From Bifidobacterium pluvialisilvae (GTDB taxonomy: Bacteria > Actinomycetota > Actinomycetes > Actinomycetales > Bifidobacteriaceae): DNA of 64,000 nt. Shown piece after piece: positions 1 through 64,000 of the stretch. The notes beneath the pieces are model-generated. The model was not told the DNA's origin and made no database searches. It saw only the letters and a program-made list of their open reading frames with translations. The stretch covers positions 248,001-312,000 of the forward strand of contig NZ_JAHBBI010000002.1 in NCBI RefSeq assembly GCF_019331695.1, read 5' to 3'. Made by a program: the position numbers and the translations under genes. The first letter of the stretch is position 1, and every line of letters begins with the position of its first letter.

Positions 1-1
1 C

Positions 2-595
2 ACCGGCGAGGTCCTGCTCGAAGGCAAGAACCTCTACGGCCCGGACGTCGACCCGGTCGCCGTCCGTCGTGACGTCGGCATGGTGTTCCAGCGCCCGAAC
101 CCGTTCCCCACGATGTCCATCCGTGAGAACGTGCTCGCCGGCATGAAGCTCAACAACCGCTCCGTCAGCAAGTCCGACGCCGACGAGCTCGTCGAGTGGG
201 CCCTCCGCGGCGCCAACCTGTGGGACGAGGTCAAGGACCGTCTCGACAACCCCGGCATCGGCCTCTCCGGTGGCCAGCAGCAGCGTCTGTGCATCGCACG
301 CGCCGTCGCCGTGCACCCGCAGGTGCTGCTCATGGACGAGCCCTGCTCCGCCCTCGACCCGATCTCGACGCTCGCCGTCGAGGATCTGATCAACGAGCTG
401 AAGAAGGACTACACCATCGTCATCGTGACGCACAACATGCAGCAGGCTGCCCGTGTGTCCGACTACACCGGCTTCTTCAACCTCAAGGAGATCGGCCAGC
501 CCGGTCACCTCGTCGAGATGGACGAGACCAAGGTCATCTTCGAGAACCCGAAGGAAAAGGACACCGAGCGTTACATCTCCGGCCGCTTCGGCTGA
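2..595 (+). CDS. pstB: Phosphate ABC transporter ATP-binding protein PstB (5' truncated)
   Basis: ATPase of the high-affinity phosphate importer PstSCAB; it acts on the inner face of the membrane and drives phosphate uptake. The frame is open from the window edge, so the N-terminus with the Walker A P-loop is missing. Visible are the Q-loop region ([15 protein letters not shown]), the ABC signature [14 protein letters not shown], Walker [13 protein letters not shown] and the H-loop [13 protein letters not shown]. The C-terminus ERYISGRFG is typical of PstB. The spacing of these motifs and the near-invariant [10 protein letters not shown] make PstB clear over other ABC ATPases. The rest of the pst operon should lie to the left. 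A terminator hairpin follows about 270 bases after the stop. Confidence 0.97.
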
Positions 596-820
596 TCCCC
601 GCCGTTGGACGATCGTCGAAGGTCGTCGATGTTCGTTCCCGTGGCATAGGGTCCCATGTCAGGCCGCCATCCGTGGCCATGGCCATGGCCTGTGCCGCGT
701 GAACCGGCACGACGGCGACGATGCTCCACGGACCGGCATCCGAATCAGAGTGCAACAACGGATGCGATGACCATCGCTGGCCGGTCCCACGGACATACGA
801 CGTCCAACGGTACGACTCTT

Positions 821-896
821 CCCCCGTCGTTCTGTTTCTTCTCTCCGACGGGGGATACCAAGACTCCTGTACTGCCTCGCGCAGACAGGAGTTTTT
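821..896 (+). terminator. Double hairpin ending in a T-run, downstream of pstB
   Basis: Two successive stem-loops: CCCCCGTCG (821-829) with CGACGGGGG (846-854), then ACTCCTGT (863-870) with ACAGGAGT (885-892), followed directly by TTTT. The second is a standard intrinsic terminator. It lies about 270 bases after the pstB stop with no convincing gene between, so it ends either a long pst 3' UTR or a separate short RNA. Confidence 0.8.
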
Positions 897-954
897 GCGT
901 TCATGGCCCGTATATGACCCATACGTAAGCCCGTACGGCACATACATGGCCCGT

Positions 955-1830
955 ATGTTCGGTTTGTGGGTCCATACCAACGGTTTTGTGGGTGTATCAA
1001 CGGATTCGTGGGTCTATTCCAATAGTTTTGTGGGTCGTCGCGTATGGCTTGTGGGTCCGTGGGTTCGGCTTGTGGGTCCGTGGGTTCGGCTTGTTGGTCC
1101 TTACGTTGGGTTTGTGGGTCTGGTGGATTGGTTCCGGCCGTTAGTGGGTCCGGGGTGTTCAGTAACCGTGGGCAAATCCGTTCATTAATGGGTTTGTGGG
1201 TCCGGGATATACGTGGGGACGTCGAAAATCCTGTTTACACGAGCCGATAGACCCACAAGCCTAATTTGGCGGCTTGTCAGACCCACAATCCTGTTTTATC
1301 GTGACCCGATAGACCCACAGCTCGGTTCTGTGGGTTCTGTGGGTCTATCCTAACGGTTTTGTGGGTCTACGCGTGTGGTTTGTGGGTCTGAGGTTTGGTT
1401 TTGTGGGTCTGGTGGATTGGTTCCGGCCGTTAGTGGGTCCGGGGTGTTCAGTAACCGTGGGTGAATCCGTTCATTAAGAGGTTTGTGGGTCCGGGATATA
1501 CGTGGGGACGTCGAAAATCCCCTCTACACGAACCGATGGACCCACAAGCCCGATTTGGCAATCCGATGGACCCACAAACCTGACTTAGAGAATCGTCGGA
1601 CCCACAATTCTGATTGACACGAACCGATGGACCCACAAGCCCGATTTGGCAACCCGATGGACCCACAAGCCCGAATTGATGACTCGTCAGGCCCACAAGT
1701 CCGAATTGGCGGCCTGCTAGACCCACAAACCTGATTTGGCAACCCGATGGACCCACAAACCCGATTCGGCGATCCGCCAGACCCACAAACCTGAATTGGC
1801 AACGACCCGATGGACCCACAAACCCATAAG
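955..1830. repeat. Dimeric TGTGGGTC / GACCCACA composite repeat element
   Basis: This gene-free stretch is an ordered repeat. About 955-1125 carries units ending in TTTGTGGGTC on the plus strand. About 1127-1255 is a core with GGTTCCGGCCGTTAGTGGGT, AACCGTGGG, ATCCGTTCATTAA and GACGTCGAAAATCC. Then come a few units in the opposite orientation (GACCCACA), a second left arm (about 1325-1420), a second core (about 1420-1540), and a long right arm of about ten units of roughly 30 bases, each centred on GGACCCACAA. The two cores differ at only a few bases. A third copy of the core lies at 17829-17995. Open frames across the region are translations of the repeat and are not called as genes. Confidence 0.9.
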
Positions 1831-1869
1831 ACCTGTGTGAATCTGGGCGTGACGGGAGTGGTTGGAACC

Positions 1870-2178
1870 CTAGTCGACGGTGATGCCGCCCACGTTGTCG
1901 CGCATCTTCGCGTTCGTGGGGTCGGCGGGGTCATAGCAGACGACGACGGCGGCGCCCCGATTGGTATGCTCCAGAACCGGCGTCCACCGCTGGCCGATGG
2001 GGATGGGACCGAGCTTGATGGCCGAGCACCTCATATGCAACGGCTCTTCGAAACGGTATACGACTCCATTGGCCTGGAATTCCACAATCACCGAAATCGT
2101 GCCGCTGCCGCCCTGTCTGCCGTTCTGCACGATCGTTCCCCAGCAGACCGCGGTTCTGCGTTTCGCCTTACCGAACAT
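1870..2178 (-). CDS. Small hypothetical protein, possibly DUF3592-like
   Basis: Protein of 102 residues, beta-rich by eye, with no membrane segment or signal peptide. The part VVVCYDPADPTNAKMRDN, with a Tyr-Asp-Pro then a second Asp-Pro, resembles the end of DUF3592-type domains, which are usually membrane-associated proteins of unknown function. The opening MFGKAKRRTAVCWGTIV followed by VIVEFQANGVVYRFEEP fits that pattern. The start is chosen because GGAG lies 7 bases upstream of the ATG. The gene stands alone between the TGTGGGTC repeat and the terminator of the next gene. An overlapping plus-strand frame exists, but its translation has no family-like features. Function unknown. Confidence 0.55.
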   Translation of the reverse strand: MFGKAKRRTAVCWGTIVQNGRQGGSGTISVIVEFQANGVVYRFEEPLHMRCSAIKLGPIPIGQRWTPVLEHTNRGAAVVVCYDPADPTNAKMRDNVGGITVD

Positions 2179-2433
2179 CAGTCATCTCCGTTCCGAGCAT
2201 CGACCGGTCGTCCGGCCCTCGTCATGCCGGCAACCACGCTCATTTCACCATCGTAGCGGTCATCATCGTAGTGGTCATCGTGGCGGTCCGTCATCAGACC
2301 ATGCCGGGAGAGGAGCATCGTTGGAAGTCGATGTGGGTCTGCCGTAGCCGTAGCCGTCGTCGGCCCACGCCGGGGGAGGCGGGGAGGGAAGACCCTCGCC
2401 CGGATGCGACAATCCCGAACGCATACGAAAAAT

Positions 2434-2466
2434 CCCCGATACCCATACGGATTATGGATACCGGGG
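2434..2466 (-). terminator. Intrinsic terminator of the Rpf-like gene
   Basis: Read on the minus strand, arms of 14 bases (2466-2453 and 2447-2434) pair fully with two G-U pairs around a 5-base loop. A run of five T (complement of 2428-2432) follows shortly after. It sits 25 bases past the stop of the gene ending at 2491. Confidence 0.85.
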
Positions 2467-2490
2467 ATCATCGAAAGGTATGCCGATGAA

Positions 2491-3579
2491 TCAGTAGCTA
2501 TGGTTGCTCAGCCAGTAGTTGTAGGCTCCCTGCACGCTGCCGTAGCGTTCGTTGCAGTAGCTGAGGAACCACTTGAGCTGCGTCTGGTAGTTGGTCTGCC
2601 AGTCCGCGCCCGCGGAGGCCATCTTGCTGCCGGGTAGGGCCTGGGGCAGGCCGTACGCACCCGAGGACGGGTTCGTGGCGGTCGGATCCCAGCCGGACTC
2701 GTGGTTGATGATGTACACCGTGGCCGTGAAGTCCGATTCGTTGTAGCCGTTGGCGAGCAGATAGTCGTGTGCCCACTTCTGCATCTCGCTGGCCGGGACC
2801 GTGGTGCCCAGGTTCCCGGAATCGGACGACGAGGACGATGAACCCGAATTCGACGACGAACCGCTCGACGACGAACCCGTGCTCTGGCTCTGCGTGGAGC
2901 CGGTGCCGATGAGGATGACCTTGGACTTCGGGGCCTTCTTCACCCACGAGCTGATGGTGTTCGACTCCGCGATCTTGCCGCCGGCCTTGGTGACGAGGTT
3001 GGTCATCTCCATGATGCCCTTCTCGCCTTCCTCCTGCACCTTCTTGGTGCCTTCGGGCAGGGCGTCGGTCTTCTTCTCGACGGTGTTGAACGGAATGGCC
3101 TTCTCGCTCGTCTCAATGGTCGATCCGGCGCGTTCGATGGTGATGGTCGTGGACTCGTTCACCTTCGTGTTCAGCGCGGGGGAGACGGTGTCCTCCGGTT
3201 CGAGGGTGATGCCACCCTGCTGGAGCACGGATTTGACGTCGGTGAAGTTCTCGCCGAGCACCACGCGTGAATTGCCGTTGATGACGACCTTCACGTACGA
3301 GGTGTTGGCGTCGGCGCCGCGCCGGCCGGCCTTGATGTCGTCGCGCAGCTCGCCGCGGGACGCGGCCTGGAACTGGTCGACCTCGTCGCTCTTGGTGGCG
3401 GAGTAGGCGGAAATCGTCGACGTGCTGGTGCGGTTGACGTTGGTCTTGTAGAAGTCACGGGAGACGAAACCACCCGTGACCAGCAGTGCCGCCGCGGCGA
3501 CGATGGCGCCTGAACGAATCCACTGACGGCGGGTAACGCGTTTGAAAATGGAAGCCTTTTCCTTGCGGTGGCTTGTCAT
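2491..3579 (-). CDS. Rpf-like secreted protein: DUF348, G5 and lysozyme-like domains
   Basis: Exported cell-wall protein of 362 residues. A basic N-terminus is followed by a membrane segment at about 25-42 (SGAIVAAAALLVTGGFV). Residues about 90-140 read as a DUF348 ubiquitin-like domain (VKVVINGNSRVV, LQQGGITLEPEDTVSP). Residues about 140-220 read as a G5 domain (IPFNTVEKKTDALPEGTKKV, GKIAESNTI). A Ser/Gly linker at about 230-255 leads to a C-terminal transglycosylase-like domain (WAHDYLLANGYNESDF, IINHESGWDPTATNPSSGAY, GLPQALPGSKMA), with the Glu of HESGW as likely catalytic acid. This DUF348-G5-SLT order is that of actinobacterial resuscitation-promoting factors, which cleave peptidoglycan and help regrowth. 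Single gene with its own terminator. Confidence 0.88.
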   Translation of the reverse strand: MTSHRKEKASIFKRVTRRQWIRSGAIVAAAALLVTGGFVSRDFYKTNVNRTSTSTISAYSATKSDEVDQFQAASRGELRDDIKAGRRGADANTSYVKVVINGNSRVVLGENFTDVKSVLQQGGITLEPEDTVSPALNTKVNESTTITIERAGSTIETSEKAIPFNTVEKKTDALPEGTKKVQEEGEKGIMEMTNLVTKAGGKIAESNTISSWVKKAPKSKVILIGTGSTQSQSTGSSSSGSSSNSGSSSSSSDSGNLGTTVPASEMQKWAHDYLLANGYNESDFTATVYIINHESGWDPTATNPSSGAYGLPQALPGSKMASAGADWQTNYQTQLKWFLSYCNERYGSVQGAYNYWLSNHSY

Positions 3580-3706
3580 AAATCTCCTTACGTAGACTTA
3601 TAAAGTCTCACACTGCCACCATATTTTAGCGACCTATGATGACCGCGGCAAATGGGGAGGGAATCAACCCCCTGAATGCAACTCCCCCTGCCGGTCTTCG
3701 ATTGAT

Positions 3707-3732
3707 GGCTCCCCTCAACCATGAGGGGAGCC
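3707..3732. repeat. GGCTCCCCTCA palindrome between trxA and the Rpf-like gene
   Basis: Perfect 11-base arms, GGCTCCCCTCA and TGAGGGGAGCC, with a 4-base loop. It lies 27 bases after the trxA stop and may terminate trxA, but neither side has a T-run on the right strand. A sister palindrome sits at about 46250-46274, so it belongs to a small repeat family. Confidence 0.7.
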
Positions 3733-3759
3733 GATGGGAAAACCCTTGCGGCCGGTTCG

Positions 3760-4095
3760 TCACTTGCCTTCGGCGGCGTTCTCCTTGACCTTGACGATGA
3801 GTTCGTCGAGTCCGGAGGCGCGCAGCGCGCCGGCCTGCTTGAAGATCACCGCCCCGTCCTTGATGACGATCAGCGTGGGGACGGCGCTGATTTCGGCGGC
3901 TTCGGCAAGACCCTGCTGCTGGTCGATGTCGACCTTGGTGAAGTAGATGTCGTCATGCTGGTTCGACGCCTCCTCGTAGATCGGGCCGAACGCGCGGCAC
4001 GGTCCGCACCACGTGGCCCAGAAATCGATGAAGACGAGCGGATGCTCCTTGATGGTCGTCTCGAAGTTCTCGGCGGTCAGCTCATGCGTTGCCAT
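3760..4095 (-). CDS. trxA: Thioredoxin
   Basis: Cytoplasmic thiol-disulfide oxidoreductase that reduces protein disulfides at the expense of thioredoxin reductase. The 111-residue protein is the usual single-domain length. It shows the active site WCGPC within FIDFWATWCGPCRAFGPIYEEAS, the cis-proline segment ISAVPTLIVIKDG, and the family's F.D.W entry strand. The start is set by a strong AGAGGAG upstream of ATGGCAACGC. The upstream DNA is strikingly AT-rich (about 4096-4140, alternating TATATA), unlike the rest of the window, and holds TTGATA-like and TATA-like hexamers, so a strong promoter is likely. Confidence 0.95.
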   Translation of the reverse strand: MATHELTAENFETTIKEHPLVFIDFWATWCGPCRAFGPIYEEASNQHDDIYFTKVDIDQQQGLAEAAEISAVPTLIVIKDGAVIFKQAGALRASGLDELIVKVKENAAEGK

Positions 4096-4099
4096 GATT

Positions 4100-4140
4100 C
4101 ACTCCTCTATATATGTATCTATATATACGTATATCAATAC
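4100..4140 (-). promoter_or_regulatory. AT-rich promoter region of trxA
   Basis: Alternating TATATATG/TATCTATATATACG in an otherwise GC-rich chromosome. On the minus strand it begins TTGATA (about 4135-4130) and runs into ATATAG-type hexamers just before AGAGGAG. The exact -10 cannot be chosen by eye because several registers fit. Confidence 0.55.
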
Positions 4141-4294
4141 GTTGTTCGTATGCTTACGGATTCTGCCGTATTCAAGCATCTCACAGAGTCCGTGACTCGC
4201 CAACGGACGGGCCGGACTACGCTCAGGGCGCACATCGTCCCCGACATTTCGCAGGTTTTCAGCGAATGGTCACGCAAAGGTCATGTGGCGGCAT

Positions 4295-4300
4295 GATAAT
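4295..4300 (+). promoter_or_regulatory. -10 box GATAAT; probable leaderless start of the DUF4916 gene
   Basis: GATAAT ends 6 bases before the ATG at 4307, so transcription should begin at or next to the start codon. No Shine-Dalgarno precedes that ATG. This decides the start at 4307 over the in-frame ATG at 4283. Confidence 0.65.
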
Positions 4301-4306
4301 GGACCC

Positions 4307-4930
4307 ATGCCGGTTCTTAATGACGAAGTGCCCGACGAGGGCGATTACGACGCATCACGACGCCGTGGCGAATTCGACAACATCACGCCCGACGATTTCA
4401 TCCGCGGATCGGGGCATGGCAACCCGCCCGGATGGATGGACTCCTCCGAAATCGACCACGTGCGCAGGGAGATGCCCATCGTCTATGTGGAGGTCGTGCC
4501 CGTGCGTACCGACGAGTTCGGCCGCATCAGCAAGGTGGGCACGCTGCTGCGCGTGGGGGACGACAGCTCCATCGAACGCACGCTCATCACCGGGCGCGTG
4601 CTGTTCCACGAATCGCTGCGTGAGGCCGTGGCCCGCAATATCTCCAAGGACCTGGGCGACATCGCGCTGCCGGTGCTGCCGGTGAACCTCCAGCCGTTCA
4701 GCGTGGCCGAGTTCTTCCCCACGCCCGGCGTCTCACGCTACTACGACCCGCGCCAGCATGCGGTGGCGCTGTGCTACGTCGTGCTGATCGCCGGCGACTG
4801 CAAGCCTCAGGACGAGACGCTCGACGTGGAATGGCTGAGCCCGGCCGAGGTGACCAGGCCCGACTTCCTGGCGCAGATGCCGAACGGCCACGACCAGATC
4901 ATTCGCCAGGCGATCGCCTGGGCCGAATGA
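4307..4930 (+). CDS. DUF4916 (Nudix-like) protein
   Basis: Protein of 207 residues of the DUF4916 family, Nudix-hydrolase-like proteins found widely in actinobacteria without a firm biochemical role. Recognisable stretches include PIVYVEVVPVRTDEFGRISKVGTLLR, LITGRVLFHESLREAVARNI, FSVAEFFPTP, YDPRQHAVALCYVV and EWLSPAEV. The canonical Nudix box (GX5EX7REUXEEXGU) is not intact: the LFHESLREAVARNISKDLG helix replaces it, as is usual for this family. No signal or membrane segment. An alternative start at 4283 would add eight residues, but the -10 geometry favours 4307. The gene is monocistronic or read into the hydrolase that follows. Confidence 0.8.
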   Translation: MPVLNDEVPDEGDYDASRRRGEFDNITPDDFIRGSGHGNPPGWMDSSEIDHVRREMPIVYVEVVPVRTDEFGRISKVGTLLRVGDDSSIERTLITGRVLFHESLREAVARNISKDLGDIALPVLPVNLQPFSVAEFFPTPGVSRYYDPRQHAVALCYVVLIAGDCKPQDETLDVEWLSPAEVTRPDFLAQMPNGHDQIIRQAIAWAE

Positions 4931-5054
4931 TCCGTGCCCGGCATGTCCTGACGACGGCCGGAGCGGACGGTGACGGCGGAACGAAATAAGACGACAACGA
5001 TGATGACAATAACGATAACAACGACGATAACGATGACGAGGAGATGCCGCTGAT

Positions 5055-5933
5055 ATGACGATGACGATTCTCACGACCATATACCGTGACGTGATGGAGG
5101 CTGGTCCCGGCGCCGACCCCGCCGAGGAGGCCGTGCCGGTGGTGCTCGTGCATGCGTTCCCCGTGGACCACCGCGTCTGGGACGACTGTGCGGCCGCGAT
5201 CTGCCGGCTTTCCGACGAGGAGGGGCTGAAGCCGTTCGGCGTGTACGCGCTGGAGATGCCGGGCGCCGGGCGTTGCCCCGTGCCCGATGCCGAGGAGACC
5301 GGGCCGGTGGCCGACGATGGCGCCTACCCCGAAGCCATGGACCGCATGGCCGAATCGTTCGTCGAGGCGTTGAAGGCCACCGGCCACGACAAGGCCGTCT
5401 GGGTCGGCATCTCCATGGGCGGCTACCTCACGCTCGCCGTGCACCGTCTGCACCCCGAGGTCGTGGCCGGCATGGTGCTGTGCGACACCAAATCAGAGGG
5501 TGACGGCCCCGAATCCCGCGCCAACAGGCTGCGCATCGCCACGGAATGCGAGGAGCACGACACCGTGGCCCCGGTCATGCACTTCGCCCAGCCCCAGCCC
5601 GGCGACTCCGCACTCAAGAAATCGAAGGCGTTCGTGGACCTGTTCACCCGATGGATCAATGAGCAGGATCCGAAGGGCGTGGCGTGGCGCCAGCGCATGG
5701 CCGCCGGACGCCCCGACGAAACGCCCCAGCTCGCGAAGATCACCGTGCCGGCGGGACTGGTCTCCGGCACGCTCGACCCCTCCAGCGCGCCCGACCGGAT
5801 GCGCCCGATGAAGGAACGCATGACCGGCACCGACGCCTCGTTCACCGTCGTGGAGGACGCCGGCCACTTCACCTGCGTGGAGAAGCCCGACGTCGTGGCG
5901 CAGGCCATCATCGACGTCCAGCAGCGCGCGTGA
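5055..5933 (+). CDS. Alpha/beta-fold hydrolase
   Basis: Cytoplasmic hydrolase of 292 residues with the standard alpha/beta layout. The oxyanion strand is VVLVHAFPVDHRVWDD, and the nucleophile elbow WVGISMGGYLTLA has Ser in G-I-S-M-G. A late acid lies in AGLVSGTLDPSSAPDRM, and the catalytic His is in VVEDAGHFTCVEKPDVV. This pattern matches the 3-oxoadipate enol-lactonase/BioH-like group, but substrate cannot be read from sequence. The start is supported by GAGGAG 11 bases upstream; an ATG two codons later is also possible. The next gene, nudC, starts 67 bases after the stop, so the two may be co-transcribed. Confidence 0.85.
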   Translation: MTMTILTTIYRDVMEAGPGADPAEEAVPVVLVHAFPVDHRVWDDCAAAICRLSDEEGLKPFGVYALEMPGAGRCPVPDAEETGPVADDGAYPEAMDRMAESFVEALKATGHDKAVWVGISMGGYLTLAVHRLHPEVVAGMVLCDTKSEGDGPESRANRLRIATECEEHDTVAPVMHFAQPQPGDSALKKSKAFVDLFTRWINEQDPKGVAWRQRMAAGRPDETPQLAKITVPAGLVSGTLDPSSAPDRMRPMKERMTGTDASFTVVEDAGHFTCVEKPDVVAQAIIDVQQRA

Positions 5934-6000
5934 CGCGCACGATACGCCGTGGAGCGCTGCGCATGCTCCACGACATCCAGTCATCGAAGGAAGTATCAGC

Positions 6001-7086
6001 ATGACCGAAACCACCGTGAACACCAACAACGCCATGTTCTCCCCGCTGGCGCTCACCCAGGCGCTGCCGTTCCTCCCGCTCGCCCAAGGCACCATCGACT
6101 ACGAGGTCGAACGCCGCGGCGAGCCCGGACTCATCGACGTGGTCCTGGACGAATCCGCCACCAAGGTCATGCTGGTCAACAACGGGCTCATCGCCGTGCC
6201 CAAGGGGCAGGGCGCGGCCGTGGACTACGACGCCGCCAAGATCCGCCCCGCGCTCATCCCCGGCATGTACGTGCGCGACGACCTCGCCCGCCACCGCGAC
6301 ATCACCGCCATCTTCCTCGGCACCGACCGTAACGGCGCCGCGCCCAGGACCCACTTCGTGGCGTTGGACATCACCAGGGCCGTCTCGGCGGTCCCCGCCG
6401 ACGAACACGGCGTGGACCACGGGTTCGGGGACGACGACGGCTCGCTCGTCTCCCGCGCCGCACGACAGTTCGACTGGGTCGACCTGCGCGGGTTCGCCCC
6501 GCACGTCGGCTCGCGCGACGCCGGGCTCGCCACCAGCGCCGTCACCGTAAGCATCTGGCACAACCGTCAGCGCTTCTGCCCCTGCTGCGGCGCGCCCGTG
6601 GAGGCGGCGCTCGCCGGATGGGCCCAGCGCTGCACCAACGCCGCCGACGGCAATCGCATCCTGTTCCCACGCATCGAGCCCGCGGTCATCACCGCCATCG
6701 TGGACGGCAGCGACCGTCTGCTGCTCCAGCACAACACGGCCTGGAAGGGCAACCTGTATTCCGTCTCGGCCGGATTTGTGGAGGCGGGGGAGAACCTCGA
6801 ACACGCCGCGCGCCGCGAGGCCAAGGAGGAGACCGGCATCACGCTTGGCGAGGTGAAGTACCTCGGTTCGCAGCCGTGGCCGTTCCCCGCTTCGCTGATG
6901 ATGGCGTTCAAGGCCCGCGCCCTGACCACCGACATCCACGTGGACCACGAGGAGACCGGCACCGCGCAGTGGTTCACCCGCGACGAGTTCACCAACGCCA
7001 TGATCACCGGCCGCATCGCCGTGCCCGGCAAGGCCACCATCGCCCGCTACATGCTCGAGGAATGGTACGGCCAGCCCCTGCAGTAG
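6001..7086 (+). CDS. nudC: NAD(+) diphosphatase / RNA-deNADding Nudix enzyme NudC
   Basis: Hydrolyses NADH/NAD to NMN and AMP and can remove NAD caps from RNA. The 361-residue protein has a long N-terminal domain, a zinc-ribbon start RFCPCCGAPVE at about 187, then the catalytic domain with Nudix box GFVEAGENLEHAARREAKEETGI (about 258-280). The NudC hallmark SQPWPFPASLM follows it. The second half of the ribbon keeps only one Cys (QRCTNAADG), so a four-Cys zinc site is not complete. A ribosome site (GAAGG) precedes the ATG at 6001. Confidence 0.93.
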   Translation: MTETTVNTNNAMFSPLALTQALPFLPLAQGTIDYEVERRGEPGLIDVVLDESATKVMLVNNGLIAVPKGQGAAVDYDAAKIRPALIPGMYVRDDLARHRDITAIFLGTDRNGAAPRTHFVALDITRAVSAVPADEHGVDHGFGDDDGSLVSRAARQFDWVDLRGFAPHVGSRDAGLATSAVTVSIWHNRQRFCPCCGAPVEAALAGWAQRCTNAADGNRILFPRIEPAVITAIVDGSDRLLLQHNTAWKGNLYSVSAGFVEAGENLEHAARREAKEETGITLGEVKYLGSQPWPFPASLMMAFKARALTTDIHVDHEETGTAQWFTRDEFTNAMITGRIAVPGKATIARYMLEEWYGQPLQ

Positions 7087-7576
7087 TGGGCTGGTGAGCA
7101 AGTGCCCGGCCGCCCCCAGTCAGCTTCGCCGACAGCACCCGCCGGCGGGAGCGTCGCGCCCTTGTCATCCTGAGTGGGCACCTTTTGTCATCCTGAGCGG
7201 CCGCCCCCCTGTCATCCTGAGCGAAGCCGCTTGCGGCGAAGTCGAAGGATCTTGGGCTGATTGGGGTGCAAGATCCTTCGACTCCGGCCTGCGGCCGTCG
7301 CTCAGGATGACAAGACAAGGAGGTGGCGTCGCTCAGGATGACAAGACAAGGAGGTGGCGTCGCTCAGGATGAGAAGAAGGTGGTATCGCTGGATGAGAAG
7401 AAGGTGGTGTCGCTCGTCAAAACGCCCGAATACCATCCAAGACGAGAATCGTGTCCTTCGAGGGACACGGTCGGGGGTCGTTCGTTGTTGGATTAATCAC
7501 AATACGCGCCATCGGCAATTGTCATTTCGCCGGGTATAGTGGGGAACGTTGAGAATGCACGAGAAATGGGACCACA
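7087..7576. repeat. TCATCCTGAGC palindrome cluster and promoter region between nudC and the L,D-transpeptidase gene
   Basis: Left arms (TCATCCTGAGC, GTCGAAGGATCTTG) at about 7164-7255 face right arms (AAGATCCTTCGACTC, GCTCAGGATGACA) at about 7268-7315. The right tip is then copied three times (GTCGCTCAGGATGACAAGAC and decayed versions) out to about 7405. A small hairpin GTGTCC-TTCGAG-GGACAC lies near 7453-7470. A -10-like TATAGT at 7535-7540 is the best promoter candidate for the next gene. No gene is supported here. Confidence 0.85.
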
Positions 7577-9163
7577 ATGACTTATGACAAGGACTTCGCC
7601 CCGGTGCCGCTTCCGGGAGACGCCTCGTCCGACGAGGCCAAGACGATGACCATGGCACCGCTGCCCGCGGACGCCGGAGCCGTGGGGGCGGCTTCGGTAC
7701 CCCCGATGGCTGGTGGACACAGGCCCGCCGCCAGGAAGAGGAACGTCGGTCTGATCGTGGTCCTCTCCCTGATTGCCGTGGTGGTGCTCGCCCTCGTCGG
7801 CTACATCGGCGGCGGCCAGCTCTACTTCAAGGACAAAGCCGCCCCGGGCGTGCAGCTCGGCGGCATCTCGGTCGCCGGCCAGAGCGCCGACGAGCTCAAG
7901 ACCACCGTGAACGACGCGGTCCGGAACTCCACCATCCAGGTCTCCGGCAAGGACGGCAAGTCCGCCACCGCATCGCTGAAGGACCTCGGCACCACCGTCG
8001 ACGTCGACGCCACGGTGAACAACCTGCTCAACGCCAACAAGGACAACTTCCTCGCCAAGGTCAACCCGTTCGCCAAGACGTCGGTGCCGCTCAAGGCCTC
8101 CACCGACAACCTGGCCATGACCACGTACCTCACCGACAAGCTCGTCGGCGAGGACGCCCGCGCCGAGAACGCCACCGTCAAATACGACGGCTCCAAGTAC
8201 GTCACCACGGCGAGCAAGGTCGGCCAGGCCCCCAAGACCGAGGCCGTGACCGCCAAGATCAGCGAGCTCCTCGCCCAGCCCGGCAACGCCCAGAAGGTCT
8301 CCGTCGAGACCGAGAGCACCAAGCCGGCCATCTCCGACTCCACCGCCGCGAAGGCCGCCGCCGACGCCAACACGCGTCTGGGCAGCCAGCTCGTCATCTC
8401 CAACGGCGACGACAAGACGCTCACCATCCCCGCCGCGCAGATCGCCAAGTGGATCAAGGTGAACGAGGACCTCACCAAGGGCACCATCTCCCTCTCGTAC
8501 GACCAGAACGCCATCAACTCCTATCTCTCCAGCGCCCTGCCGGGCGCCCTCAACCAGAAGATGGTCACCGAGGAGAACGTCGTCAACACCGAAGGCACCG
8601 TCATCACCACGAACGTCAAGGGCGTCAACGGCGTCGAGGTGAACAGCGACCTGACCGACACCGCCAAGCAGGTGGCCGCCGCCCTCCAGAACGGTACCTC
8701 CGGCACCATCAAGGCCAACACCAAGGTCACGAAGTACGACACCAAGTCCCGCAAGGTGCGCTACGACGTGCCCAACGGCGACCCGCACATGGTCATCGAC
8801 CTCAGCAAGCAGCAGGCATTCGCCTACAAGGGCACCACGCTGGTCAAGACCTTCAACGTCTCCACCGGCAAGCCCAGCACGCCGACCGATACCGGCACCT
8901 TCTTCGCCACGCTCAAGTACGAGAGCCAGACCATGGTCGGCGAGGACTACGTCACGCCGAACGTGCCGTGGGTCACGTACTACAACGGCGGCGAAGGCTT
9001 CCACGGCGCCCCATGGAACCCCGACGGCATCGCCAGCGGCACGCCGAAGTCGCACGGCTGCACCAACATGAACGTCGCCGACGCCAAGTGGGTCTACGAC
9101 TTCCTGCCGGTCGGCGGCATGGTGCAGGTCATCGGCAGCACGCCCAGCGGCGCCGTGAGGTAA
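7577..9163 (+). CDS. Membrane-anchored L,D-transpeptidase (YkuD) with putative peptidoglycan-binding domain
   Basis: Cell-wall enzyme of 528 residues that should cross-link peptidoglycan stem peptides or attach proteins, using a cysteine. A cytoplasmic N-terminus with basic KRN is followed by one membrane helix at about 58-80 (VGLIVVLSLIAVVVLALVGYIGG). Residues about 90-380 hold two halves of a VanW/PG_binding_4-like region (GVQLGGISVAGQSADEL, ...ATASLKDLGTTVDVDATVNN). The C-terminal YkuD domain runs from VIDLSKQQAFAYKGTTLVKTF to the catalytic SHGCTNMNVADAKWVYDFLPVGGMV. The His and Cys of the active site are present. The gene is followed 24 bases later by gcvH. Confidence 0.92.
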   Translation: MTYDKDFAPVPLPGDASSDEAKTMTMAPLPADAGAVGAASVPPMAGGHRPAARKRNVGLIVVLSLIAVVVLALVGYIGGGQLYFKDKAAPGVQLGGISVAGQSADELKTTVNDAVRNSTIQVSGKDGKSATASLKDLGTTVDVDATVNNLLNANKDNFLAKVNPFAKTSVPLKASTDNLAMTTYLTDKLVGEDARAENATVKYDGSKYVTTASKVGQAPKTEAVTAKISELLAQPGNAQKVSVETESTKPAISDSTAAKAAADANTRLGSQLVISNGDDKTLTIPAAQIAKWIKVNEDLTKGTISLSYDQNAINSYLSSALPGALNQKMVTEENVVNTEGTVITTNVKGVNGVEVNSDLTDTAKQVAAALQNGTSGTIKANTKVTKYDTKSRKVRYDVPNGDPHMVIDLSKQQAFAYKGTTLVKTFNVSTGKPSTPTDTGTFFATLKYESQTMVGEDYVTPNVPWVTYYNGGEGFHGAPWNPDGIASGTPKSHGCTNMNVADAKWVYDFLPVGGMVQVIGSTPSGAVR

Positions 9164-9174
9164 ACGCCTGACGG

Positions 9175-9180
9175 TACGCT
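9175..9180 (+). promoter_or_regulatory. -10-like TACGCT, possible leaderless start of gcvH
   Basis: TACGCT ends 7 bases before the gcvH ATG and no Shine-Dalgarno is visible. Read-through from the gene ending at 9163 is the alternative. Confidence 0.4.
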
Positions 9181-9187
9181 TGTCGGT

Positions 9188-9628
9188 ATGACAGACGCAC
9201 AGCACGATTACGAATCCGGAATCGACGACGCATCAGCGGCCGCGGCCGCCAGCGTCGACATTCCCGACCATCTCCACTACACCGATGACCACGTTTGGGT
9301 CGACGATTCCGTCGACCCCGTGGTCATCGGCGTTACCGAGCACGCCGTCCAGGAACTCGGCGAGCTCGTCTTCATCGAATTCCCCGAAACGGACACGCGG
9401 GTCGAGGCCGGCGACGAAATCGTCTCCCTCGAATCCTCCAAGGCCGTGACCCCGATGATCAGCCCGGTGTCCGGCACCGTCAAATACGTGAACCGCGAGG
9501 CCTACGACGATCCGTCGGTCGTCGACACCGATCCGTACGGCGAAGGCTGGCTCGTCAAGATCGCCCTCGATGACGACGAGCCCGACCTGCTCACCGCGGA
9601 GGAATACGCCAAGGTACTGCATCAGTAA
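9188..9628 (+). CDS. gcvH: Glycine cleavage system H protein (lipoyl carrier)
   Basis: Lipoylated carrier protein of 146 residues, slightly longer than the usual 125-130 because of an acidic, Ala-rich N-terminal extension. The H-protein fold is clear: HYTDDHVWV, VIGVTEHAVQELGELVFIEFPE, lipoyl-lysine motif SLESSKAVTPMISPVSG, and the C-terminal GWLVKIAL. No gcvT or gcvP is in the window. A lipoate-protein ligase at 16177-17688 could modify it. In organisms without a glycine cleavage system, H proteins can serve as relays for lipoate or in other redox roles; whether that holds here is an inference. Confidence 0.95.
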   Translation: MTDAQHDYESGIDDASAAAAASVDIPDHLHYTDDHVWVDDSVDPVVIGVTEHAVQELGELVFIEFPETDTRVEAGDEIVSLESSKAVTPMISPVSGTVKYVNREAYDDPSVVDTDPYGEGWLVKIALDDDEPDLLTAEEYAKVLHQ

Positions 9629-9657
9629 TCCGAAGGTAGACAATCCGAAGGTAGACC

Positions 9658-10905
9658 ATGGTTGAAACCACTCGGGAACACAATCACGACCGGGAACACA
9701 ATCACGACGGCGGGAACGACGGCACGCGCCACAACGGCGAGCGGCCGATCATCGCGCAGCCGGCCACTTCGAACTTCGAGACCGCCAGCCGCCGGGAACG
9801 CACCGACTTCAAACCGTTCGGCGTGCGCGTCATGCGGCACTCCATCACCAGGGCGTTCGGGTTGTGGAGCATGTCCGCCACCGCGGTCGCACGGCGTCTC
9901 GGGTGGTTTCCGCGCGTGGAGCCGTACGTCGGCTATGGCACCGGCGCGTACTCCCGCCTGATCTGCCGCACCGTCTACGCCCCCGTGCGCCGCACCGCCG
10001 GCCTCGTCATGCGCGGCATCCGCGCCGCGTTCATGGTGCCGGCCGCCGAAACGCAGGTGCGAATCAGCATCGACGACATCCCGCTGCGCACCGTGCAGGT
10101 CGGCGACTCCGAACTGTTCGACGCCGTGGACGCGTCCCGCGAGCAAAGCAGCGAATTCGCCGTCTCCGACTCCCAGGGCTATCTCGACCTCGTGGCCGAA
10201 CGGGAGCTGACGCCCGGCAAGCATGATGTCTCGTACATCGTCGACGGACGCCATCCCGTCCATTCGCAGCTCTACACAATCCCCGCCGACGCCAAGGTCG
10301 GCATCATCTCCGACATCGACGACACGGTCATGGTCACGCAGGTGCCAACGCTGTGGCGCGCCGTGTTCAACATGCTGTTCCTCGACCCGCGCAAACGCAT
10401 GTCGGTGCCCTCGATGTCGGTGTTCTATTCGAAACTGCGCGAACTTTTCCCCGACGCGCCGTTCTTCTACCTGTCTACGTCGCCGTGGAACGTCGAAAGC
10501 TCCATCCGGCACTTCATCGAGTACCACGGGTTCCCGGAAGGGCCGCTGCTGCTGCGCGACCTCGACCCGCGGCCGAAGACGTTCATCCCCACCGGCGTGC
10601 AGCACAAGCTCGAATTCGTGGAGCAGCTCATGGCCGACTTCCCCGAGATGCGGTTCATCCTCCTCGGCGACGACGGGCAGAAGGACCCGACCACGTATTC
10701 CACCATCGCGCAGCGGTACAAGGGCCGCGTCATCGCCATCGGCATCCGCCAGCTCGGCCCCACCGACATGGGCCGGTCGCTGCCGCAGCGCGTCACCGGC
10801 GTCGTGCCGCCCTCGCCTGAAATCGACGTCCCCGTGTTCTACGGCCCCAACGGCGTCAATCTCATGAACACGATGATGCCCTACCTCAAGAACCTCTTCC
10901 ACTAG
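9658..10905 (+). CDS. App1-family (DUF2183) phosphatase
   Basis: Protein of 415 residues with the catalytic domain of App1 phosphatidate phosphatase, an HAD-type phosphatase. The key motif is DIDDT in KVGIISDIDDTVMVTQVP (about 215-232). It is followed by FFYLSTSPWNV (motif II Ser/Thr), HKLEFVEQLMADFPEMRF and FILLGDDGQKDPTTY with the closing acidic pair. The N-terminus begins with a His/Asn/Asp-rich imperfect repeat (EHNHDREHNHDGG). No clear signal peptide, though the Trp/Arg-rich stretch at about 60-125 could be membrane-associated. Substrate in bacteria is not established. The start codon follows AAGGTAGACC, 29 bases after gcvH. Confidence 0.88.
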   Translation: MVETTREHNHDREHNHDGGNDGTRHNGERPIIAQPATSNFETASRRERTDFKPFGVRVMRHSITRAFGLWSMSATAVARRLGWFPRVEPYVGYGTGAYSRLICRTVYAPVRRTAGLVMRGIRAAFMVPAAETQVRISIDDIPLRTVQVGDSELFDAVDASREQSSEFAVSDSQGYLDLVAERELTPGKHDVSYIVDGRHPVHSQLYTIPADAKVGIISDIDDTVMVTQVPTLWRAVFNMLFLDPRKRMSVPSMSVFYSKLRELFPDAPFFYLSTSPWNVESSIRHFIEYHGFPEGPLLLRDLDPRPKTFIPTGVQHKLEFVEQLMADFPEMRFILLGDDGQKDPTTYSTIAQRYKGRVIAIGIRQLGPTDMGRSLPQRVTGVVPPSPEIDVPVFYGPNGVNLMNTMMPYLKNLFH

Positions 10906-10939
10906 GAAGACGGCCACTGTCGTCGAGGAGCGTTCTCCA

Positions 10940-11100
10940 TCCTCCGTCATCCTGAGCGCAGTCCGTAGGACAGAGCCGAAGGATCTTTCCACCAGGTTCA
11001 TGGATCCTTCGACTCGCTGCGCTCGCTCAGGATGACATGTGAGGTGAGGGATTTCGCTCAGGATGACATGTGAGGTGAGGGATTTCGCTCAGGATGACAT
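10940..11100. repeat. TCATCCTGAGC palindrome with triplicated right tip
   Basis: The left arm (GTCATCCTGAGC, then GAAGGATCTTTCC) faces GGATCCTTCGACTCGC and GCTCAGGATGACATG. The right tip with TTCGCTCAGGATGACATGTG repeats three times at a 34-base step up to 11100. It lies directly upstream of the promoter of the next gene. Confidence 0.9.
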
Positions 11101-11113
11101 GTGGACAGGTGGA

Positions 11114-11143
11114 TTGGCTGATTTTCGCCAATGGTGCGATACT
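11114..11143 (+). promoter_or_regulatory. Promoter TTGGCT-18-GATACT, leaderless start of the S9 peptidase gene
   Basis: TTGGCT at 11114-11119 and GATACT at 11138-11143 are spaced by 18 bases. The ATG at 11151 follows the -10 by only 7 bases and has no Shine-Dalgarno. This favours 11151 over the in-frame ATG at 11094, which lies inside the repeat. Confidence 0.65.
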
Positions 11144-11150
11144 GTACCTT

Positions 11151-13595
11151 ATGGTTTTGGAGAATGGCTGGTCAGCAGTAAAGGGGCTCAAACCGCCGGA
11201 GGCGATCAAGGAGCCGCATCGACGTCGTGCGCAGGGCGATTCGTTCGTCGACCCATACGAGTGGATGCGCGACAAGGAATCCGACCGCGTGCAGCGGTAC
11301 GTCGCCGCACAGAACGAGTACTGCGAGCAACGCATGGCGGGACTGAAGACGCTGCGTGGCACGCTGTTCGACGAGATCCGCTCCCGCGTGCAGCAGACCG
11401 ACATGTCGGTGCCCACGCGCATGAACGGATACTGGTACTTCACCCGCACCGAAGAGGGCAAGCAGTACGGCATCCAATGCCGCGTGCCGATCCGCGGCGA
11501 GAACGACTGGAACCCGCCGAGCTTCTCCGCGGCCGGGGTGTCGGAGCCGCTGGACGGCGAGGAGGTCGTCTTCGACTGCAACACCGAATCCGAAGGCCAT
11601 GACTTCTTCAACGTCGGCGGCCTCGACCTGAGCCATGACGGCCGCATGATGGCCTACAGCGTGGACGTCAGCGGCAACGAACGCTACGATCTGCGAATTC
11701 GCGACCTCGCCACCGGCGAGGACTTCCCCGAGGTCATCCACGAGGTGGCCGGCGGCGGGTGCATCACGCCCGACGGCAAATGGGTGTTCTATACGCGCGT
11801 GAACGACGCATGGAGGCCGTACTGTGTGTGGCGGCACCGCGTCGGCACCGACGCATCCGAGGACGTGAAGGTCTACGACGACCCCGACGAACGCTTCTGG
11901 GTGGGCGTTGGACTGTCGTTCGACGAACGCCACATCATCATCGAATCCGGGTCGAAGACCACGTCCGAGGTGCTCATGCTGCCCGTGGAGAACCCGGAAG
12001 GCGAGTTCGAGCCGTTCATCCGGCGCGTCGAAGGTGTGGAATACGACGTGAGCTTCGCCCGTTTCGAGGACGAGGGCGGCGACATCCCCGTGGCGCTGGT
12101 CATCCACAACGTGACCAACCCGAACTTCGAGATCGACGTCATCGACATGCGCACGCATGAGCCGCCGTACGAGCTGGGCGAGGGCGTGTGCGTGGCGCAG
12201 GGCTCGCCGGCCGGATGCGAGCCGCCGCACGGGCACAAGCCCACCCCCGAGACGCGCGCCATCCGATACCAGTCCATCAGCACGCTCAGCGACATCACGA
12301 ACAATCCGGAGATACTGCAGGACGTGCAGGGGCTGCGCATCGAGGGCATCGCCATGTACCGCAACTTCGTGGTGCTCTCGTACCGCGCCGACAGCCTGCC
12401 GCAGCTGGCCGTCATGCCCAAGCGGGCCGCCAAGGACGACTTCCTCGCCGGGCGCCCGTGGGGGTTCGGCGGCATCGTGCCCCGCGTGGACGGCAAGCTG
12501 TATTCCATCGGCATGAGCGGCAACCCCTCGTATGATGCGCCGCGCCTGCGCTACACCACGGTGAGCTACACGCAGCCGGGGGAGCTGCACGAATACGACC
12601 CCGAGACCGACACCGACGTGCTGCTCAAGCGCGCCACCGTGCTCGGCGACTTCGACCCCGCCGACTACGCGGAGAAGCGCATGTGGGTGCGTGTGCGCGA
12701 CGGCGAGCATGTGCCCGTCTCGCTGGTGTGGCGTCGTGGGCGCATCCCCGCGCTCCGTGGCGCGAAGGAGGGCCTGACCGATGAGGTCATCGAGGTGCCC
12801 CGCGAGCTCATCCTCTCCTACGAGGACATGTCGGCCCGCTACGACCGGCGTGAATCCCCGATGTTCATCACCGGCTACGGCGCCTACGAGATCAGCTCCG
12901 ACCCGAGCTTCTCCGTGCCGCGCCTCAGTATGCTTGACCGCGGCGTGCTGTATGCGGTGGCGCATACGCGCGGCGGCGGCGAGCTCGGCCGCGGCTGGTA
13001 CGAGCAGGGCCGCAAGCTCAACAAGATGAACACGTTCATCGATTTCATCGACGTGACCGCCGCCCTGCAGCGCAACGGCATCGCCGACCCGAAGCGCACC
13101 GTGGCCAACGGCGGTTCGGCCGGCGGCCTGCTCATGGGCGCGGTGGCCAACATGGCGCCGCAGCTGTACGCCGGCATCGAGGCGGACGTGCCGTTCGTGG
13201 ATGCGCTCACCTCCATCCTCGACACGTCGCTGCCGCTCACCGTCACCGAATGGGACGAATGGGGCGACCCGCTGCACAACGCCGAGGTCTACCGCTACAT
13301 GAAGCAGTACTCCCCGTACGAGAACGTGCAGGACGCCGACGAGCGCGAGCAGGAGTACGGCACCCGCCACTTCCCGTCCATGTTCATCACCACGTCGATG
13401 AACGACACGCGCGTGCTGTATGTGGAGCCGCTCAAATGGCTGGCCCGCCTGCAGGAGCCCGAGGCCGAGGTCGACGCCGTCGCGAAGATCGAGGTCGAGG
13501 CCGGCCATGGCGGCGTGACGGGCCGGTACAAGCGCTGGCAGGAGATCGCCTACGAGAACGCCTGGTGCCTCGCCGTCATGGGCATCACCGAATAG
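11151..13595 (+). CDS. ptrB: S9 family serine peptidase, oligopeptidase B type
   Basis: Cytoplasmic serine peptidase of about 814 residues that cleaves short peptides after basic residues if it behaves as oligopeptidase B. The N-terminal part is a beta-propeller (about 60-500: DPYEWMRD entry motif, repeated strands with DLSHDGRMMAYSVD). The C-terminal alpha/beta domain carries the nucleophile in NGGSAGGLLMGAVANM. The Asp is probably in FITTSMNDTRVLYVEP, and the His is in EVEAGHGGVTGRYKRWQE. The motif RDKESDRVQRYVAAQNEY and overall length fit oligopeptidase B rather than prolyl oligopeptidase. No signal peptide. Its start is inside a leaderless promoter arrangement. Confidence 0.92.
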   Translation: MVLENGWSAVKGLKPPEAIKEPHRRRAQGDSFVDPYEWMRDKESDRVQRYVAAQNEYCEQRMAGLKTLRGTLFDEIRSRVQQTDMSVPTRMNGYWYFTRTEEGKQYGIQCRVPIRGENDWNPPSFSAAGVSEPLDGEEVVFDCNTESEGHDFFNVGGLDLSHDGRMMAYSVDVSGNERYDLRIRDLATGEDFPEVIHEVAGGGCITPDGKWVFYTRVNDAWRPYCVWRHRVGTDASEDVKVYDDPDERFWVGVGLSFDERHIIIESGSKTTSEVLMLPVENPEGEFEPFIRRVEGVEYDVSFARFEDEGGDIPVALVIHNVTNPNFEIDVIDMRTHEPPYELGEGVCVAQGSPAGCEPPHGHKPTPETRAIRYQSISTLSDITNNPEILQDVQGLRIEGIAMYRNFVVLSYRADSLPQLAVMPKRAAKDDFLAGRPWGFGGIVPRVDGKLYSIGMSGNPSYDAPRLRYTTVSYTQPGELHEYDPETDTDVLLKRATVLGDFDPADYAEKRMWVRVRDGEHVPVSLVWRRGRIPALRGAKEGLTDEVIEVPRELILSYEDMSARYDRRESPMFITGYGAYEISSDPSFSVPRLSMLDRGVLYAVAHTRGGGELGRGWYEQGRKLNKMNTFIDFIDVTAALQRNGIADPKRTVANGGSAGGLLMGAVANMAPQLYAGIEADVPFVDALTSILDTSLPLTVTEWDEWGDPLHNAEVYRYMKQYSPYENVQDADEREQEYGTRHFPSMFITTSMNDTRVLYVEPLKWLARLQEPEAEVDAVAKIEVEAGHGGVTGRYKRWQEIAYENAWCLAVMGITE

Positions 13596-13616
13596 GCAGG
13601 CGTTTGGACTCTTTCC

Positions 13617-13648
13617 GGATCCCCCTCCCCTCCGGAGGAGGGGGATCC
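13617..13648. terminator. GGATCCCCCTCC hairpin after the S9 peptidase gene
   Basis: Perfect 12-base arms (13617-13628 and 13637-13648) around an 8-base loop, 21 bases after the stop. There is no T-run, so it may be a transcript-end stabiliser or a weak terminator. Confidence 0.6.
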
Positions 13649-13726
13649 GTCGGCGCGGCCGACTGGAATCGGCGGGGACACGACATTTCAGCTCTTCTGA
13701 ATATGATTCCTACTGAGGAATCGTGA

Positions 13727-14719
13727 ATGATGACGAGGGGGAGTCTGGAATGCACGCAACGCAGCGAACGCTGGCCGATGGAGCCGGCGGGAACCATGCC
13801 GGCAACGGAACATAAGGAAGTATGGCACGATTATCCACTGTCTCGTCAACCCGTCGTATCGATAGACAACGATACGCATGCGATGTATCTCATCAATCCC
13901 GAACATGAACCCGGCTGGCTGTTCGCCGCCCGCATCACCATGCCGGATGATTCCCCGTTGAAGGTATATCGGCTTTCCCCGATCACGCCTGAAATGCAGC
14001 CCATCCTCCGCAATCCGCTGAGCGGAAACTTCCCACGAGAGGGGACGTCGTTGCCCACGGTCCAGGGCAATGCGGTGTTCTGGCAGCGATACAGTGGCAA
14101 GAAGGCCAAACGGGATCCGGCCCAGACCTTTTTGGCGCTGGCAAGCCACGAGGGTTTCCACAAACTCAAGCAAGAGCATTGGAACTGGGACGGCGGCCTG
14201 CTGAACGACACCGGAAGATTCTCCACCGAATCGCTCAAGGGGAAGAACTTCGAAACCCTCGGCGAGGCGTATACCTCGCTCACCATCGCCCAACAGGAAC
14301 TGGGAAAGAAGACGCCGGACGTGCAGCAGGTGCGGAAGGGCGTAACGGGATACCTCGATGCCATGGACCGGCTCAACCGGCTCGACCCCGAGTTCGTGCA
14401 CGCATACGCCGGCGAGGAGACCTTCGAAGGGACCGCGCAATATGTGCGTGACCAGGCCGTCCGATCGACGGGAACGACATTGAACATCATGCACTTCTCC
14501 AATAAGGACAACGTGCCGTTCACGTATATCGTCCCGAACATACAATCCGGCAAGCTGGACGCCAGCTTCATACCCTCGGACGTCGTATATGAGTCAGGAG
14601 CCACGCTCTGCGAGGCGATGGACACCGTGGGATTCGATTACCAGACCTATCTCGACACCGCAAAGCCGGGCAGTACCAAGACGCTGATGCAGCTTGCGCG
14701 CATGGCAATGCGGCAATGA
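13727..14719 (+). CDS. Uncharacterised protein with HEGFH metallopeptidase-like motif
   Basis: Protein of 330 residues not recognised as a named family. A helix reads TFLALASHEGFHKLKQEHW at about 128-146 and contains H-E-x-x-H. About 110 residues later, AYAGEETFEGTAQYVRDQAV offers a Glu (E in FEGTAQY) in the position of the third zinc ligand of gluzincin-type peptidases. Before the motif lies LPTVQGNAVFWQRYSGKKAKRDPAQ, a likely edge strand. No signal peptide or membrane segment. The start is uncertain: 13727 gives the longest frame, and an in-frame ATG at 13778 is an alternative. Upstream, a different frame holds a 21-codon reading frame with a good ribosome site (13750-13813). Function inferred only from the motif. 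Confidence 0.7.
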   Translation: MMTRGSLECTQRSERWPMEPAGTMPATEHKEVWHDYPLSRQPVVSIDNDTHAMYLINPEHEPGWLFAARITMPDDSPLKVYRLSPITPEMQPILRNPLSGNFPREGTSLPTVQGNAVFWQRYSGKKAKRDPAQTFLALASHEGFHKLKQEHWNWDGGLLNDTGRFSTESLKGKNFETLGEAYTSLTIAQQELGKKTPDVQQVRKGVTGYLDAMDRLNRLDPEFVHAYAGEETFEGTAQYVRDQAVRSTGTTLNIMHFSNKDNVPFTYIVPNIQSGKLDASFIPSDVVYESGATLCEAMDTVGFDYQTYLDTAKPGSTKTLMQLARMAMRQ

Positions 14720-14781
14720 CCTCGGCAACCGCCGTGTGTCCACCAGACGGACTCCGGACATTGGTTTCGGACGGGCGCACC

Positions 14782-14787
14782 TACCCT
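14782..14787 (+). promoter_or_regulatory. -10-like TACCCT before leuB
   Basis: TACCCT ends 7 bases before the ATG at 14795. TTGGTT at 14761-14766 could be a -35, but the spacer is only 15 bases. No ribosome site precedes the ATG. Confidence 0.4.
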
Positions 14788-14794
14788 GTTGGGT

Positions 14795-15835
14795 ATGGCA
14801 CATGACAAGAAGACATTGAACATCGCGGTCATCCCCGGCGATGGCATCGGCAAGGAAGTCACGCCCGTCGCCCAGGCCGTATTGGAGAAGGCCTCCGAAG
14901 GCGTCATCGACTTCAACTACACCAACTTCGAACTCGGCGCCGAGCGTTACCTGCGCGACGGCGCCATCCTCCCCGACGAGGAGCTCGAGGAGATCAAGAA
15001 GCAGGACGCCATCCTGCTCGGCGCCGTCGGCGACCCGCGCATCAAGGCCGGCATCCTCGAACGCGGCCTGCTGCTCAAGCTGCGTTTCGCGCTCGACCAG
15101 TACGTGAACCTCCGCCCGACCAAGCTGTACAAGGGCGTCACCTCGCCGCTCGCCAACCCCGGCGACATCGACTTCGTCGTCGTGCGCGAAGGCACCGAGG
15201 GCCTCTACTGCGGCGCCGGCGGGGCCGTGCGCGTCGGCACGCCGGACGAGGTGGCCACCGAGGTGTCCATCAACACCGCCTACGGCGTGGAGCGCGTGGT
15301 GCGCTACGCGTTCGAGCTGGCCATGAAGCGCAGGAAGCACGTCACCCTCGTGCACAAGAAGAACGTGCTCGTCAACGCCGGCGACATGTGGCAGCGCATC
15401 GTCGACAAGGTCGGCGAGGAATATCCCGAGGTCACGCACGACTACCTGCACATCGACGCGACCACCATCTTCCTCGTCTCCAACCCGAGCCGCTTCGACG
15501 TGATCCTCACCGACAACCTCTTCGGCGACATCATCACCGACGAGGCCGGCGCCGTAGTCGGCGGCGTGGGATACTCCGCCTCCGGCTGCATCAACGCCAG
15601 CAACGAATATCCGTCGATGTTCGAGCCGATCCACGGTTCGGCCCCCGACATCGCCGGCAAGGGCATCGCCAACCCGACGGCCGCCGTGCTGTCCACCGCC
15701 ATGCTGCTGCGTCACTTCGGCTACGATGACATCGCCGCCCGCATCGACGCCGCCGTGGAGGCCGACATCGAGGAGCTCGGCTCCACGCAGCGTAGCACCG
15801 AACAGGTCGGCAACGACATCCTCGCCCGCCTGTAG
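14795..15835 (+). CDS. leuB: 3-isopropylmalate dehydrogenase
   Basis: Third step of leucine synthesis: NAD-dependent oxidation and decarboxylation of 3-isopropylmalate. The protein has 346 residues, the length of actinobacterial LeuB. Motifs seen are [13 protein letters not shown] at the N-terminus, [13 protein letters not shown], the catalytic segment [20 protein letters not shown], and the Asp-rich [23 protein letters not shown]. The end [24 protein letters not shown] closes the substrate and NAD site. The start at 14795 (MAHDKK) is preferred over 14789 because the upstream ATG would sit inside the spacer after the -10. leuC/leuD are not adjacent, so leuB is split from the rest of the pathway. 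Confidence 0.95.
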
Positions 15836-15881
15836 TCGGCGCTTCACGCACTATGCGTCGGGTCCTGCACCCACATACGTA

Positions 15882-15920
15882 ACGAAACCGCCCCGTGCAT
15901 CGTCCACGGGGCGGTTTCGT
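15882..15920 (+). terminator. Strong hairpin after leuB
   Basis: Perfect 16-base arms ACGAAACCGCCCCGTG and CACGGGGCGGTTTCGT around CATCGTC, 47 bases after the leuB stop. The T's fall within the stem end (TTTCGT) rather than after it. It also opens the palindrome array that follows. Confidence 0.7.
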
Positions 15921-16165
15921 CGTATGTATGCGACGAACGGGAATCGGAGGGGCTGCACGGGTCGGTTTCGTCGCGTAGATGCGACGGACAGGACGCGGGG
16001 ACGCCGTCCGGTTCCCATCCGTCGTGTATATACGACGGACCGGAACCGTGCGGACGGTGCGGTGCCCATCCGTTGCGTGCGATGCAACGGACCGGAACCG
16101 GAGGAGCCATTTGGTTCCCATCCGTTGCCCGGTGTACAACGTAACGGACGTAGACGGGAGCCGAT
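15905..16165. repeat. Array of GGTTCCCATCCGT palindromes
   Basis: Four to five hairpin units in tandem. Two are clear: 16010-16047 (GGTTCCCATCCGTCGT with ACGACGGACCGGAACC) and 16061-16099 (GGTGCCCATCCGTTGC with GCAACGGACCGGAACC). Others at about 15912-15955, 15962-15995 and 16113-16150 are decayed. The inner arm changes from CGTCGT/ACGACG to CGTTGC/GCAACG, so both sides change together. The same family recurs at 54340-54645 and 55725-55960. Confidence 0.85.
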
Positions 16166-16176
16166 ACGGTGGCGGT

Positions 16177-17688
16177 ATGGTCAAACGCAACGTTGAATCC
16201 CGGACCGCAGCAACCGTCGGCACCGTCGGCCGCGGCGAATGCAAGACGATCGGCGGCAAACTGGTGGCGGTATCCGTCCGATTGTGCGGAAGCACCATCA
16301 CGGAGGCCCATATCGACGGTGATTTCCTCATCGACGAGAACGGTTCGGTTGCCGGGGAAGCTGACCGTTCGCTGATCGCGGACATCGAACGTGCCATCGT
16401 CTCGGCTGGCGTGACCGTTGACGCAATCTCCGATACGGGCGCCGACGGGAAGATTATCGCATCCGTCGAAGGGAACGACCATGCGGCATCCGTCGACGAT
16501 TGCCGCACTTCGCCCGACGCCGTTGCACTGCTTGCCACCATCGAAGCGGTGATTGCCGGTCATCCGCATACGCGGCTGGTCGGTACGACCGCCGACGCCA
16601 TCGTCACCGCCACGATGCGCGCCATCCACAATATCGTTCCCGCTGGTAACAACACTGTGTCGGGACCCATCAATATCGCCCCTGCTGGCGGGGTCTGTCG
16701 GCAACGCCGACGGGGGATGGCGAGCGGTGCCAAATCCGTCGATGTCGCCGTCCCCGATACCGGCGCATCCGTCGCTCCCGAACCCACCGATACCAAGCCT
16801 GCCGACGTCAAGCCGGCAGAAAATCTCACCGAACGCTGGTCTAGTCTCGCCCCGCGCGTCGACGTCGTCATCGACGCCGAACCGTACGCTCCCCCCATGC
16901 AGATGGCGCTTGACGAGGTCATCGCCCGGCGCGTGGCAGCGGGAATCCAGCCGCCGACGCTCAGGTTCTGGCGGTGGGGGAGCCCTGCCGTCGTCATCGG
17001 CGCCTATCAGTCGGTACGCAACGAAGTCGACGGGCGCGCGGCCGATCTCGCCGGTTTCACGGTCGTCCGTCGCGTGACCGGCGGCGGCGCGATGTTCGTG
17101 CGGCCCGATGACACCATCACCTATTCGCTGTACGTGCCTGAATCGTTCACGGCCGGCCTCGACGCCGCGGCATCCTACCGGCTCTGCGACACATGGGCGT
17201 TCGGCGCATTGCACGCCATCGGCATCCCCGCCGTCTCGCAGTCGCTCAACGACATCGCCACAACGGACGGCGGCAAGATCGGCGGCGCCGCACAACGCCG
17301 GTTCCCTGCGCCGCGCGGTTCGTACGGCAATCACGGCCCGCAGAATTCCCACGACTTCGGCGACCCCCATGGCCACGGCCCCGGCTGCGTGCTTCATCAC
17401 GTCACCATGGCGTACGACATCGACGCCGGGCTCATGACCCGTGTACTGCGCATATCCAGGGAAAAACTCGTCGACAAGGCCGTCTCCTCGGCGAAGAAAC
17501 GCGTGACGCCGCTGCGGACGCTCACGTCGCTCGGCCGCGACGTCGTCGTCGAATCGATGCGTGCGTACGCGCTCGCCCACATTCCCGGCGCCCAGCCCGC
17601 GCATCTTCCCGCCGACGTCATCGACGAGGCGGAATCGTTGGCGGGAAAGAAGTTCGAAAATCCCGACTGGACATATCGGATTCCCTAG
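16177..17688 (+). CDS. lplA: Lipoate-protein ligase with N-terminal accessory-like domain
   Basis: Protein of about 503 residues that should adenylate lipoate and transfer it to a carrier protein. Residues about 18-70 (GRGECKTIGGKLVAVSVRL, AHIDGDFLIDENGSVAG) resemble the small accessory domain (LplB or LplA C-terminal domain), here placed in front of the catalytic domain. An acidic, low-complexity linker follows (about 170-220). The catalytic biotin/lipoate ligase fold starts near 226: PYAPPMQMALDEVIARRV, LRFWRWGSPAVVIGAYQS, RRVTGGGAMFVRPDDTITYSL, and DGGKIGGAAQRRF for the lysine loop. The frame stays open upstream to 15979, but that part crosses the palindrome array, so the ATG at 16177 is taken. 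GATACG lies 8 bases upstream, suggesting a leaderless start. Confidence 0.85.
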   Translation: MVKRNVESRTAATVGTVGRGECKTIGGKLVAVSVRLCGSTITEAHIDGDFLIDENGSVAGEADRSLIADIERAIVSAGVTVDAISDTGADGKIIASVEGNDHAASVDDCRTSPDAVALLATIEAVIAGHPHTRLVGTTADAIVTATMRAIHNIVPAGNNTVSGPINIAPAGGVCRQRRRGMASGAKSVDVAVPDTGASVAPEPTDTKPADVKPAENLTERWSSLAPRVDVVIDAEPYAPPMQMALDEVIARRVAAGIQPPTLRFWRWGSPAVVIGAYQSVRNEVDGRAADLAGFTVVRRVTGGGAMFVRPDDTITYSLYVPESFTAGLDAAASYRLCDTWAFGALHAIGIPAVSQSLNDIATTDGGKIGGAAQRRFPAPRGSYGNHGPQNSHDFGDPHGHGPGCVLHHVTMAYDIDAGLMTRVLRISREKLVDKAVSSAKKRVTPLRTLTSLGRDVVVESMRAYALAHIPGAQPAHLPADVIDEAESLAGKKFENPDWTYRIP

Positions 17689-17699
17689 ATTCATAACAA

Positions 17700-18205
17700 T
17701 TCATAAATGGTTTTGTGGGCCTGTGCGTGTGGTTTGTGACCCGCGCGTTGGGTTGTGGGTCTGTACGTTCGGTTTTGTGGGTCTGTGGGCTTGGTTTTGT
17801 GGGTCCGCGCGTGTGTTCTGTGGGTCTGAGGTTTGGTTTTGTGGGTCTGTTGGATCGGTTCCGGCCGTTAGTGGGTCCGGGGTGTTCAATAACCGTGGGT
17901 AAATCCGTTCATTAAGAGGTTTGTGGGTCCGGGATATACATGGGGACGTCGAAAATCCCCTCTACACGAGCCGATGGACCCACAAACCCGATTTGACGAG
18001 CCGATGGACCCACAAACCCGATTTGACGAGCCGATGGACCCACAAACCCGATTTGACGAGCCGATAGACCCACAACCTTGATTGGCGCGACCCGTCAGAC
18101 CCACAACCCCGAATCGGCAACCCGTCGGACCCACAAACCTGACTTGGCGAACCGTCGGACCCACAAACCCCGATTTGGCGCGAACCGTCAGACCCACAAA
18201 CCCCT
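17700..18205. repeat. Monomeric TGTGGGTC / GACCCACA composite repeat element
   Basis: The left arm (about 17705-17845) has six to seven units with TTTTGTGGGTC at a step of about 22 bases. The core (17829-17995) matches the two cores at 1389-1555 and 1102-1255 almost base for base, including GGCCGTTAGTGGGTCCGGGG and GACGTCGAAAATCCCC. The right arm (17971-18205) has eight units of about 30 bases, three of them identical and centred on GATGGACCCACAAACCCG. It fills the whole gap before pyrD and ends about 50 bases before its start. Confidence 0.92.
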
Positions 18206-18253
18206 GAGACAATGTGATGGCGTTGGGCGGCGAATGCGTGTAAAAAGGACTGT

Positions 18254-19405
18254 ATGAGTTACGTGTCGCAGTCGCCAGTACAAAACGCCATCAACAAGGC
18301 CAGCACCGATCTGTTCACCTTTGCCTACAGAAACGTCGCCAAGAAGGCGTTCTTCGCCATGCCGCCGGACAAGGCCCACGATACGATGATCGCCGGCTGT
18401 GCGGCCGCCGGTCACGTGCCGCCGCTGATGTGGCTGCTGCGTGAGATGCTCGACTACACCGATCCCGCGCTGGAGACCGAGGTCATGGGCATCCGCTTCC
18501 ACAATCCCTTCGGTCTTTCCGCCGGACTCGACAAGGACTGCCAGCTGCCGACCGTACTGGACGCGGCCGGATTCGGCTTCGAGACCGTCGGATCGACGAC
18601 CGCGCGCCCCTGCGCCGGCAACCCCCGCCCGTGGTTCCACCGCCTGCCCGACTACGGTTCGATGGTCGTGCACGCCGGGCTTGCCAACGACGGCTCCGAA
18701 AAGGTGATCGCCCGTGCGGAGAAGGCCTATACGACCGCGAAGACCATGAGGATGTCCGTGTCGATTGCCCGTACGAACGACGACCTGGTCGGCGACCTGG
18801 ACGAGGGCATCGCCGACTACCGCACGTCGTTCGAACGCGCCGTCGGCCGTACGAACATGATTGAGGTCAACGTCTCCTGCCCGAACACCAAGGCCGGCGA
18901 GCCGTTCACCGACGACCCGAACAACCTCGACCGCCTGTTCGCCGAACTCGACAAGGTGGACCGTCCGCAGCCGGTGCTCGTCAAACTGCCGCTCAACAAG
19001 CAGTGGCCCGAGTTCAAGGAGCTGCTCGACGTGCTGGCCGACCACAACGTGCAGGGCGTCTCCATCGCGAACCTGCAGAAGGACCGCACCGGCATGGACG
19101 ATGTGCCGGCCGACTGGCAGGGCGGCCTTTCCGGGTTGCCGTGCCGCAAACGCAGCGACGCCATGGTGGCGCAGACCTACCGCGAGTACGGCGACCGGTT
19201 CGCCATCGCCGGCATCGGCGGCGTGTTCACCCCGAGGCAGGCATATCTGAAGATTCGCGCCGGCGCTTCGCTGGTCATGTTCATCTCGTCGCTGATGTAC
19301 TGCGGGCCGCAGAACATCACGACGTTGAAGCGCGGTCTGGTCGAACTGCTCCACGAGGACGGCTTCGACAACGTTGCCGAAGCCGTCGGCGTGGACGTGC
19401 AGTAG
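18254..19405 (+). CDS. pyrD: Dihydroorotate dehydrogenase, class 2 architecture
   Basis: FMN enzyme of pyrimidine synthesis, oxidising dihydroorotate to orotate. At 383 residues with an N-terminal helical extension (FAYRNVAKKAFFAMPPDKAHDTMI) it has the layout of class 2, membrane-associated, quinone-using enzymes. The FMN-binding parts are FHNPFGLSAGLDKD, ETVGSTTARPCAGNPRPW and GIGGVFTPRQAYLKIRAGAS. In the active-site loop it reads EVNVSCPNTKAGEP: a Cys where class 2 enzymes normally have Ser and class 1 enzymes have Cys. The start is fixed by AAAAAGGA upstream of ATGAGTTAC. It converges on the old-yellow-enzyme gene with only 9 bases between stops. Confidence 0.92.
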   Translation: MSYVSQSPVQNAINKASTDLFTFAYRNVAKKAFFAMPPDKAHDTMIAGCAAAGHVPPLMWLLREMLDYTDPALETEVMGIRFHNPFGLSAGLDKDCQLPTVLDAAGFGFETVGSTTARPCAGNPRPWFHRLPDYGSMVVHAGLANDGSEKVIARAEKAYTTAKTMRMSVSIARTNDDLVGDLDEGIADYRTSFERAVGRTNMIEVNVSCPNTKAGEPFTDDPNNLDRLFAELDKVDRPQPVLVKLPLNKQWPEFKELLDVLADHNVQGVSIANLQKDRTGMDDVPADWQGGLSGLPCRKRSDAMVAQTYREYGDRFAIAGIGGVFTPRQAYLKIRAGASLVMFISSLMYCGPQNITTLKRGLVELLHEDGFDNVAEAVGVDVQ

Positions 19406-19414
19406 TTCTGGCTG

Positions 19415-20515
19415 TCAGAACGCGCCGCGGACGTACTGGTCGGGGTAGGGGGCCTGCTCGGTGGTGAGACCGAGCTTGTAGGCGGCACGCAACGGCCAGT
19501 ACGGGTTGCGCAGCGCCGCACGTCCGATCTCCACGGCGTCGGCGTCACGGCGGTGGATGATCTTGTCGGCCTGCTTGGCCTTGGTGATGAGACCCACGGC
19601 CGTGGTGCGCACGTCGGCGCGCTTGCGAATCTGCTGCGCGAACGGCACCTGGTATCCCGGCTCTGCGGGGATGGTCACGCCGGGGACGATGCCGCCGGTC
19701 GAGACGTCGATGAGGTCGACGCCGTGGCCGCGCAGTACGCGGGCCGTCTCCACGGTCTGGTCGAGGTCCCAGCCGCCGGCGGCCCAGTCGGTGGCCGAGA
19801 TGCGCACCAGCAGCGGCAGGGTGTCGGGCATGACGCTGCGCGCCGCGTCGGCGACCTCCACCAGCAGACGCATGCGACCGTCAAGTCCGCCGCCGTATTC
19901 GTCCGTGCGCTCGTTGGTCAGCGGATCGAGGAACTCACTGAGCAGATAGCCGTGCGCGGCATGGATTTCGATGGCCTGGAAGCCAGCCTTGACCGCGCGT
20001 TCCGTCGCGGCGCGGAATTGGTCCACGATGCCGTGAATCTCGTCGACGGTGAGTTCATGCGGCGTGGCGTAGTTGCCATACGGAATCGCCGACGGCGCGA
20101 CGGTGCCCCATCCACCGGCCTCGGCGGGAATGCTCTGGCCTTGGTATCCGATGGAGAACGCGCCGGTGGAGCCCTTGCGTCCGGCATGGTTGAGCTGAAT
20201 GGCCGGGACCGCGCCGGCGTTGCGGATGTCGTCGACGATCCAGCGCCATGCGGCGATCTGGTCGTCGTTCCACAGGCCGACGTCGTTGGGGGAGATGCGG
20301 CCCTCCGGACTGACCGCCGTGGCCTCGACGATCACCATGCCGAAGCCGCCGAGCGCGCGGGAGACGTAGTGCTGGTAGTGGAATGGCGTGGGCTTGCCGT
20401 CCTGCGCATAGACGGAGTAGGTGTCCATCGGCGGCAGCCAGATGCGGTTGCGGATGTCGACGCCGCGCAGCGCCAACGGGTCGAACAGATGCGGTTTCCT
20501 TGGCTTCTCGGCCAT
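19415..20515 (-). CDS. Old yellow enzyme, YqjM/NADPH dehydrogenase type
   Basis: FMN-dependent ene-reductase of 366 residues that reduces activated C=C bonds with NADPH. The TIM-barrel signatures are LRGVDIRNRIWLPPMDTYS, AIQLNHAGRKGST, the His pair in EIHAAHGYLLSEFLDPLTN, ERTDEYGG, and GRAALRNPYWPLRAA near the FMN phosphate. The HAGRKGS and AAHGYLL motifs point to the YqjM (thermophilic-like) group rather than the classical yeast OYE. The physiological substrate is unknown. A GGAGA ribosome site precedes the ATG. The gene is divergent from nothing on its 5' side; the PBP gene follows on the same strand further left in transcription order. Confidence 0.9.
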   Translation of the reverse strand: MAEKPRKPHLFDPLALRGVDIRNRIWLPPMDTYSVYAQDGKPTPFHYQHYVSRALGGFGMVIVEATAVSPEGRISPNDVGLWNDDQIAAWRWIVDDIRNAGAVPAIQLNHAGRKGSTGAFSIGYQGQSIPAEAGGWGTVAPSAIPYGNYATPHELTVDEIHGIVDQFRAATERAVKAGFQAIEIHAAHGYLLSEFLDPLTNERTDEYGGGLDGRMRLLVEVADAARSVMPDTLPLLVRISATDWAAGGWDLDQTVETARVLRGHGVDLIDVSTGGIVPGVTIPAEPGYQVPFAQQIRKRADVRTTAVGLITKAKQADKIIHRRDADAVEIGRAALRNPYWPLRAAYKLGLTTEQAPYPDQYVRGAF

Positions 20516-20603
20516 GTATCGTCTCCTTCACGACGAATGTCGTATGCCGATGCGGGCCGTTGCCACGGCCCGACGGTTCGTATACGACGGGTGCATATGA
20601 AAA

Positions 20604-20634
20604 AACAGGCGTAGAGTATTCCCCTACGCCTGTT
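20604..20634 (-). terminator. Intrinsic terminator of the PBP gene
   Basis: AACAGGCGTAG (minus strand) pairs with CTACGCCTGTT over a 9-base loop and is followed by a run of T (complement of the A-run 20600-20605). It lies 26 bases past the stop at 20660 and separates the PBP gene from the OYE start. Confidence 0.92.
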
Positions 20635-20659
20635 CTACCACATGCCGTCGGCGGGCCGA

Positions 20660-22978
20660 TTACTGGCCGGTCGTGCCGGATGTGGTACCCGATGTGGTAC
20701 CTGATGTCGTACCCGAGGTGGTGCCGCCCGTCGTACCGGAGGTGCCACCCGTGGTGCCGGTGCCGGTGCCGGACGTGGCCCCGCCGGTGTTGCCGGTCGT
20801 ACCGGAGGCGCCGCCGGTCGTGCCGGTGCCCGTGCCGCCCGTCGTGCCGGAGGACGAATTATCCGACGACCCCGAACTGGTGCCGGAACCTGACATGTCG
20901 CCCGTTCCGTAGTTGTTGTCGATCGGAATCTTGGCCGTGGAGAGATACGTCTCCATGAACTCCTTCCACGTCGGCAGGGCGATGTCGGAGCCGTACCAGG
21001 ACGAACGGTAGACGCCGTTGATGGTGCCGTACAGCGATGTGCCGGAGTTCTCGGCGTTCGTGATGATGGCGAAGGCCGCCACCTGCGGCACGAAGCCGGA
21101 CGTGGCCAGTGCGTTCTGCTCGCTCGTACCGGTCTTGGCGAAGGTCTTGCGGCCGCCGCTGAGCTGCGCGTCCTTGGCGATGCCCTGCGTGACGTTGAGG
21201 TTCATCGCGTAGGCGGTGGTCTGCGCCACGGCCGAGGAGACGGCCTGATGGCAGTTCGCGCTCGGCACCTTGAACGTCTTGCCGGCCGAGCTCGTCATCT
21301 TCGTGATGGCGATGGGCGTGCACTCCTTGCCGTTGGCCGCGATCGTGGCGTACACGTTCGCCATGGTCAGCGGGGACGCCGGCATGGTGCCGATGACCAT
21401 GGACGGCGAGAGCTTCGAGATCGGCTGCCCGTCGGGGCGATGGTAGCCGAGCGTCTGCGCCATGTCGGCGATCGGCTTGAGGCCGATGATCTGCGCCATG
21501 GACGCCTGCGTGGTGTTGTGCGACTGGTTCAGCGCCTGCAGCGGGGTCTCCGGGCTCACGGTGCCGCCGCCCGAGTTCTGCAGCTCCCACACGTCGGTGG
21601 CGCGTCCGGCGCCGGGGAACGAGGAGACCGGATAGCTGGTGTACGTGGCCAGCGGTTCGTTGATGGAATGGCCGGACTTGACCCATGCCGCGAAGTTGAT
21701 GGGCTTCCACGTCGAACCGATCTGGAAGCCGGTGCCGCCGCCGTCCTTCTGGTCGACCGCGTAGTTCATCGACGTCTTGGTGGTGCCCGGGGAGCCGGCC
21801 ACGTCGTAGATGCGGTTCTGCGAGAGGGCCAGCACCTCGCCGGTGCCGGGCTTGATGGCCGCGATGATGTTCTCGTACCCGCTGGGGTCGTCGACCGGGA
21901 GGTTGTCGGTCACGGCCTTCCATGCGGCGTTCTGCGCGTTGACGTCCATCGTGGTGTAGATGTTGAGGCCGCCCTGCTTGATGAGGCGCTTGCGCTCCTT
22001 GAGCGTCTTGCCGTACAGCGTGGAGTTCTCGATCTGGTGCAGTGTGTAGTCGCAGAAGTACGCGGCGTTGCCTGCCGCCTGGCAGCCCACCGCCACGCTC
22101 TTCTTATGCAGCGTCTTGGCCAGCGGAATCTTCTTGGCAGCATCGGTCTTGGCCTTGGAGACGAAGCCCCATTCGCTCATGAGGTCGAGGGTGATGTTGC
22201 GCTGCTTCTCGGCCTCGGTGGGGTTGACCAGCGGGTCGTAGCTGGTCGGGTTCTTCGTGATGGCGGCGATCGTGGCCGACTCCACGAGGTTGAGGTCCTT
22301 GGCGCTCTTGGAGAAGTAGCGCTGTGCGGCGGTCTCCACGCCGTACACGTTCTTGCCGAACTGGGCGATGTTGAGGTAGCCCTGCAGGATCTCGGCCTTG
22401 CTGTATTTCTTCTCCAGTTCGACGGAGATGAGCATCTCGCGCAGCTTTCGCGCGATGGTCTCCTCCTGCGCGTGGTATGCGGCGATCGGGTCGTCGTCCT
22501 CCAGCGCCTGGTCGATGAGGATGTTCTTGACGTACTGCTGGGTGAGCGTCGATCCGCCCTGCGTGTCGCCCTTCTTGATGTACGTCTGCACGAACGCTCG
22601 CGCGATGCCCTGCGGATCGATGCCCGTGTGCTCGAAGAAGCGGTGGTCCTCACGGGCCACGACGGCCTTCTGCATGAGGTCGGAGATGTCCTTCAGCGGG
22701 ACGATGATGCGGTTCTGCTCATAGAACGTGGCGATGACCGTCTTGCCGTCGCGCGCGTACATGCGCGACTGCTGCGGCAGGTCGGCGAGGTCGAAGTCGA
22801 TGTCCTCGGCCTTGAGCTGCGCGGTCAGGCTCTTGGTCACGGTGTTGGCGCCGAATACGGCAGGAAGCATGAATCCTGATGCGACCACGCCGCCGGCGAC
22901 GCAGAAGAGGAGGTAAGCCAGGATCAGCGTGAATACACGACGTGCTGTCTTTGGTTTCTTTTCGGGCATGGTGCCCAT
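20660..22978 (-). CDS. Class A penicillin-binding protein (transglycosylase/transpeptidase)
   Basis: Bifunctional peptidoglycan synthase of 772 residues. After a basic start comes one membrane helix (about 14-36, VFTLILAYLLFCVAGGVVASG). The GT51 glycosyltransferase domain has EDHRFFEHTGIDPQGIARAF with the catalytic Glu and QGGSTLTQQYVKN. The transpeptidase domain has the SxxK serine in IGSTWKPINF, SxN in NQSHNTTQ and KTGTSEQN. The C-terminus is a Thr/Gly/Ser-rich tail of about 75 residues encoded by a minisatellite. Starts at 22978 or 22969 are both possible. Its own terminator lies 26 bases downstream. Confidence 0.94.
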   Translation of the reverse strand: MGTMPEKKPKTARRVFTLILAYLLFCVAGGVVASGFMLPAVFGANTVTKSLTAQLKAEDIDFDLADLPQQSRMYARDGKTVIATFYEQNRIIVPLKDISDLMQKAVVAREDHRFFEHTGIDPQGIARAFVQTYIKKGDTQGGSTLTQQYVKNILIDQALEDDDPIAAYHAQEETIARKLREMLISVELEKKYSKAEILQGYLNIAQFGKNVYGVETAAQRYFSKSAKDLNLVESATIAAITKNPTSYDPLVNPTEAEKQRNITLDLMSEWGFVSKAKTDAAKKIPLAKTLHKKSVAVGCQAAGNAAYFCDYTLHQIENSTLYGKTLKERKRLIKQGGLNIYTTMDVNAQNAAWKAVTDNLPVDDPSGYENIIAAIKPGTGEVLALSQNRIYDVAGSPGTTKTSMNYAVDQKDGGGTGFQIGSTWKPINFAAWVKSGHSINEPLATYTSYPVSSFPGAGRATDVWELQNSGGGTVSPETPLQALNQSHNTTQASMAQIIGLKPIADMAQTLGYHRPDGQPISKLSPSMVIGTMPASPLTMANVYATIAANGKECTPIAITKMTSSAGKTFKVPSANCHQAVSSAVAQTTAYAMNLNVTQGIAKDAQLSGGRKTFAKTGTSEQNALATSGFVPQVAAFAIITNAENSGTSLYGTINGVYRSSWYGSDIALPTWKEFMETYLSTAKIPIDNNYGTGDMSGSGTSSGSSDNSSSGTTGGTGTGTTGGASGTTGNTGGATSGTGTGTTGGTSGTTGGTTSGTTSGTTSGTTSGTTGQ
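20665..20870. repeat. Minisatellite coding for the PBP tail
   Basis: Imperfect short repeats such as GATGTGGTACC, GTCGTACCCGAGGTGGTGCC and GTGCCGGTGCCGGT encode GTTSGTTSGTTSG and GTGTTGGASGTTGN runs. Copy number is likely to vary between strains because the units are in frame multiples of 3. Confidence 0.8.
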
Positions 22979-23300
22979 TGTAAAATGCCGACTCTACCTT
23001 TTATCACTGGGTTCCCAATCTCCACAGCACTGCCATTCCATAGGAATTTCCTGAAAGTTCGGTGAATGGGCCTTTGCCGTCCCCGGCGGGGTCGTGTGCC
23101 CCCTCCTGTCATCCTGAGTGGAGGGCAACCACCTCCCATTGTCATCCTGAGCGGAGGGCGTAAGCCCGGAGTCGAAGGATCTGATGCCTGTAGATTCTTC
23201 GACTCGCTCCGCTCGCTCAGGATGACAGGACGGGACACCCGTTCAGGATGACAAAGGGCGGATTCTGCGGGGTTCGTCTGACTCCCTTCCCCCGTGTCCG
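22979..23300. repeat. TCATCCTGAGC palindrome between the PBP and Crp genes
   Basis: Left arms at about 23105-23180 (GTCATCCTGAGTGGAGGG, GTCATCCTGAGCGGAGGGCG, GGAGTCGAAGGATCTG) face right arms at about 23195-23252 (ATTCTTCGACTCGC, GCTCAGGATGACAGG, TTCAGGATGACAAAG). No gene in this stretch. Confidence 0.85.
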
Positions 23301-24035
23301 TTACTGGTGCGCCCTGCGGATGAGCTTGCCTGGTTGGTAGATGATGATGGTGCGGCCCTTGCGCGAAATCCACCCGCGCTGGGTGAACTCCATGAGCGCC
23401 TTGTTCACCGTCTCGCGCGAGGCGCCCACGAGCTGCGCCATCTCCTCCTGCGTCAGGTCGTGCGGCACCACGAGGCCGTCCTCGCTCGGCTCGCCGAACC
23501 GCTGCGCCAGGTCGATGAGCGTCTTCGCGAGGCGTCCCGGCACGTCGGCGAACACGAGGTCGGTGATGCGTTCGTTGTTCAGGCGGGCGCGGTTGCCCAT
23601 CACCTGGAGCATGTCGATGGCCACGCGCGGATGCTCGTCCAGCCACGCGAAGATGGCGCTGCGCTCCAGCGAGGAGACGACGGTGCCGTTGGTCATGACG
23701 ATGGCGGACGCGGTGCGCGGTCCGCCGGTCGGATCGAATACGGGAATCTCGCCGAGCACCTCGCCGCGGCCGTGGATGCTGAGCAGGTGGATGCGGTGGT
23801 CGCTTGACTCGCGGATGAGCTTCACCCTGCCGTTCTCCAGCAGGTACAGTCGATGATCCGTATCCCCCTCGCGGAACACCGCGTCGCCTTTAGCGTAGTA
23901 TCGACGCTGAAGATGGGGGAGCAGCAAATCGGCCTCGTCGGGCCTTACCTGCTTGAAGAGGGCGGTGTGCAGAAGGGCATCGCGTTGATGTTCCATCTCA
24001 CCTTCGCCGTTGTCGTGGATCACTAGGGTCCTCAC
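23301..24035 (-). CDS. Crp/Fnr-family regulator, GlxR-like
   Basis: Cytoplasmic transcription factor of up to 244 residues. The cyclic-nucleotide-binding beta-roll covers about 20-140 (LFKQVRPDEADLLLPHLQRR, GDAVFREGDTDHRLYLLENG, GRGEVLGEIPVFDPTGGPRTASA). In that loop the pattern GEIPVFD..GGPRTASA matches the cAMP pocket of GlxR/CRP proteins. A dimer helix follows (about 150-165), then the winged helix-turn-helix with LTQEEMAQLVGASRETVNKAL, whose recognition helix (ASRETVNKAL) is of the CRP type that reads TGTGA half-sites. An in-frame ATG at 23996 (MEHQRD) is an equally plausible start. A perfect candidate target lies at 42691-42706. Confidence 0.92.
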   Translation of the reverse strand: MRTLVIHDNGEGEMEHQRDALLHTALFKQVRPDEADLLLPHLQRRYYAKGDAVFREGDTDHRLYLLENGRVKLIRESSDHRIHLLSIHGRGEVLGEIPVFDPTGGPRTASAIVMTNGTVVSSLERSAIFAWLDEHPRVAIDMLQVMGNRARLNNERITDLVFADVPGRLAKTLIDLAQRFGEPSEDGLVVPHDLTQEEMAQLVGASRETVNKALMEFTQRGWISRKGRTIIIYQPGKLIRRAHQ

Positions 24036-24315
24036 CTCCGTGCTTCGTTGGTCTGGACAGAATAGACACCTAGAATATGTAGTCTACCTCGCCGGATGGG
24101 GAAACGCTGGGCGAATCATCGTCGTCCGTCGCCGCCATCGGGGCGGACGAACGACGTCGTCCGGCGTTTCCCCTTGTCCCGCGCATATGCGCGGCGGCGA
24201 TGACGTGCGACAATACGATATGGCAAATGGCGGAAATCGCATGTCATGACGATGCATGACGCGATTCCGCGCGGGCGTGCATATACATAAAGACGTACAT
24301 ATATGGAGTGTGATG

Positions 24316-25065
24316 ATGACGAAGTCGATGGACGGACGCGACGGTTCCTTGTCGGTCGTGGTGGTGATGCCCACGTATAACGAACGCGAGAACCTGCCCG
24401 TCACGCTGGGCGGGGTGTTCGACCACTGCCCCGACGTCCACGTGCTGGTCGTGGATGACGGCTCGCCGGACGGCACCGGCGAGCTGGCCGACGATATGGC
24501 CTCGCGCGACCACCGCATCCACGTGATGCACCGCCGTGAGAAGAACGGCCTCGGGCCGGCGTATCTGGCCGGCTTCCGCTGGGCGCTGGACCATGGCTAC
24601 GATGTGGTCTGCGAGATGGACATGGACGGCTCGCACCGGCCGGCCGACCTGCCGCGTCTGCTGGATGTCGTATGCGGTGATGCGGACGTCGACCTGGTCA
24701 TCGGCTCGCGTCGCGTGCCCGGCGGCGGCATGGAGGACTGGCCATGGTACCGCGATCTGATCTCGCGCGGCGGATCGTGGTATGCACGCACGATGCTGGG
24801 GCTGCGCGTCTACGACATGACCGCGGGGTTCCGGGCGTACCGGGCGTCGATGCTGCGGCGCATTGATTTTTCGGATGTGCAGGCCAGCGGATACGTCTTC
24901 CAGATCGATATGACGAGGCGTGTGGCCGCGGCCGGCGGCGTGATCCGAGAGGTGCCCATCACGTTCGTGCAGCGTGTCAGGGGCGTGTCGAAGATGAGTT
25001 CCGCCATTGTTGTGGAGGCGCTGTGGCGGGTGACGGTGTGGGGAATACGCCGCGTGTTCATTTAA
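24316..25065 (+). CDS. Polyprenol-phosphate mannosyltransferase, GT2 (Ppm1/DPM1-like)
   Basis: Transfers mannose (or another sugar) from a nucleotide donor to a polyprenyl phosphate, feeding cell-envelope glycan synthesis. The 249-residue protein has the GT2 motifs VVVMPTYNERENLP, VLVVDDGSPDGTGELAD, MDMDGSHRPADLPRLL (DxD-like) and IGSRRVPGGGMEDWPWYRD, plus MTAGFRAYRASMLRRI. It lacks the C-terminal membrane helices of some family members, so the enzyme should be peripheral. The start at 24316 is set by GGAG 7 bases upstream; the ATG at 24313 is one codon earlier. It stands alone between the Crp gene (divergent) and the gal cluster. Confidence 0.9.
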   Translation: MTKSMDGRDGSLSVVVVMPTYNERENLPVTLGGVFDHCPDVHVLVVDDGSPDGTGELADDMASRDHRIHVMHRREKNGLGPAYLAGFRWALDHGYDVVCEMDMDGSHRPADLPRLLDVVCGDADVDLVIGSRRVPGGGMEDWPWYRDLISRGGSWYARTMLGLRVYDMTAGFRAYRASMLRRIDFSDVQASGYVFQIDMTRRVAAAGGVIREVPITFVQRVRGVSKMSSAIVVEALWRVTVWGIRRVFI

Positions 25066-25067
25066 CT

Positions 25068-25096
25068 TTACTTTTTGAGTAGTTGTGTGCGATAAT
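25068..25096 (+). promoter_or_regulatory. Promoter of the deoR-galT operon, leaderless
   Basis: GATAAT at 25091-25096 ends 6 bases before the ATG at 25103. TTACTT at 25068-25073 sits 17 bases upstream as a weak -35. There is no Shine-Dalgarno, so the transcript should begin at the start codon. Confidence 0.65.
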
Positions 25097-25102
25097 GTTA
25101 CT

Positions 25103-25912
25103 ATGATTTCCTCACAACGACAGCATGTGATTCTCAGCAGGCTGCGTACGCGCGGCGCTGTGCGTATCACGGCATTGAGCAAGGAGCTCGGCGTCTCATC
25201 AATGACGATCCGCCGAGACATCGCCGAGCTCGCGGACAAAGGCCTGCTCAAACGTGTCCACGGCGGTGCGGTCACGACCAGCACCCTGCTCGCTGAACCC
25301 CTCTTCTCCGTCAAATCACAGATGGACATCGGCCTCAAGGACGCCATCGCCCGGCAGGCCATCAACTACGTCTCGCCCGGCGACGTCATCGCCATCGGCG
25401 GCGGCACCACGGCCTACATCTTCGCCCAGCATCTGCTGGAAAGCGAGAACTCGTCCGGCATCACCATCCTCACGAACTCCATTCCCGTGGCCGAACTCGT
25501 GCAGGCCATGGAGAACAAGGACGCCGAGGTCATCGTCACCGGCGGCGTGCTCACCCGGTCGAACTCGCTGGTCGGGCCGATCGCCGACAAGGTCATCTCG
25601 TCGCTGCGCGTCAACACGCTGTTCCTCGGCACGCACTCCGTCTCGATGCCACGGGGCTTCCTGACGCCGAACTCGCTGGAATCAGCCACCGACGCGGCGC
25701 TCATCAACATCGCCGACCGCAAGATCGTGCTCGCCGACCATACGAAGTGGGACAACACGTCGTTGTCCATGTTCGCGAGCTTCGAATCCATCGACGTGCT
25801 CATCACCGACGACGGCCTCAACCCCGAATACGCCGAACAGGCAAAGGATTTGGTGAAGGAACTCGTCCTGGCCGCTCAGGGCGACACCGACAAGGAAAGA
25901 GAACAGCAATGA
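25103..25912 (+). CDS. DeoR-family sugar regulator of the galactose genes
   Basis: Repressor-type regulator of 269 residues. The N-terminal DeoR helix-turn-helix reads ISSQRQHVILSRLRTRGAV, ITALSKELGVSSMTIRRDIA, ELADKGLLKRVHGGAV. The C-terminal DeoRC sensor domain has GDVIAIGGGTTAYIFAQHL, VIVTGGVLTRSNSLVGPIAD and TLFLGTHSVSMPRGFLTPN, ending with KIVLADHTKWDNTSL. These proteins usually bind a phosphorylated sugar. It overlaps galT by 4 bases (ATGA), so galactose or galactose-1-phosphate is a fair guess for the effector. The start at 25103 is chosen because the -10 box would overlap a start at 25085. Confidence 0.92.
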   Translation: MISSQRQHVILSRLRTRGAVRITALSKELGVSSMTIRRDIAELADKGLLKRVHGGAVTTSTLLAEPLFSVKSQMDIGLKDAIARQAINYVSPGDVIAIGGGTTAYIFAQHLLESENSSGITILTNSIPVAELVQAMENKDAEVIVTGGVLTRSNSLVGPIADKVISSLRVNTLFLGTHSVSMPRGFLTPNSLESATDAALINIADRKIVLADHTKWDNTSLSMFASFESIDVLITDDGLNPEYAEQAKDLVKELVLAAQGDTDKEREQQ

Positions 25913-27156
25913 CTGAATTCAATCAGTATGCGCCCGGAGACTATGCGAAGGAGCATATCCGCATCACACCCACCACGCTGGCGGATGGACGAGACTTCTT
26001 CTATCTCGACGACGACCCGGAATACGTGTCCGGGGCGAAGACCCGCGAACTCAAGGATCCGCGCCCGCTGGCCTACCGGTTCGCCAACCAGCTGAACGCC
26101 GCCGGCGAGGAGGTGCCCTACGCGGCCCCCGAGATGCGCCGCGACCCGCTGACCGGCGACTGGATCCCCATGGCCACCGCGCGCATGAACCGACCGATCA
26201 CCGCCGGCCCCGGCGCCACCGCCAAGGGCAACCCGCTGGCCGCCCGCAAGCCCGGCGACCCGTACCAGGACGGCGAGGTGCCCGACACCGACTACAACGT
26301 CGTCGTGTTCGAGAACCGCTTCCCGTCGATGGTGCGCGTGCCCGGCCGCTCCGAGGACGTGACCTATGTGGACGGCAATCCGCTGTGGGAGAAGAAGATG
26401 GCCGCCGGACGCTGCGAGGTCATCTGCTTCGACCCGAACGAGCACGGCCTGCCCGCCGACCTGCCGGTCTCGCGACTGCGCACGGTCGTCGAGGCGTGGG
26501 CGTTCCGCACCGCCGAGATCTCCGCCATGGACGGCATCGAGCAGATCTTCCCGTTCGAGAACCACGGCGCCGAGATCGGCGTCTCGCTTGCCCACCCGCA
26601 CGGCCAGGTCTACTGCTACCCGTTCATCGCACCGAAGATGGAAGCCGAGCTCAAGCATACCGAGGCCTACCATGAGAAGACCGGCGGCAACCTGCTCAAG
26701 GACCTCATGAACGCCGAGCTGGAGGCCAAGGAACGCGTGGTCATGCGCAACCACAGCTGGGTCGCCTACGTGCCGGCCGCCGCCCGCTGGCCTCTGGAGG
26801 TGCATGTGGCCCCGGTGCGCGACGTGCTCACGCTCGACCAGCTCAACGACCAGGAGCGCTGGGACCTGGCGTCCATGTACTCGCACCTGCTCAAGCGTGG
26901 CAACGCGTTCTTCGACAAGGGCGACGGCAAGGGCATGGACCTGCCGTACATCGCCGCCTGGCATCAGGCGCCGATTCACGACCCGCGCCGCGAGAACTAC
27001 CGCCTGAACCTGCAGTTCTTCAGCTTCCGCCGCGCCGCCAACAAGATCAAGTACCTCGCCGGCTCCGAGTCCGGCATGGCCGCCTGGATTTCCGACACGA
27101 CGCCGGAGCTCATCGCCAAGCGCTTCCACGAGCTCGGCGACGTCGACATCGACTAG
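25909..27156 (+). CDS. galT: Galactose-1-phosphate uridylyltransferase
   Basis: Leloir-pathway enzyme exchanging UMP between UDP-glucose and galactose-1-phosphate. The 415-residue protein has the active-site HPHGQ in GVSLAHPHGQVYCYPF, plus RRDPLTGDWIPMATARMNRP, FENRFPSM and a C-terminal AWHQAPIHDP. It is longer than the E. coli enzyme, with an actinobacterial N-terminal extension. The start is the ATG overlapping the deoR stop (ATGA), with AAGGAAAG upstream, so its translation is coupled to the regulator. galK follows after a 528-base repeat-filled gap with its own promoter. Confidence 0.96.
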   Translation: MTEFNQYAPGDYAKEHIRITPTTLADGRDFFYLDDDPEYVSGAKTRELKDPRPLAYRFANQLNAAGEEVPYAAPEMRRDPLTGDWIPMATARMNRPITAGPGATAKGNPLAARKPGDPYQDGEVPDTDYNVVVFENRFPSMVRVPGRSEDVTYVDGNPLWEKKMAAGRCEVICFDPNEHGLPADLPVSRLRTVVEAWAFRTAEISAMDGIEQIFPFENHGAEIGVSLAHPHGQVYCYPFIAPKMEAELKHTEAYHEKTGGNLLKDLMNAELEAKERVVMRNHSWVAYVPAAARWPLEVHVAPVRDVLTLDQLNDQERWDLASMYSHLLKRGNAFFDKGDGKGMDLPYIAAWHQAPIHDPRRENYRLNLQFFSFRRAANKIKYLAGSESGMAAWISDTTPELIAKRFHELGDVDID

Positions 27157-27530
27157 GTGCCGTCTACCCCCTCACCGTCATCCGGGGTGGGGCTGCGGCT
27201 TGTCCCGACCGTCATCCGGGGCGGGCTGCGGCTTATCTCAATCGTCATCCGGGCCGGGGCGGCGCCTATCCCAACTGTCATCCTGAGCTGCGGCCTATCC
27301 CAACTGTCATCCTGAGCGGAGCCGCGTAGCGGCGGAGTCGAAGGATCTCGCCCCCGCTGGCTTCTGATTCTTCGACTCCGGCCGAGGCTGTCGTCCGGGA
27401 TGACGGGAGGTCGTCCAATCGTCGCCCGGGATGACATAAGACGTCCTATTTCGCTCGGGATGTGAGCGACGATTCATCAATCGCACATATACGCACAATG
27501 TTGTGAGAATCGTATGCTTTATGCGCGCCG
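27157..27530. repeat. TCATCC(T/G)GAGC palindrome cluster between galT and galK
   Basis: About five left arms (CGTCATCCGGGGTGGGGCTG, CTGTCATCCTGAGC and variants) at 27175-27320 precede GGAGTCGAAGGATCTCG. Right arms (GATTCTTCGACTCCGGCC, CCGGGATGACGGGAGG, CGGGATGACATAAG) run to about 27465. The left arms share a step of about 41-45 bases with the spacer GGGGCTGCGGCTTGTCCC. Confidence 0.85.
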
Positions 27531-27534
27531 CGAA

Positions 27535-27564
27535 TTGCGTTATCGCGGATTATGTGACTATACT
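27535..27564 (+). promoter_or_regulatory. Candidate galK promoter TTGCGT-18-TATACT
   Basis: TTGCGT at 27535-27540 and TATACT at 27559-27564 with an 18-base spacer; this leaves a leader of about 110 bases before galK. The leader holds AACAAAACTTAACA and TTATCTGTTTGATAA, an imperfect dyad (about 27599-27616) that could be an operator. A second GATAAT within it is an alternative -10. Confidence 0.5.
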
Positions 27565-27684
27565 TGTCGATAAGCGAACAAAACTTAACATACCCAAACA
27601 TTATCTGTTTGATAATGGAATGGCGTGTTATCGGCGAACGCCATATGTTCGGGTATGAATGCCATGCTGCGAGGAAGGAGAATC

Positions 27685-28932
27685 ATGGCGAACGTAGAAT
27701 TCATTGCCCCGATCGAGGCGGACGAAGGCGTCTCCCGCGTTACGGAACTGTTCGAGAAGGCGTTTGGCGAGAAGCCGGAGGGCGTGTGGAGCGCCCCGGG
27801 CCGCGTGAACCTCATCGGTGAGCACACCGACTACAACGCCGGCCTGTGCCTGCCGATCGCGCTGCCGCACCGCACGTTCATCGCGCTGAAGCCGCGCACC
27901 GACACCATCGCCCGCGTGGTGTCCGAGATCAGTCCCGACGAGGTCGTCACCGCGGACCTTGACGGTCTCAAGGCCCGCGGCGTCGACGGATGGGGCGCCT
28001 ACCCAATCGGCGTGGCATGGGCGCTGCGTGAAAAGGGCTTCAACGTGCGTGGATTCGACGCCGCGTTCGTCTCCTGCGTGCCGCTCGGCTCCGGCCTGAG
28101 CTCGTCGGCCGCCATGACCTGCTCCACCGCGCTCGCCTTGGACGACGTGTACGGCCTGGGCTACGGCCAGTCCGACGCCGGCCGTGTGACGCTCATCAAC
28201 GCCGCCATCAAGTCGGAGAACGAGATGGCCGGCGCCTCCACCGGCGGCCTCGACCAGAACGCGTCCATGCGCTGTGAGGAGAACAAGGCGTTGCTGCTCG
28301 ACTGCCGCCCCGAGCTGACGCCGTTGGAGAACGTCTCGCAGCAGGCGTTCGACCTCAAGGCCAACAAGCTCGAACTGCTCGCCCTCGACACGCAGGCGCC
28401 GCATCAGCTCAACGACGGCCAGTACGCCGAACGCCGCGCCACCTGCGAGAAGGCCGCCGAGATCCTCAAGGTGCCGAACCTGCGCTACTGCGCCGACGGC
28501 ATCATGAAGGCCGGCGACCCGTTCCAGTCGCTCAAGGAGACCTTGGACGCCCTGCCGGACGATGTGATGAAGAAGCGCGTGCGCCACGTCGTCACCGAGA
28601 TCGAACGTGTGCGCAGCTTCGTGCACGCGTTCGCCAACAACGACATCGAAGAGGCCGGACGCCTGTTCAACGCCTCGCATGATTCGCTGGCCACCGATTA
28701 TGAGGTGACCGTGCCCGAACTGGATGTGGCCGTGGATGTGGCCCGCCATAACGGCGCCTACGGTGCGCGCATGACCGGTGGCGGCTTCGGCGGCTCCATC
28801 ATCGCGCTGGTGGATGAGGGCAGGAGCGAGGAGGTCGCGCAGAAGATCGCCGACGAATTCGCCCGCCGAGGCTTCCACGCCCCGCGTGCGCTTGCGGCCG
28901 TGGCCAGCTCGTCCGCATCCCGCAACGCCTGA
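27685..28932 (+). CDS. galK: Galactokinase
   Basis: Phosphorylates galactose to galactose-1-phosphate, the substrate of GalT. The 415-residue GHMP kinase shows the galactokinase signature GRVNLIGEHTDYNAGLCLPI, the ATP loop PLGSGLSSSAAMTCSTALAL, the base SENEMAGASTGGLDQNAS and the C-terminal MTGGGFGGSIIALV. The start at 27685 is fixed by GAGGAAGGAG 4 bases upstream; the frame is open further up, but that part lies in the leader. It is convergent with the DEAD-box gene, with hairpins between. Confidence 0.97.
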   Translation: MANVEFIAPIEADEGVSRVTELFEKAFGEKPEGVWSAPGRVNLIGEHTDYNAGLCLPIALPHRTFIALKPRTDTIARVVSEISPDEVVTADLDGLKARGVDGWGAYPIGVAWALREKGFNVRGFDAAFVSCVPLGSGLSSSAAMTCSTALALDDVYGLGYGQSDAGRVTLINAAIKSENEMAGASTGGLDQNASMRCEENKALLLDCRPELTPLENVSQQAFDLKANKLELLALDTQAPHQLNDGQYAERRATCEKAAEILKVPNLRYCADGIMKAGDPFQSLKETLDALPDDVMKKRVRHVVTEIERVRSFVHAFANNDIEEAGRLFNASHDSLATDYEVTVPELDVAVDVARHNGAYGARMTGGGFGGSIIALVDEGRSEEVAQKIADEFARRGFHAPRALAAVASSSASRNA

Positions 28933-28957
28933 TTGGCGCTGAAAGCAATCAGCGTGG

Positions 28958-28984
28958 CTTGGACAGTCCTGTGGACTGTCCAAG
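28958..28984. terminator. CTTGGACAGTCC hairpin after galK
   Basis: Perfect 12-base arms CTTGGACAGTCC (28958-28969) and GGACTGTCCAAG (28973-28984) with a 3-base loop, 25 bases after the galK stop. It belongs to the ACAGTCC hairpin family found also at 34868, 34967, 42413, 42566 and 61182, so it may be a repeat acting as a terminator. Confidence 0.65.
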
Positions 28985-29025
28985 GCCGCTGCGGAGAGGT
29001 TTTCCTGATGCGGTTAACCGGCAAT

Positions 29026-29166
29026 ATTCATCTTCTGGGGTGATTCATGGAGCCGGAGCCGCGTATCTCCATCTTCTGGGGTGATTACAAACGAGAGCCG
29101 GGGTATTGACGTTGGAATCCCAATGCCAATACCCCGGCTCTCGTCTCTCGTCACCCCAGAAGATAA
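29026..29166. repeat. Nested inverted repeat with duplicated CATCTTCTGGGGTGATT
   Basis: The left outer arm CATCTTCTGGGGTGATT occurs twice (about 29029 and 29070). The right outer arm TCACCCCAGAAGAT ends near 29164. Inside, a perfect 17-base stem CGAGAGCCGGGGTATTG (29092-29108) pairs with 29127-29143 around an 18-base loop that itself folds (TTGG/CCAA). It can serve as a terminator for both converging genes, galK and the helicase. Confidence 0.8.
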
Positions 29167-29232
29167 GGATAGGTGCCTGGACAAGGGGCGGGACCTGCTT
29201 CAGGGGAGAAAAGTCCCGTTCATGAACGGCGC

Positions 29233-31074
29233 TCAGCGGTAGGAGTGCTGGCGGTCGCGCTTGGTGGAGTGGTGGTGCTTGCCCGAGGCGTCCCTGTCGT
29301 AGCCGCGGCCGTTGCGGCCCCCGCGACGGAAATCATCCTGACGGTCGCGACGGTCCTTCCTCTCGAAACGGTTCCTGCGGAATCCACCGTTTTCGAAGCG
29401 GTCGAAATCCCGTTCGGAACGGTTCCGGCGTCCACCGCGTGAGAAACCGTCACGGCGGTCGTCGTTGCGGCGGTCCTTGCGGTAGTCGTCACGGTCGAAG
29501 CGACCCTTGCGCCCGCCACGGTCGAAGCGTTCGTCACCGCGGCCGAACCGCTCGCGACGGTCGAAATCACGGTCGAAACGGTCGTGCTTGAAGTCCCTGC
29601 GTCCTCCACGGCGGTCGTCGGCGTAGGCGAACCGGTCGTCGTCACGCCCATGGTCACGGCGACCACGGAACGGACGGTCGCCACGGCGGTCATCCCGGCG
29701 GCGCTCGCCACGGCCCCGGTCGTCGAAGCGACGGCCGCCACGGAACCCACGCCCATCGCCGCGACGGCCCTTCTTCTTCGCACCGTTGTCCAGCATCGGC
29801 AACGTCCAGTCGTCGACCAGCGGCGCCTTCTCGCCGACCAGCTCCAGCACTTCGGGGGATTCCGCCGTCACACGCACGAACTTGCAGTCGATGCCGGCGC
29901 GGCGCAGCATGCGGGCCGTGCCTCGACGCTGATGCGAGGTGACCAGCGTCACCACGTCGCCGTCCTTGCCGGCGCGCGCGGTGCGGCCGGAACGATGCAG
30001 GAACGACTTCGGATCGCGCGGCGGGTCGATCTGCACGACCAGTTCCACGCCGCTGATGTCCATGCCTCGCGCCGCCACATCGGTGGCCACCATCACATGC
30101 ACCTCGCCCGAACGGAACGCGCGCATGTTGCGTTCGCGCAGGCTCTGCGAAAGATCACCCTGCAACTCGGCCGTCGGAATGCCCGCCGCGATCAGACGCG
30201 CCGTCAGCTCGGTGGCGAAGCTCTTCGTGCGCGTGAACATGATGCGCTTGCCCGTGCCCGACGCCAACGCCTCGACCACGCCCGGCTTGTCCTTCGCGGA
30301 CACCTGGAACACATGCTGCGTCATCGTCGCCACCTGCGCGGTGGCGGAATCGATCTCATGCACCTTCGGCTCATGCAGGAAACGCTTCACCAGCGAATCG
30401 ATGTCGTTGTCGAGCGTGGCCGAGAACAGCATGTGCTGGCAGTCCTCCGGTACCTGTTCGAGCAGCTTGGTGACCTCGGGCAGGAAGCCCATGTCGGCCA
30501 TCTCGTCGGCCTCGTCGATCACCACGACCTCCACGTCGTCAAGACGGCAGCGGTGCTGGTTGATGAGGTCCTGCAGGCGGCCCGGGCAGGCCACCACGAT
30601 GTCGGTGCCGCGACGCAGGTCGTTGACCTGACGGTTCTGGCGCACGCCGCCGTAGACGGTCGTCGTCTTCATATGGCGGGCGTCGGCGAGCATCGACACC
30701 ACGTCGTTGATCTGATTGACCAGCTCGCGCGTGGGGGCGAGGATCAGCGCGCGCGGACGCGTCGGCGTCGCACGCTGGGAGATCCGCGCGACCAGCGGAA
30801 TCGAATACGCGAGCGTCTTACCGGAACCGGTCGCGCCGCGGCCGAGGATGTCACGGCCCTTGAGCGAATCCGGCAGCGTATCGGCCTGGATGGGGAACGC
30901 GCGGGTCTTGCCGTCGTCCGCGAGCGCGCGGACGATCGGCTTCGGCACGCCGAGCTCGAAGAACGTGGGCTGGGGGGGTTCGGCAGGGGCCGTCGTCTCG
31001 TCGTTATCGGTGGTTGTTTCGGTAATCGTCGTCTCTTCGGTGACGCCCTCGATGGGCATATTGATATCGGACAC
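29233..31074 (-). CDS. DEAD-box ATP-dependent RNA helicase with RGG-rich tail
   Basis: RNA helicase of 613 residues likely to help ribosome assembly or RNA decay at low temperature. The helicase core spans about 38-410: Q-motif FFELGVPKPIVRAL, motif I GATGSGKTLAYSIPL, PTRELVNQ, VIDEADEMADMGF, LFSATLDNDID, the C-terminal VATDVAARGMDI and HRSGRTARAGKDGD. After it lies a tail of about 190 residues, almost only Arg, Gly, Asp, Phe and Lys (RGGRRFDDRGRGERRRDD and so on), expected to be disordered and RNA-binding. The acidic N-terminus includes a Thr/Glu run. The nucleotide repeats in the tail (CGGTCG-type) explain the long false frames on the other strand. Confidence 0.94.
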   Translation of the reverse strand: MSDINMPIEGVTEETTITETTTDNDETTAPAEPPQPTFFELGVPKPIVRALADDGKTRAFPIQADTLPDSLKGRDILGRGATGSGKTLAYSIPLVARISQRATPTRPRALILAPTRELVNQINDVVSMLADARHMKTTTVYGGVRQNRQVNDLRRGTDIVVACPGRLQDLINQHRCRLDDVEVVVIDEADEMADMGFLPEVTKLLEQVPEDCQHMLFSATLDNDIDSLVKRFLHEPKVHEIDSATAQVATMTQHVFQVSAKDKPGVVEALASGTGKRIMFTRTKSFATELTARLIAAGIPTAELQGDLSQSLRERNMRAFRSGEVHVMVATDVAARGMDISGVELVVQIDPPRDPKSFLHRSGRTARAGKDGDVVTLVTSHQRRGTARMLRRAGIDCKFVRVTAESPEVLELVGEKAPLVDDWTLPMLDNGAKKKGRRGDGRGFRGGRRFDDRGRGERRRDDRRGDRPFRGRRDHGRDDDRFAYADDRRGGRRDFKHDRFDRDFDRRERFGRGDERFDRGGRKGRFDRDDYRKDRRNDDRRDGFSRGGRRNRSERDFDRFENGGFRRNRFERKDRRDRQDDFRRGGRNGRGYDRDASGKHHHSTKRDRQHSYR

Positions 31075-31339
31075 TATTGCCTTTCGGAAATCAAGAAAGC
31101 GTTATACAACACGGCGGGCATGCTCCCGCCTCGGAATATCGCGATTCAAACCGTTTATCGCGATACATATATCGACCTCATGCGCGCGAGATCGCCGCAT
31201 ACTTGCCCACAACGAACGATAGGGAAAGCGGTCGCCTGAATGTGCCCCGATGATGAAATCAGCGATGCCGGGTGCTTTCGTGTCCCGGACGAGAAAACAT
31301 TATATGGGGAAGTGCGGATGTCGGCGCGTTGCGCGGCAT

Positions 31340-31411
31340 CCAATTCACGAATCGCCAGATACCCCTCAAAATCATGCAAAAATCGGCAGTAACTGATGAT
31401 TCGTGAATTGG
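31340..31411. promoter_or_regulatory. Perfect 14-base inverted repeats upstream of the MATE gene
   Basis: CCAATTCACGAATC at 31340-31353 and GATTCGTGAATTGG at 31398-31411, separated by 44 bases. The right copy ends 6 bases before the -10 box TAGTAT. This may be a pair of operators or a long-range hairpin in an upstream transcript. Confidence 0.6.
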
Positions 31412-31417
31412 CGAGCC

Positions 31418-31423
31418 TAGTAT
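31418..31423 (+). promoter_or_regulatory. -10 box TAGTAT of the MATE gene, leaderless
   Basis: TAGTAT ends 6 bases before the ATG at 31430; no ribosome site is present. The -35 region is weak and overlaps the inverted repeat. Confidence 0.55.
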
Positions 31424-31429
31424 GCAACC

Positions 31430-32788
31430 ATGGCAACAATCGACATGACCGAAGGCAGACCGACACCGCATCTCGTGAACTACGCCGTTCCGCTGGTGTT
31501 GACCAACGTCTTCCAACTGTCGTACAACGCGCTCGACGCCATCATCGTCGGCCGGTTCATCGGCAAGGAGGCGCTCGCCGCCACCGGCATGGCCAGCCCG
31601 ATCATGAACCTGCTGATCCTCGGCATCTCGGGCCTGACGATGGGCGCCGGCGTGCTGATGAGCGAATACTACGGCGCGAAGAACCTTTCACGCCTGCGAC
31701 GCGAGATGTCGACGACCATCATCTCCGGGTTGATCGTGTCGGTTGCCGTCGCCGCATTGGGATTCGCGCTGACCGTGCCGCTGCTGCGCGTATTGAACGT
31801 TCCTGCGGAAGCGTTCGCGATGACCAGGACGTACCTGCGCATCACGTTCCTCGGCGTGCCGTTCACGTATTGCTATAACGCGCTCGCCGCCGCGCTGAAA
31901 AGCGCCGGCGATTCGAAGACCCCGCTGGTGTTCCTCAGCATCGCATTGACGGTCAACGGCCTGCTGGACTTCGTCTGCATCGGATTCCTCGGCTTCGGCA
32001 TCGACTGGGCGGCCACGACCGACGTCATCGCGCAGGCGCTCGCCATGACGATGACCGCCGTGTTCATGGCGTGGAGGATGCCCGACTTCCGTATTCGGCG
32101 GGACGAATTCGGCATAGACCTCGCGTTGCTGCGCACGACGTGGGAGTATGGTTCGGTCACGGCGCTGCAGCAGTCGATTCAGCCGATCGCCAAGCTGCTC
32201 ATTCAGGGCGCGGTCAATTCGTTGGGCGTGGATGTGATCGCCGCGTTCAACGCCGTCACGCGTGTGGATGATTTCGCGTTCACGCCGCAGCAGAGCATTT
32301 CGCACGGCATCACGACGTATGTGGCGCAGAACCGCGGCGCCGGGAGGACTGATCGCATCCGTCCCGGATTCCGTGCGGGACTTCGCTTGGAATTCTTCTA
32401 TTGGATTCTCATCGGATTGGTCGTGTTGCTGCTGCACCGGCCGATCATGCACCTGTTCGTGACCGCCGACCAGACGCGCGTCGTCGACCTGGGCAGCCAG
32501 TATCTGACGACGATGGCGTTGTTCTATATCTTCCCGTCGTTCACCAACGGCATCCAGGGGTTCTTCCGCGGCATGGGGAACATGTCGGTCACGCTGGTCT
32601 CCACGTTCATCCAGGCGTCGTTGCGTGCGGTGTTCACGTGGGTGTTGATCGGATCGCTGGGCATGTACGGCATCAGTTTCGCATGCGCGATCGGATGGAG
32701 CGCCATGCTGCTGTTCGAGGTGCCGTACTACGTCATGTACATGAGGAAGCGCGGAATGCTGGGGGCGAGCCGTTCTTTGTCGTCCTGA
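31430..32788 (+). CDS. MATE-family multidrug efflux transporter
   Basis: Membrane transporter of 452 residues with about twelve hydrophobic helices in two MatE halves. The opening GRPTPHLVNYAVPLVLTNVF and SYNALDAIIVGRFIGKEALAATG are typical of the family, as are ISGLTMGAGVLMSEYYGAKN and, in the second half, QQSISHGITTYVAQNRGAGR and FPSFTNGIQGFFRGMGNMSVTL. It should use an ion gradient to export cationic compounds; the substrate cannot be predicted. No neighbour points to a role. Upstream operator-like repeats suggest regulated expression. Confidence 0.92.
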   Translation: MATIDMTEGRPTPHLVNYAVPLVLTNVFQLSYNALDAIIVGRFIGKEALAATGMASPIMNLLILGISGLTMGAGVLMSEYYGAKNLSRLRREMSTTIISGLIVSVAVAALGFALTVPLLRVLNVPAEAFAMTRTYLRITFLGVPFTYCYNALAAALKSAGDSKTPLVFLSIALTVNGLLDFVCIGFLGFGIDWAATTDVIAQALAMTMTAVFMAWRMPDFRIRRDEFGIDLALLRTTWEYGSVTALQQSIQPIAKLLIQGAVNSLGVDVIAAFNAVTRVDDFAFTPQQSISHGITTYVAQNRGAGRTDRIRPGFRAGLRLEFFYWILIGLVVLLLHRPIMHLFVTADQTRVVDLGSQYLTTMALFYIFPSFTNGIQGFFRGMGNMSVTLVSTFIQASLRAVFTWVLIGSLGMYGISFACAIGWSAMLLFEVPYYVMYMRKRGMLGASRSLSS

Positions 32789-33005
32789 GCGGAAGGCACG
32801 ACTCCCGGGGCAGCCACCGTCGTCCTGAGCGGAAGGCACAGCTCCCGGGACAGCCACCGTCGTCCTGAGCGGAGGGCACAGCTCCGGGGTGATTGTTGTC
32901 ATCCTGAGCGGAGGGCGAAGCCCGGAGTCGAAGGATCTTGCGCCACTGGTCGGTTCCGGATCCTTCGACTCCGCCGCAACCGGCTCCGCTCAGGATGACG
33001 GGAGA
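32783..33005. repeat. TCATCCTGAGC palindrome with repeated left tip
   Basis: Three left-tip copies (GTCGTCCTGAGCGGAAGGCA) with a 44-base step, sharing the spacer CTCCCGGGGCAGCCACC, run from about 32780 to 32900. A complete arm pair then follows: GTCATCCTGAGCGGAGGGCG, GGAGTCGAAGGATCTTG and GGATCCTTCGACTCCG, GCTCAGGATGACGGG. It separates the converging MATE and UPF0210 genes. Confidence 0.9.
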
Positions 33006-33032
33006 CAGGAGGGGTTGCTCGACGGTTGTTCG

Positions 33033-34397
33033 TCAGTTCTTGAAGCTGTGGATCGGGGCGGGGATGCGGCCGCCGCGGGTCACGAACGCCTCGCAGCCCG
33101 TCTGGTTGACGGGCATGATCGGCGCATAGCCCATGAGGCCGCCGAAGTTCGCCATCTCGCCCACGCCCTTGCCGGCCACGGGAATCACGCGCACGGCCGT
33201 GGTCTTCTGGTTCACCATGCCGATGGCCGCCTCGTCGGCGATCATGCCGGAGATCGTGGCGGCGGACGTGTCGCCGGGGATGGCGATCATGTCGAGGCCG
33301 ACCGAGCACACGCAGGTCATGGCCTCGAGCTTCTCGATCGTCAGGCAGCCGGATGTGGCGGCGTCGATCATGTTCTTGTCCTCGGAGACGGGGATGAACG
33401 CGCCGGACAGGCCGCCGACGTACGACGACGCCATGATGCCGCCCTTCTTCACCTGGTCGTTGAGCATGGCCAGCGCGGCCGTCGTGCCGGGCGCGCCAAC
33501 CTGTTCGAGGCCGATCTTCTCCAGCACCTCGCCGACCGAATCGCCCACGGCCGGCGTCGGGGCCAGCGACAGGTCGATGATGCCGAACGGGATGCCGAGA
33601 CGGCGCGACGCCTCCTGCGCCACCAGCTGGCCCACGCGCGTGATCTTGAACGCGGTGCGCTTGATGGTCTCGCACAGGAACTCGAAGTCCTTGCCCTTGG
33701 CGGCATCGAGCGCACGGGAGACGACACCCGGGCCGGAGACGCCCACGTTGATGACGGCGTCGCCCTCGGTCACGCCATGGAATCCGCCCGCCATGAACGG
33801 GTTGTCGTCCGGCACGTTGCAGAACGCCACGAACTTCACGCAGCCGTAGGAGTCGTTGTCCTTCGTGAGCTCGGCCGTGTCCTTGATGATGTGGCCGAGC
33901 AGTTCGACCGCGTTCATGTCGATGCCGGTCTTCGTGGAGCCGACGTTCACCGACGAGCACACGAGGTCGGTCTCGGCGAGCGCCTTGGGCAGCGACCTGA
34001 TGAGCAGCTCCTCGGCCGGGGTCATGGCCTTCGAGACCAGTGCGGAATAGCCGCCGATCAGGTCGACGCCGACCTTCTTGGCCGCGTTGTCGAGCGCGTG
34101 CGCGATTTTGACGAAGTCGTCGCTCGTCTTGCACGAGCTGGCGCCGACCAGCGAGATCGGCGTGACGGTGATGCGCTTGTTGACGATCGGGATGCCGTAG
34201 TCGCGGCTGATCTCCTCGCCGGTCTTCACCAGGTCCTTGGCATACGACGTGATCTTGTTGTAGACGTTGTCGCAGACGGTGTCCACGTCGGCGGCCGCGC
34301 AGTCGAGCAGACTGATGCCCATCGTGATGGTGCGCACGTCGAGCTTCTCCTGCTCGATCATCTGATTGGTCTCGTGGACCTCCATGATATTCAGCAT
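33033..34397 (-). CDS. UPF0210 (DUF711/PFL) family protein
   Basis: Cytoplasmic protein of 454 residues of the UPF0210 family, related in fold to the pyruvate formate-lyase/ribonucleotide-reductase barrel group but without a confirmed reaction. Diagnostic stretches are [60 protein letters not shown] and [23 protein letters not shown] ribosome site GAAGGGA lies upstream of the ATG at 34397. The ACT-domain gene ends 28 bases before that ATG on the same strand, forming a two-gene operon widely conserved in Gram-positive bacteria. The pairing suggests amino-acid-sensitive control of the UPF0210 protein. Confidence 0.92.
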
Positions 34398-34425
34398 GGT
34401 ATGTAATCCCTTCCCGCGGCGCGTA

Positions 34426-34698
34426 TCACACGCGGTGCATCTTGGTGAAGATCTCCTCGCGCTGGCAGCGGATGCGCACGCCGATGTCGTCGCCGAGATC
34501 CTCGAGATTGCCGACCATGGCGCTGAAATCCTTGTCGGATTCGGAATAGTCGACGATCATCATCATGTTGAAGAAGCCGTCGATGATGGTCTGCGAGATG
34601 TCGAGCACGTTCACGTGGTGCTTCGACAGATACGTGCAGACGCGGGCGATGATGCCGACCGTGTCCTGACCGACGACGGTGATGATTGCCTTGTTCAT
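34426..34698 (-). CDS. ACT domain protein (UPF0237)
   Basis: Protein of 90 residues that is almost one ACT domain ([34 protein letters not shown]-type helix, [18 protein letters not shown]), with a C-terminal helix ending [15 protein letters not shown] domains bind small ligands, often amino acids. The start at 34698 is fixed by AAGGGAGA upstream; an ATG eight codons earlier has no such site. First gene of the operon with UPF0210. Confidence 0.93.
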
Positions 34699-34830
34699 GA
34701 AGTCTCCCTTAAGACCGTACAACCGTTGAATCCATCCCGGCTGAAAACACCGGACCTTTCCAGTTTACCCGCCGTTTCCCTGCCGTGCCGGCGAAGTCTC
34801 AATTGACTGGCACGGCAGGGACCTCGTTGG

Positions 34831-35005
34831 TTTCCTCGCCGCTCGATGAATCGCGGCTCGCGGCGCTACAAAACAGTCTGTCGACTGTTTTGCTTCACGC
34901 GCCGGTTCCTGTCGGCATCCTTCGGATGCTGTTTCCTCGCCGCTCGATGAATCGCGGCTCGCGGCGCTACAAAACAGTCTGTCGACTGTTTTGCTTCACG
35001 CGCCG
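34831..35005. repeat. Two 76-base direct repeats containing the ACAGTC hairpin
   Basis: The block starting TTTCCTCGCCGCTCGATGAA and ending TTTTGCTTCACGCGCC occurs twice with a period of 101 bases. Each copy contains AAAACAGTC-TGTC-GACTGTTTT. The second copy ends at the trmL stop region, so the last codons of trmL come from the repeat (TTCGCTGGCGGCGCG). Confidence 0.85.
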
Positions 35006-35691
35006 CCAGCGAAATTGAGCTGGCGCCAGGCTTCGTAGATGGCGATGGAGGCGCAGTTCGTGAGGTTCAGGCTGCGCAGGCTCGGACGCATCGGCAGCCG
35101 CACCTGCTCCGCCACATGCGGCCCCTCCATGATGTCCATCGGATCGGGGATGTTGCCCGGCTCGGGGCCGAACAGCAGGATGTCGGTCGGCTTGTATTCG
35201 ATGTCCGTGTACAGCTTGGTGGCGTGCGCGGTGAACGCGATGATGCGCGAGTTCGGCATCGACTCCACGAGGTTGTCGAAGTTCGGATGCAGCACCACAT
35301 GCGCCATGTCGTGGTAGTCGAGGCCCGCGCGGCGCAGCTTCGTGTCGCGCAGGTTGAAGCCCAGCGGCTCCACGAGATGCAGGATCGTGCCGGTCACCGC
35401 GCACAGGCGGATGGCCGAACCCGTGTTGCCGGGGATGCGCGGCGAGTAGTAGCACAGGTGCGGGGTGACGGTCTCGGCCTCGGCGGCCTTCTCGGCGGAC
35501 AGCATGGCGTCCACCACGCTGATCGGATTGCCGTGGGCGTCGGTCACGAGTTCGTCGGGGCCGTAGTTCGACTTGCGGTAGCCGTATTCGAACATCTTCT
35601 CGACCTTGGACTCAGGGTCGGTGCCGTTGTTCTCGGCGGGATTCGTGGGGTTCTGTTCCGTATTCACAATCGTCAAGGATAGAAACGCCAA
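34996..35691 (-). CDS. trmL: tRNA (cytidine/uridine-2'-O)-methyltransferase TrmL-like (SPOUT)
   Basis: Methylates the 2'-O of nucleotide 34 in tRNA-Leu if it acts as TrmL. The SPOUT fold is visible in the second half: LCYYSPRIPGNTGSAIRLCA, LHLVEPLGFNL, LDYHDMAHVV, DILLFGPEPGNIPD and the knot RPSLRSLNLTNCASIAIYEA. N-terminal residues about 1-75 are an extra, charged extension not in the E. coli protein (156 residues), making this one 231 residues. A GTG at 35667 is a possible shorter start. It is divergent from mutY with 57 bases between. Confidence 0.9.
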   Translation of the reverse strand: MAFLSLTIVNTEQNPTNPAENNGTDPESKVEKMFEYGYRKSNYGPDELVTDAHGNPISVVDAMLSAEKAAEAETVTPHLCYYSPRIPGNTGSAIRLCAVTGTILHLVEPLGFNLRDTKLRRAGLDYHDMAHVVLHPNFDNLVESMPNSRIIAFTAHATKLYTDIEYKPTDILLFGPEPGNIPDPMDIMEGPHVAEQVRLPMRPSLRSLNLTNCASIAIYEAWRQLNFAGGA

Positions 35692-35748
35692 ACGACACGG
35701 GCCTCATACGGGCAGGCACCTGAATCCGCGCCGTCGCATGGTGTTGGC

Positions 35749-36678
35749 ATGGTTGCAGTGATGCAGGAAGAACATATCGACAACGCCCGCGAACCGATTC
35801 GCGCACGCCTGGCCGCATGGTGGGAGGCCAACGCCCGTGACCTGCCATGGCGGTTCGGGCGCGCGACCCCGTGGGGTGTGCTCGTCTCCGAGGTCATGAG
35901 CCAGCAGACGCAGATGAGCCGCGTCGTGCCGTACTGGACCGATTGGATGCGCGCCTGGCCCGACGCCGCCGCGCTCGCCAAGGCGTCCACCGCCGAGGTC
36001 ATCACCGCGTGGGGGCGTCTCGGATATCCCCGTCGCGCGCTGCGCCTGCAGGAATGCGCCCGCGTCGTCGCCGACCGGTACGGCAACGTGCTGCCCGACG
36101 ACCATGACACGCTGCTGTCCCTGCCCGGCATCGGCGACTACACGGCCAGCGCCGTATCAAGCTTCGCGTTCGGCCGCCGCGTCGCCGTCATCGACACCAA
36201 CATCCGCCGCGTGCTCTCCCGCGTGCTGCTCGGCGTCGAATCGCGTGGCGGCGCCGCCACGCGATTCGAACGCGACCTCGCCAACGACGTCCTGCCCGCC
36301 GACGTCGCGAAGTCGGTCATATGGAACCAGTCGGTCATGGAGCTCGGTGCCGTCGTCTGCACGGCGAAGAAACCGATGTGCGAGATCTGTCCCATATCCG
36401 AACAGTGCGCGTTCCTCGCCGCCGGCCTGCCCGGACTGGGGGAGCGGCGCACCCGGCCCCGCCAACGGTTCCAAGGCACCGACCGTCAGGTGCGCGGCAT
36501 CATATTGCAGGCGCTTCGTCGGCGGCATGGCGCCGACGGCGCGTCCGCCGGCGTGCCACGCGCCGAAATCGAATCATTGTGGGCCGACCAGGGCCAGCTC
36601 GCCGCATGCATCGCCTCGCTCGACGACGACGGCCTCATCGACATCCTGCCGGACGGTTCTCTGACGCTGCCGCGGTGA
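35749..36678 (+). CDS. mutY: A/G-specific adenine glycosylase
   Basis: Removes adenine mispaired with 8-oxoguanine. The 309-residue protein has RDLPWRFGRATPWGVLVSEVMSQQTQ, the helix-hairpin-helix LLSLPGIGDYTASAVSSFAF with the catalytic Asp in VIDTNIRRVLSR, and the 4Fe-4S cluster C-x6-C-x2-C-x5-C (VCTAKKPMCEICPISEQC). It is shorter than E. coli MutY and lacks a recognisable C-terminal Nudix-like 8-oxoG domain; the last 85 residues form a short wing-like tail (EIESLWADQGQLAACIASLDD). The start may be 35749 or the ATG at 35761. Confidence 0.94.
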   Translation: MVAVMQEEHIDNAREPIRARLAAWWEANARDLPWRFGRATPWGVLVSEVMSQQTQMSRVVPYWTDWMRAWPDAAALAKASTAEVITAWGRLGYPRRALRLQECARVVADRYGNVLPDDHDTLLSLPGIGDYTASAVSSFAFGRRVAVIDTNIRRVLSRVLLGVESRGGAATRFERDLANDVLPADVAKSVIWNQSVMELGAVVCTAKKPMCEICPISEQCAFLAAGLPGLGERRTRPRQRFQGTDRQVRGIILQALRRRHGADGASAGVPRAEIESLWADQGQLAACIASLDDDGLIDILPDGSLTLPR

Positions 36679-36783
36679 CGTCACGATGACGCCGCGACCG
36701 CCGTGACGGCGTCGTCGTCGTTCATGATGTGGAAATGCCGCTAGGAATCGTCTGGCACGGCAACGATCGCCGCCGGACGCCCC

Positions 36784-36789
36784 TACACT
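36784..36789 (+). promoter_or_regulatory. -10 box TACACT overlapping the start region at 36797
   Basis: TACACT ends 7 bases before the ATG at 36797. A GGAGG lies in the gap, so the site could be leaderless or very short-leadered. Confidence 0.45.
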
Positions 36790-36796
36790 CGGAGGC

Positions 36797-37438
36797 ATGG
36801 CAAAAAAGGCGAGGAACATCAGCAGACGGCAGCAGCAGATCTATCGTCGTCGCCGCATCGTGGCGGCGATTCTTTTGGTGGCGGTCCTCGCCGTCTTCGG
36901 CGGACTGATCTACGGCGCGGTCTCGGGCATCCGTCATCTCGCCGGGAGCACGAGCTCCGCCTCCGCGTCGTCATCGCAGACGGCCTCCGGCACCGTATCG
37001 CCGTCGGACGGCAAAACGGACACGAAAACCACGGCCGGCGTCCCCGACTGCGGTGGCAGCGACGTCACCCTGACCCTGACATCCGACGTGACGACCGTCG
37101 GCGTCGGCGGCACGGTCAACTTCAAGGCGACGATACTGCACGGCGGCAAGACCGACTGCCTCATCAACGCGGCGAACGACTCCCGCGTGCTGACCATCAC
37201 ATCCGGCAACGAGACCATATGGCGGTCCGACTCATGCCCGGCCGATTCACGGCAGCTGCTCATGACCGGCTCCGACAAGGACATCCAGTCCGTCGTATGG
37301 AACACCAACCGCACCGGCAAGAAATGCGCGGAGGACGGCTCACTGCCGCACGTCGACGCCGGCACCTACGTGGCGATGCTCAGTCTCAAGGACAACGCCG
37401 CCGTGAAATCCGACCCCCTCACCATCACCGTGCAGTAG
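36797..37438 (+). CDS. Membrane-anchored protein with Ig-like extracellular domain
   Basis: Protein of 213 residues, function unknown. A very basic N-terminus (MAKKARNISRRQQQIYRRRR) is followed by one membrane helix at about 22-45 and a Ser/Thr-rich linker. The outer domain (about 80-213) is beta-rich with four Cys: GVPDCGGSDVTLTLTSDVTT, KTDCLINAANDSR, WRSDSCPADSR and GKKCAEDGS. The pattern G.xIWRSDSCP recalls domains found in other actinobacterial surface proteins. It converges with radA, 13 bases between the stops. It may act in cell-envelope work, but nothing in the context shows how. Confidence 0.75.
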   Translation: MAKKARNISRRQQQIYRRRRIVAAILLVAVLAVFGGLIYGAVSGIRHLAGSTSSASASSSQTASGTVSPSDGKTDTKTTAGVPDCGGSDVTLTLTSDVTTVGVGGTVNFKATILHGGKTDCLINAANDSRVLTITSGNETIWRSDSCPADSRQLLMTGSDKDIQSVVWNTNRTGKKCAEDGSLPHVDAGTYVAMLSLKDNAAVKSDPLTITVQ

Positions 37439-37451
37439 GGGATACCGGCAT

Positions 37452-38903
37452 CTACCGACGTTCCACGCCCAGCGCCTTCAACGCGCGCGACACCGAATCG
37501 GCCTCGATGACCGTCAGCCCGTCGATGACGACGGGTTTCGCACCCCTGCGCCGCTTCGGCGTCACCACATGAGTGAACCCCAGACGGGCCGCCTCGCGAA
37601 GCCGGTATTCCAGACGCGGCACCGGGCGAATCTGCCCCGTCAGCGAGATCTCGCCGATCGCCGCATAATCGCGGGGGATGGGACTATGGAACGCAGCGCT
37701 CGACAACGCCGCCGCAATGGCCAGATCGCAGGCCGGTTCCTTCGCCAGGCCGCCGGCGATCGTGGAGATGTACAGGTCGTTGGTCAGCAACGGAATCTTC
37801 CCATGCCGGTACAGCACGGCCACCAGCATGGCCAGACGATTGGAATCGATGCCGTTCGTCGCGCGTCGCGGCGTCGGCAGCACCGAATTCGTGACCAGCG
37901 CCTGCACCTCGATGGGCAGGCTGCGATGGCCGTCCACGGTGAACGTCACGCACGTGCCCTCGGTCGGCTTGTCGGAATCCGACAGGAACAGCGCGCCCGG
38001 ATTGGCGACCTCGTCGATGCCTTCGCCGCCCATGTCGAAGCAGCCGACCTCGTCGGTCGGTCCGAAACGGTTCTTGACCGCGCGCAGCATGCGCAGCGCC
38101 GTCTGCGAGTCGCCCTCGAACTGGCAGACCACGTCCACCAGATGCTCGAGCGTGCGCGGCCCGGCGATGGAGCCGTCCTTCGTGACATGGCCCACCAGCA
38201 GCACGGGGATGTCGCGCGTCTTGGCCACGTCGATGAGCGCGCTCGCCACCTCGCGCACCTGCGTGGAGCCGCCGGAGATGCCCTCGACGTCCTGCGAGAT
38301 GATGGTCTGCGCCGAATCGACGATGGCCAGCTCCGGATTCACCTGCTCGATGAGGCCCAGCACCGTGGCAAGGTCCGTGGTCGATGCGAGCAGCAGGTTC
38401 TCGTTGACGGCGTCGATGCGGCTGGCGCGCATGCGCACCTGCGACGTGGACTCCTCGCCGGAGACGTAAAGCACCTTGCCGTCGCCGCGCGCCGCCACCC
38501 GGCCGGCCGTCTCCAGCAGCAGCGTCGACTTGCCGATGCCGGGCTCGCCGGCCACCAGCACCACCGAACCGGGCACGATGCCGCCGCCCAGCACCCGGTC
38601 GAACTCGCCGAAGCCGGTGGGCACGCGGGTCACGTCCTGCGTATCGACATCGGTGATCGGGGTGATCATCGTCTCGGGCACGTGCGTGGCCGCGGTGCGG
38701 GATATCGCCGCGGCGCCGACGCCTCCGCGCGCGCCGGCGGCACCGGACGCGACGGTCGTCCTCGACCTGGCGGCGGCACGCGGACGGGCCTCGTGGAATT
38801 CCTCGACCGTGCCCCATTCGCCGCATTCCGGGCATCGTCCGAACCATTTCGCGCCGCTCCACCCGCATTCGGAGCACAGATACCGGGTCGATGATTTCGC
38901 CAT
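37452..38903 (-). CDS. radA: DNA repair protein RadA/Sms
   Basis: RecA-like ATPase and branch-migration helicase used in recombination. The 483-residue protein has the zinc finger CSECGWSGAKWFGRCPECGEWG (positions 10-31), Walker A GEPGIGKSTL, Walker B LAIVDSAQTI, the Sms motif KNRFGPTDEVG and the Lon-protease-like C-terminal domain (GIDSNRLAMLVAVLYRHGKI, PRDYAAIGEISLTGQIRPV). The start MAKSSTRYLCSEC at 38903 is preferred over an ATG ten codons earlier. It is transcribed toward and converges with the gene ending at 37438. Confidence 0.96.
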   Translation of the reverse strand: MAKSSTRYLCSECGWSGAKWFGRCPECGEWGTVEEFHEARPRAAARSRTTVASGAAGARGGVGAAAISRTAATHVPETMITPITDVDTQDVTRVPTGFGEFDRVLGGGIVPGSVVLVAGEPGIGKSTLLLETAGRVAARGDGKVLYVSGEESTSQVRMRASRIDAVNENLLLASTTDLATVLGLIEQVNPELAIVDSAQTIISQDVEGISGGSTQVREVASALIDVAKTRDIPVLLVGHVTKDGSIAGPRTLEHLVDVVCQFEGDSQTALRMLRAVKNRFGPTDEVGCFDMGGEGIDEVANPGALFLSDSDKPTEGTCVTFTVDGHRSLPIEVQALVTNSVLPTPRRATNGIDSNRLAMLVAVLYRHGKIPLLTNDLYISTIAGGLAKEPACDLAIAAALSSAAFHSPIPRDYAAIGEISLTGQIRPVPRLEYRLREAARLGFTHVVTPKRRRGAKPVVIDGLTVIEADSVSRALKALGVERR

Positions 38904-38957
38904 GACGCCAACGCTATTGGCTTTGTGAGACAAGCGAAAGGCGTCCTAACGCCGTGA

Positions 38958-38963
38958 GAGAAT
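38958..38963 (+). promoter_or_regulatory. -10-like GAGAAT before 38970
   Basis: GAGAAT ends 6 bases before the ATG and no ribosome site is present. A weaker match than the other leaderless examples. Confidence 0.3.
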
Positions 38964-38969
38964 CGCGCT

Positions 38970-39581
38970 ATGTCTAATGCGAGTAATGCGAATGCCACTT
39001 CCTCCCGTCGCCGTCTGGTGGTCATCGTCATCGCGGCCGTCGTCATCGTGGTCGCGCTGCTGAGCGCCTTCATCTGGCCGGGCTGGGCCATGAAGAACCA
39101 GAACGACGGCGGCGAGGCCGCCCAGACGCAGTCCGCGCCCGCGACGCCGACCATCAAGGCGTCGGCGCTGCCCAAGGACGCCACCGATCTGGTGAAGGCC
39201 CTGCCCGACAGCGTGACCGACTATGCCCGCACCGGCGTCAAGGAGACCAAGGACTGGCAGTCCGCCAAGCCGATCGAGGAATACGCCGTCTCGTATTCGA
39301 CCGGAGCCAAGGCCAAGGACGTGACCATGCTCGTGGGCCAGTGGGCCACCGCCGACTCGGCCAAGACCCAGTACGACAAGCTCGCCGAGGCCCTGACCGG
39401 CGACATGCTCGCCCACGGCAGCGTGAAGGTCTCCGGCGCGAACAAGGGCTCCTACGTGGTGCGTGCCGACGCCAAGGACAAGAACAAGGCCGTGGCGTTG
39501 TGGCAGAACGACACCGTCGTATTCCAGGTCTCCGGTTCCAAGAGCGCGGTCATGGCGTTCTATCAGAAGTTCCCCATGTGA
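38970..39581 (+). CDS. Membrane-anchored protein of unknown function
   Basis: Protein of 203 residues. A Ser/Asn N-terminus and Arg run (SSRRR) precede one membrane helix (about 16-36, LVVIVIAAVVIVVALLSAFIW). The rest should be outside the membrane: a low-complexity linker (about 45-62) and a compact alpha/beta domain (EYAVSYSTGAKAKDVTMLVG, AVALWQNDTVVFQVSGSKSA). Not recognised as a family. It lies between radA (divergent) and bS22; the latter has its own ribosome site. Similar layout to the protein at 36797, but no sequence likeness seen. Confidence 0.75.
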   Translation: MSNASNANATSSRRRLVVIVIAAVVIVVALLSAFIWPGWAMKNQNDGGEAAQTQSAPATPTIKASALPKDATDLVKALPDSVTDYARTGVKETKDWQSAKPIEEYAVSYSTGAKAKDVTMLVGQWATADSAKTQYDKLAEALTGDMLAHGSVKVSGANKGSYVVRADAKDKNKAVALWQNDTVVFQVSGSKSAVMAFYQKFPM

Positions 39582-39706
39582 TTGCGTCCGATGCATTTGT
39601 CCGGCGATTTGTCCGACGATCGCCACGGATGGTGGTGTTAGTCCGAAAGCCGTAGTACTATTGGGCAAGTTGCAATCTTTTCGATACGTATAGAACGGAG
39701 GCTGAG

Positions 39707-39796
39707 ATGGGTTCGGTCATCAAGAAGCGCCGCAAGCGGATGAGCAAGAAGAAGCACCGCAAACTGCTGCGTAAGACTCGCCACCAGCGCAAGTAG
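39707..39796 (+). CDS. 30S ribosomal protein bS22 (AURKAIP1/COX24 type), 29 residues
   Basis: Very small basic protein beginning [18 protein letters not shown] and ending KTRHQRK, with Lys and Arg making up more than half of it. It matches the actinobacterial protein bS22, found in the mycobacterial 30S subunit and often missed in annotation because of its size. A ribosome site GGAGG lies 5 bases upstream of ATG, and an intrinsic terminator follows 40 bases after the stop, so it is a free-standing unit. Confidence 0.95.
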
Positions 39797-39834
39797 TCTT
39801 CAGCGCCGTATGGCGCAGCGTCGAGCAGACGTAG

Positions 39835-39872
39835 GAAAAAGCCCCGTGAACCTTACGGTTCCGGGGCTTTTG
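39835..39872 (+). terminator. Intrinsic terminator of the bS22 gene
   Basis: AAAAGCCCCG (from 39837) and CGGGGCTTTT (to 39871) pair, with a further GAACC/GGTTC pair inside and a TTA loop. The T-run is in the right arm. A small GCGCC/GGCGC hairpin (39803-39816) lies just before it. Confidence 0.92.
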
Positions 39873-39904
39873 TCATAGGCTTTCTGTCATGGACGACGGG
39901 CGTG

Positions 39905-40145
39905 GACCCTTCGGTACGTCTATCGTCCTGAGCGAGGGGCAGGGTTCATCAATACCTCCATCATCCTGAGCGGAGTGAAGGGTTCGCCAATACTTCCGTC
40001 ATCCTGAGCGGAGTGAAGGGTTGGCCAATACCTCTGTCATCCTGAGCGAAGGGCGAAGCCCGAAGTCGAAGGATCTTGGAATCGCGCGGGGCGAGAAGAT
40101 CCTTCGACTCCGCCGCAAGCGGCTCCGCTCAGGATGACAGGAGCC
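39905..40145. repeat. TCATCCTGAGC palindrome with four left tips
   Basis: Four copies of the left tip (CATCCTGAGCG...) at about 39919-40045, spaced about 37-48 bases with shared spacers GGGTTCGCCAATACTTCC. Then AAGTCGAAGGATCTTGG and AGATCCTTCGACTCCG, GCTCAGGATGACAGG. It ends about 30 bases before the rpiA stop. Confidence 0.9.
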
Positions 40146-40172
40146 GGAGCCGTCACGCCCATTACCGAAGCA

Positions 40173-40871
40173 TCACTTGTTGCCGTTGGTCATGACGCGC
40201 GGACCGTTCGGATCGCCCACGATCACGGTGTCGACCATGTTGAGGAACAGACCATGCTCCACGACGCCGACCGTGTTGATGAGATCCTCGGCCAGCTCAT
40301 GCGGATGGTCGATACGGCCGAGATGCAGGTCGACGACGTAGTTGTTCTCGTCGGTGCGGACCTCCTTGCCGTCGGCGTCGAGACGCAGCACCGGCTTGTA
40401 GCCCTTCGCCTCGAACTTCTTGATGACATGGCCGGCGCCGAACGGGATGACCTCGACCGGCAGCGGGAACGCGCCGATGGTGTCGACGACCTTGGACTCG
40501 TCCACGATCCAGACGATCTTGTTGGAGTTCGTGGCCACGATCTTCTCCCACAGCAGGGCCGCGCCGCCGCCCTTGATGCCATCGAAGTTCTTGTCCACCT
40601 CGTCGGCGCCGTCGATGGTCACGTCGATGTGATCCACGTCGTCGACGTCGACGATCTTGATGCCGTAGCCTTCGGCCTGCTCCTGCGTGCGGCGGGAGGT
40701 GGTCACACCGGTGAACTTCAGGCCCTCCTCCTGCACGCGGCGGCCGAGCTCATCGACGAGGAAACGCACGGTCGAACCCGTTCCCAGACCCGCGATCATG
40801 CCGTCGGTGACGAGCTTGGCGGCTTCGATGCCCGCCGCCTTCTTCAAAGCGTCCTGCTGTGCCTTGTCCAT
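40173..40871 (-). CDS. rpiA: Ribose-5-phosphate isomerase A
   Basis: Interconverts ribose-5-phosphate and ribulose-5-phosphate, needed by the bifid shunt and nucleotide synthesis. The 232-residue protein has the RpiA motifs [56 protein letters not shown] and [11 protein letters not shown]. The start at 40871 is set by AAGGAGA 4 bases upstream; a longer frame upstream crosses repeat DNA. Confidence 0.96.
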
Positions 40872-40954
40872 GATGTTCTCCTTCGATAAACCGGTTTTTG
40901 AACGTTCTACACATTCATTGACCAAGTGTAGGCAACGGCGCGGAACTTGGGAGC

Positions 40955-41090
40955 GTGGTTGTTCGCCGAAATGACCGCAAATTTTGGTTACTCGCCGAAT
41001 CCACCGCATTCCGACGGTTTTCCTCGGCGTGTTGCGGTGGATTCGGCGAACGACGGGGATTTGCGGTGGATTCGGCGAACTATCGGCCGA
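40955..41090. repeat. GTTCGCCGAATCCACCGCA inverted repeat
   Basis: Left copies TTCGCCGAA (about 40962-40970) and CGCCGAATCCACCGCATTCC (about 40993) face two right copies TGCGGTGGATTCGGCGAAC (about 41034 and 41063), one of which overlaps the 3' end of rnhA. No gene here beyond the rnhA end. Confidence 0.75.
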
Positions 41091-42333
41091 TGATGACGTC
41101 GCCGTCGAGCTCCATCGTGCCGTCGGCGCTCACCGTGCCGGTGAACGTGATGGTGCCGGTGATGGTGACGGAACCGCCATGGAACGACGGGCTGCTCGAC
41201 GGCGGGGGAGTGATGCGGATGGTGCCCTGCGCGCGCAGTCCGGAGGCGCTGCGGCGGGCGGGTGAGGGATCCTTCGGCTCGCTGCGCTCGCTCAGGATGA
41301 CATGAGAGGGGGCTGGCTCGCTCGGGAGGACGTGAGCAAGGGATGTGGCGTTGGCTTTTTTCGGGGTGATTGCGGCGGTGTGTGCGGAACCCTCCGAAGA
41401 GGCCCGCTCCTGCTTTTTTGCGTGTTCCAACAGGTCCGCCGGTACGCCCTCCGGTTTGCGCAGCCGTTCCGCCAGGGTCTGCCTGCCTGTTGCCGTATCA
41501 TCGTTGCCGTTTCGCGTGCCGCCGCCCTTCCGGTCCTTTCGGACGCCGCCACTCGCATCCTGCTTCCTGCCATCCTGAGCGGAGCCGTTCGCGTTGCGTT
41601 TGTTGTCATCCTGAGCGGAGCCGCTTGCATTCCGCTTCCCGCCGTTCCGGACGGAGCCGTTTGCGGTATGTTTATTGTCATCCTGAGCGGAGCCGCTTGC
41701 GGCGGAGTCGAAGGATCCCTCCCCCCGTCCAAGGTGATACTCCTCCGCCGTGATGCTGCCATCCATGAGCATCCGAGCATCCGCCGGCACGTCGGTGCCC
41801 TTGGAATAGGGGGAGCCGAGCAGCGACTGCCACCCCTCCTTCGGCAGGTATCCGTCGCGCACCTGGGAACGGCAGTCGCCGGCGTACGTGCGCGCCAGCT
41901 CATCGACCTTTTCGTTGCCGGCGTTGCCCGCATGGCCCTTGACCCATACGAACTTCACCGAACCGGCGCGGCGGGAGATCTCCGCGTCGATGGCCTTGAT
42001 GAGCTCCGCGTTCTTCACCGGCTTCTTCTGCGAGTTCCTCCAGCCGTTGCGCTTCCAGCCATGCACCCACTTGGTCGAGCAGTTGATGGCGTACTGCGAA
42101 TCCGTCTCGATGACGAGCGGCTCATCGCCCGGATGCGCGCGCAACGCCTCCAGCACCGCGCACAGTTCGCCGATCTGGTTCGTGCCGTTCGTCGCACCGC
42201 CCGCATCGCAGTCGCCGGGATGCTCATGGCCGGGCCGTCCGCCCGCGTTCGCCTCGTGGTCCGCCCACGCCCAGCCCATTGGACCGTTAGGATTGCCCAA
42301 CGCGCTGCCGTCCGTGGATACCGTGATGGTCAT
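41080..42333 (-). CDS. rnhA: RNase HI with repeat-derived C-terminal extension
   Basis: Cleaves RNA in RNA-DNA hybrids. The first about 150 of 417 residues are a standard RNase HI: Asp in [19 protein letters not shown], Glu in [11 protein letters not shown], Asp in [20 protein letters not shown], and [21 protein letters not shown]. The remaining about 265 residues are unusual. They include [18 protein letters not shown], three ASGSAQDD-like repeats and [19 protein letters not shown], which are direct translations of the intergenic TCATCCTGAGC palindrome. The C-terminus is Thr/Gly-rich ([18 protein letters not shown]). The start is the first of three tandem copies of the 5' end; AAGGAG lies upstream. 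Confidence 0.88.
41255..41720. repeat. TCATCCTGAGC palindrome fragments inside rnhA
   Basis: Right tip at 41267-41302 (GATCCTTCGGCTCGCTGCG, GCTCAGGATGACATG). Left tips at about 41571, 41607 and 41680 (CATCCTGAGCGGAGCCG), the last followed by GGCGGAGTCGAAGGATCC. All are in frame with rnhA. Confidence 0.9.
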
Positions 42334-42652
42334 GTTTCAGCTCCTTGTGGTGGGTCGGGCAATCCAACCGGTCCCGTCGAGGCCTTGGCGGCCTCTCCCT
42401 TCGCCTACAGACAGTCCACCGGACTGTCTGCTTGACGGCTCAGCATTAGGATTGCCCAATGCGCTGCCGTCCGTGGATACCGTGATGGTCATGTTTCAGC
42501 TCCTTGTGGTGGGTCGGGCAATCCAACCGGTCCCGTCGAGGCCTTGGCGGCCTCTCCCTTCGCCTACAGACAGTCCACCGGACTGTCCTGCTTGACGGCT
42601 CAGCGTTTGGATTCCCGAGGGCGCTGCCGTCTGTTGATGCCGTGATCGTCAT
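42334..42652. repeat. Tandem copies of the rnhA 5' end with ACAGTCC hairpins
   Basis: The first 16 codons of rnhA recur with start codons at 42492 and 42652 (minus strand), periods of 159 and 160 bases. Copies two and three stop matching exactly after codon 16, where a hairpin element (ACAGTCCACCGGACTGT, at 42413-42429 and 42566-42582) and the flank GCTTGACGGCTCAGC begin. The copies are not translated into intact enzymes. The element carries the AAGGAG used by the functional gene. Confidence 0.9.
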
Positions 42653-42689
42653 GATTGCCAGCGTAATGGATGCCTTGGCCGGAAGAAGA

Positions 42690-42707
42690 GTGTGATGTTT
42701 ATCACAC
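42690..42707. promoter_or_regulatory. CRP/GlxR-type operator GTGTGATGTTTATCACAC
   Basis: Perfect dyad TGTGA-N6-TCACA, extended by one pair to 18 bases. It matches the CRP and GlxR consensus exactly in both half-sites. It lies between rnhA copy three and the haem-protein gene, about 70 bases upstream of the latter's -35 box. The Crp/Fnr regulator at 23301-24035 has the matching recognition helix type. Confidence 0.75.
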
Positions 42708-42778
42708 CTATTGATTTCGGGAATGATTCTTGATATCGCGCGTACGCGAATACGGAATGCCTCTGGGAAAAACAAGAC

Positions 42779-42808
42779 TTGAGAATGATTTTTTCCTCAT
42801 CGTATCGT
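42779..42808 (+). promoter_or_regulatory. Promoter TTGAGA-18-TATCGT of the surface HtaA gene
   Basis: TTGAGA at 42779-42784, 18-base spacer, TATCGT at 42803-42808. It predicts a leader of about 135 bases containing the hairpin CACGG-AAA-CCGTG (42821-42833) closed further by GGTGA/TCACC. Confidence 0.55.
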
Positions 42809-42950
42809 GCGGGTGAACTTCACGGAAACCGTGCCCGTCACCAGTTACCGCATTTGGGGCATCACCCGTGAGGGCAGTGTTGGTTCCCGTGCCGGTGGAC
42901 GAATAGCGTCCCGGTCGCGGGAAGGGGAACATGAGACGAAAGGAATAACA

Positions 42951-45900
42951 GTGTTCTCGAACAAGAAACGTGGCGCGGCCCTCGCCTCGGTCGTCGCCCT
43001 GGCGACGCTCGGCGCAGGCCTCGTCGTGCCGGCAGCCTCCGCCGCCGACTCGACCGCCAAGACCACCAGCGACGCCACCCTGAGCTGGGGACTGAGCAAA
43101 ATCGCCACCGGTGGCGCCTGGGCCGGCGGCTGCAACTTCCTGTCCGCAGGCAAGGCCGGCAACTCCGGCGGCGGCCAGCAGCAGTGGACGGAGGACAGCC
43201 CCAAGCCCGGCTTCCAGGCCGCCGACGGCAACGTCACCATCAAGTACCCGGACGCGAACGGCGACCTGACCGTCACCCCGACCTGGGACACCAAGTGCAA
43301 GACGTCCACGGGCGCGAACGCCAGCCCGTATATGGCCGGCAAGGGCGTCTCCACCGACGGCACCGTGAACTTTGCGAAGGGCGAGGGCACGGTGGACGTT
43401 GCGGCCAACACGGCCGACATCAAGTGGACCGGCACGTTCACCGTCGCCTTCTATGGCGGTATGACCTACTGGTTCGCCTCCGACCCGGAACTTAAGGTCA
43501 ACGCCGACGGCACCGCCATGCTGACCGCCGACCTCGGCGGCTACGGCGCCGATATGACCGACCCGAACAAGTGGGTGGAGCTGCCCGTCGAACAGGACAA
43601 GACCATCGCCGAGCTGAAGAACGTGAAGGTCACGGACACCGGCTTCACCGTCACACCCGAATACGATTCCATCAAGACCACCGAAGCCCCCGATGGCGGT
43701 TCCTGGCCGCAGGACTTCGTCGACTTCCAGTCGAAGACAGGCCAGTCCTCCTACTGGTACAACTCGACCGCCGGCGACGCGAACGCGAAGGCGAAGGCCG
43801 CGACGCCCATCACCATCTCCTACACCGCGAAGGCGGCCGAGGATCCGAGCAAGGTGGGCAACGTCGGCACGCTCGCCGCCGATCCGACCACCATCGATCC
43901 GACCAAGGACCAGCAGATCACCGTCACCGGCAAGGGATACACCGGCTCCGGCGCAGCCTACGGCACCTATGTGGTCATCGCCGACAAGTCCGTCTGGGAG
44001 CCCGGCAAGGTCCCGACCGACCAGAACGCCTTCCCCATCCAGAAGTGGGTGCGTCCGAACAACGACCCGAAGGACGGCTACGCCAACCTCGACAAGGACG
44101 GCAACTGGACCCAGGTGCTCGACATCCCCGCAGGCACCCTTGACGCCTCCAAGCAGTACGTGGTCGGCACGTTCGCCGCGCACATGCTGTCCGTCACCAA
44201 CCGCAACCTCGACCACGCCGTCGACTTGACGCTCAAGGCATCCACGCCCGAGGCCACCGCGCCTGCCGCTCCCGCCAAGCCGACCGCCACCGTCGCCGGC
44301 ACCATGGCCGACCCGTACCAGGTGAAGGTCGACTGGAAGGCCCCGGCCAAGGACGGCGGCTCCGCGATCACCGGCTACACGGTGACGCTCACCCCGTCCA
44401 CCGGTGACCCGATCAGCCGGGACGTCGACGCGACCGCCACCACCGCCACGTTCGGCAAACTCACCGCGAAGAACGTCTCCTACACGGCGACCGTCGTCGC
44501 GAAGAACGCTGTCGGCGACTCCGCCGCGTCCCCGGCCTCCGACGCGGTCACGCCGAACGCCGATCCGGCCGCCACGCCGGCCATCGCCGTCGAGCCGACC
44601 GACGGCATCGATCCCGCCGCCGACACCACGTTCACCGTCAAGGGCACCGGCTTCACCGGCGGCGCCGCCTTCTACGGCGCGTACGCCGTCGTCGCCGACG
44701 CCAACGTGTGGAACGCCGGCAAGAACCCGACCTCCGCCAAGGACTTCATCGGATCGGCGTGGGTCAAGCCCGCCGACATCAAGGACGGCGCGTTCACCGC
44801 GACCGTCACCGTCAAGGCCGGCACCTTCCAGTACGGCAAGACCTACGTGGTCGGCACCACCGCCGCGCACGGCCTGTCCCTGACCGACCGTCGTCTCGAC
44901 ACCGCCCAGGCCATCACCCTCAAGGCCCAGATTCCGACCGCGCCGAGCGATGTGGCCATCACCAAGGCCGGCGACACCGACGCCAAGGTGAGCTGGAAGG
45001 CCCCTGCCGCCGGCACCTACGACTCCAAGGTCGCCAAGTACACCATCGTCGTCTCCGACAAGGACGGCAAGCAGGTCGCCACCAAGACCGTCGAGACTGC
45101 GGATGGCAAGACCGAGTACACCGCCGACTTCGCCGGCGTCGCCAAGCCCGGTTCGACGCTCAAGGCCACCGTCACCGCCATCGACGCCAACGGCCAGCAG
45201 TCCGCGGCCGTCGCCGCCGATGCCGATCTGACGATCCCGGCCGTCGCGCCCTCCGCTCCGCAGAACGTGACCGTGAAGCAGGCCGGCGCCCACGAGCTGC
45301 TCGTCAGCTGGGCCAAGCCCGCATCCGACGGCGGCAGCGCCATCACCGGCTACACCGTCACGCTCACCCCGAAGACCAAGGCCCGTGCCGCGGCCCTGAC
45401 CGCTAAGGTGGACGCGAACACCTTCCAGCACGTCTTCACCGACCTCGACCCGAGCACCGAATACACGGCGACCGTGACGGCCACCAACGCCATCGGCTCC
45501 GCCGACGCCCAGACCGCCGAAGCCGCCAAGCCCGCCGCCATCGAGCCGAAGCTTGCCTTCGCCGACGCGGACAAGAAGGCCATCACCTCGCTCACCCTGA
45601 ACACGAAGGACGAGAAGACCCTCTACGCCTTCGCCCAGGGCGAGAAGGTCGACGGCGAGAAGGTGACCTGGGAATCCTCCGACAAGACCGTCATCGCCTT
45701 CCCGGCCGAGGACTCCGCCGACGCCAACACCCCGGCGACCGCCGCCGTCGGCTACGACGAGCAGAAGGTCATCGCCGGCAAGGCCGGCAAGGCCACCATC
45801 ACCATCACGGCGACCATCGATGGCAAGGACGTCAAGGCCACCCTGCCCGTCACCGTGAAGGACCCGGCCGCCGGCAACGGCACCCACGGCAGCACCAGCA

Positions 45901-46115
45901 CCGGAGGCAACGGCCAGAACAACGGTTCCGCCAGCACCAGCGGCACCACGTCGTCCAGCGCGGGCGCCTCCGCCAAGGCCAACGGCACCGCCACGAAGTC
46001 CACCAGCCAGCTGAGCAAGACCGGCTCCGCCATCATGGGCATCGTCGCCGCGGCCGTCGTCCTGGCCGCCGGCGCAGGCATCGCGCTCGCCGCCCGTCGC
46101 CGCGCCACACGCTGA
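42951..46115 (+). CDS. Cell-surface HtaA haem-binding protein with FN3 domains
   Basis: Exported protein of 1054 residues expected to capture haem at the surface. The signal peptide (about 1-31) ends VVPAASA. One HtaA domain lies at about 38-285 (ATLSWGLSKIATGG, GTFTVAFYGGMTYWFASDPE, GQSSYWYNST). Then come a Tyr/His domain (about 300-431, GYTGSGAAYGTYVVIAD, VVGTFAAHMLS), FN3 (about 445-535), a second Tyr/His domain (about 543-661, YGAYAVVAD, VVGTTAAHGLS), two more FN3 (about 663-861) and a Big-type domain (about 867-970). A Gly/Ser/Thr linker leads to LSKTG, a membrane helix and RRR. LSKTG departs from LPxTG (Ser for Pro). The start is the GTG at 42951, with AAGGAA upstream. Confidence 0.9.
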   Translation: MFSNKKRGAALASVVALATLGAGLVVPAASAADSTAKTTSDATLSWGLSKIATGGAWAGGCNFLSAGKAGNSGGGQQQWTEDSPKPGFQAADGNVTIKYPDANGDLTVTPTWDTKCKTSTGANASPYMAGKGVSTDGTVNFAKGEGTVDVAANTADIKWTGTFTVAFYGGMTYWFASDPELKVNADGTAMLTADLGGYGADMTDPNKWVELPVEQDKTIAELKNVKVTDTGFTVTPEYDSIKTTEAPDGGSWPQDFVDFQSKTGQSSYWYNSTAGDANAKAKAATPITISYTAKAAEDPSKVGNVGTLAADPTTIDPTKDQQITVTGKGYTGSGAAYGTYVVIADKSVWEPGKVPTDQNAFPIQKWVRPNNDPKDGYANLDKDGNWTQVLDIPAGTLDASKQYVVGTFAAHMLSVTNRNLDHAVDLTLKASTPEATAPAAPAKPTATVAGTMADPYQVKVDWKAPAKDGGSAITGYTVTLTPSTGDPISRDVDATATTATFGKLTAKNVSYTATVVAKNAVGDSAASPASDAVTPNADPAATPAIAVEPTDGIDPAADTTFTVKGTGFTGGAAFYGAYAVVADANVWNAGKNPTSAKDFIGSAWVKPADIKDGAFTATVTVKAGTFQYGKTYVVGTTAAHGLSLTDRRLDTAQAITLKAQIPTAPSDVAITKAGDTDAKVSWKAPAAGTYDSKVAKYTIVVSDKDGKQVATKTVETADGKTEYTADFAGVAKPGSTLKATVTAIDANGQQSAAVAADADLTIPAVAPSAPQNVTVKQAGAHELLVSWAKPASDGGSAITGYTVTLTPKTKARAAALTAKVDANTFQHVFTDLDPSTEYTATVTATNAIGSADAQTAEAAKPAAIEPKLAFADADKKAITSLTLNTKDEKTLYAFAQGEKVDGEKVTWESSDKTVIAFPAEDSADANTPATAAVGYDEQKVIAGKAGKATITITATIDGKDVKATLPVTVKDPAAGNGTHGSTSTGGNGQNNGSASTSGTTSSSAGASAKANGTATKSTSQLSKTGSAIMGIVAAAVVLAAGAGIALAARRRATR

Positions 46116-46824
46116 ATCGCGGCGGCGGCAATGGGAGCCGACCTTTCAACGGGTTGGCTCCCCCGCGTGAGCAGGGGTGGCTGTCAGGTGAAGCTTGGCT
46201 GAGAGGGGAGCAGTTTTGTGGTGAACTCCCCTCAGTCGGCTTTGCCGACAGATCCCCTCATTCATGAGGGGAGCCAATTGGACTCGGCAACCGGCCCCCG
46301 CTGGCGAGCGGCCTTTCCGTCATCCTGAGCGAGCGGCCTTTTTGTCATCCTGAGCGAGCGTAGCGAGTCGAAGGATCTTTACCCCTCCGACCGCGACGGC
46401 GCGCCGACCACCCTCAGTCAGCTGCGCTGACGGCTCCCGCCAGCGGGAGCCGAAGATCCTTCGACTCCGTCGCTTCGCGACTTCGCTCAGGATGACAAAG
46501 CTGTGGCGTGGGCTTCGCTCAGGATGACAAAGCTGTGGCGTGGACTTCGCTCAGGATGACAAAGCTGCGGGGCGGACTTCGCTCAGGATGACAAAGCTGT
46601 GGCGCGGACTTCGCTCAGGATGACGACACCCTGCCGTGTCCCAACGGTCTTGCCCCCGCTGGCGGGGGCTGTCCGGCGTATGCCGGACTGGAGGTGGCTG
46701 TGCGTCAATCGGCCATTGGACCACCTTCAGCCACGCTCCGCGTGACGGCTTCCGCCTGCGGAAGCCAGTCGCTTATCTTGCCCCGCTTATCCGCCATCGA
46801 ATCCAACCTCAAGGAATCCGCCTC
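46116..46824. repeat. Repeat cluster between the HtaA gene and hmuT
   Basis: At about 46245-46275 a TCCCCTCATTCATGAGGGGA palindrome, sister to 3707-3732. At 46315-46380 left tips (CATCCTGAGCGAGC twice, GAGTCGAAGGATC). At 46448-46500 the facing arm, then five copies of CTTCGCTCAGGATGACAAAG at a 32-33-base step to 46625. Around 46405-46450 and 46650-46770 sit CAGCTGCGCTGACGGCTCCC and GGCTTCCGCCTGCGGAAGCC hairpins. The latter is the most likely leader hairpin of hmuT. No gene here. Confidence 0.85.
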
Positions 46825-48066
46825 ATGAACATCGGACATCTGATCGTCGATGCACGACGCCACGCGAAAGCCACGCTGGCGTCCGTTCTCGCGGTCGTGT
46901 GCCTGATGGGCATGGCCGGCTGCGCCAACATCGGCACCATCTCCGAGTCAAGCCTCGACTCCTGCGACGTGCCCGACGCATCCACCACACCCAATCCGCC
47001 GAAACTTCCCAACGTCACGCAATCCAAACTCAAGAACCCACGCGAGATCACCGGCCCCACCACCGCCTACACTCGCTCCGACCAGATCATCCCCATCTCC
47101 AACGCGCCGTTCGAACAGCAGAAGCTGCCCGTGACGGTCACCAGCTCCGACGGTCCCAAGCAGACGGTCAAGGACACCACGCGCATCCTCGCGCTCAACC
47201 AGAACGGCGGTCTTGCCGCAGCCGTCTACGCGCTCGGCTTCGGCTGCAACCTCGTCGGCCGTGACACCGCCACCGGATCCTCCGGCATGGACAAACTGCC
47301 CAAGGTCACCGTCAACGGCATGGACCTCAATGCCGAAGCCATCCTCGCGTTGGAGCCCACCGTCATCATCACCGACACCAGCATCGGCCCCTACGACGTG
47401 CAGTTGCAGCTGCGGCAGTCCGGCGTGCCGGTCGTGTTCGTGCCGCTCACCAGCAACGACGGCGTCAACGGCGTCGGCACGCAGATCCAGGCCGTCGCCG
47501 ACGCGCTCGGCGTCAGCGACCTCGGCAAACAGCTCGTCAAACGCACCAACAGCGAAATCAGCCAAACCATCCAGACCATCCAGAAAACCATGGCACCGGC
47601 CGACGTCAACCGCAAGCCACGCATCGTGTTCCTCTACGTGCGCGGCAAATCCATCTACTACTGGTTCGGCGAAGGATCGGGCGCCGACTCGCTCATCCAG
47701 TCCATCGGCGCGAACGACGTGGCCAAGGAGGTCGGGTTCAAGGGCATGGCCGCCACCAACGCCGAAGCGCTCATCAAGGCCAGCCCCGACGTCATATTCG
47801 CCATGACGCTCGGCGTGCAGTCGGCCGGCGGACTCGACGGCATGCTCGACCTGCCCGGCATCAAGGAGACGCCAGCCGGCAAGCACCGACGCGTCGTCGA
47901 CATGAGCGACTACGAGATCATGAGCTTCGGCCCGCAGACCGCGCAGGTCCTCGCGGCGCTCGCCACGGCCGTCTACGCGCCCGGCCAGGCCTACCAGCCC
48001 AAACACAAGCCGGAAGTGGTCGAACAACGATTGAACGAGATGAAACAGGAGAACGAGAACAAGTGA
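46825..48066 (+). CDS. hmuT: Haem ABC transporter substrate-binding lipoprotein
   Basis: Lipid-anchored receptor of 413 residues that hands haem (or another tetrapyrrole or siderophore) to the permease. The signal peptide ends in the lipobox LMGMAGC, so the mature protein begins at Cys33. The rest is a helical-backbone (FecB/PeripBP) fold: RILALNQNGGLAAAVYALGFG, AILALEPTVIITDTSIGPYDVQLQLRQSG, KPRIVFLYVRGKSIYYWFGEGSGADSLIQ and APDVIFAMTLGVQ-like SPDVIFAMTLGVQSAGG. The start at 46825 is supported by AAGGAA upstream. It overlaps the permease gene by 4 bases (GTGA). Haem as ligand is inferred from the HtaA neighbours. Confidence 0.92.
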   Translation: MNIGHLIVDARRHAKATLASVLAVVCLMGMAGCANIGTISESSLDSCDVPDASTTPNPPKLPNVTQSKLKNPREITGPTTAYTRSDQIIPISNAPFEQQKLPVTVTSSDGPKQTVKDTTRILALNQNGGLAAAVYALGFGCNLVGRDTATGSSGMDKLPKVTVNGMDLNAEAILALEPTVIITDTSIGPYDVQLQLRQSGVPVVFVPLTSNDGVNGVGTQIQAVADALGVSDLGKQLVKRTNSEISQTIQTIQKTMAPADVNRKPRIVFLYVRGKSIYYWFGEGSGADSLIQSIGANDVAKEVGFKGMAATNAEALIKASPDVIFAMTLGVQSAGGLDGMLDLPGIKETPAGKHRRVVDMSDYEIMSFGPQTAQVLAALATAVYAPGQAYQPKHKPEVVEQRLNEMKQENENK

Positions 48067-49235
48067 CAGGCAACGGAACCAGCGCCCCGCGCACGGCCGG
48101 CGGGACCGGCGGCATCCATACCGCCGCGGCCCGCGCCGACCAGGCGCGCAGCCGGCGCATCGCCGCCAACGCCGCCGATCTCGGCCTCGCCGGCAAGCCG
48201 CATATGGGCAGGACCACACTCACCTTCATCATCCTCATCGTCGGACTGCTCGTCATGACCGTCGTCTCGGCGTCGCTCGGCCAGCTCATCATCCCGTTCG
48301 ACCAGGTCATCGGCTCCGTGCTCAACAAGGTCGGCATCCACTGGCTCGAAGGGCCGGCCCGCGCATTCGGCAACGAGGCGTTGTGGAACGTGCGTTTCCC
48401 GCGCATCGTCATGGCCATCGTTGTCGGCGCGGCCCTCGGCGTCGCCGGCGCCGTCATGCAGGGCGTGTTCGGCAACCCTCTGGCCGAACCCGGCACCGTC
48501 GGCGTCTCCTCGGGCGCGGCGGTGGGCGCCAGCGCCTCCATCCTCATGGGGTGGACGTTCCTCGGCGCGTTCACCACGCCGTTCCTCGCATTCGTCTGCG
48601 GACTCGCCACCACCATGTCGGTGTATCTGCTGGCCCGGCGCGGCGGCCGCACCGAAATCGTCACGCTGATCCTCACCGGCGTGGCCGTCAACGCCATCGC
48701 CGGCGCGCTCATCTCGTTCTTCACGTTCGCCGCACCCACCAACGCGCGCGACCAGATCGTGTTCTGGCAGATGGGCTCGTTCAACGGCAGCCGCTGGCAG
48801 CAGGTCGCGCTCGTGGCGCCCATGTGCCTCATCGGCATCATCGGCGTGCAGTTCCTGGCCCGGCGGCTCGACCTGCTGTCGCTCGGCGAAAAGCCGGCCC
48901 GCCATCTCGGCGTGAACGTGGAACGCCTGCGCTTCTGCTCCATGCTGGCCGTGGCGCTGCTGGTCTCGTCCGCCGTCGCGTTCGCCGGCATCATCTCGTT
49001 CGTGGGTTTGGTCGTGCCGCATCTGCTGCGCATGATCATCGGACCCGGCCACCGTGTGCTGCTGCCGGCGTCCGCGCTCGGCGGCGCGCTGCTGCTCACC
49101 ATCGCCGACTTCGCCGCCCGCACGACCATCCAGTTCGCCGACCTGCCGATCGGCATGCTGACGTCGCTCGTCGGCGGTCCGTTCTTCTTCTGGCTGCTTC
49201 GCCGTAGCCGTTCCAAGTCAGGGGGTTGGGCATGA
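48063..49235 (+). CDS. hmuU: Haem/iron ABC transporter permease (FecCD type)
   Basis: Integral membrane permease of 390 residues with about nine to ten helices after a cytoplasmic, Ala/Arg-rich N-terminus of about 50. FecCD motifs are VRFPRIVMAIVVGAALGVAG, QGVFGNPLAEPGTVGVSSGAA, LILTGVAVNAIAGALISFF, WQMGSFNGSRWQQV, SLGEKPARHLGVNVERLR and GIISFVGLVVPHLLRMIIGPGHR. It starts with GTG overlapping the hmuT stop, and its stop overlaps the hmuV start, so all three are translated together. Confidence 0.95.
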   Translation: MTGNGTSAPRTAGGTGGIHTAAARADQARSRRIAANAADLGLAGKPHMGRTTLTFIILIVGLLVMTVVSASLGQLIIPFDQVIGSVLNKVGIHWLEGPARAFGNEALWNVRFPRIVMAIVVGAALGVAGAVMQGVFGNPLAEPGTVGVSSGAAVGASASILMGWTFLGAFTTPFLAFVCGLATTMSVYLLARRGGRTEIVTLILTGVAVNAIAGALISFFTFAAPTNARDQIVFWQMGSFNGSRWQQVALVAPMCLIGIIGVQFLARRLDLLSLGEKPARHLGVNVERLRFCSMLAVALLVSSAVAFAGIISFVGLVVPHLLRMIIGPGHRVLLPASALGGALLLTIADFAARTTIQFADLPIGMLTSLVGGPFFFWLLRRSRSKSGGWA

Positions 49236-50107
49236 GCGTGGCCATTCAACTGCCGTGGAACACCGTCCATCGCACGCCGCAGATGCCGAATCCCGGCGAC
49301 CTGGTGCTCCAGCTCGACGATGTGAGCGTCGAAATCGGCGAACGCCGCATTCTTTCCGACATCAGTCTGGATATCCGTGCCGGCGAGGTGCTGTCGTTGG
49401 CCGGCCCGAACGGTGCCGGCAAGTCGACGCTGCTCAACGCCATCACCGGCGACGTGCCGCTTGCCGGCGGCGATATCTCGTTGTTCGGAATGCCGGTCGC
49501 ATCGTGGGATGCGACCGAACTGGCCATGCGTCGTTCGGTGCTGTTGCAGTCGGTCGACGTGACGTTCCCGTTCAGCGTGGGCGACATCGTGCGCATGGGC
49601 CGCTCCCCGTGGGAGGGCACCGCCGAGGAGATGGACGACGATATGATCGTCGACTCCGCGATGGCGATGACCGAGGTCACGCCGCTCGCCGACCGTGTGT
49701 ATACGTCGTTGTCGGGCGGCGAACGCGGACGCGCCGCGTTCTCGCGCGTGCTCGCCCAGGCGGCGCCGATCCTGCTGCTTGACGAACCCACCGCGGCCAT
49801 GGACATCAAACATCAGGAGATGCTCATGCGCATCGGCCGCGAATACGCGGCGGCCGGATGCGCGGTCGTCGTCATCGTGCACGCGCTCGACGCGGCGGCC
49901 GCATGGTCCGATCGCGTGGCGCTGCTGGAGGCCGGTCGGCTTCGTGCCGTGGGCACGCCGGAGGAGGTGTTCACGTCGTCGACGCTCAGTGATGTCTATC
50001 AGTGCCCGATCGAGGTGCTGCCGCATCCGGCGGGCGGATTGATCATCGTGCCGAAGCGGCCGGTCGTTCGTCGCAACGTGTATGGCACGCATTGGGGGAG
50101 GGGCTGA
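49232..50107 (+). CDS. hmuV: Haem ABC transporter ATP-binding protein
   Basis: ATPase of 291 residues powering the HmuU permease. Motifs: Walker A GPNGAGKSTLLNAITGD, Q-loop LLQSVDVTFPFSVGDIVRMGR, signature LSGGERGRAAFSRVLAQ, Walker B ILLLDEPTAAMDIKHQE and H-loop VVIVHALDAAAAWSD. VIVHAL replaces the more usual THD, as in HmuV proteins. The FPFSV.DIV.MGR pattern is typical of haem (HmuV) ATPases. Its start is the ATG of an ATGA overlap. It ends overlapping the next start by one base (TGATG). Confidence 0.95.
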   Translation: MSVAIQLPWNTVHRTPQMPNPGDLVLQLDDVSVEIGERRILSDISLDIRAGEVLSLAGPNGAGKSTLLNAITGDVPLAGGDISLFGMPVASWDATELAMRRSVLLQSVDVTFPFSVGDIVRMGRSPWEGTAEEMDDDMIVDSAMAMTEVTPLADRVYTSLSGGERGRAAFSRVLAQAAPILLLDEPTAAMDIKHQEMLMRIGREYAAAGCAVVVIVHALDAAAAWSDRVALLEAGRLRAVGTPEEVFTSSTLSDVYQCPIEVLPHPAGGLIIVPKRPVVRRNVYGTHWGRG

Positions 50108-51471
50108 TGATGGGGAATATTGTCGGTGTGTTCCGTCGTTGCGTCGTCGTGATGATGACGGTCGCGTTGTCGTGCGGCGTCGTCGCGGCGATTGACGTGC
50201 TGCGTGACGTGCCGTCGACCATGGCGGCCGGCGCCCAGGTAAGCGTCAACGTCGAGGGCGGTTCCCTCAATCCGGACGGCAAGACGACCGTAGACCTGTC
50301 GGGCAGTGGATTCCAATCCGTGCAGGGCGGCTTCGGCGGCATCTACGTGCTGTTCGGCTGGGTGGACGATCCGGACGGCGGCTCGTGGAAGCCGTCGCAG
50401 GGCGGCGTCACCGGCCAGGATTACCGATACGTGCCCGACGACGAGAACAATCCCGCGGGGTACGACGTGTTCGTCGCGTTCCCCGGCGATTCGACGGCGT
50501 CGGCCGCGAACGGCGGTCAGATCGCCGCCAATGGCACATGGAACGCCAAGATCACCGTGCCCGGCGCGAAATTCACCAGCTACGACCGGTCGAACAATCC
50601 GACCGACGTCGACTGCACGGCCGTGCAATGCGGCATCATCACCATCGGCGCCCACGGCGTCGTCAACGCCAGCAACGAGACATTCACGCCATTGAGTTTC
50701 GCCGCCGCGCAGCAGTCATCGGATTCCGGGGATTCCGGAACGACGGATACGACGGCCGAATCGTCGACGTCGGATGAGGATGCGGCCGCCAAGGCCAAGG
50801 CGGCCGCGGAAGCCAAGAAGAAGGCCGCCGCCGAGGCTGCGGCGAAGAAGAAGGCCGCGGAGGAAGCGAAGAGGAAAGCGGCCTCTGCCGCCGCGCAGGA
50901 ACAGCCGCGGACGGCGGCGGAGGAGACCACCATGAGCACACAGGTTCCCACATTGGGCATCGCGGGATGGCTGATCGTCGCCGCGGTCATCATCCTCGGC
51001 ATCGCCATCATCGTGCTGGCGGCCGGCGTCGGCGGATACCTCGCCATGAAATCGGTGCTGCTCGGCGTCTCACCGGCCGCGCTCGACAAGGAGATCGCCA
51101 AACGCGAACGCAAGGCGGAGGACGTGCGTGCCCGCGAAGCCATGAAATCCGCCAAACGCAAGCGCAAACAGTATGAGCGGCTGCTCAAGGAGCAGGGGAG
51201 GGCCGACCAGGTGCAGTCCATGGTCGAGGACGCCCCGTTGCCGATTCCCAATGCGCAACGGCCTGACGCGGGAGCGCAGGCCACGCAGGTCATTCCACCG
51301 ATCGAGGCCGGCGGGGCGGCTGCGGCTGCGGCGACGGACGGCGCGGCTGCGGCGTCAACCGGGGCGGCCGTGGCTTCGGCCGGCGGCGCGGCGACGTCGG
51401 GAATCCGGGGATTCTTCACACGACACATGAACCGAACCGCGGAATCCACGGATGAGGGAGGCGAACGATGA
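50107..51471 (+). CDS. Surface protein with Tyr/His haem-locus domain, helical spacer and membrane anchor
   Basis: Exported protein of 454 residues in the haem operon. After a signal or anchor helix (about 8-30) comes one domain (about 40-205) that matches the two Tyr/His domains of the surface HtaA protein: SGSGFQSVQGGFGGIYVLFG, NGTWNAKITVPGAKF and CGIITIGAHGVVNASNETFTP. A long Ala/Lys/Glu helix follows (about 225-275, AAAKAKAAAEAKKKAAAEAA), then a membrane segment (about 285-315, GWLIVAAVIILGIAIIVLA) and a charged cytoplasmic tail with coiled-coil character (KEIAKRERKAEDVRAREAM). It could span the wall and pass haem inward, as HtaB-type proteins do in corynebacteria. The start overlaps hmuV. 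Confidence 0.85.
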   Translation: MMGNIVGVFRRCVVVMMTVALSCGVVAAIDVLRDVPSTMAAGAQVSVNVEGGSLNPDGKTTVDLSGSGFQSVQGGFGGIYVLFGWVDDPDGGSWKPSQGGVTGQDYRYVPDDENNPAGYDVFVAFPGDSTASAANGGQIAANGTWNAKITVPGAKFTSYDRSNNPTDVDCTAVQCGIITIGAHGVVNASNETFTPLSFAAAQQSSDSGDSGTTDTTAESSTSDEDAAAKAKAAAEAKKKAAAEAAAKKKAAEEAKRKAASAAAQEQPRTAAEETTMSTQVPTLGIAGWLIVAAVIILGIAIIVLAAGVGGYLAMKSVLLGVSPAALDKEIAKRERKAEDVRAREAMKSAKRKRKQYERLLKEQGRADQVQSMVEDAPLPIPNAQRPDAGAQATQVIPPIEAGGAAAAAATDGAAAASTGAAVASAGGAATSGIRGFFTRHMNRTAESTDEGGER

Positions 51472-54317
51472 GCATCACCCGCACCATACTGAAGACCATC
51501 TGCGCCGGCGCATCCATCGTGGCGGTCTGCGCCGGATCCGTCGCCGCCATCGCGCCGGCGTTCGCGGCGGACGGCGCGGCGTCATCATCATCGGCGGCGA
51601 CCAACGTCGACGACGCCATATTCGAATGGGGCGTCAACCCCGAAACCGGCGGCGGATCGTACTTCGGCGGGTGCAACGCCCTGTCCGCCGGCACCGCCGG
51701 CGACGCGGGCGGCAGTGGCGTCTGGACGGCGAACAAAACCGGCAAGGACGGCAAGACGCTCTACCGCACCGTCGACGAAACGGCCCACGCCGAAATCCTC
51801 AAACCCACATCCGACGGCACCATGAAACGGGTGAGCGGATTCGATGCACGCTGCACCAACCGCAACGGCACCTCCATCGCCGGCAAGACCTCCGGTGCGA
51901 CAATGAACGGGGAGGCGACCTATTCCGAAAACATCGTGCGGCTCTCCGGCGGCACCGGCACCATCGACGCCGCCACGAACTCGGCTCACCTCACATGGAA
52001 AGGCGCCTCGTTCACCATCGTCTACTATGGCGGCATGACCTACTGGTCCATCAGCGACCCCGTGCTCGACATCAGCAACGGCAGGGGAACGCTCACCGGC
52101 ACCGCATCCGGCTACGCCGCCGACATGAACGACGCCAGTAAATGGGAGACCCTGCCCGCGACGACCATCCACCTCGCCGACTTCACCACCGGGACGGCCA
52201 GCGGCGCCGACCCGCAGATCACGTTCGACGGCAGCAATGGAACCATCACCGCACAACCCGACTATCTCGGCGTGAAAGCCGACGCCGGGGCGAACGCCCA
52301 CGCCGGACAGGCCGACCGGAACGCCGGAAACGCCGCATGGTGGGGATCGTTCCCCGCCACATGGGTGCAGTTCAACAACGCCACCGGACAGTCATCGTAC
52401 TGGTACACGACCAGCGGCGGCACGAACACCATCCAGCCGCGCAAAGTCGCCTCGCCGATCACCATCACATGGAAGCGGACGCCGAACGTGACCGCCGGCG
52501 CGAAATCGGTCGAACGCGGCGGAACGATCACCTTCACCGGCAACGGGCCTGCCGATGCGTCATACGCCGGACGGGTTATCAGCCCTGCCGGCGAAACCGT
52601 GGCGAACAAACTGAAACCGACCGCCACGGACCCCACGACATGGCGATACGACGTACCCGCCGACGCGCTCGCCGGCACCTACACGTTCGAACTCTACGAC
52701 GAGACCGCCGGCGATGACGCGGCCGCCGTGGCACGGACGACATTCGTCGTCGGCCGGCTGCCCGGCGCGCCGACCCTCACCAGCCACGACAACGCCGGCA
52801 CCGACCGCGTCGAACTGTTCTGGACGGCACCGGGCGAGAAGGGCGATCCGAAGTTCTCCGGCTTCGTGGCCACCGCCAAGCCGAAATCCGGCGGCGAATC
52901 CGTCATCGCGTCCTTCGGCAGGAAGGAACGCAGCGGCATGATCACCGGGCTCAAGGCCGCGACCACCTACGACGTGACCATCACCGCCACGAACGCGCTC
53001 GGCCCGGGCGCCGCATCGAACGCGATGACCATCACGACCGCGGCCGGGTCCTCGTCCGGCGGCAGCTCTTCGGCTGGAGGCGTGTCGGGTTCCGGCAGCG
53101 GGTCGAGCGCCGGCGGCACGACGTACAAGAACGTCACCCTGCGCTGGGGCATCAACGACGAGACGAACTCCGCGGCCTACTACGGCGGCTGCAACTTCAT
53201 ATCCGCCGGCAAGGCGGGCAACACCGGCTCGTCGAAGACGTGGACGTCATCGTTCTACAGGGCCAAGGACGGCAACGTCACCATCGAAAAGCCGGATTCG
53301 TCCGGCAAGTGGGTCACGGCCTCGTGGAACAGCAGGTGCCTCACCCGCGACGGCGACAGCGTAAAGATGGCCAAACGCGTCGACGGCCGCTCCATCAACA
53401 CGGAATCGCAGGTGGTGCTGTCGAAGGGCTCCGGGACCGTGCAGGCCGACGGGTCGGTCGAGATCTCTTGGACGGGATCGTTCACCGTCGCCTACTACGG
53501 CGGCATGACCTACTGGAGCGTCACCGACCCCAAGCTCACCCTCGACGCCTCCGGCAACGGCGCGATCACCGCCACCGCCTCCGGATACGGCGCCGACATG
53601 AACGATGCGAGCAAATGGGTCACGCTGTCGCCCCGGACGATCCATCTGGCCGACTTCAAAGGCGTGGACGTGAAGTCGGCGGCCAGTGCGCACGGATTCA
53701 CCAAGACCCCGGAATACCTGGGCGTCGCGGTGAAGGCCAGCGGCGACCATGGCGGGCAGGCGGCGAAGGACTCGGCGAACGCCGCCTACTGGGGCTCGTT
53801 CCCGCAGTCGTTCGTCGACTTCCAGCTGGAGACCGGCCAGTCGGCGTACTGGTACACGGCCAACAGCCAGCGCGACTACGCCAAGCCGACGCTCCCGCTT
53901 TCAGTGCAGTACGACTCCTCGTTCAAGGTGAGCGCCGGGGCGGGCAGCGCGGCGGCGGCCACGGCGGCCGGCGGGTCGTCGGGTTCGTCGTCGTCCGGTC
54001 TGGGCGGTGGCGGGGCGCTGTCGCGTGGCGGTTCCTCGGCCAAGTCGTCCGCCGCGAAGAAATCCGCCGCGGCGAAGACCGACTCGTCGAAGTCCGATGA
54101 CGCCGCGGATCCGGCGGCGGCCTCCGACGACGCGGCTGCCGATTCGACCGGTGCCGGTGCCGCCGCCCCGCTCATCGCCGACAACGCGCGGACCATCGCC
54201 CTCGGTTCCGGCGGCGTTGCGGCGGCGGCCGGCCTGCCATTGGGCCTCGGCTGGTTCATCCGCCGTCGTCTCGGCCTCGACCCCTCCGCCGCCCTCGACT
54301 CCCGCCTCGGCCTGTAG
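51468..54317 (+). CDS. Two-HtaA-domain haem-binding surface protein
   Basis: Exported, membrane-anchored protein of 949 residues. The signal peptide ends about residue 33 (AAIAPAFA). HtaA domain 1 (about 43-315) has AIFEWGVNPETGGGSYFGGC, SFTIVYYGGMTYWSISDP and TGQSSYWYTTSGG. A short Ig-like piece and an FN3 domain follow (about 320-525). A Gly/Ser linker leads to HtaA domain 2 (about 545-815: VTLRWGINDETNSAAYYGGC, SFTVAYYGGMTYWSVTDP, GQSAYWYTANS). The end has an acidic, Ala-rich linker, one membrane helix (about 905-928) and RRR. The conserved Tyr in YGGMTYW is the likely haem ligand region. Its start overlaps the preceding stop (ATGA). Confidence 0.9.
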   Translation: MSITRTILKTICAGASIVAVCAGSVAAIAPAFAADGAASSSSAATNVDDAIFEWGVNPETGGGSYFGGCNALSAGTAGDAGGSGVWTANKTGKDGKTLYRTVDETAHAEILKPTSDGTMKRVSGFDARCTNRNGTSIAGKTSGATMNGEATYSENIVRLSGGTGTIDAATNSAHLTWKGASFTIVYYGGMTYWSISDPVLDISNGRGTLTGTASGYAADMNDASKWETLPATTIHLADFTTGTASGADPQITFDGSNGTITAQPDYLGVKADAGANAHAGQADRNAGNAAWWGSFPATWVQFNNATGQSSYWYTTSGGTNTIQPRKVASPITITWKRTPNVTAGAKSVERGGTITFTGNGPADASYAGRVISPAGETVANKLKPTATDPTTWRYDVPADALAGTYTFELYDETAGDDAAAVARTTFVVGRLPGAPTLTSHDNAGTDRVELFWTAPGEKGDPKFSGFVATAKPKSGGESVIASFGRKERSGMITGLKAATTYDVTITATNALGPGAASNAMTITTAAGSSSGGSSSAGGVSGSGSGSSAGGTTYKNVTLRWGINDETNSAAYYGGCNFISAGKAGNTGSSKTWTSSFYRAKDGNVTIEKPDSSGKWVTASWNSRCLTRDGDSVKMAKRVDGRSINTESQVVLSKGSGTVQADGSVEISWTGSFTVAYYGGMTYWSVTDPKLTLDASGNGAITATASGYGADMNDASKWVTLSPRTIHLADFKGVDVKSAASAHGFTKTPEYLGVAVKASGDHGGQAAKDSANAAYWGSFPQSFVDFQLETGQSAYWYTANSQRDYAKPTLPLSVQYDSSFKVSAGAGSAAAATAAGGSSGSSSSGLGGGGALSRGGSSAKSSAAKKSAAAKTDSSKSDDAADPAAASDDAAADSTGAGAAAPLIADNARTIALGSGGVAAAAGLPLGLGWFIRRRLGLDPSAALDSRLGL

Positions 54318-54339
54318 CCGCTGCGTAATGAACCAACGG

Positions 54340-54645
54340 GAGCCAAACCGCACCGTACGGCTCCTTTCCGTTGCGGCGCAACGAACAACCAGGAACCGAG
54401 CACCCCGCGCGGTTCCTGGTTGTCAGGTGGGGCACGACGCTTGGGAACCGCACCGCGCCTATGGTTCCCGTTCGTTGGGATGAGTGCGATGAATGGGAAT
54501 CGTATGAGGCCGCCCGTTCCCGTTGGTTGCACACGGAGCAACACACGGGAACCGTCGCACCGTTCCCGTTCCCATTCGTTGTATTCCCCGCAACAAACAG
54601 GAATCCGCGAATGTCTTCCGGTTCCCGTCGGTTGCGGTACGGCTA
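54340..54645. repeat. GGTTCCCATCCGT palindrome array after the haem operon
   Basis: About six units, for example GGTTCCCGTTCGTTGGGATG facing CGATGAATGGGAATCG (about 54464-54503), and CGTTCCCGTTGGTTGC facing GCAACACACGGGAACCG (about 54517-54552). CCAGGAACCG and CGGTTCCTGG at 54389-54422 form a separate stem. The array ends at the stop of the next gene. Confidence 0.85.
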
Positions 54646-55602
54646 CCGGCATCGACGTAGTGGCACTCCCGCATCGAGCAGTTTCTTGCGCAGACGTTCC
54701 GGATACAGCGCATCCTCATATTCCAGACGAACGATTCGGCGAACCCTCCCGGACCGTAGCGCCGTCTCCCTCTCCCGCTCGGCGTATACACGCTCCCGGA
54801 TTCCCTGCCGCGTACCGTCCTCCAGCACGTATTTCCCCATGCCGTCGAATTCCGCCACGATGATGGTTCCGTCGGGCATCTCCCAGGAGAAGTCGGCGCG
54901 GAACGGGGCATCCGGATTCCGGGGATTGCGGAACGGCCGTTGCAGACGTGGAATCATGAACCCCAGTTCGATGATTACCGCACGTACCATCGATTCCCCA
55001 CCGTTCTCGCTCAACGAATCGGCGTATTCGCAAAGCCGGACGATACGGGCCGTGTCCATGCCGAGACCGCGGCAATATTCGAGAACCTTCGTCAGCACTG
55101 TCCCCTGACGTGCCGCGGAATCGAAGAACGGCAACGCTTCGATGAAGGAGTACGCCATCGCGCAGTCCGTCAGCGTCCGATTGATGTCGGTGACAGTCAG
55201 TGACGACCGCTGCACGGAATCCACGGTCGGCATGTATATTCGTCTGAGTTTTCTGTATTGGTGTTTTGTCGGCGGGAACGTGCTGGCAATGGTAATCATT
55301 TTGTCATCGTGCAGCGAGTACCCGTGATCGAGCCCATGTGCGCAGGCTGCCGTCAATCCGGCGAAAACCCACGAGGGATGTTGCAGCGCCAACGCCTTGG
55401 CGACGTGCATATGCCGTTCGATCGGGGTCAATGCGTTCCAGTAGGGGAAACGCGCATACAGATTTCTGTATGGCGATACGAGAAGTCCCGCCTTGCGTCG
55501 CCGCAAAAGCGCCTTTCTCTGCAGCTCGGTGCGCCCTGCCGCGCATCGGTTGTCGTGTTCCGCTTCGTCGAGGAGACGTTCCGTCGGTGCATGTGTTCTC
55601 AT
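54643..55602 (-). CDS. AbiEi-like protein with DUF559/PD-(D/E)XK-type C-terminus
   Basis: Protein of 319 residues. The first 100 or so resemble the winged-helix part of type IV toxin-antitoxin antitoxins (AbiEi): RKALLRRRKAGLLVSPYRNL, LTPIERHMHVAKALALQHPSWVFAGLTAACAHGL. The C-terminal third (GESMVRAVIIELGF, FRADFSWEMPDGTIIVAEFD, ALRSGRVRRIVRLEYEDAL) has the E...D...E.D pattern of the DUF559 nuclease-like fold. There is no AbiEii toxin neighbour, so it is not a full system here. The start at 55602 is chosen because the frame upstream crosses a palindrome array. Such orphan proteins are common and variable in bifidobacteria. Function unproven. Confidence 0.75.
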   Translation of the reverse strand: MRTHAPTERLLDEAEHDNRCAAGRTELQRKALLRRRKAGLLVSPYRNLYARFPYWNALTPIERHMHVAKALALQHPSWVFAGLTAACAHGLDHGYSLHDDKMITIASTFPPTKHQYRKLRRIYMPTVDSVQRSSLTVTDINRTLTDCAMAYSFIEALPFFDSAARQGTVLTKVLEYCRGLGMDTARIVRLCEYADSLSENGGESMVRAVIIELGFMIPRLQRPFRNPRNPDAPFRADFSWEMPDGTIIVAEFDGMGKYVLEDGTRQGIRERVYAERERETALRSGRVRRIVRLEYEDALYPERLRKKLLDAGVPLRRCR

Positions 55603-55965
55603 ATCACGGACGGTAGTGCGGGTGGGAATCCGAAGACAATGTTTTGGGGGAATGTTAGCGGATGGACCACCCCTGATGCGGTTTGTGGATAACCGGTTCC
55701 GTTTGCCCTGCGCGTCGCCTTGGCTCAACGGATGGGAACCGGAGGGCCGACACGGTTCCTGTCGGTTATGGAACATGTGACGAACGGGAACCGGAAACGT
55801 GTCTAGTTTCCTGTTCGTCGTATACATTCGACGGATGGGAACGGTGATGGTTGTACGGTTCCTGTTGGTTGTGCGACCGCGACGGATGGGAACCGGGAAC
55901 GGGGCACGATTCCCATCCGTTATGGTCTACGCGACGGATGGGAACCGAGCGGATTCGTGCGAATA
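55603..55965. repeat. GGTTCCCATCCGT palindrome array upstream of the AbiEi-like gene
   Basis: Units at about 55753-55795 (GGTTCCTGTCGGTT / GACGAACGGGAACC), 55803-55843 (TTTCCTGTTCGTCGTATAC / CGACGGATGGGAAC), 55857-55893 (GGTTCCTGTTGGTTG / GACGGATGGGAACC) and 55909-55945 (GATTCCCATCCGTT / GACGGATGGGAACC). Immediately 5' of the gene, about 55605-55720 shows no clear feature beyond the promoter it must hold. Confidence 0.85.
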
Positions 55966-56013
55966 CGATGATGTCCGGTTCGTGGAAGACCGCCCACGAA
56001 CCGGACATCATCG
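55966..56013. terminator. Perfect 20-base hairpin after pgm
   Basis: CGATGATGTCCGGTTCGTGG (55966-55985) pairs with its complement at 55994-56013 over an 8-base loop. It lies 39 bases past the pgm stop on the minus strand. No T-run, but the stem is among the strongest in the window. Confidence 0.75.
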
Positions 56014-56051
56014 CGTTGATCAAACGGGGCTGCAGCGCCCGGTGGCGAGAC

Positions 56052-57728
56052 TTACTCGCCGAGGGCCTTGTCGACGACGTCCTCGGCCTCGTCGAGCACC
56101 TTGTCGAGCGCGTCGGGGGAGACGAACGACTCGGCGTACACCTTGTAGATGTTCTCGGTGCCGGAGGGGCGGGCCGCGAACCAGTTGTCCTTGGTCGTCA
56201 CCTTCAGGCCACCGATCTTCGCGCCGTTGCCCGGCGCCTCGGTGAGCTTGGCGGTGATGTCCTCGCCGGCCAGCGTCGACGCGGTCACGTCGTCGCCGGT
56301 GAGCTTGGCGAACTTCTGCTTCTGCTCGAGCGTGGTGGGCGTATCGACGCGCTTGTACCACGATTCGCCGAAGCGGGCCACCTGGTCCTTGTGCAGCTCG
56401 GCCGGGTTCTTGCCGGTCTTGGCGGTGATCTCGGCGGCGAGCAGGTCGGGGATGAGACCGTCCTTGTCGGTGGTCCACACGCGGCCGTCGCGGCGCAGGA
56501 AGCTCATGCCGGAGCTCTCCTCGCCGCCGAACGCCACCTCGCCCTTGAACAGCGGGTCGACGAACCACTTGAAGCCGACCGGCACCTCCACGAGCTTGGC
56601 GCCGATGGACGCGGCCACACGGTCGATGAGCGAGGAGCTCACCAGCGTCTTGCCGATGCCGGCGCCCTTCGGCCAGTCGGGACGGTTGCCGCCGAACAGG
56701 TACTCCACCACGACGGCGATGTAGTGGTTCGGGTTCATCACGCCCCAGTCGGGGCAGACGATGCCGTGGCGGTCGGCGTCAGGGTCGGTGCCGCCGACGA
56801 GGTCGTACTTGTCCCACGCGCCGGCGTTGAGCTCGTCCACGAGCCCCTTCATCGCGTACGGCGAGGACGGGTCCATGCGGATCTTGCCGTCGTGGTCGAT
56901 GGTCATGAAGCGCCAGGTCGGGTCGACCTCCGGACGCACCACGCCGATGTTCAGACCGTACTTCTCGTTGATGAGCGGCCAGTAGTTCACCGACGCGCCG
57001 CCCAGCGGGTCGATGCCCAGACGCACGCCGGAGTTGCGGATCACGTCGAAGTCGATGACGTTGCCGAGGTCGGCCACGTAGTGCTCACGGAAGTCGAAGC
57101 CCTCGACGTACTCGGACTTGACGGCCTCCTCGTACGGCACGCGCTTGACGTTCTTGTAGTCGCCGAGCAGCTCGTTCGCGCGGGCGGCGATCGCGTTGGT
57201 GGTCTCGGCCGGGGCCGGGCCGCCGGTGACGGGATCATACTTGAAGCCGCCGTCGGTGGGCGGGTTGTGGCTCGGCGTCACCACGATGCCGTCGGCCAGT
57301 CCCTCGCCGGTGAAGCGCTGGGTGCCGTCGGCCGCGCGGTTGTGCGTCAGGATGGCCTGGGAGACGACCGGCGTGGGCACGAAGTCGTCACGCGAGTCGA
57401 TGCGCACGTGCACGCCGTTGGCGACGAGCACCTCGATGGCGGTCTTCTTCGCCGGGCCGGACAGCGCGTGCGTGTCGGAGCCGAGATACAGCGGGCCGGT
57501 GACGCCGGCCTTCTTACGGTATTCGGCGATGGCCTGCGAGATGGCCACGATGTGGGCCTCGTTGAACGAGGTCTTCAGGGACGATCCGCGGTGGCCGGAC
57601 GTGCCGAAGATGACACGCTGCTCGGGGACGGACGGGTCGGGGACGAGGTCATAGTATTTGCCGATGACCTCATCGACGTTGATCAGATCTTCTGGGGTGG
57701 CGGGCTTGCCCGCATTGTTAGCAACCAT
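56052..57728 (-). CDS. pgm: Phosphoglucomutase (alpha-D-glucose phosphate-specific)
   Basis: Interconverts glucose-1-phosphate and glucose-6-phosphate, linking the Leloir products (via galT) to central metabolism. The 558-residue protein has the catalytic Ser loop [20 protein letters not shown], the metal loop [14 protein letters not shown], the sugar loop [15 protein letters not shown] and the phosphate loop [15 protein letters not shown]. Length and TSGHRGSS are those of the bacterial Pgm group, not PgcA. The ATG at 57728 is well placed. A strong hairpin terminates it. Confidence 0.96.
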
Positions 57729-57897
57729 GAATCCATTCTGCCACAGGCCGTTTCAAAACCGGCGTGTTCGCTTCTCCGTGTTGTGAATGTTCGGATAATC
57801 ATCAATGTTCGTTATTGTTCCGTTCATACGGTTCGTGACGTTGTCATGACGCCGCGGAAACGATTACAGTGACAGAGGTACGCAAGGAGGCGAGACG
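57729..57897. other. Divergent promoter region of pgm and the PTS gene
   Basis: About 170 bases without a gene. It contains GGCGCGGAAACGATTACAGTGACAG-like sequence just before AAGGAGG; in LicT/BglG systems a short RNA hairpin (RAT) overlapping a terminator is expected here. A T-run terminator is not evident, so control by antitermination is possible but not shown. Confidence 0.4.
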
Positions 57898-60111
57898 ATG
57901 AGGACGGAGGACAGGCGCGCCGCGAGCGTCGTCGTCGCGGCGCTCGGCGGCGCCGGCAACATCCGCGGACTCACGCATTGCGCCACGAGACTGCGGTTCG
58001 AACTGCGCGACGCCGGGCGCGTCGACGAACGGATGCTGGACGCCGACCCGGCCGTTCTCGCCGCCATCGCCCAGTACGGCGGGCGGTACCAGGTGGTCAT
58101 CGGCGGGGCCGTGGAGGACGTCTATGACGCGATCATGGCCATGCCCGCGGTCCGTGATGCGGTATCGCATACGGATGACGCCGACCGCGACGCCGACATC
58201 GCCGCCACCGATGATGATGACGCGGACGCCCGCATCGAAACGACACCGCGCCGGGACGGCGACGAGGCCACCGAGCCCCCGTCATCCGGCATATCCGCCG
58301 TGTTTCACGGGAAACATGGCATCACACGACGCGTCGCCCGCTGCTGCAACTGGTTCTTCGAATATCTTTCCGACTCGTTCCGGCCCATCATCGGCGTGCT
58401 GCTCGGCGCATCCATCATCATCGCGCTGGTGAACATGTGCCTCGCCCTCGGCGTCATGCCGAACGACGAGGCATCGGCCGGCTGGGTGTTCGTCAAGGCG
58501 ATGTGGAAGGGCGTGTTCGTCTTCCTGCCGATCATCGTGGCCTACAACGCCTCGAACAAGCTGCACGTGGACCCATGGCTCGGCGCGATGATCATGGCCG
58601 CGCTCATGACCCCGCAGTTCACCGGCCTCATGAACGCCGCCGACGCCGATTGCTCCGTCGACCCCACGCTGGGCGTGCGCTCCTGCACGGTGCACGTGTT
58701 CGGCCTGCCCATGCGTCTCAACGACTACAGCGGCAACGTGTTCGTGCCGCTCATCATGGTACTTGCGCTCGCCGCCCTGTACTGCGGCCTCAGACACGTG
58801 CTGCCACGCAGCGTGCGCATCGTGTTCCTGCCGTTCGTCAGCATGGTCGTCATCACTCCGCTGACCGCGTTCGTGCTCGGCCCGTTCGGCGCATGGCTGA
58901 GCAACGGCATCGGCGTCTCGCTGGCATGGCTGAGCATGCACGCGCCGTTCGCGTTCGCGATACTGCTGCCGCTCATCTATCCGTTCATCGTGCCCATCGG
59001 TCTGCATTGGCCGCTCAACGCGCTCATGATCGTCAACGTGCAGACGCTCGGCTACGACTTCATCCAAGGACCGATGGCCGTATGGAACTTCGCCTGCTTC
59101 GGATCGACCGCCGGCGTATTGCTCCTCGCCGTCCGTGAGCGCGACGACGCCATGCGCCGCACCGCCACGGGCGCGCTCCTGGCCGGACTGCTCGGCGGCC
59201 TGACCGAACCGAGCCTCTACGGCATCCACCTGCGGCATCGGCTCATCTACCGTCGTATGCTCGCCGGCTGTGCGGCCGGCGGCCTCACCGGCGCCGTCCT
59301 CGGCGGCCTGTTCCCCTCGGTGACGCCCTCCGGCGAGGTCATGCATGGCGTCATCGCATGGTCGTTCGCGTTCACGTCGCTGCTCACCATCCCCCTGTTC
59401 AGCCGCATGTGGGTGTACGTGGCGTCCATCGCCGTCGCGTTCGTCGTACCGATGGCGCTTATCGCGATATTCGACTATCGTACGAAGGTCCCCACCACGG
59501 ATGGCGATAATCCACAGTCGGCGGGGGAGAAGGGGATAACGCTGGGGATATCCGAAAACGACGCCGATACGGCGGCCGATATCGTTGCCGATGTTGCCGA
59601 TGATGCGGACGCCGCCGAAATCGACAGTGGCATCATCGACGATGACGTCACCGCGGTACTCGCGCCGATCGCCGGCGCCGTACAGCCGCTCGACGACGTC
59701 GCCGACCCCGTCTTCGCCTCGCGCGCCCTCGGCGACGGCGTCGCCATCCGCCCGGCCGACGGCGATGACGTCCGCACCATCCACGCCCCCGCATCCGGCG
59801 TGCTCAAAACCGTCGCCGGCACCGGACACGCCTTCGGCGTCCGCACCGACGACGGCATCGAGATACTCCTGCACATCGGAGTTGATACAGTAAGACTGGA
59901 AGGTGAAGGTTTTACCATGACGGTGTCCAAAGGCGAACGCGTACAGGCCGGCGAACCGCTGGCCACGGTCGACCTCGCGGCGATACGCCGGGCCGGATAC
60001 GACGCCACGACGATGATGACCATCACCAACACCGCGAAAATGACGACGGTCGCCCCCCACACCGGATTCACGGCCGACGTCGGCGACCCGGTGATCATGG
60101 TCGAACGGTAA
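57898..60111 (+). CDS. bglF: PTS beta-glucoside-type transporter EIIBCA
   Basis: Sugar permease of 737 residues that imports and phosphorylates a sugar. EIIB (about 1-90) has the phosphorylated Cys in GLTHCATRLRFELRDAGRV. EIIC (about 125-530) has about ten helices with NIVTEPSLYG-like GGLTEPSLYGIHLRHRLIYR and IGLHWPLNALMIVNVQTLGY. An acidic linker of about 60 residues leads to EIIA (about 590-737) with AIAGAVQPLDDVADPVFASR and the phosphorylated His in EILLHIGVDTVRLEGEGF. Domain order B-C-A matches BglF. The sugar (beta-glucoside, sucrose or other) is not decided, since no glycosidase is adjacent. AAGGAGG precedes the ATG. Confidence 0.93.
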   Translation: MRTEDRRAASVVVAALGGAGNIRGLTHCATRLRFELRDAGRVDERMLDADPAVLAAIAQYGGRYQVVIGGAVEDVYDAIMAMPAVRDAVSHTDDADRDADIAATDDDDADARIETTPRRDGDEATEPPSSGISAVFHGKHGITRRVARCCNWFFEYLSDSFRPIIGVLLGASIIIALVNMCLALGVMPNDEASAGWVFVKAMWKGVFVFLPIIVAYNASNKLHVDPWLGAMIMAALMTPQFTGLMNAADADCSVDPTLGVRSCTVHVFGLPMRLNDYSGNVFVPLIMVLALAALYCGLRHVLPRSVRIVFLPFVSMVVITPLTAFVLGPFGAWLSNGIGVSLAWLSMHAPFAFAILLPLIYPFIVPIGLHWPLNALMIVNVQTLGYDFIQGPMAVWNFACFGSTAGVLLLAVRERDDAMRRTATGALLAGLLGGLTEPSLYGIHLRHRLIYRRMLAGCAAGGLTGAVLGGLFPSVTPSGEVMHGVIAWSFAFTSLLTIPLFSRMWVYVASIAVAFVVPMALIAIFDYRTKVPTTDGDNPQSAGEKGITLGISENDADTAADIVADVADDADAAEIDSGIIDDDVTAVLAPIAGAVQPLDDVADPVFASRALGDGVAIRPADGDDVRTIHAPASGVLKTVAGTGHAFGVRTDDGIEILLHIGVDTVRLEGEGFTMTVSKGERVQAGEPLATVDLAAIRRAGYDATTMMTITNTAKMTTVAPHTGFTADVGDPVIMVER

Positions 60112-60131
60112 CGGCGGCGAAAGGCGGCATC

Positions 60132-60980
60132 ATGGAGATTCTTCGCGTATTCAACAACAACGTCGTCCTCGCCAAAGACGACGACGGCACCGAAACCGTC
60201 CTCACCGGACGAGGCATCGGATTCCAAGGCAAACCCGGCCGACCCGTCGACACCACCAAAATCGTACGGAAATTCATCCCCGCCGACGGCCGCGACCCCG
60301 ACCACCTCGCCCAAATGCTCGCCGGCATCGCCCCCGAAACCGTCCGCACCGTCATCAACGCCCTCCGCGACGCCGGCCTCGCATCACTCGGCGACAACAC
60401 CACCGTCGTCACCGCACTGTCCGACCACATCGACAACGCCCTCAAACGCATCGCCGCCGGAACCCAGATCGCCTACCCGCTCCGCGCCGAAGTCAGCAAC
60501 CTCTACCCGGACGAATACGATCAGGCCACACGGCTCCTCGACGCCATCAACACCCACCTCGCCGCCGACGGACACCCCACCCTCCCCGCCGACGAAACCA
60601 CCGCCCTCGCCATGCACCTCGTCAACGCCGGCTTCGCCACCGGCGACCTCTCCTACACCTACACCATGACCGGCGTCATCCAACAAATGATGACCATCAT
60701 CGAAGCCACCTTCGACGTCGTCTTCGACCGCGACTCCGTCAACGTCAGCCGATTCATCACCCACGTCCGCTACCTCTTCGTCCGCATCCGCCAAAACAAC
60801 CAGCTCACCGACGAACCCGCCCCCATCATCCACGCCATCGGCCAGTCCTACCCCAAAGCCCTCCAATGCGCCCAACGCATCGCCGCGGTACTGGAAATGC
60901 GGCTCGACGCCAACCTCACACGGGACGAGGTGGCGTATTTGGCTCTCCACATCGCCCGCGTCAGCGGGATTTCCGAATGA
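60132..60980 (+). CDS. licT: BglG/LicT-family transcription antiterminator
   Basis: RNA-binding antiterminator of 282 residues regulated by PTS phosphorylation. The CAT domain at 1-56 has MEILRVFNNNVVLAKDDDGT, LTGRGIGFQGKPG. PRD1 (about 65-170) has the His in LSDHIDNALKRI and in ALAMHLVNAGF. PRD2 (about 172-282) has VSRFITHVRYLFVRIRQNNQ and EVAYLALHIARV. It starts 20 bases after bglF, so they form one operon, and it should control that operon. Its codons use CTC for Leu and ACC for Thr more strictly than neighbours. The last codons form half of a long inverted repeat. Confidence 0.94.
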   Translation: MEILRVFNNNVVLAKDDDGTETVLTGRGIGFQGKPGRPVDTTKIVRKFIPADGRDPDHLAQMLAGIAPETVRTVINALRDAGLASLGDNTTVVTALSDHIDNALKRIAAGTQIAYPLRAEVSNLYPDEYDQATRLLDAINTHLAADGHPTLPADETTALAMHLVNAGFATGDLSYTYTMTGVIQQMMTIIEATFDVVFDRDSVNVSRFITHVRYLFVRIRQNNQLTDEPAPIIHAIGQSYPKALQCAQRIAAVLEMRLDANLTRDEVAYLALHIARVSGISE

Positions 60981-61397
60981 TGGAGCGCCTTCCGCGTTGC
61001 TCCTCAGTCGACGTACCTTCGTACGCCTTCCTTCGGTGCGCCTTGAAGTCGCACGCATCATTCGGAAATCCTGAAATCGCCGAGTAGAGAAGCGTCATCG
61101 GCACGTCGGCAGACTCGACGTACCTTCGTACGCCTTCGCCTGCCGTCGCATGCCTCGCGCTCGATGGATCGCGCTCGCATCGGCTACGGACAGTCCACTG
61201 GACTGTCCGCTTGACGCCTCAGCACATCATTCGAAAAACCCCCGAGTAGGTAGACGCCTTCGCTCCCGCTGGCGGGAGCTGGCCGCCGCAGGCGGACTGA
61301 GGGTGGTCGGTCCGGTCCGAAGCGGATGCCCTATGATGCCCGATTCGTCGCCATCCGACCTGCATCAAACGTTCGACACGCCGATACGTTATTCACG
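60967..61397. repeat. Inverted and direct repeats between licT and the VOC gene
   Basis: GGATTTCCGAATGATG (60967-60982, overlapping the licT end) is inverted as CATCATTCGGAAATCC at 61056-61071, and a decayed CATCATTCG recurs at about 61225. TCGACGTACCTTCGTACGCC occurs twice (about 61010 and 61115). GGACAGTCCACTGGACTGTCC (61182-61202) belongs to the ACAGTCC hairpin family and is followed by GCTTGACGCCTCAGC. A GCTCCCGCTGGCGGGAGC hairpin lies at about 61261-61278. No gene. Confidence 0.8.
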
Positions 61398-61426
61398 TTG
61401 ACCTATTAACGACGTTAATGTATATT
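61398..61426 (+). promoter_or_regulatory. Strong promoter TTGACC-17-TATATT with palindromic operator in the spacer
   Basis: TTGACC at 61398-61403, TATATT at 61421-61426, 17-base spacer. The spacer is mostly a perfect dyad ATTAAC-GAC-GTTAAT (61405-61419), as expected for an operator that blocks polymerase. The VOC gene starts 45 bases after the -10. Confidence 0.8.
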
Positions 61427-61470
61427 GTTTTTCGCAAACACAAATCTGTAGGCAATGGAGGCTACGAACT

Positions 61471-61860
61471 ATGAGCATCCGCGATCACCTCACCGGTATC
61501 GGGCATGTCGGCATCCCCACGAACGACCTTGAAGGCACCATCGCATACTACGAGAAGCTGGGCTTCGAATGCGAGGGCATCTATCCGAACGGCGACGACC
61601 GCTGCACCTTCCTGCATCTCAACAACCTCGTCCTCGAGGTGTGGACGATGGCGGAACCGGCCGGCGTCACCGGCGCGATCAACCACTTCGCCATCGACGT
61701 CACCGACATCGACGCCGCGTTCGCCGAGGCCGAAAAGCTCGGGCTGAACCTCGTCGAGGGCTCCGTCCAGCACATCCCCACGTTCCACGAGAACGGCATC
61801 CGCTACTTCAACGTCCTCGGACCGAACCACGAGACCATCGAATTCTGCCAGATCCTCTAA
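61471..61860 (+). CDS. VOC (glyoxalase I-like) family protein
   Basis: Metal-binding fold of 129 residues with two beta-alpha-beta-beta-beta repeats. It begins TGIGHVGIPTNDLEGTIAYYEKLGFEC, where the His opens the metal site. The second repeat reads GAINHFAIDVTDIDAAFAEAEKLGL and ends ETIEFCQIL. Glu in LVLEVWTM and Glu in IEFCQ may complete a metal site. Lactoylglutathione-lyase activity is unlikely to be its job as such, because bifidobacteria lack glutathione; a role on another small hydroxyacid or sugar compound is open. GGAGG is 7 bases upstream. The fucP gene follows. Confidence 0.85.
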   Translation: MSIRDHLTGIGHVGIPTNDLEGTIAYYEKLGFECEGIYPNGDDRCTFLHLNNLVLEVWTMAEPAGVTGAINHFAIDVTDIDAAFAEAEKLGLNLVEGSVQHIPTFHENGIRYFNVLGPNHETIEFCQIL

Positions 61861-62230
61861 GAACCTTTGGATTCTCCGGGGAATCCCACGAATCCGAATC
61901 GCATCAGGCCGAGATACCCGCAAACGGCTCCCGGCCGCAACCGATAACCGAATATCCATAACTGAACGCCATTCTTCTTTCGTTGGCCTTAGCTTCCGCG
62001 GGTTACGGCGAATCCTCCAGGCTCTCCAGCCGTCTCCCGGCGCATATGGCATGCGCCGGTGCATGACGGACGGTCGCGGCGAAGCGATCGAGGGCCTGAG
62101 TATCGATTACCCATTCGCGTAACCCGGCGTGTTTGCCGAGCCAAGGCCGACGACAGGCGTCGACGACGGCCCGCCATGCCGTCCCGCGGCCATGCGTCGC
62201 CGGGTTGCGCACCTCATGAGAGAAGACATC
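61861..62230. other. Gap between the VOC gene and fucP
   Basis: About 370 bases. Small hairpins GGATTC/GAATCC (about 61870-61885) and GGCGCAT/ATGCGCC (62039-62057) are visible; neither has a T-run. No gene is supported, though the fucP frame stays open upstream to 62129. Confidence 0.6.
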
Positions 62231-63649
62231 ATGACACAAGCAGCAACCATCCCCACCATGGACCCCGAATCCACGGAGCCCGAGAACGCCGAGGCCACCG
62301 GCAGGAAGACCAAGTGGATCGAGTTCTCCGACGGCTACCTCGACCGCACCCCGGTGCTCCAGTTCGCCATGACGGCGATCCTGTTCGGCATCTGGGCCGT
62401 CGCATCCAGCCTCAACGACGTGCTCATCACCCAGTTCAAGGCCGTGTTCTCGCTGAGCGACCTCGCCACCGCGTTCGTGCAGAGCGCGTTCTACGGCGGC
62501 TACTTCCTCATCGCCATCCCCGCATCGCTGTTCATCAAGAAGACCAGCTACAAGCTGGGCATCATCGCCGGCCTGTCGTTCTTCGCCGTCGGATGCTTCA
62601 TCTTCTTCCCGGCGAGCCGACTGGTGACGTACGAGGTCTTCCTCTTCGCCATCTTCGTCGAGGCCATCGGCCTGAGCTTCCTCGAGACCTCCGCCGACAC
62701 GTACGCCACCCTGATGGGTCCGAAGCGTCTCGGCACCGTGCGACTCAATGTGGCGCAGACCATGAACGCCCTCGGCCTCATCACCGGCATCCTGCTCGGC
62801 AAGTACCTCGTGTTCCAGGACTCCAACCTGCACGCCGAAATGGCCAAGATGGCCCCCGACGCCGCCAAGGCCTACGGCGCCGAACAGCTCGGCCGCACGC
62901 TCGAACCGTACAAGTACCTGCTCATCGTGCTCGCCGTGCTCATCGTGCTGTTCGCCATCACCAAGTTCCCGAAGTGCCGCCCCGCCACCAAGGAGGGCGC
63001 CGTCGCCAAGGCCACCCTCGGCGAGACCATGAACTACCTGTTCCACAACGGCCGCTTCTGGAAGGGCATCGCCGTGCAGTTCATCTACGCCGGCGCGCAG
63101 ACGGGCATCTGGTCGTTCACCATCCGACTCGCCCTGAACCAGGGCGGCGCCTCCATGACCGACCGTGACGCCGCGAACTTCATGATCATCAGCTACATCG
63201 TGTTCTTCGTCGGACGACTCGGCGCCAGCTACCTGCTCTCCCGCTTCCGCGAGACCCGCGTGCTCGCCGTGTTCATGATCGGCGGCGCCATCGTGCTGCT
63301 CGGCACCGCGTTCCTGCCCGGCATGACCGCCGTATGGTTCGCCGTGGCCGTGAGCTTCTTCCTCGGACCGGGCTGGCCTACCATCTACTCCCGTACGCTG
63401 AAGACCGTCGAGGACCGTCGCCACACCGAGACCGCCGGCGCGATCATCGTGATGGCGCTCGTCGGCGGCGCGTTCCTGCCCACCCTGCAGGGCGCCCTCT
63501 CCGACGCCTCCACCATGCAGTTCTCCTTCATCCTGCCAGCCGTCGAGCTCGCCATCGTGGGCCTGTACTTCATCACCGAATTCAAGCGCGACAAGTACAC
63601 CCCCGCCCAGCTCAAGGACATGGCCGAGAAGACCGAAGCCGCCGAATAG
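62231..63649 (+). CDS. fucP: L-fucose:H+ symporter FucP-like (MFS)
   Basis: Proton-driven sugar importer of about 472 residues with twelve helices. FucP hallmarks are VLQFAMTAILFGIWAVASSL, NDVLITQFKAVFSLSD, SAFYGGYFLIAIPASLFIKK, SFLETSADTYATLMGP and RLNVAQTMNALGLITGILLGK, where the Asn and Gln residues line the sugar path. The start at 62231 (MTQAATIP) is preferred over upstream in-frame codons, which lack any membrane or family features. An ATG five codons earlier is a possible alternative. The sugar is predicted from family only. Confidence 0.92.
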   Translation: MTQAATIPTMDPESTEPENAEATGRKTKWIEFSDGYLDRTPVLQFAMTAILFGIWAVASSLNDVLITQFKAVFSLSDLATAFVQSAFYGGYFLIAIPASLFIKKTSYKLGIIAGLSFFAVGCFIFFPASRLVTYEVFLFAIFVEAIGLSFLETSADTYATLMGPKRLGTVRLNVAQTMNALGLITGILLGKYLVFQDSNLHAEMAKMAPDAAKAYGAEQLGRTLEPYKYLLIVLAVLIVLFAITKFPKCRPATKEGAVAKATLGETMNYLFHNGRFWKGIAVQFIYAGAQTGIWSFTIRLALNQGGASMTDRDAANFMIISYIVFFVGRLGASYLLSRFRETRVLAVFMIGGAIVLLGTAFLPGMTAVWFAVAVSFFLGPGWPTIYSRTLKTVEDRRHTETAGAIIVMALVGGAFLPTLQGALSDASTMQFSFILPAVELAIVGLYFITEFKRDKYTPAQLKDMAEKTEAAE

Positions 63650-63700
63650 TCCGGCACGTAGTCCGGCAATTTTCCGGCATCCGATCATTCGGATTACATG

Positions 63701-63739
63701 ATATGGCCCTCGCCGTGCGATGCATGGCGAGGGCCATAT
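63701..63739. terminator. Terminator hairpin after fucP
   Basis: ATATGGCCCTCGCC (63701-63714) pairs with GGCGAGGGCCATAT (63726-63739) over an 11-base loop, followed by GATATATATTC. About 50 bases after the fucP stop. Confidence 0.85.
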
Positions 63740-63806
63740 GATATATATTCCGTATCGGAGCTGTATCGCGTCGTTTGTTTGTATCGCATCGTTGGAGGGA
63801 TTCGGC

Positions 63807-64000
63807 ATGATCGCACGCACGGTCGTCATCGGCACCCCGCTCGGACTGCACGCCCGTCCGGCCGCCCGGTTCGTGCAGGCCGTGGCCGACACCGGACTCG
63901 ACGTGACCATCACGCGCGACGGCCGCACGGTCAACGCCGCCGGCATCCTCGGCGTCATGTCGCTGGACGTCAACGGCGGCGACACGGTGACGCTGACGGT
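63807..64000 (+). CDS. ptsH: Phosphocarrier protein HPr (3' truncated)
   Basis: PTS phosphate relay between EI and the EII proteins. The window holds the first about 64 residues: MIARTVVIGTPLGLHARPAA with the phosphorylated His15-type residue in GLHARPAARF, then GRTVNAAGILGVMSLDVNGG, where the conserved Ser (regulatory in firmicutes) is replaced by Gly-Ile-Leu context, NAAGILGVMSL. GGAGGGA lies 9 bases upstream. ptsI should follow. Together with bglF and licT it shows the PTS is functional here. Confidence 0.92.
   Translation, partial: MIARTVVIGTPLGLHARPAARFVQAVADTGLDVTITRDGRTVNAAGILGVMSLDVNGGDTVTLT

Follow-up and report, generated by a model that had tools for sequence, protein, structure and literature searches.

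Bifidobacteria are generally regarded as haem-independent, and the described systems closest to the locus reported here are the hmuTUV-htaA/htaB loci of Corynebacterium diphtheriae and C. glutamicum, which combine an HmuTUV importer with surface proteins of the HtaA fold. In C. glutamicum HmuT, the haem iron is held by His141 and Tyr240, the latter supported by Arg242, and haem binding through Tyr240 survives in an H141A variant (PMC4926363). Outside Corynebacterium, actinobacterial hmuTUV genes have been described in Leucobacter, which is reported to lack htaABC and to possess a haem oxygenase homologue and efeUOB (PMC6868719). C. diphtheriae also has the haemoglobin receptor HbpA (9bcj, 9bch), and the isolated CR domains of its HtaA and ChtA proteins are stated not to bind haemoglobin (PMC12494546).

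Within a 64-kb stretch of a 2.66-Mb Bifidobacterium genome (hereafter the window), six plus-strand genes spanning positions 42951-54317 encode, in this order, HtaS1, HmuT, HmuU, HmuV, Surf2 and HtaS2. The initial annotation had proposed a six-gene haem-acquisition-like locus here with its last five genes overlapping, which a reading of the sequence confirmed: from HmuT to HtaS2 the overlaps measure 4, 4, 1 and 4 bases (GTGA; ATGA, shared by HmuU and HmuV; TGATG; ATGA). HmuT is present in 12 of 189 Bifidobacteriaceae genomes and shares 77-96% identity with the window protein in the others; among named relatives, B. saimiriisciurei and B. primatium come closest by this protein (both 96% identical), followed by B. 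catulorum (92%), and most carriers are known from primates. The six-gene order was unchanged in all 11 related Bifidobacterium loci, with every frame recognisable. As to the surroundings, the stretches fetched from these relatives contained Pgm in 9/11 and an RNase H-like gene in 8/11 cases, that of B. psychraerophilum having neither and the B. aesculapii contig being short.

Beyond the genus, the full gene order was found in two MAGs labelled Actinomyces sp. and Actinomycetales, and hmuTUV together with Surf2 on two 5-kb Brevibacterium contigs. A midpoint-rooted HmuT tree grouped these in nested fashion, with the bifidobacteria (97/94) joined first by the MAGs (92/93) and then by Brevibacterium (100/99), and a layout of hmuT-U-V, a neocarzinostatin-fold protein and an HtaA/HbpA-like protein is repeated in other actinomycete families. 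The label 'corynebacterial-type' given to the locus earlier therefore holds only in part: by HmuT, the two MAGs and then Brevibacterium are nearest outside the bifidobacteria, and the layout is shared with those other families.

HmuT (46825..48066, +) is a lipoprotein with a visible lipobox and a substrate-binding protein of the haem type, the closest solved proteins being HmuT of C. glutamicum (E about 1e-52). It is followed by the FecCD-family permease HmuU (48063..49235, +; PF01032, E 5.7e-95) and the ATPase HmuV (49232..50107, +), which scored 286.7 bits with the haem ABC ATPase model NF010068 and so passed its cut-off of 261. Judged by these relationships, HmuTUV is a haem-type ABC importer, with binding and transport predicted. 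The ligand site of HmuT has the Tyr-Arg pair in common with Corynebacterium: Tyr271 and Arg273 correspond to Tyr240 and Arg242, and both were kept in all 19 rows compared. In contrast, the position of the axial His141 is occupied by Met166 (47320-47322). All three residues were invariant across the 11 bifidobacterial rows of the HmuT alignment (A1, 11 of the 12 carriers, leaving out the 96% identical B. primatium); a wider set had Met in both of its bifidobacterial rows, Thr in both MAGs and His in the 15 others. Haem binding by a Met166 HmuT is plausible, albeit with changed chemistry, because the H141A variant of C. glutamicum still binds haem. A Met haem ligand is used by IsdE of the NEAT-type systems, whose model matched HmuT (E 2e-12) but at a score of 46.9 against a cut-off of 298.65, and no NEAT domain occurred among the Pfam matches of the whole-protein scan.

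Of the surface proteins, HtaS1 (42951..46115, +) consists of a signal peptide, an HbpA/HtaA-like receptor domain (43062-43841), two repeats, fn3 domains and an LSKTG sortase-type anchor (46011-46025). HtaS2 (51468..54317, +) carries a signal peptide, two HbpA/HtaA-like domains (51591-52475 and 53115-53969), fn3, a TM helix and a conserved RRRLGLDP tail. Structure prediction for HtaS2 domain 2, the one modelled out of the three HbpA/HtaA-like domains, followed by a fold search indicated that the beta-sandwich fold of HtaA CR domains is retained. The best solved match to the HtaA-like domains was HbpA, a similarity at the level of fold and family. The HtaA link was missed by whole-protein hmmscan, and neither profile A2 nor HtaS2 domain 2 alone found HtaA in the PDB; fold search, a widened profile (A6) and hhalign recovered it. 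PF04213 scored 27.5 and 22.5 bits (cut-off 24), gave 21 bits for one of the three window domains scanned singly and no score for the other two, and matched 8/29 rows of A2 with E values up to 0.1; neither the domains of B. saimiriisciurei nor the first HtaS2 domain of B. catulorum is part of A2.

As in HmuT, ligand positions differ from those of the model proteins. The helper His (GH; H434 in C. glutamicum) is a conserved Tyr in 29/29 A2 rows and 18/19 A6 rows as read from the profile alignment, a stretch that hhalign shifts by some residues; a helper Tyr is used in ChtA, too. The putative axial Tyr position (helix 1, SxxxY), in a helix outside the hhalign alignments, was Y in 21, W in 5 and F in 3 of the 29 rows, with W in window HtaS1. 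The premise that HtaA domains bind haem can therefore not be transferred to these domains directly: the fold is kept, but the helper His is replaced, the putative axial residue varies, and HbpA is the best structural match. Compared with HbpA itself, the domains described here lie within an hmu operon and on large anchored proteins, haemoglobin is a candidate ligand for them, and their relatives occur in other actinomycete families. With the subfamily present in many other actinomycetes, it would be unsafe to take host haemoglobin as what it binds in general.

The N-terminal receptor domain of HtaS1 fell into three types, with 66-99% identity within and 35-47% between types. The window's type differs from that of its nearest relatives, being 38-39% identical to B. 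primatium and B. saimiriisciurei, whereas the rest of HtaS1 is 79-80% identical to theirs. Conversely, B. catulorum (L014) and B. aesculapii (L017), which the genome collection assigns to separate genera (g1 and g5), are 97.9% identical along 902 bases over the HtaS1 N-domain, compared with about 81% for hmuTUV. These values are best read as between-species exchange, recent for the 902-base tract, that was confined to the outward-facing domain.

Surf2 (50107..51471, +) had been annotated as a second surface protein, and it is one, membrane-anchored through a TM helix, with an Ala/Lys linker and a basic tail; the correction concerns its domain at 50221-50703, to which a fold search on the predicted structure assigned a neocarzinostatin fold. 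A Surf2 profile run against the PDB found no neocarzinostatin, whereas the fold search did, and the domain stayed below the curated cut-offs of both PF00960 (12.3 vs 25 bits) and NF040680 (20.8 vs 86 bits). Unlike the enediyne apoproteins these models describe, Surf2 is membrane-anchored and tied to haem uptake. A conserved His (50653-50655) lies inside the domain. The two neocarzinostatin-like repeats of HtaS1 (43863-44246 and 44583-44936), found by hhalign only, were tied to Surf2 by that program at E 9e-7 and 91% probability, and NCBIfam did not recognise them as chromoproteins. This fold is an extra component relative to the Corynebacterium systems. Surf2 adjoins hmuTUV in each of the 12 other actinomycete regions fetched, which were drawn from 17 further Surf2-bearing genomes. 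Three of the regions, L068, L078 and L079, gave no HtaA-like match with tblastn; L068 is a 5-kb contig identical to the B. luteolum contig, and L078 has a PF04213 match despite the tblastn blank. The Surf2 alignment (A4) covers 24 of 27 domains, leaving out B. primatium, B. callimiconis and B. stellenboschense.

Upstream of the first gene, HtaS1, lies an operator-like palindrome, TGTGATGTTTATCACA (42691..42706), adjoined by a candidate promoter, TTGATT-17-TATCGC (42711..42739, +), read from the alignment, with putative -35 and -10 elements. An exact TGTGAN6TCACA box occurs once 5' of HtaS1 in 11 of the 12 loci, the twelfth contig having only 255 bp there, at 260 to 651 bases before the HtaS1 start used, and none of the ten relatives' regions with the box holds a second exact match. 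The window holds a single match, even allowing one mismatch; single-base shuffles gave an expectation of 0.017 exact copies, and the one-mismatch count is unremarkable (1 found vs 1.40 expected), so that the argument for the box rests on exactness and conservation. Neither the MAG and Brevibacterium regions nor those of the other actinomycetes contained the pattern. Genome-wide, it occurred 9 times in the window's genome and 10 times in B. primatium, and the reversed pattern in neither. Neighbours were inspected at 8 of the 9 sites, three of which (L132, L134 and L142) had no assigned gene; the other boxes precede a malic-enzyme-type gene, a sodium/solute symporter, acetate kinase and an adhE-type gene. 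TGTGAN6TCACA resembles operators of the CRP/FNR, Rex or CRP/GlxR type, and the box looks like the mark of a redox or carbon regulon of the Rex or CRP/GlxR type, two types between which the pattern does not discriminate. In contrast to Corynebacterium, there was no exact match in the window to the DtxR-like motif TTAGGN5CCTAA. An identical TGTGACCGCTATCACA site, its neighbours unassigned, was seen in the window's genome and in B. primatium (L134, L139, position 1501).

As to the fate of the ligand, haem oxygenase (PF01126) had no match in the 189 Bifidobacteriaceae genomes, another difference from Corynebacterium and an extension of the earlier remark that the window lacks this enzyme; DyP_N (PF04261) had none, either. 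ABM (PF03992) was detected in 12, catalase (PF00199) in 32 and cytochrome bd subunit I (PF01654) in 50 of these genomes, yet each in 0 of the 12 hmu carriers (p 0.22 for catalase; Fisher p 0.04 for cytochrome bd, kinship ignored). A genome search for haem oxygenase and haem enzymes, as proposed in the initial annotation, thus returned nothing in the carriers with five family models. The cytochrome bd and catalase counts also show that its statement that bifidobacteria lack respiratory haem use does not hold in general. The role it offered in supplying a haem enzyme is unlikely for catalase and cytochrome bd, because no carrier has either, and we reject it as the purpose, cytochrome bd subunit I, catalase and DyP_N not accompanying the locus. 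Haem degradation by the searched families was likewise rejected, with PF01126 found in no family genome and PF03992 in no carrier.

Taken together, the initial proposal of a haem-type uptake locus in a Bifidobacterium is supported: the locus is a real and conserved operon, probably a working one, for haem uptake of a divergent type. Gene content, overlaps, conservation, residue substitutions and the upstream box were read directly, and the two domain folds were obtained by prediction. The explanation we favour, at a confidence somewhat better than even, is haem capture and import by a divergent member of the HmuTUV/HtaA systems of actinomycetes. The sortase-anchored HtaS1 and the membrane-anchored HtaS2 would present HbpA/HtaA-like domains to capture haem, for which host haemoglobin or another haemoprotein is a possible source, and the neocarzinostatin-fold domains of HtaS1 and Surf2 would carry or relay it. 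HmuT would then bind the iron through Tyr271, which Arg273 supports, and have Met166 or water on the opposite side, and HmuUV would import the haem so delivered. We infer haem as the ligand, this order of hand-over and iron as the benefit; haemoglobin is perhaps the source. Several points count against this explanation, namely the loss of the HmuT axial His, the replaced HtaA helper His and the Y/W/F variation at the axial-Tyr position; no known fate of imported haem among the five families searched; the lack of an exact DtxR-like site in the window and the preference of HmuU for BtuC models, below cut-off; the presence of the subfamily in many other actinomycetes; and the reported failure of isolated C. 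diphtheriae HtaA/ChtA CR domains to bind haemoglobin (PMC12494546).

Some of these same points would fit an importer that handles another tetrapyrrole, be it a metal-free or zinc porphyrin, coproporphyrin or a corrinoid, with the altered ligand residues reflecting the change. To the lost histidines of HmuT and HtaA and the absence of the five haem-enzyme families from the 12 carriers can be added that the best-scoring models for HmuU were those of BtuC, all below cut-off. However, HmuV passes the haem-ATPase cut-off and falls well short of the corrinoid one (226.6 vs 537), every HmuT row compared has the iron-coordinating Tyr together with the partner Arg, and the partner proteins have the HtaA/HbpA fold, and we rate this alternative as of low probability. 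It appears improbable that the surface proteins work mainly outside the cell, by sequestering or detoxifying haem or by attaching to host proteins that bear it, with import being minor. Such a role would account for the large size of the anchored proteins and their many domains, fn3 among them, for a receptor domain exchanged among species as in host-facing proteins, and for carriers devoid of the haem-degrading families searched, but hmuU, hmuV, Surf2 and HtaS2 are chained to hmuT by overlaps, and hmuTUV is the part of the locus best conserved relative to B. saimiriisciurei (about 83-96% per 300-base bin). Import of a siderophore or of ferric iron, with surface partners that retain the HtaA fold but do not bind haem, is very unlikely: FecCD-type permeases are common to siderophore importers, and HmuU does match such models below cut-off, but the siderophore-type 6b2x is a far weaker relative of HmuT than the haem-binding proteins (3.7e-4 vs 1e-52), and HtaA/HbpA partners are present. 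A decaying remnant is hardly credible and already disfavoured, for although model-system ligand residues are lost and carriers make up only 12/189 family genomes, each of the 11 relatives has the six frames open and recognisable, and none of the 11 HmuT rows departs from the Tyr, the Arg or Met166.

Returning to the haem-import reading, its fullest form, held tentatively and at rather low confidence, is that commensal bifidobacteria would use import based on a haemoglobin receptor, with a conserved-His neocarzinostatin-fold shuttle passing haem to a Tyr/Met HmuT, a receptor traded between species, and redox or carbon control in place of an iron repressor. The parts are of known kinds. Their combination, the changes at the ligand sites, the presence of a neocarzinostatin fold and the exchange of receptor domains were not met in the literature searched. 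That search, mainly of listings of the open literature, returned no account of this locus, either for bifidobacteria or for neocarzinostatin with HtaA or heme. If the reading is right, some bifidobacteria compete for host or dietary haem using non-textbook parts, and the neocarzinostatin fold would be a general, unrecognised haem carrier of actinomycetes, a question reaching past bifidobacteria as the domain adjoins hmuTUV in other actinomycete families. The questions raised are haem binding by a Tyr/Met HmuT, haemoglobin binding by commensal HbpA-like domains and the neocarzinostatin fold as a haem carrier.

Finally, the gap between HtaS1 and hmuT (46116-46824) contains tandem 32-bp units of the GACTTCGCTCAGGATGACAAAGCTGTGGCG type and inverted copies of TCATCCTGAGCGA. 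Downstream of the operon, a minus-strand gene (54643-55827) encodes a protein of 393 residues that matched nothing in Pfam at E up to 0.01, and relatives of it flank the hmu locus on either side depending on the species, as if mobile. In the Actinomycetales MAG (L046:17306-20751), cydD- and cydC-like genes lie directly 3' of the hmu operon, with CydC above cut-off and CydD the best model but below cut-off, and an ABC exporter follows the hmu operon in region L045 as well.
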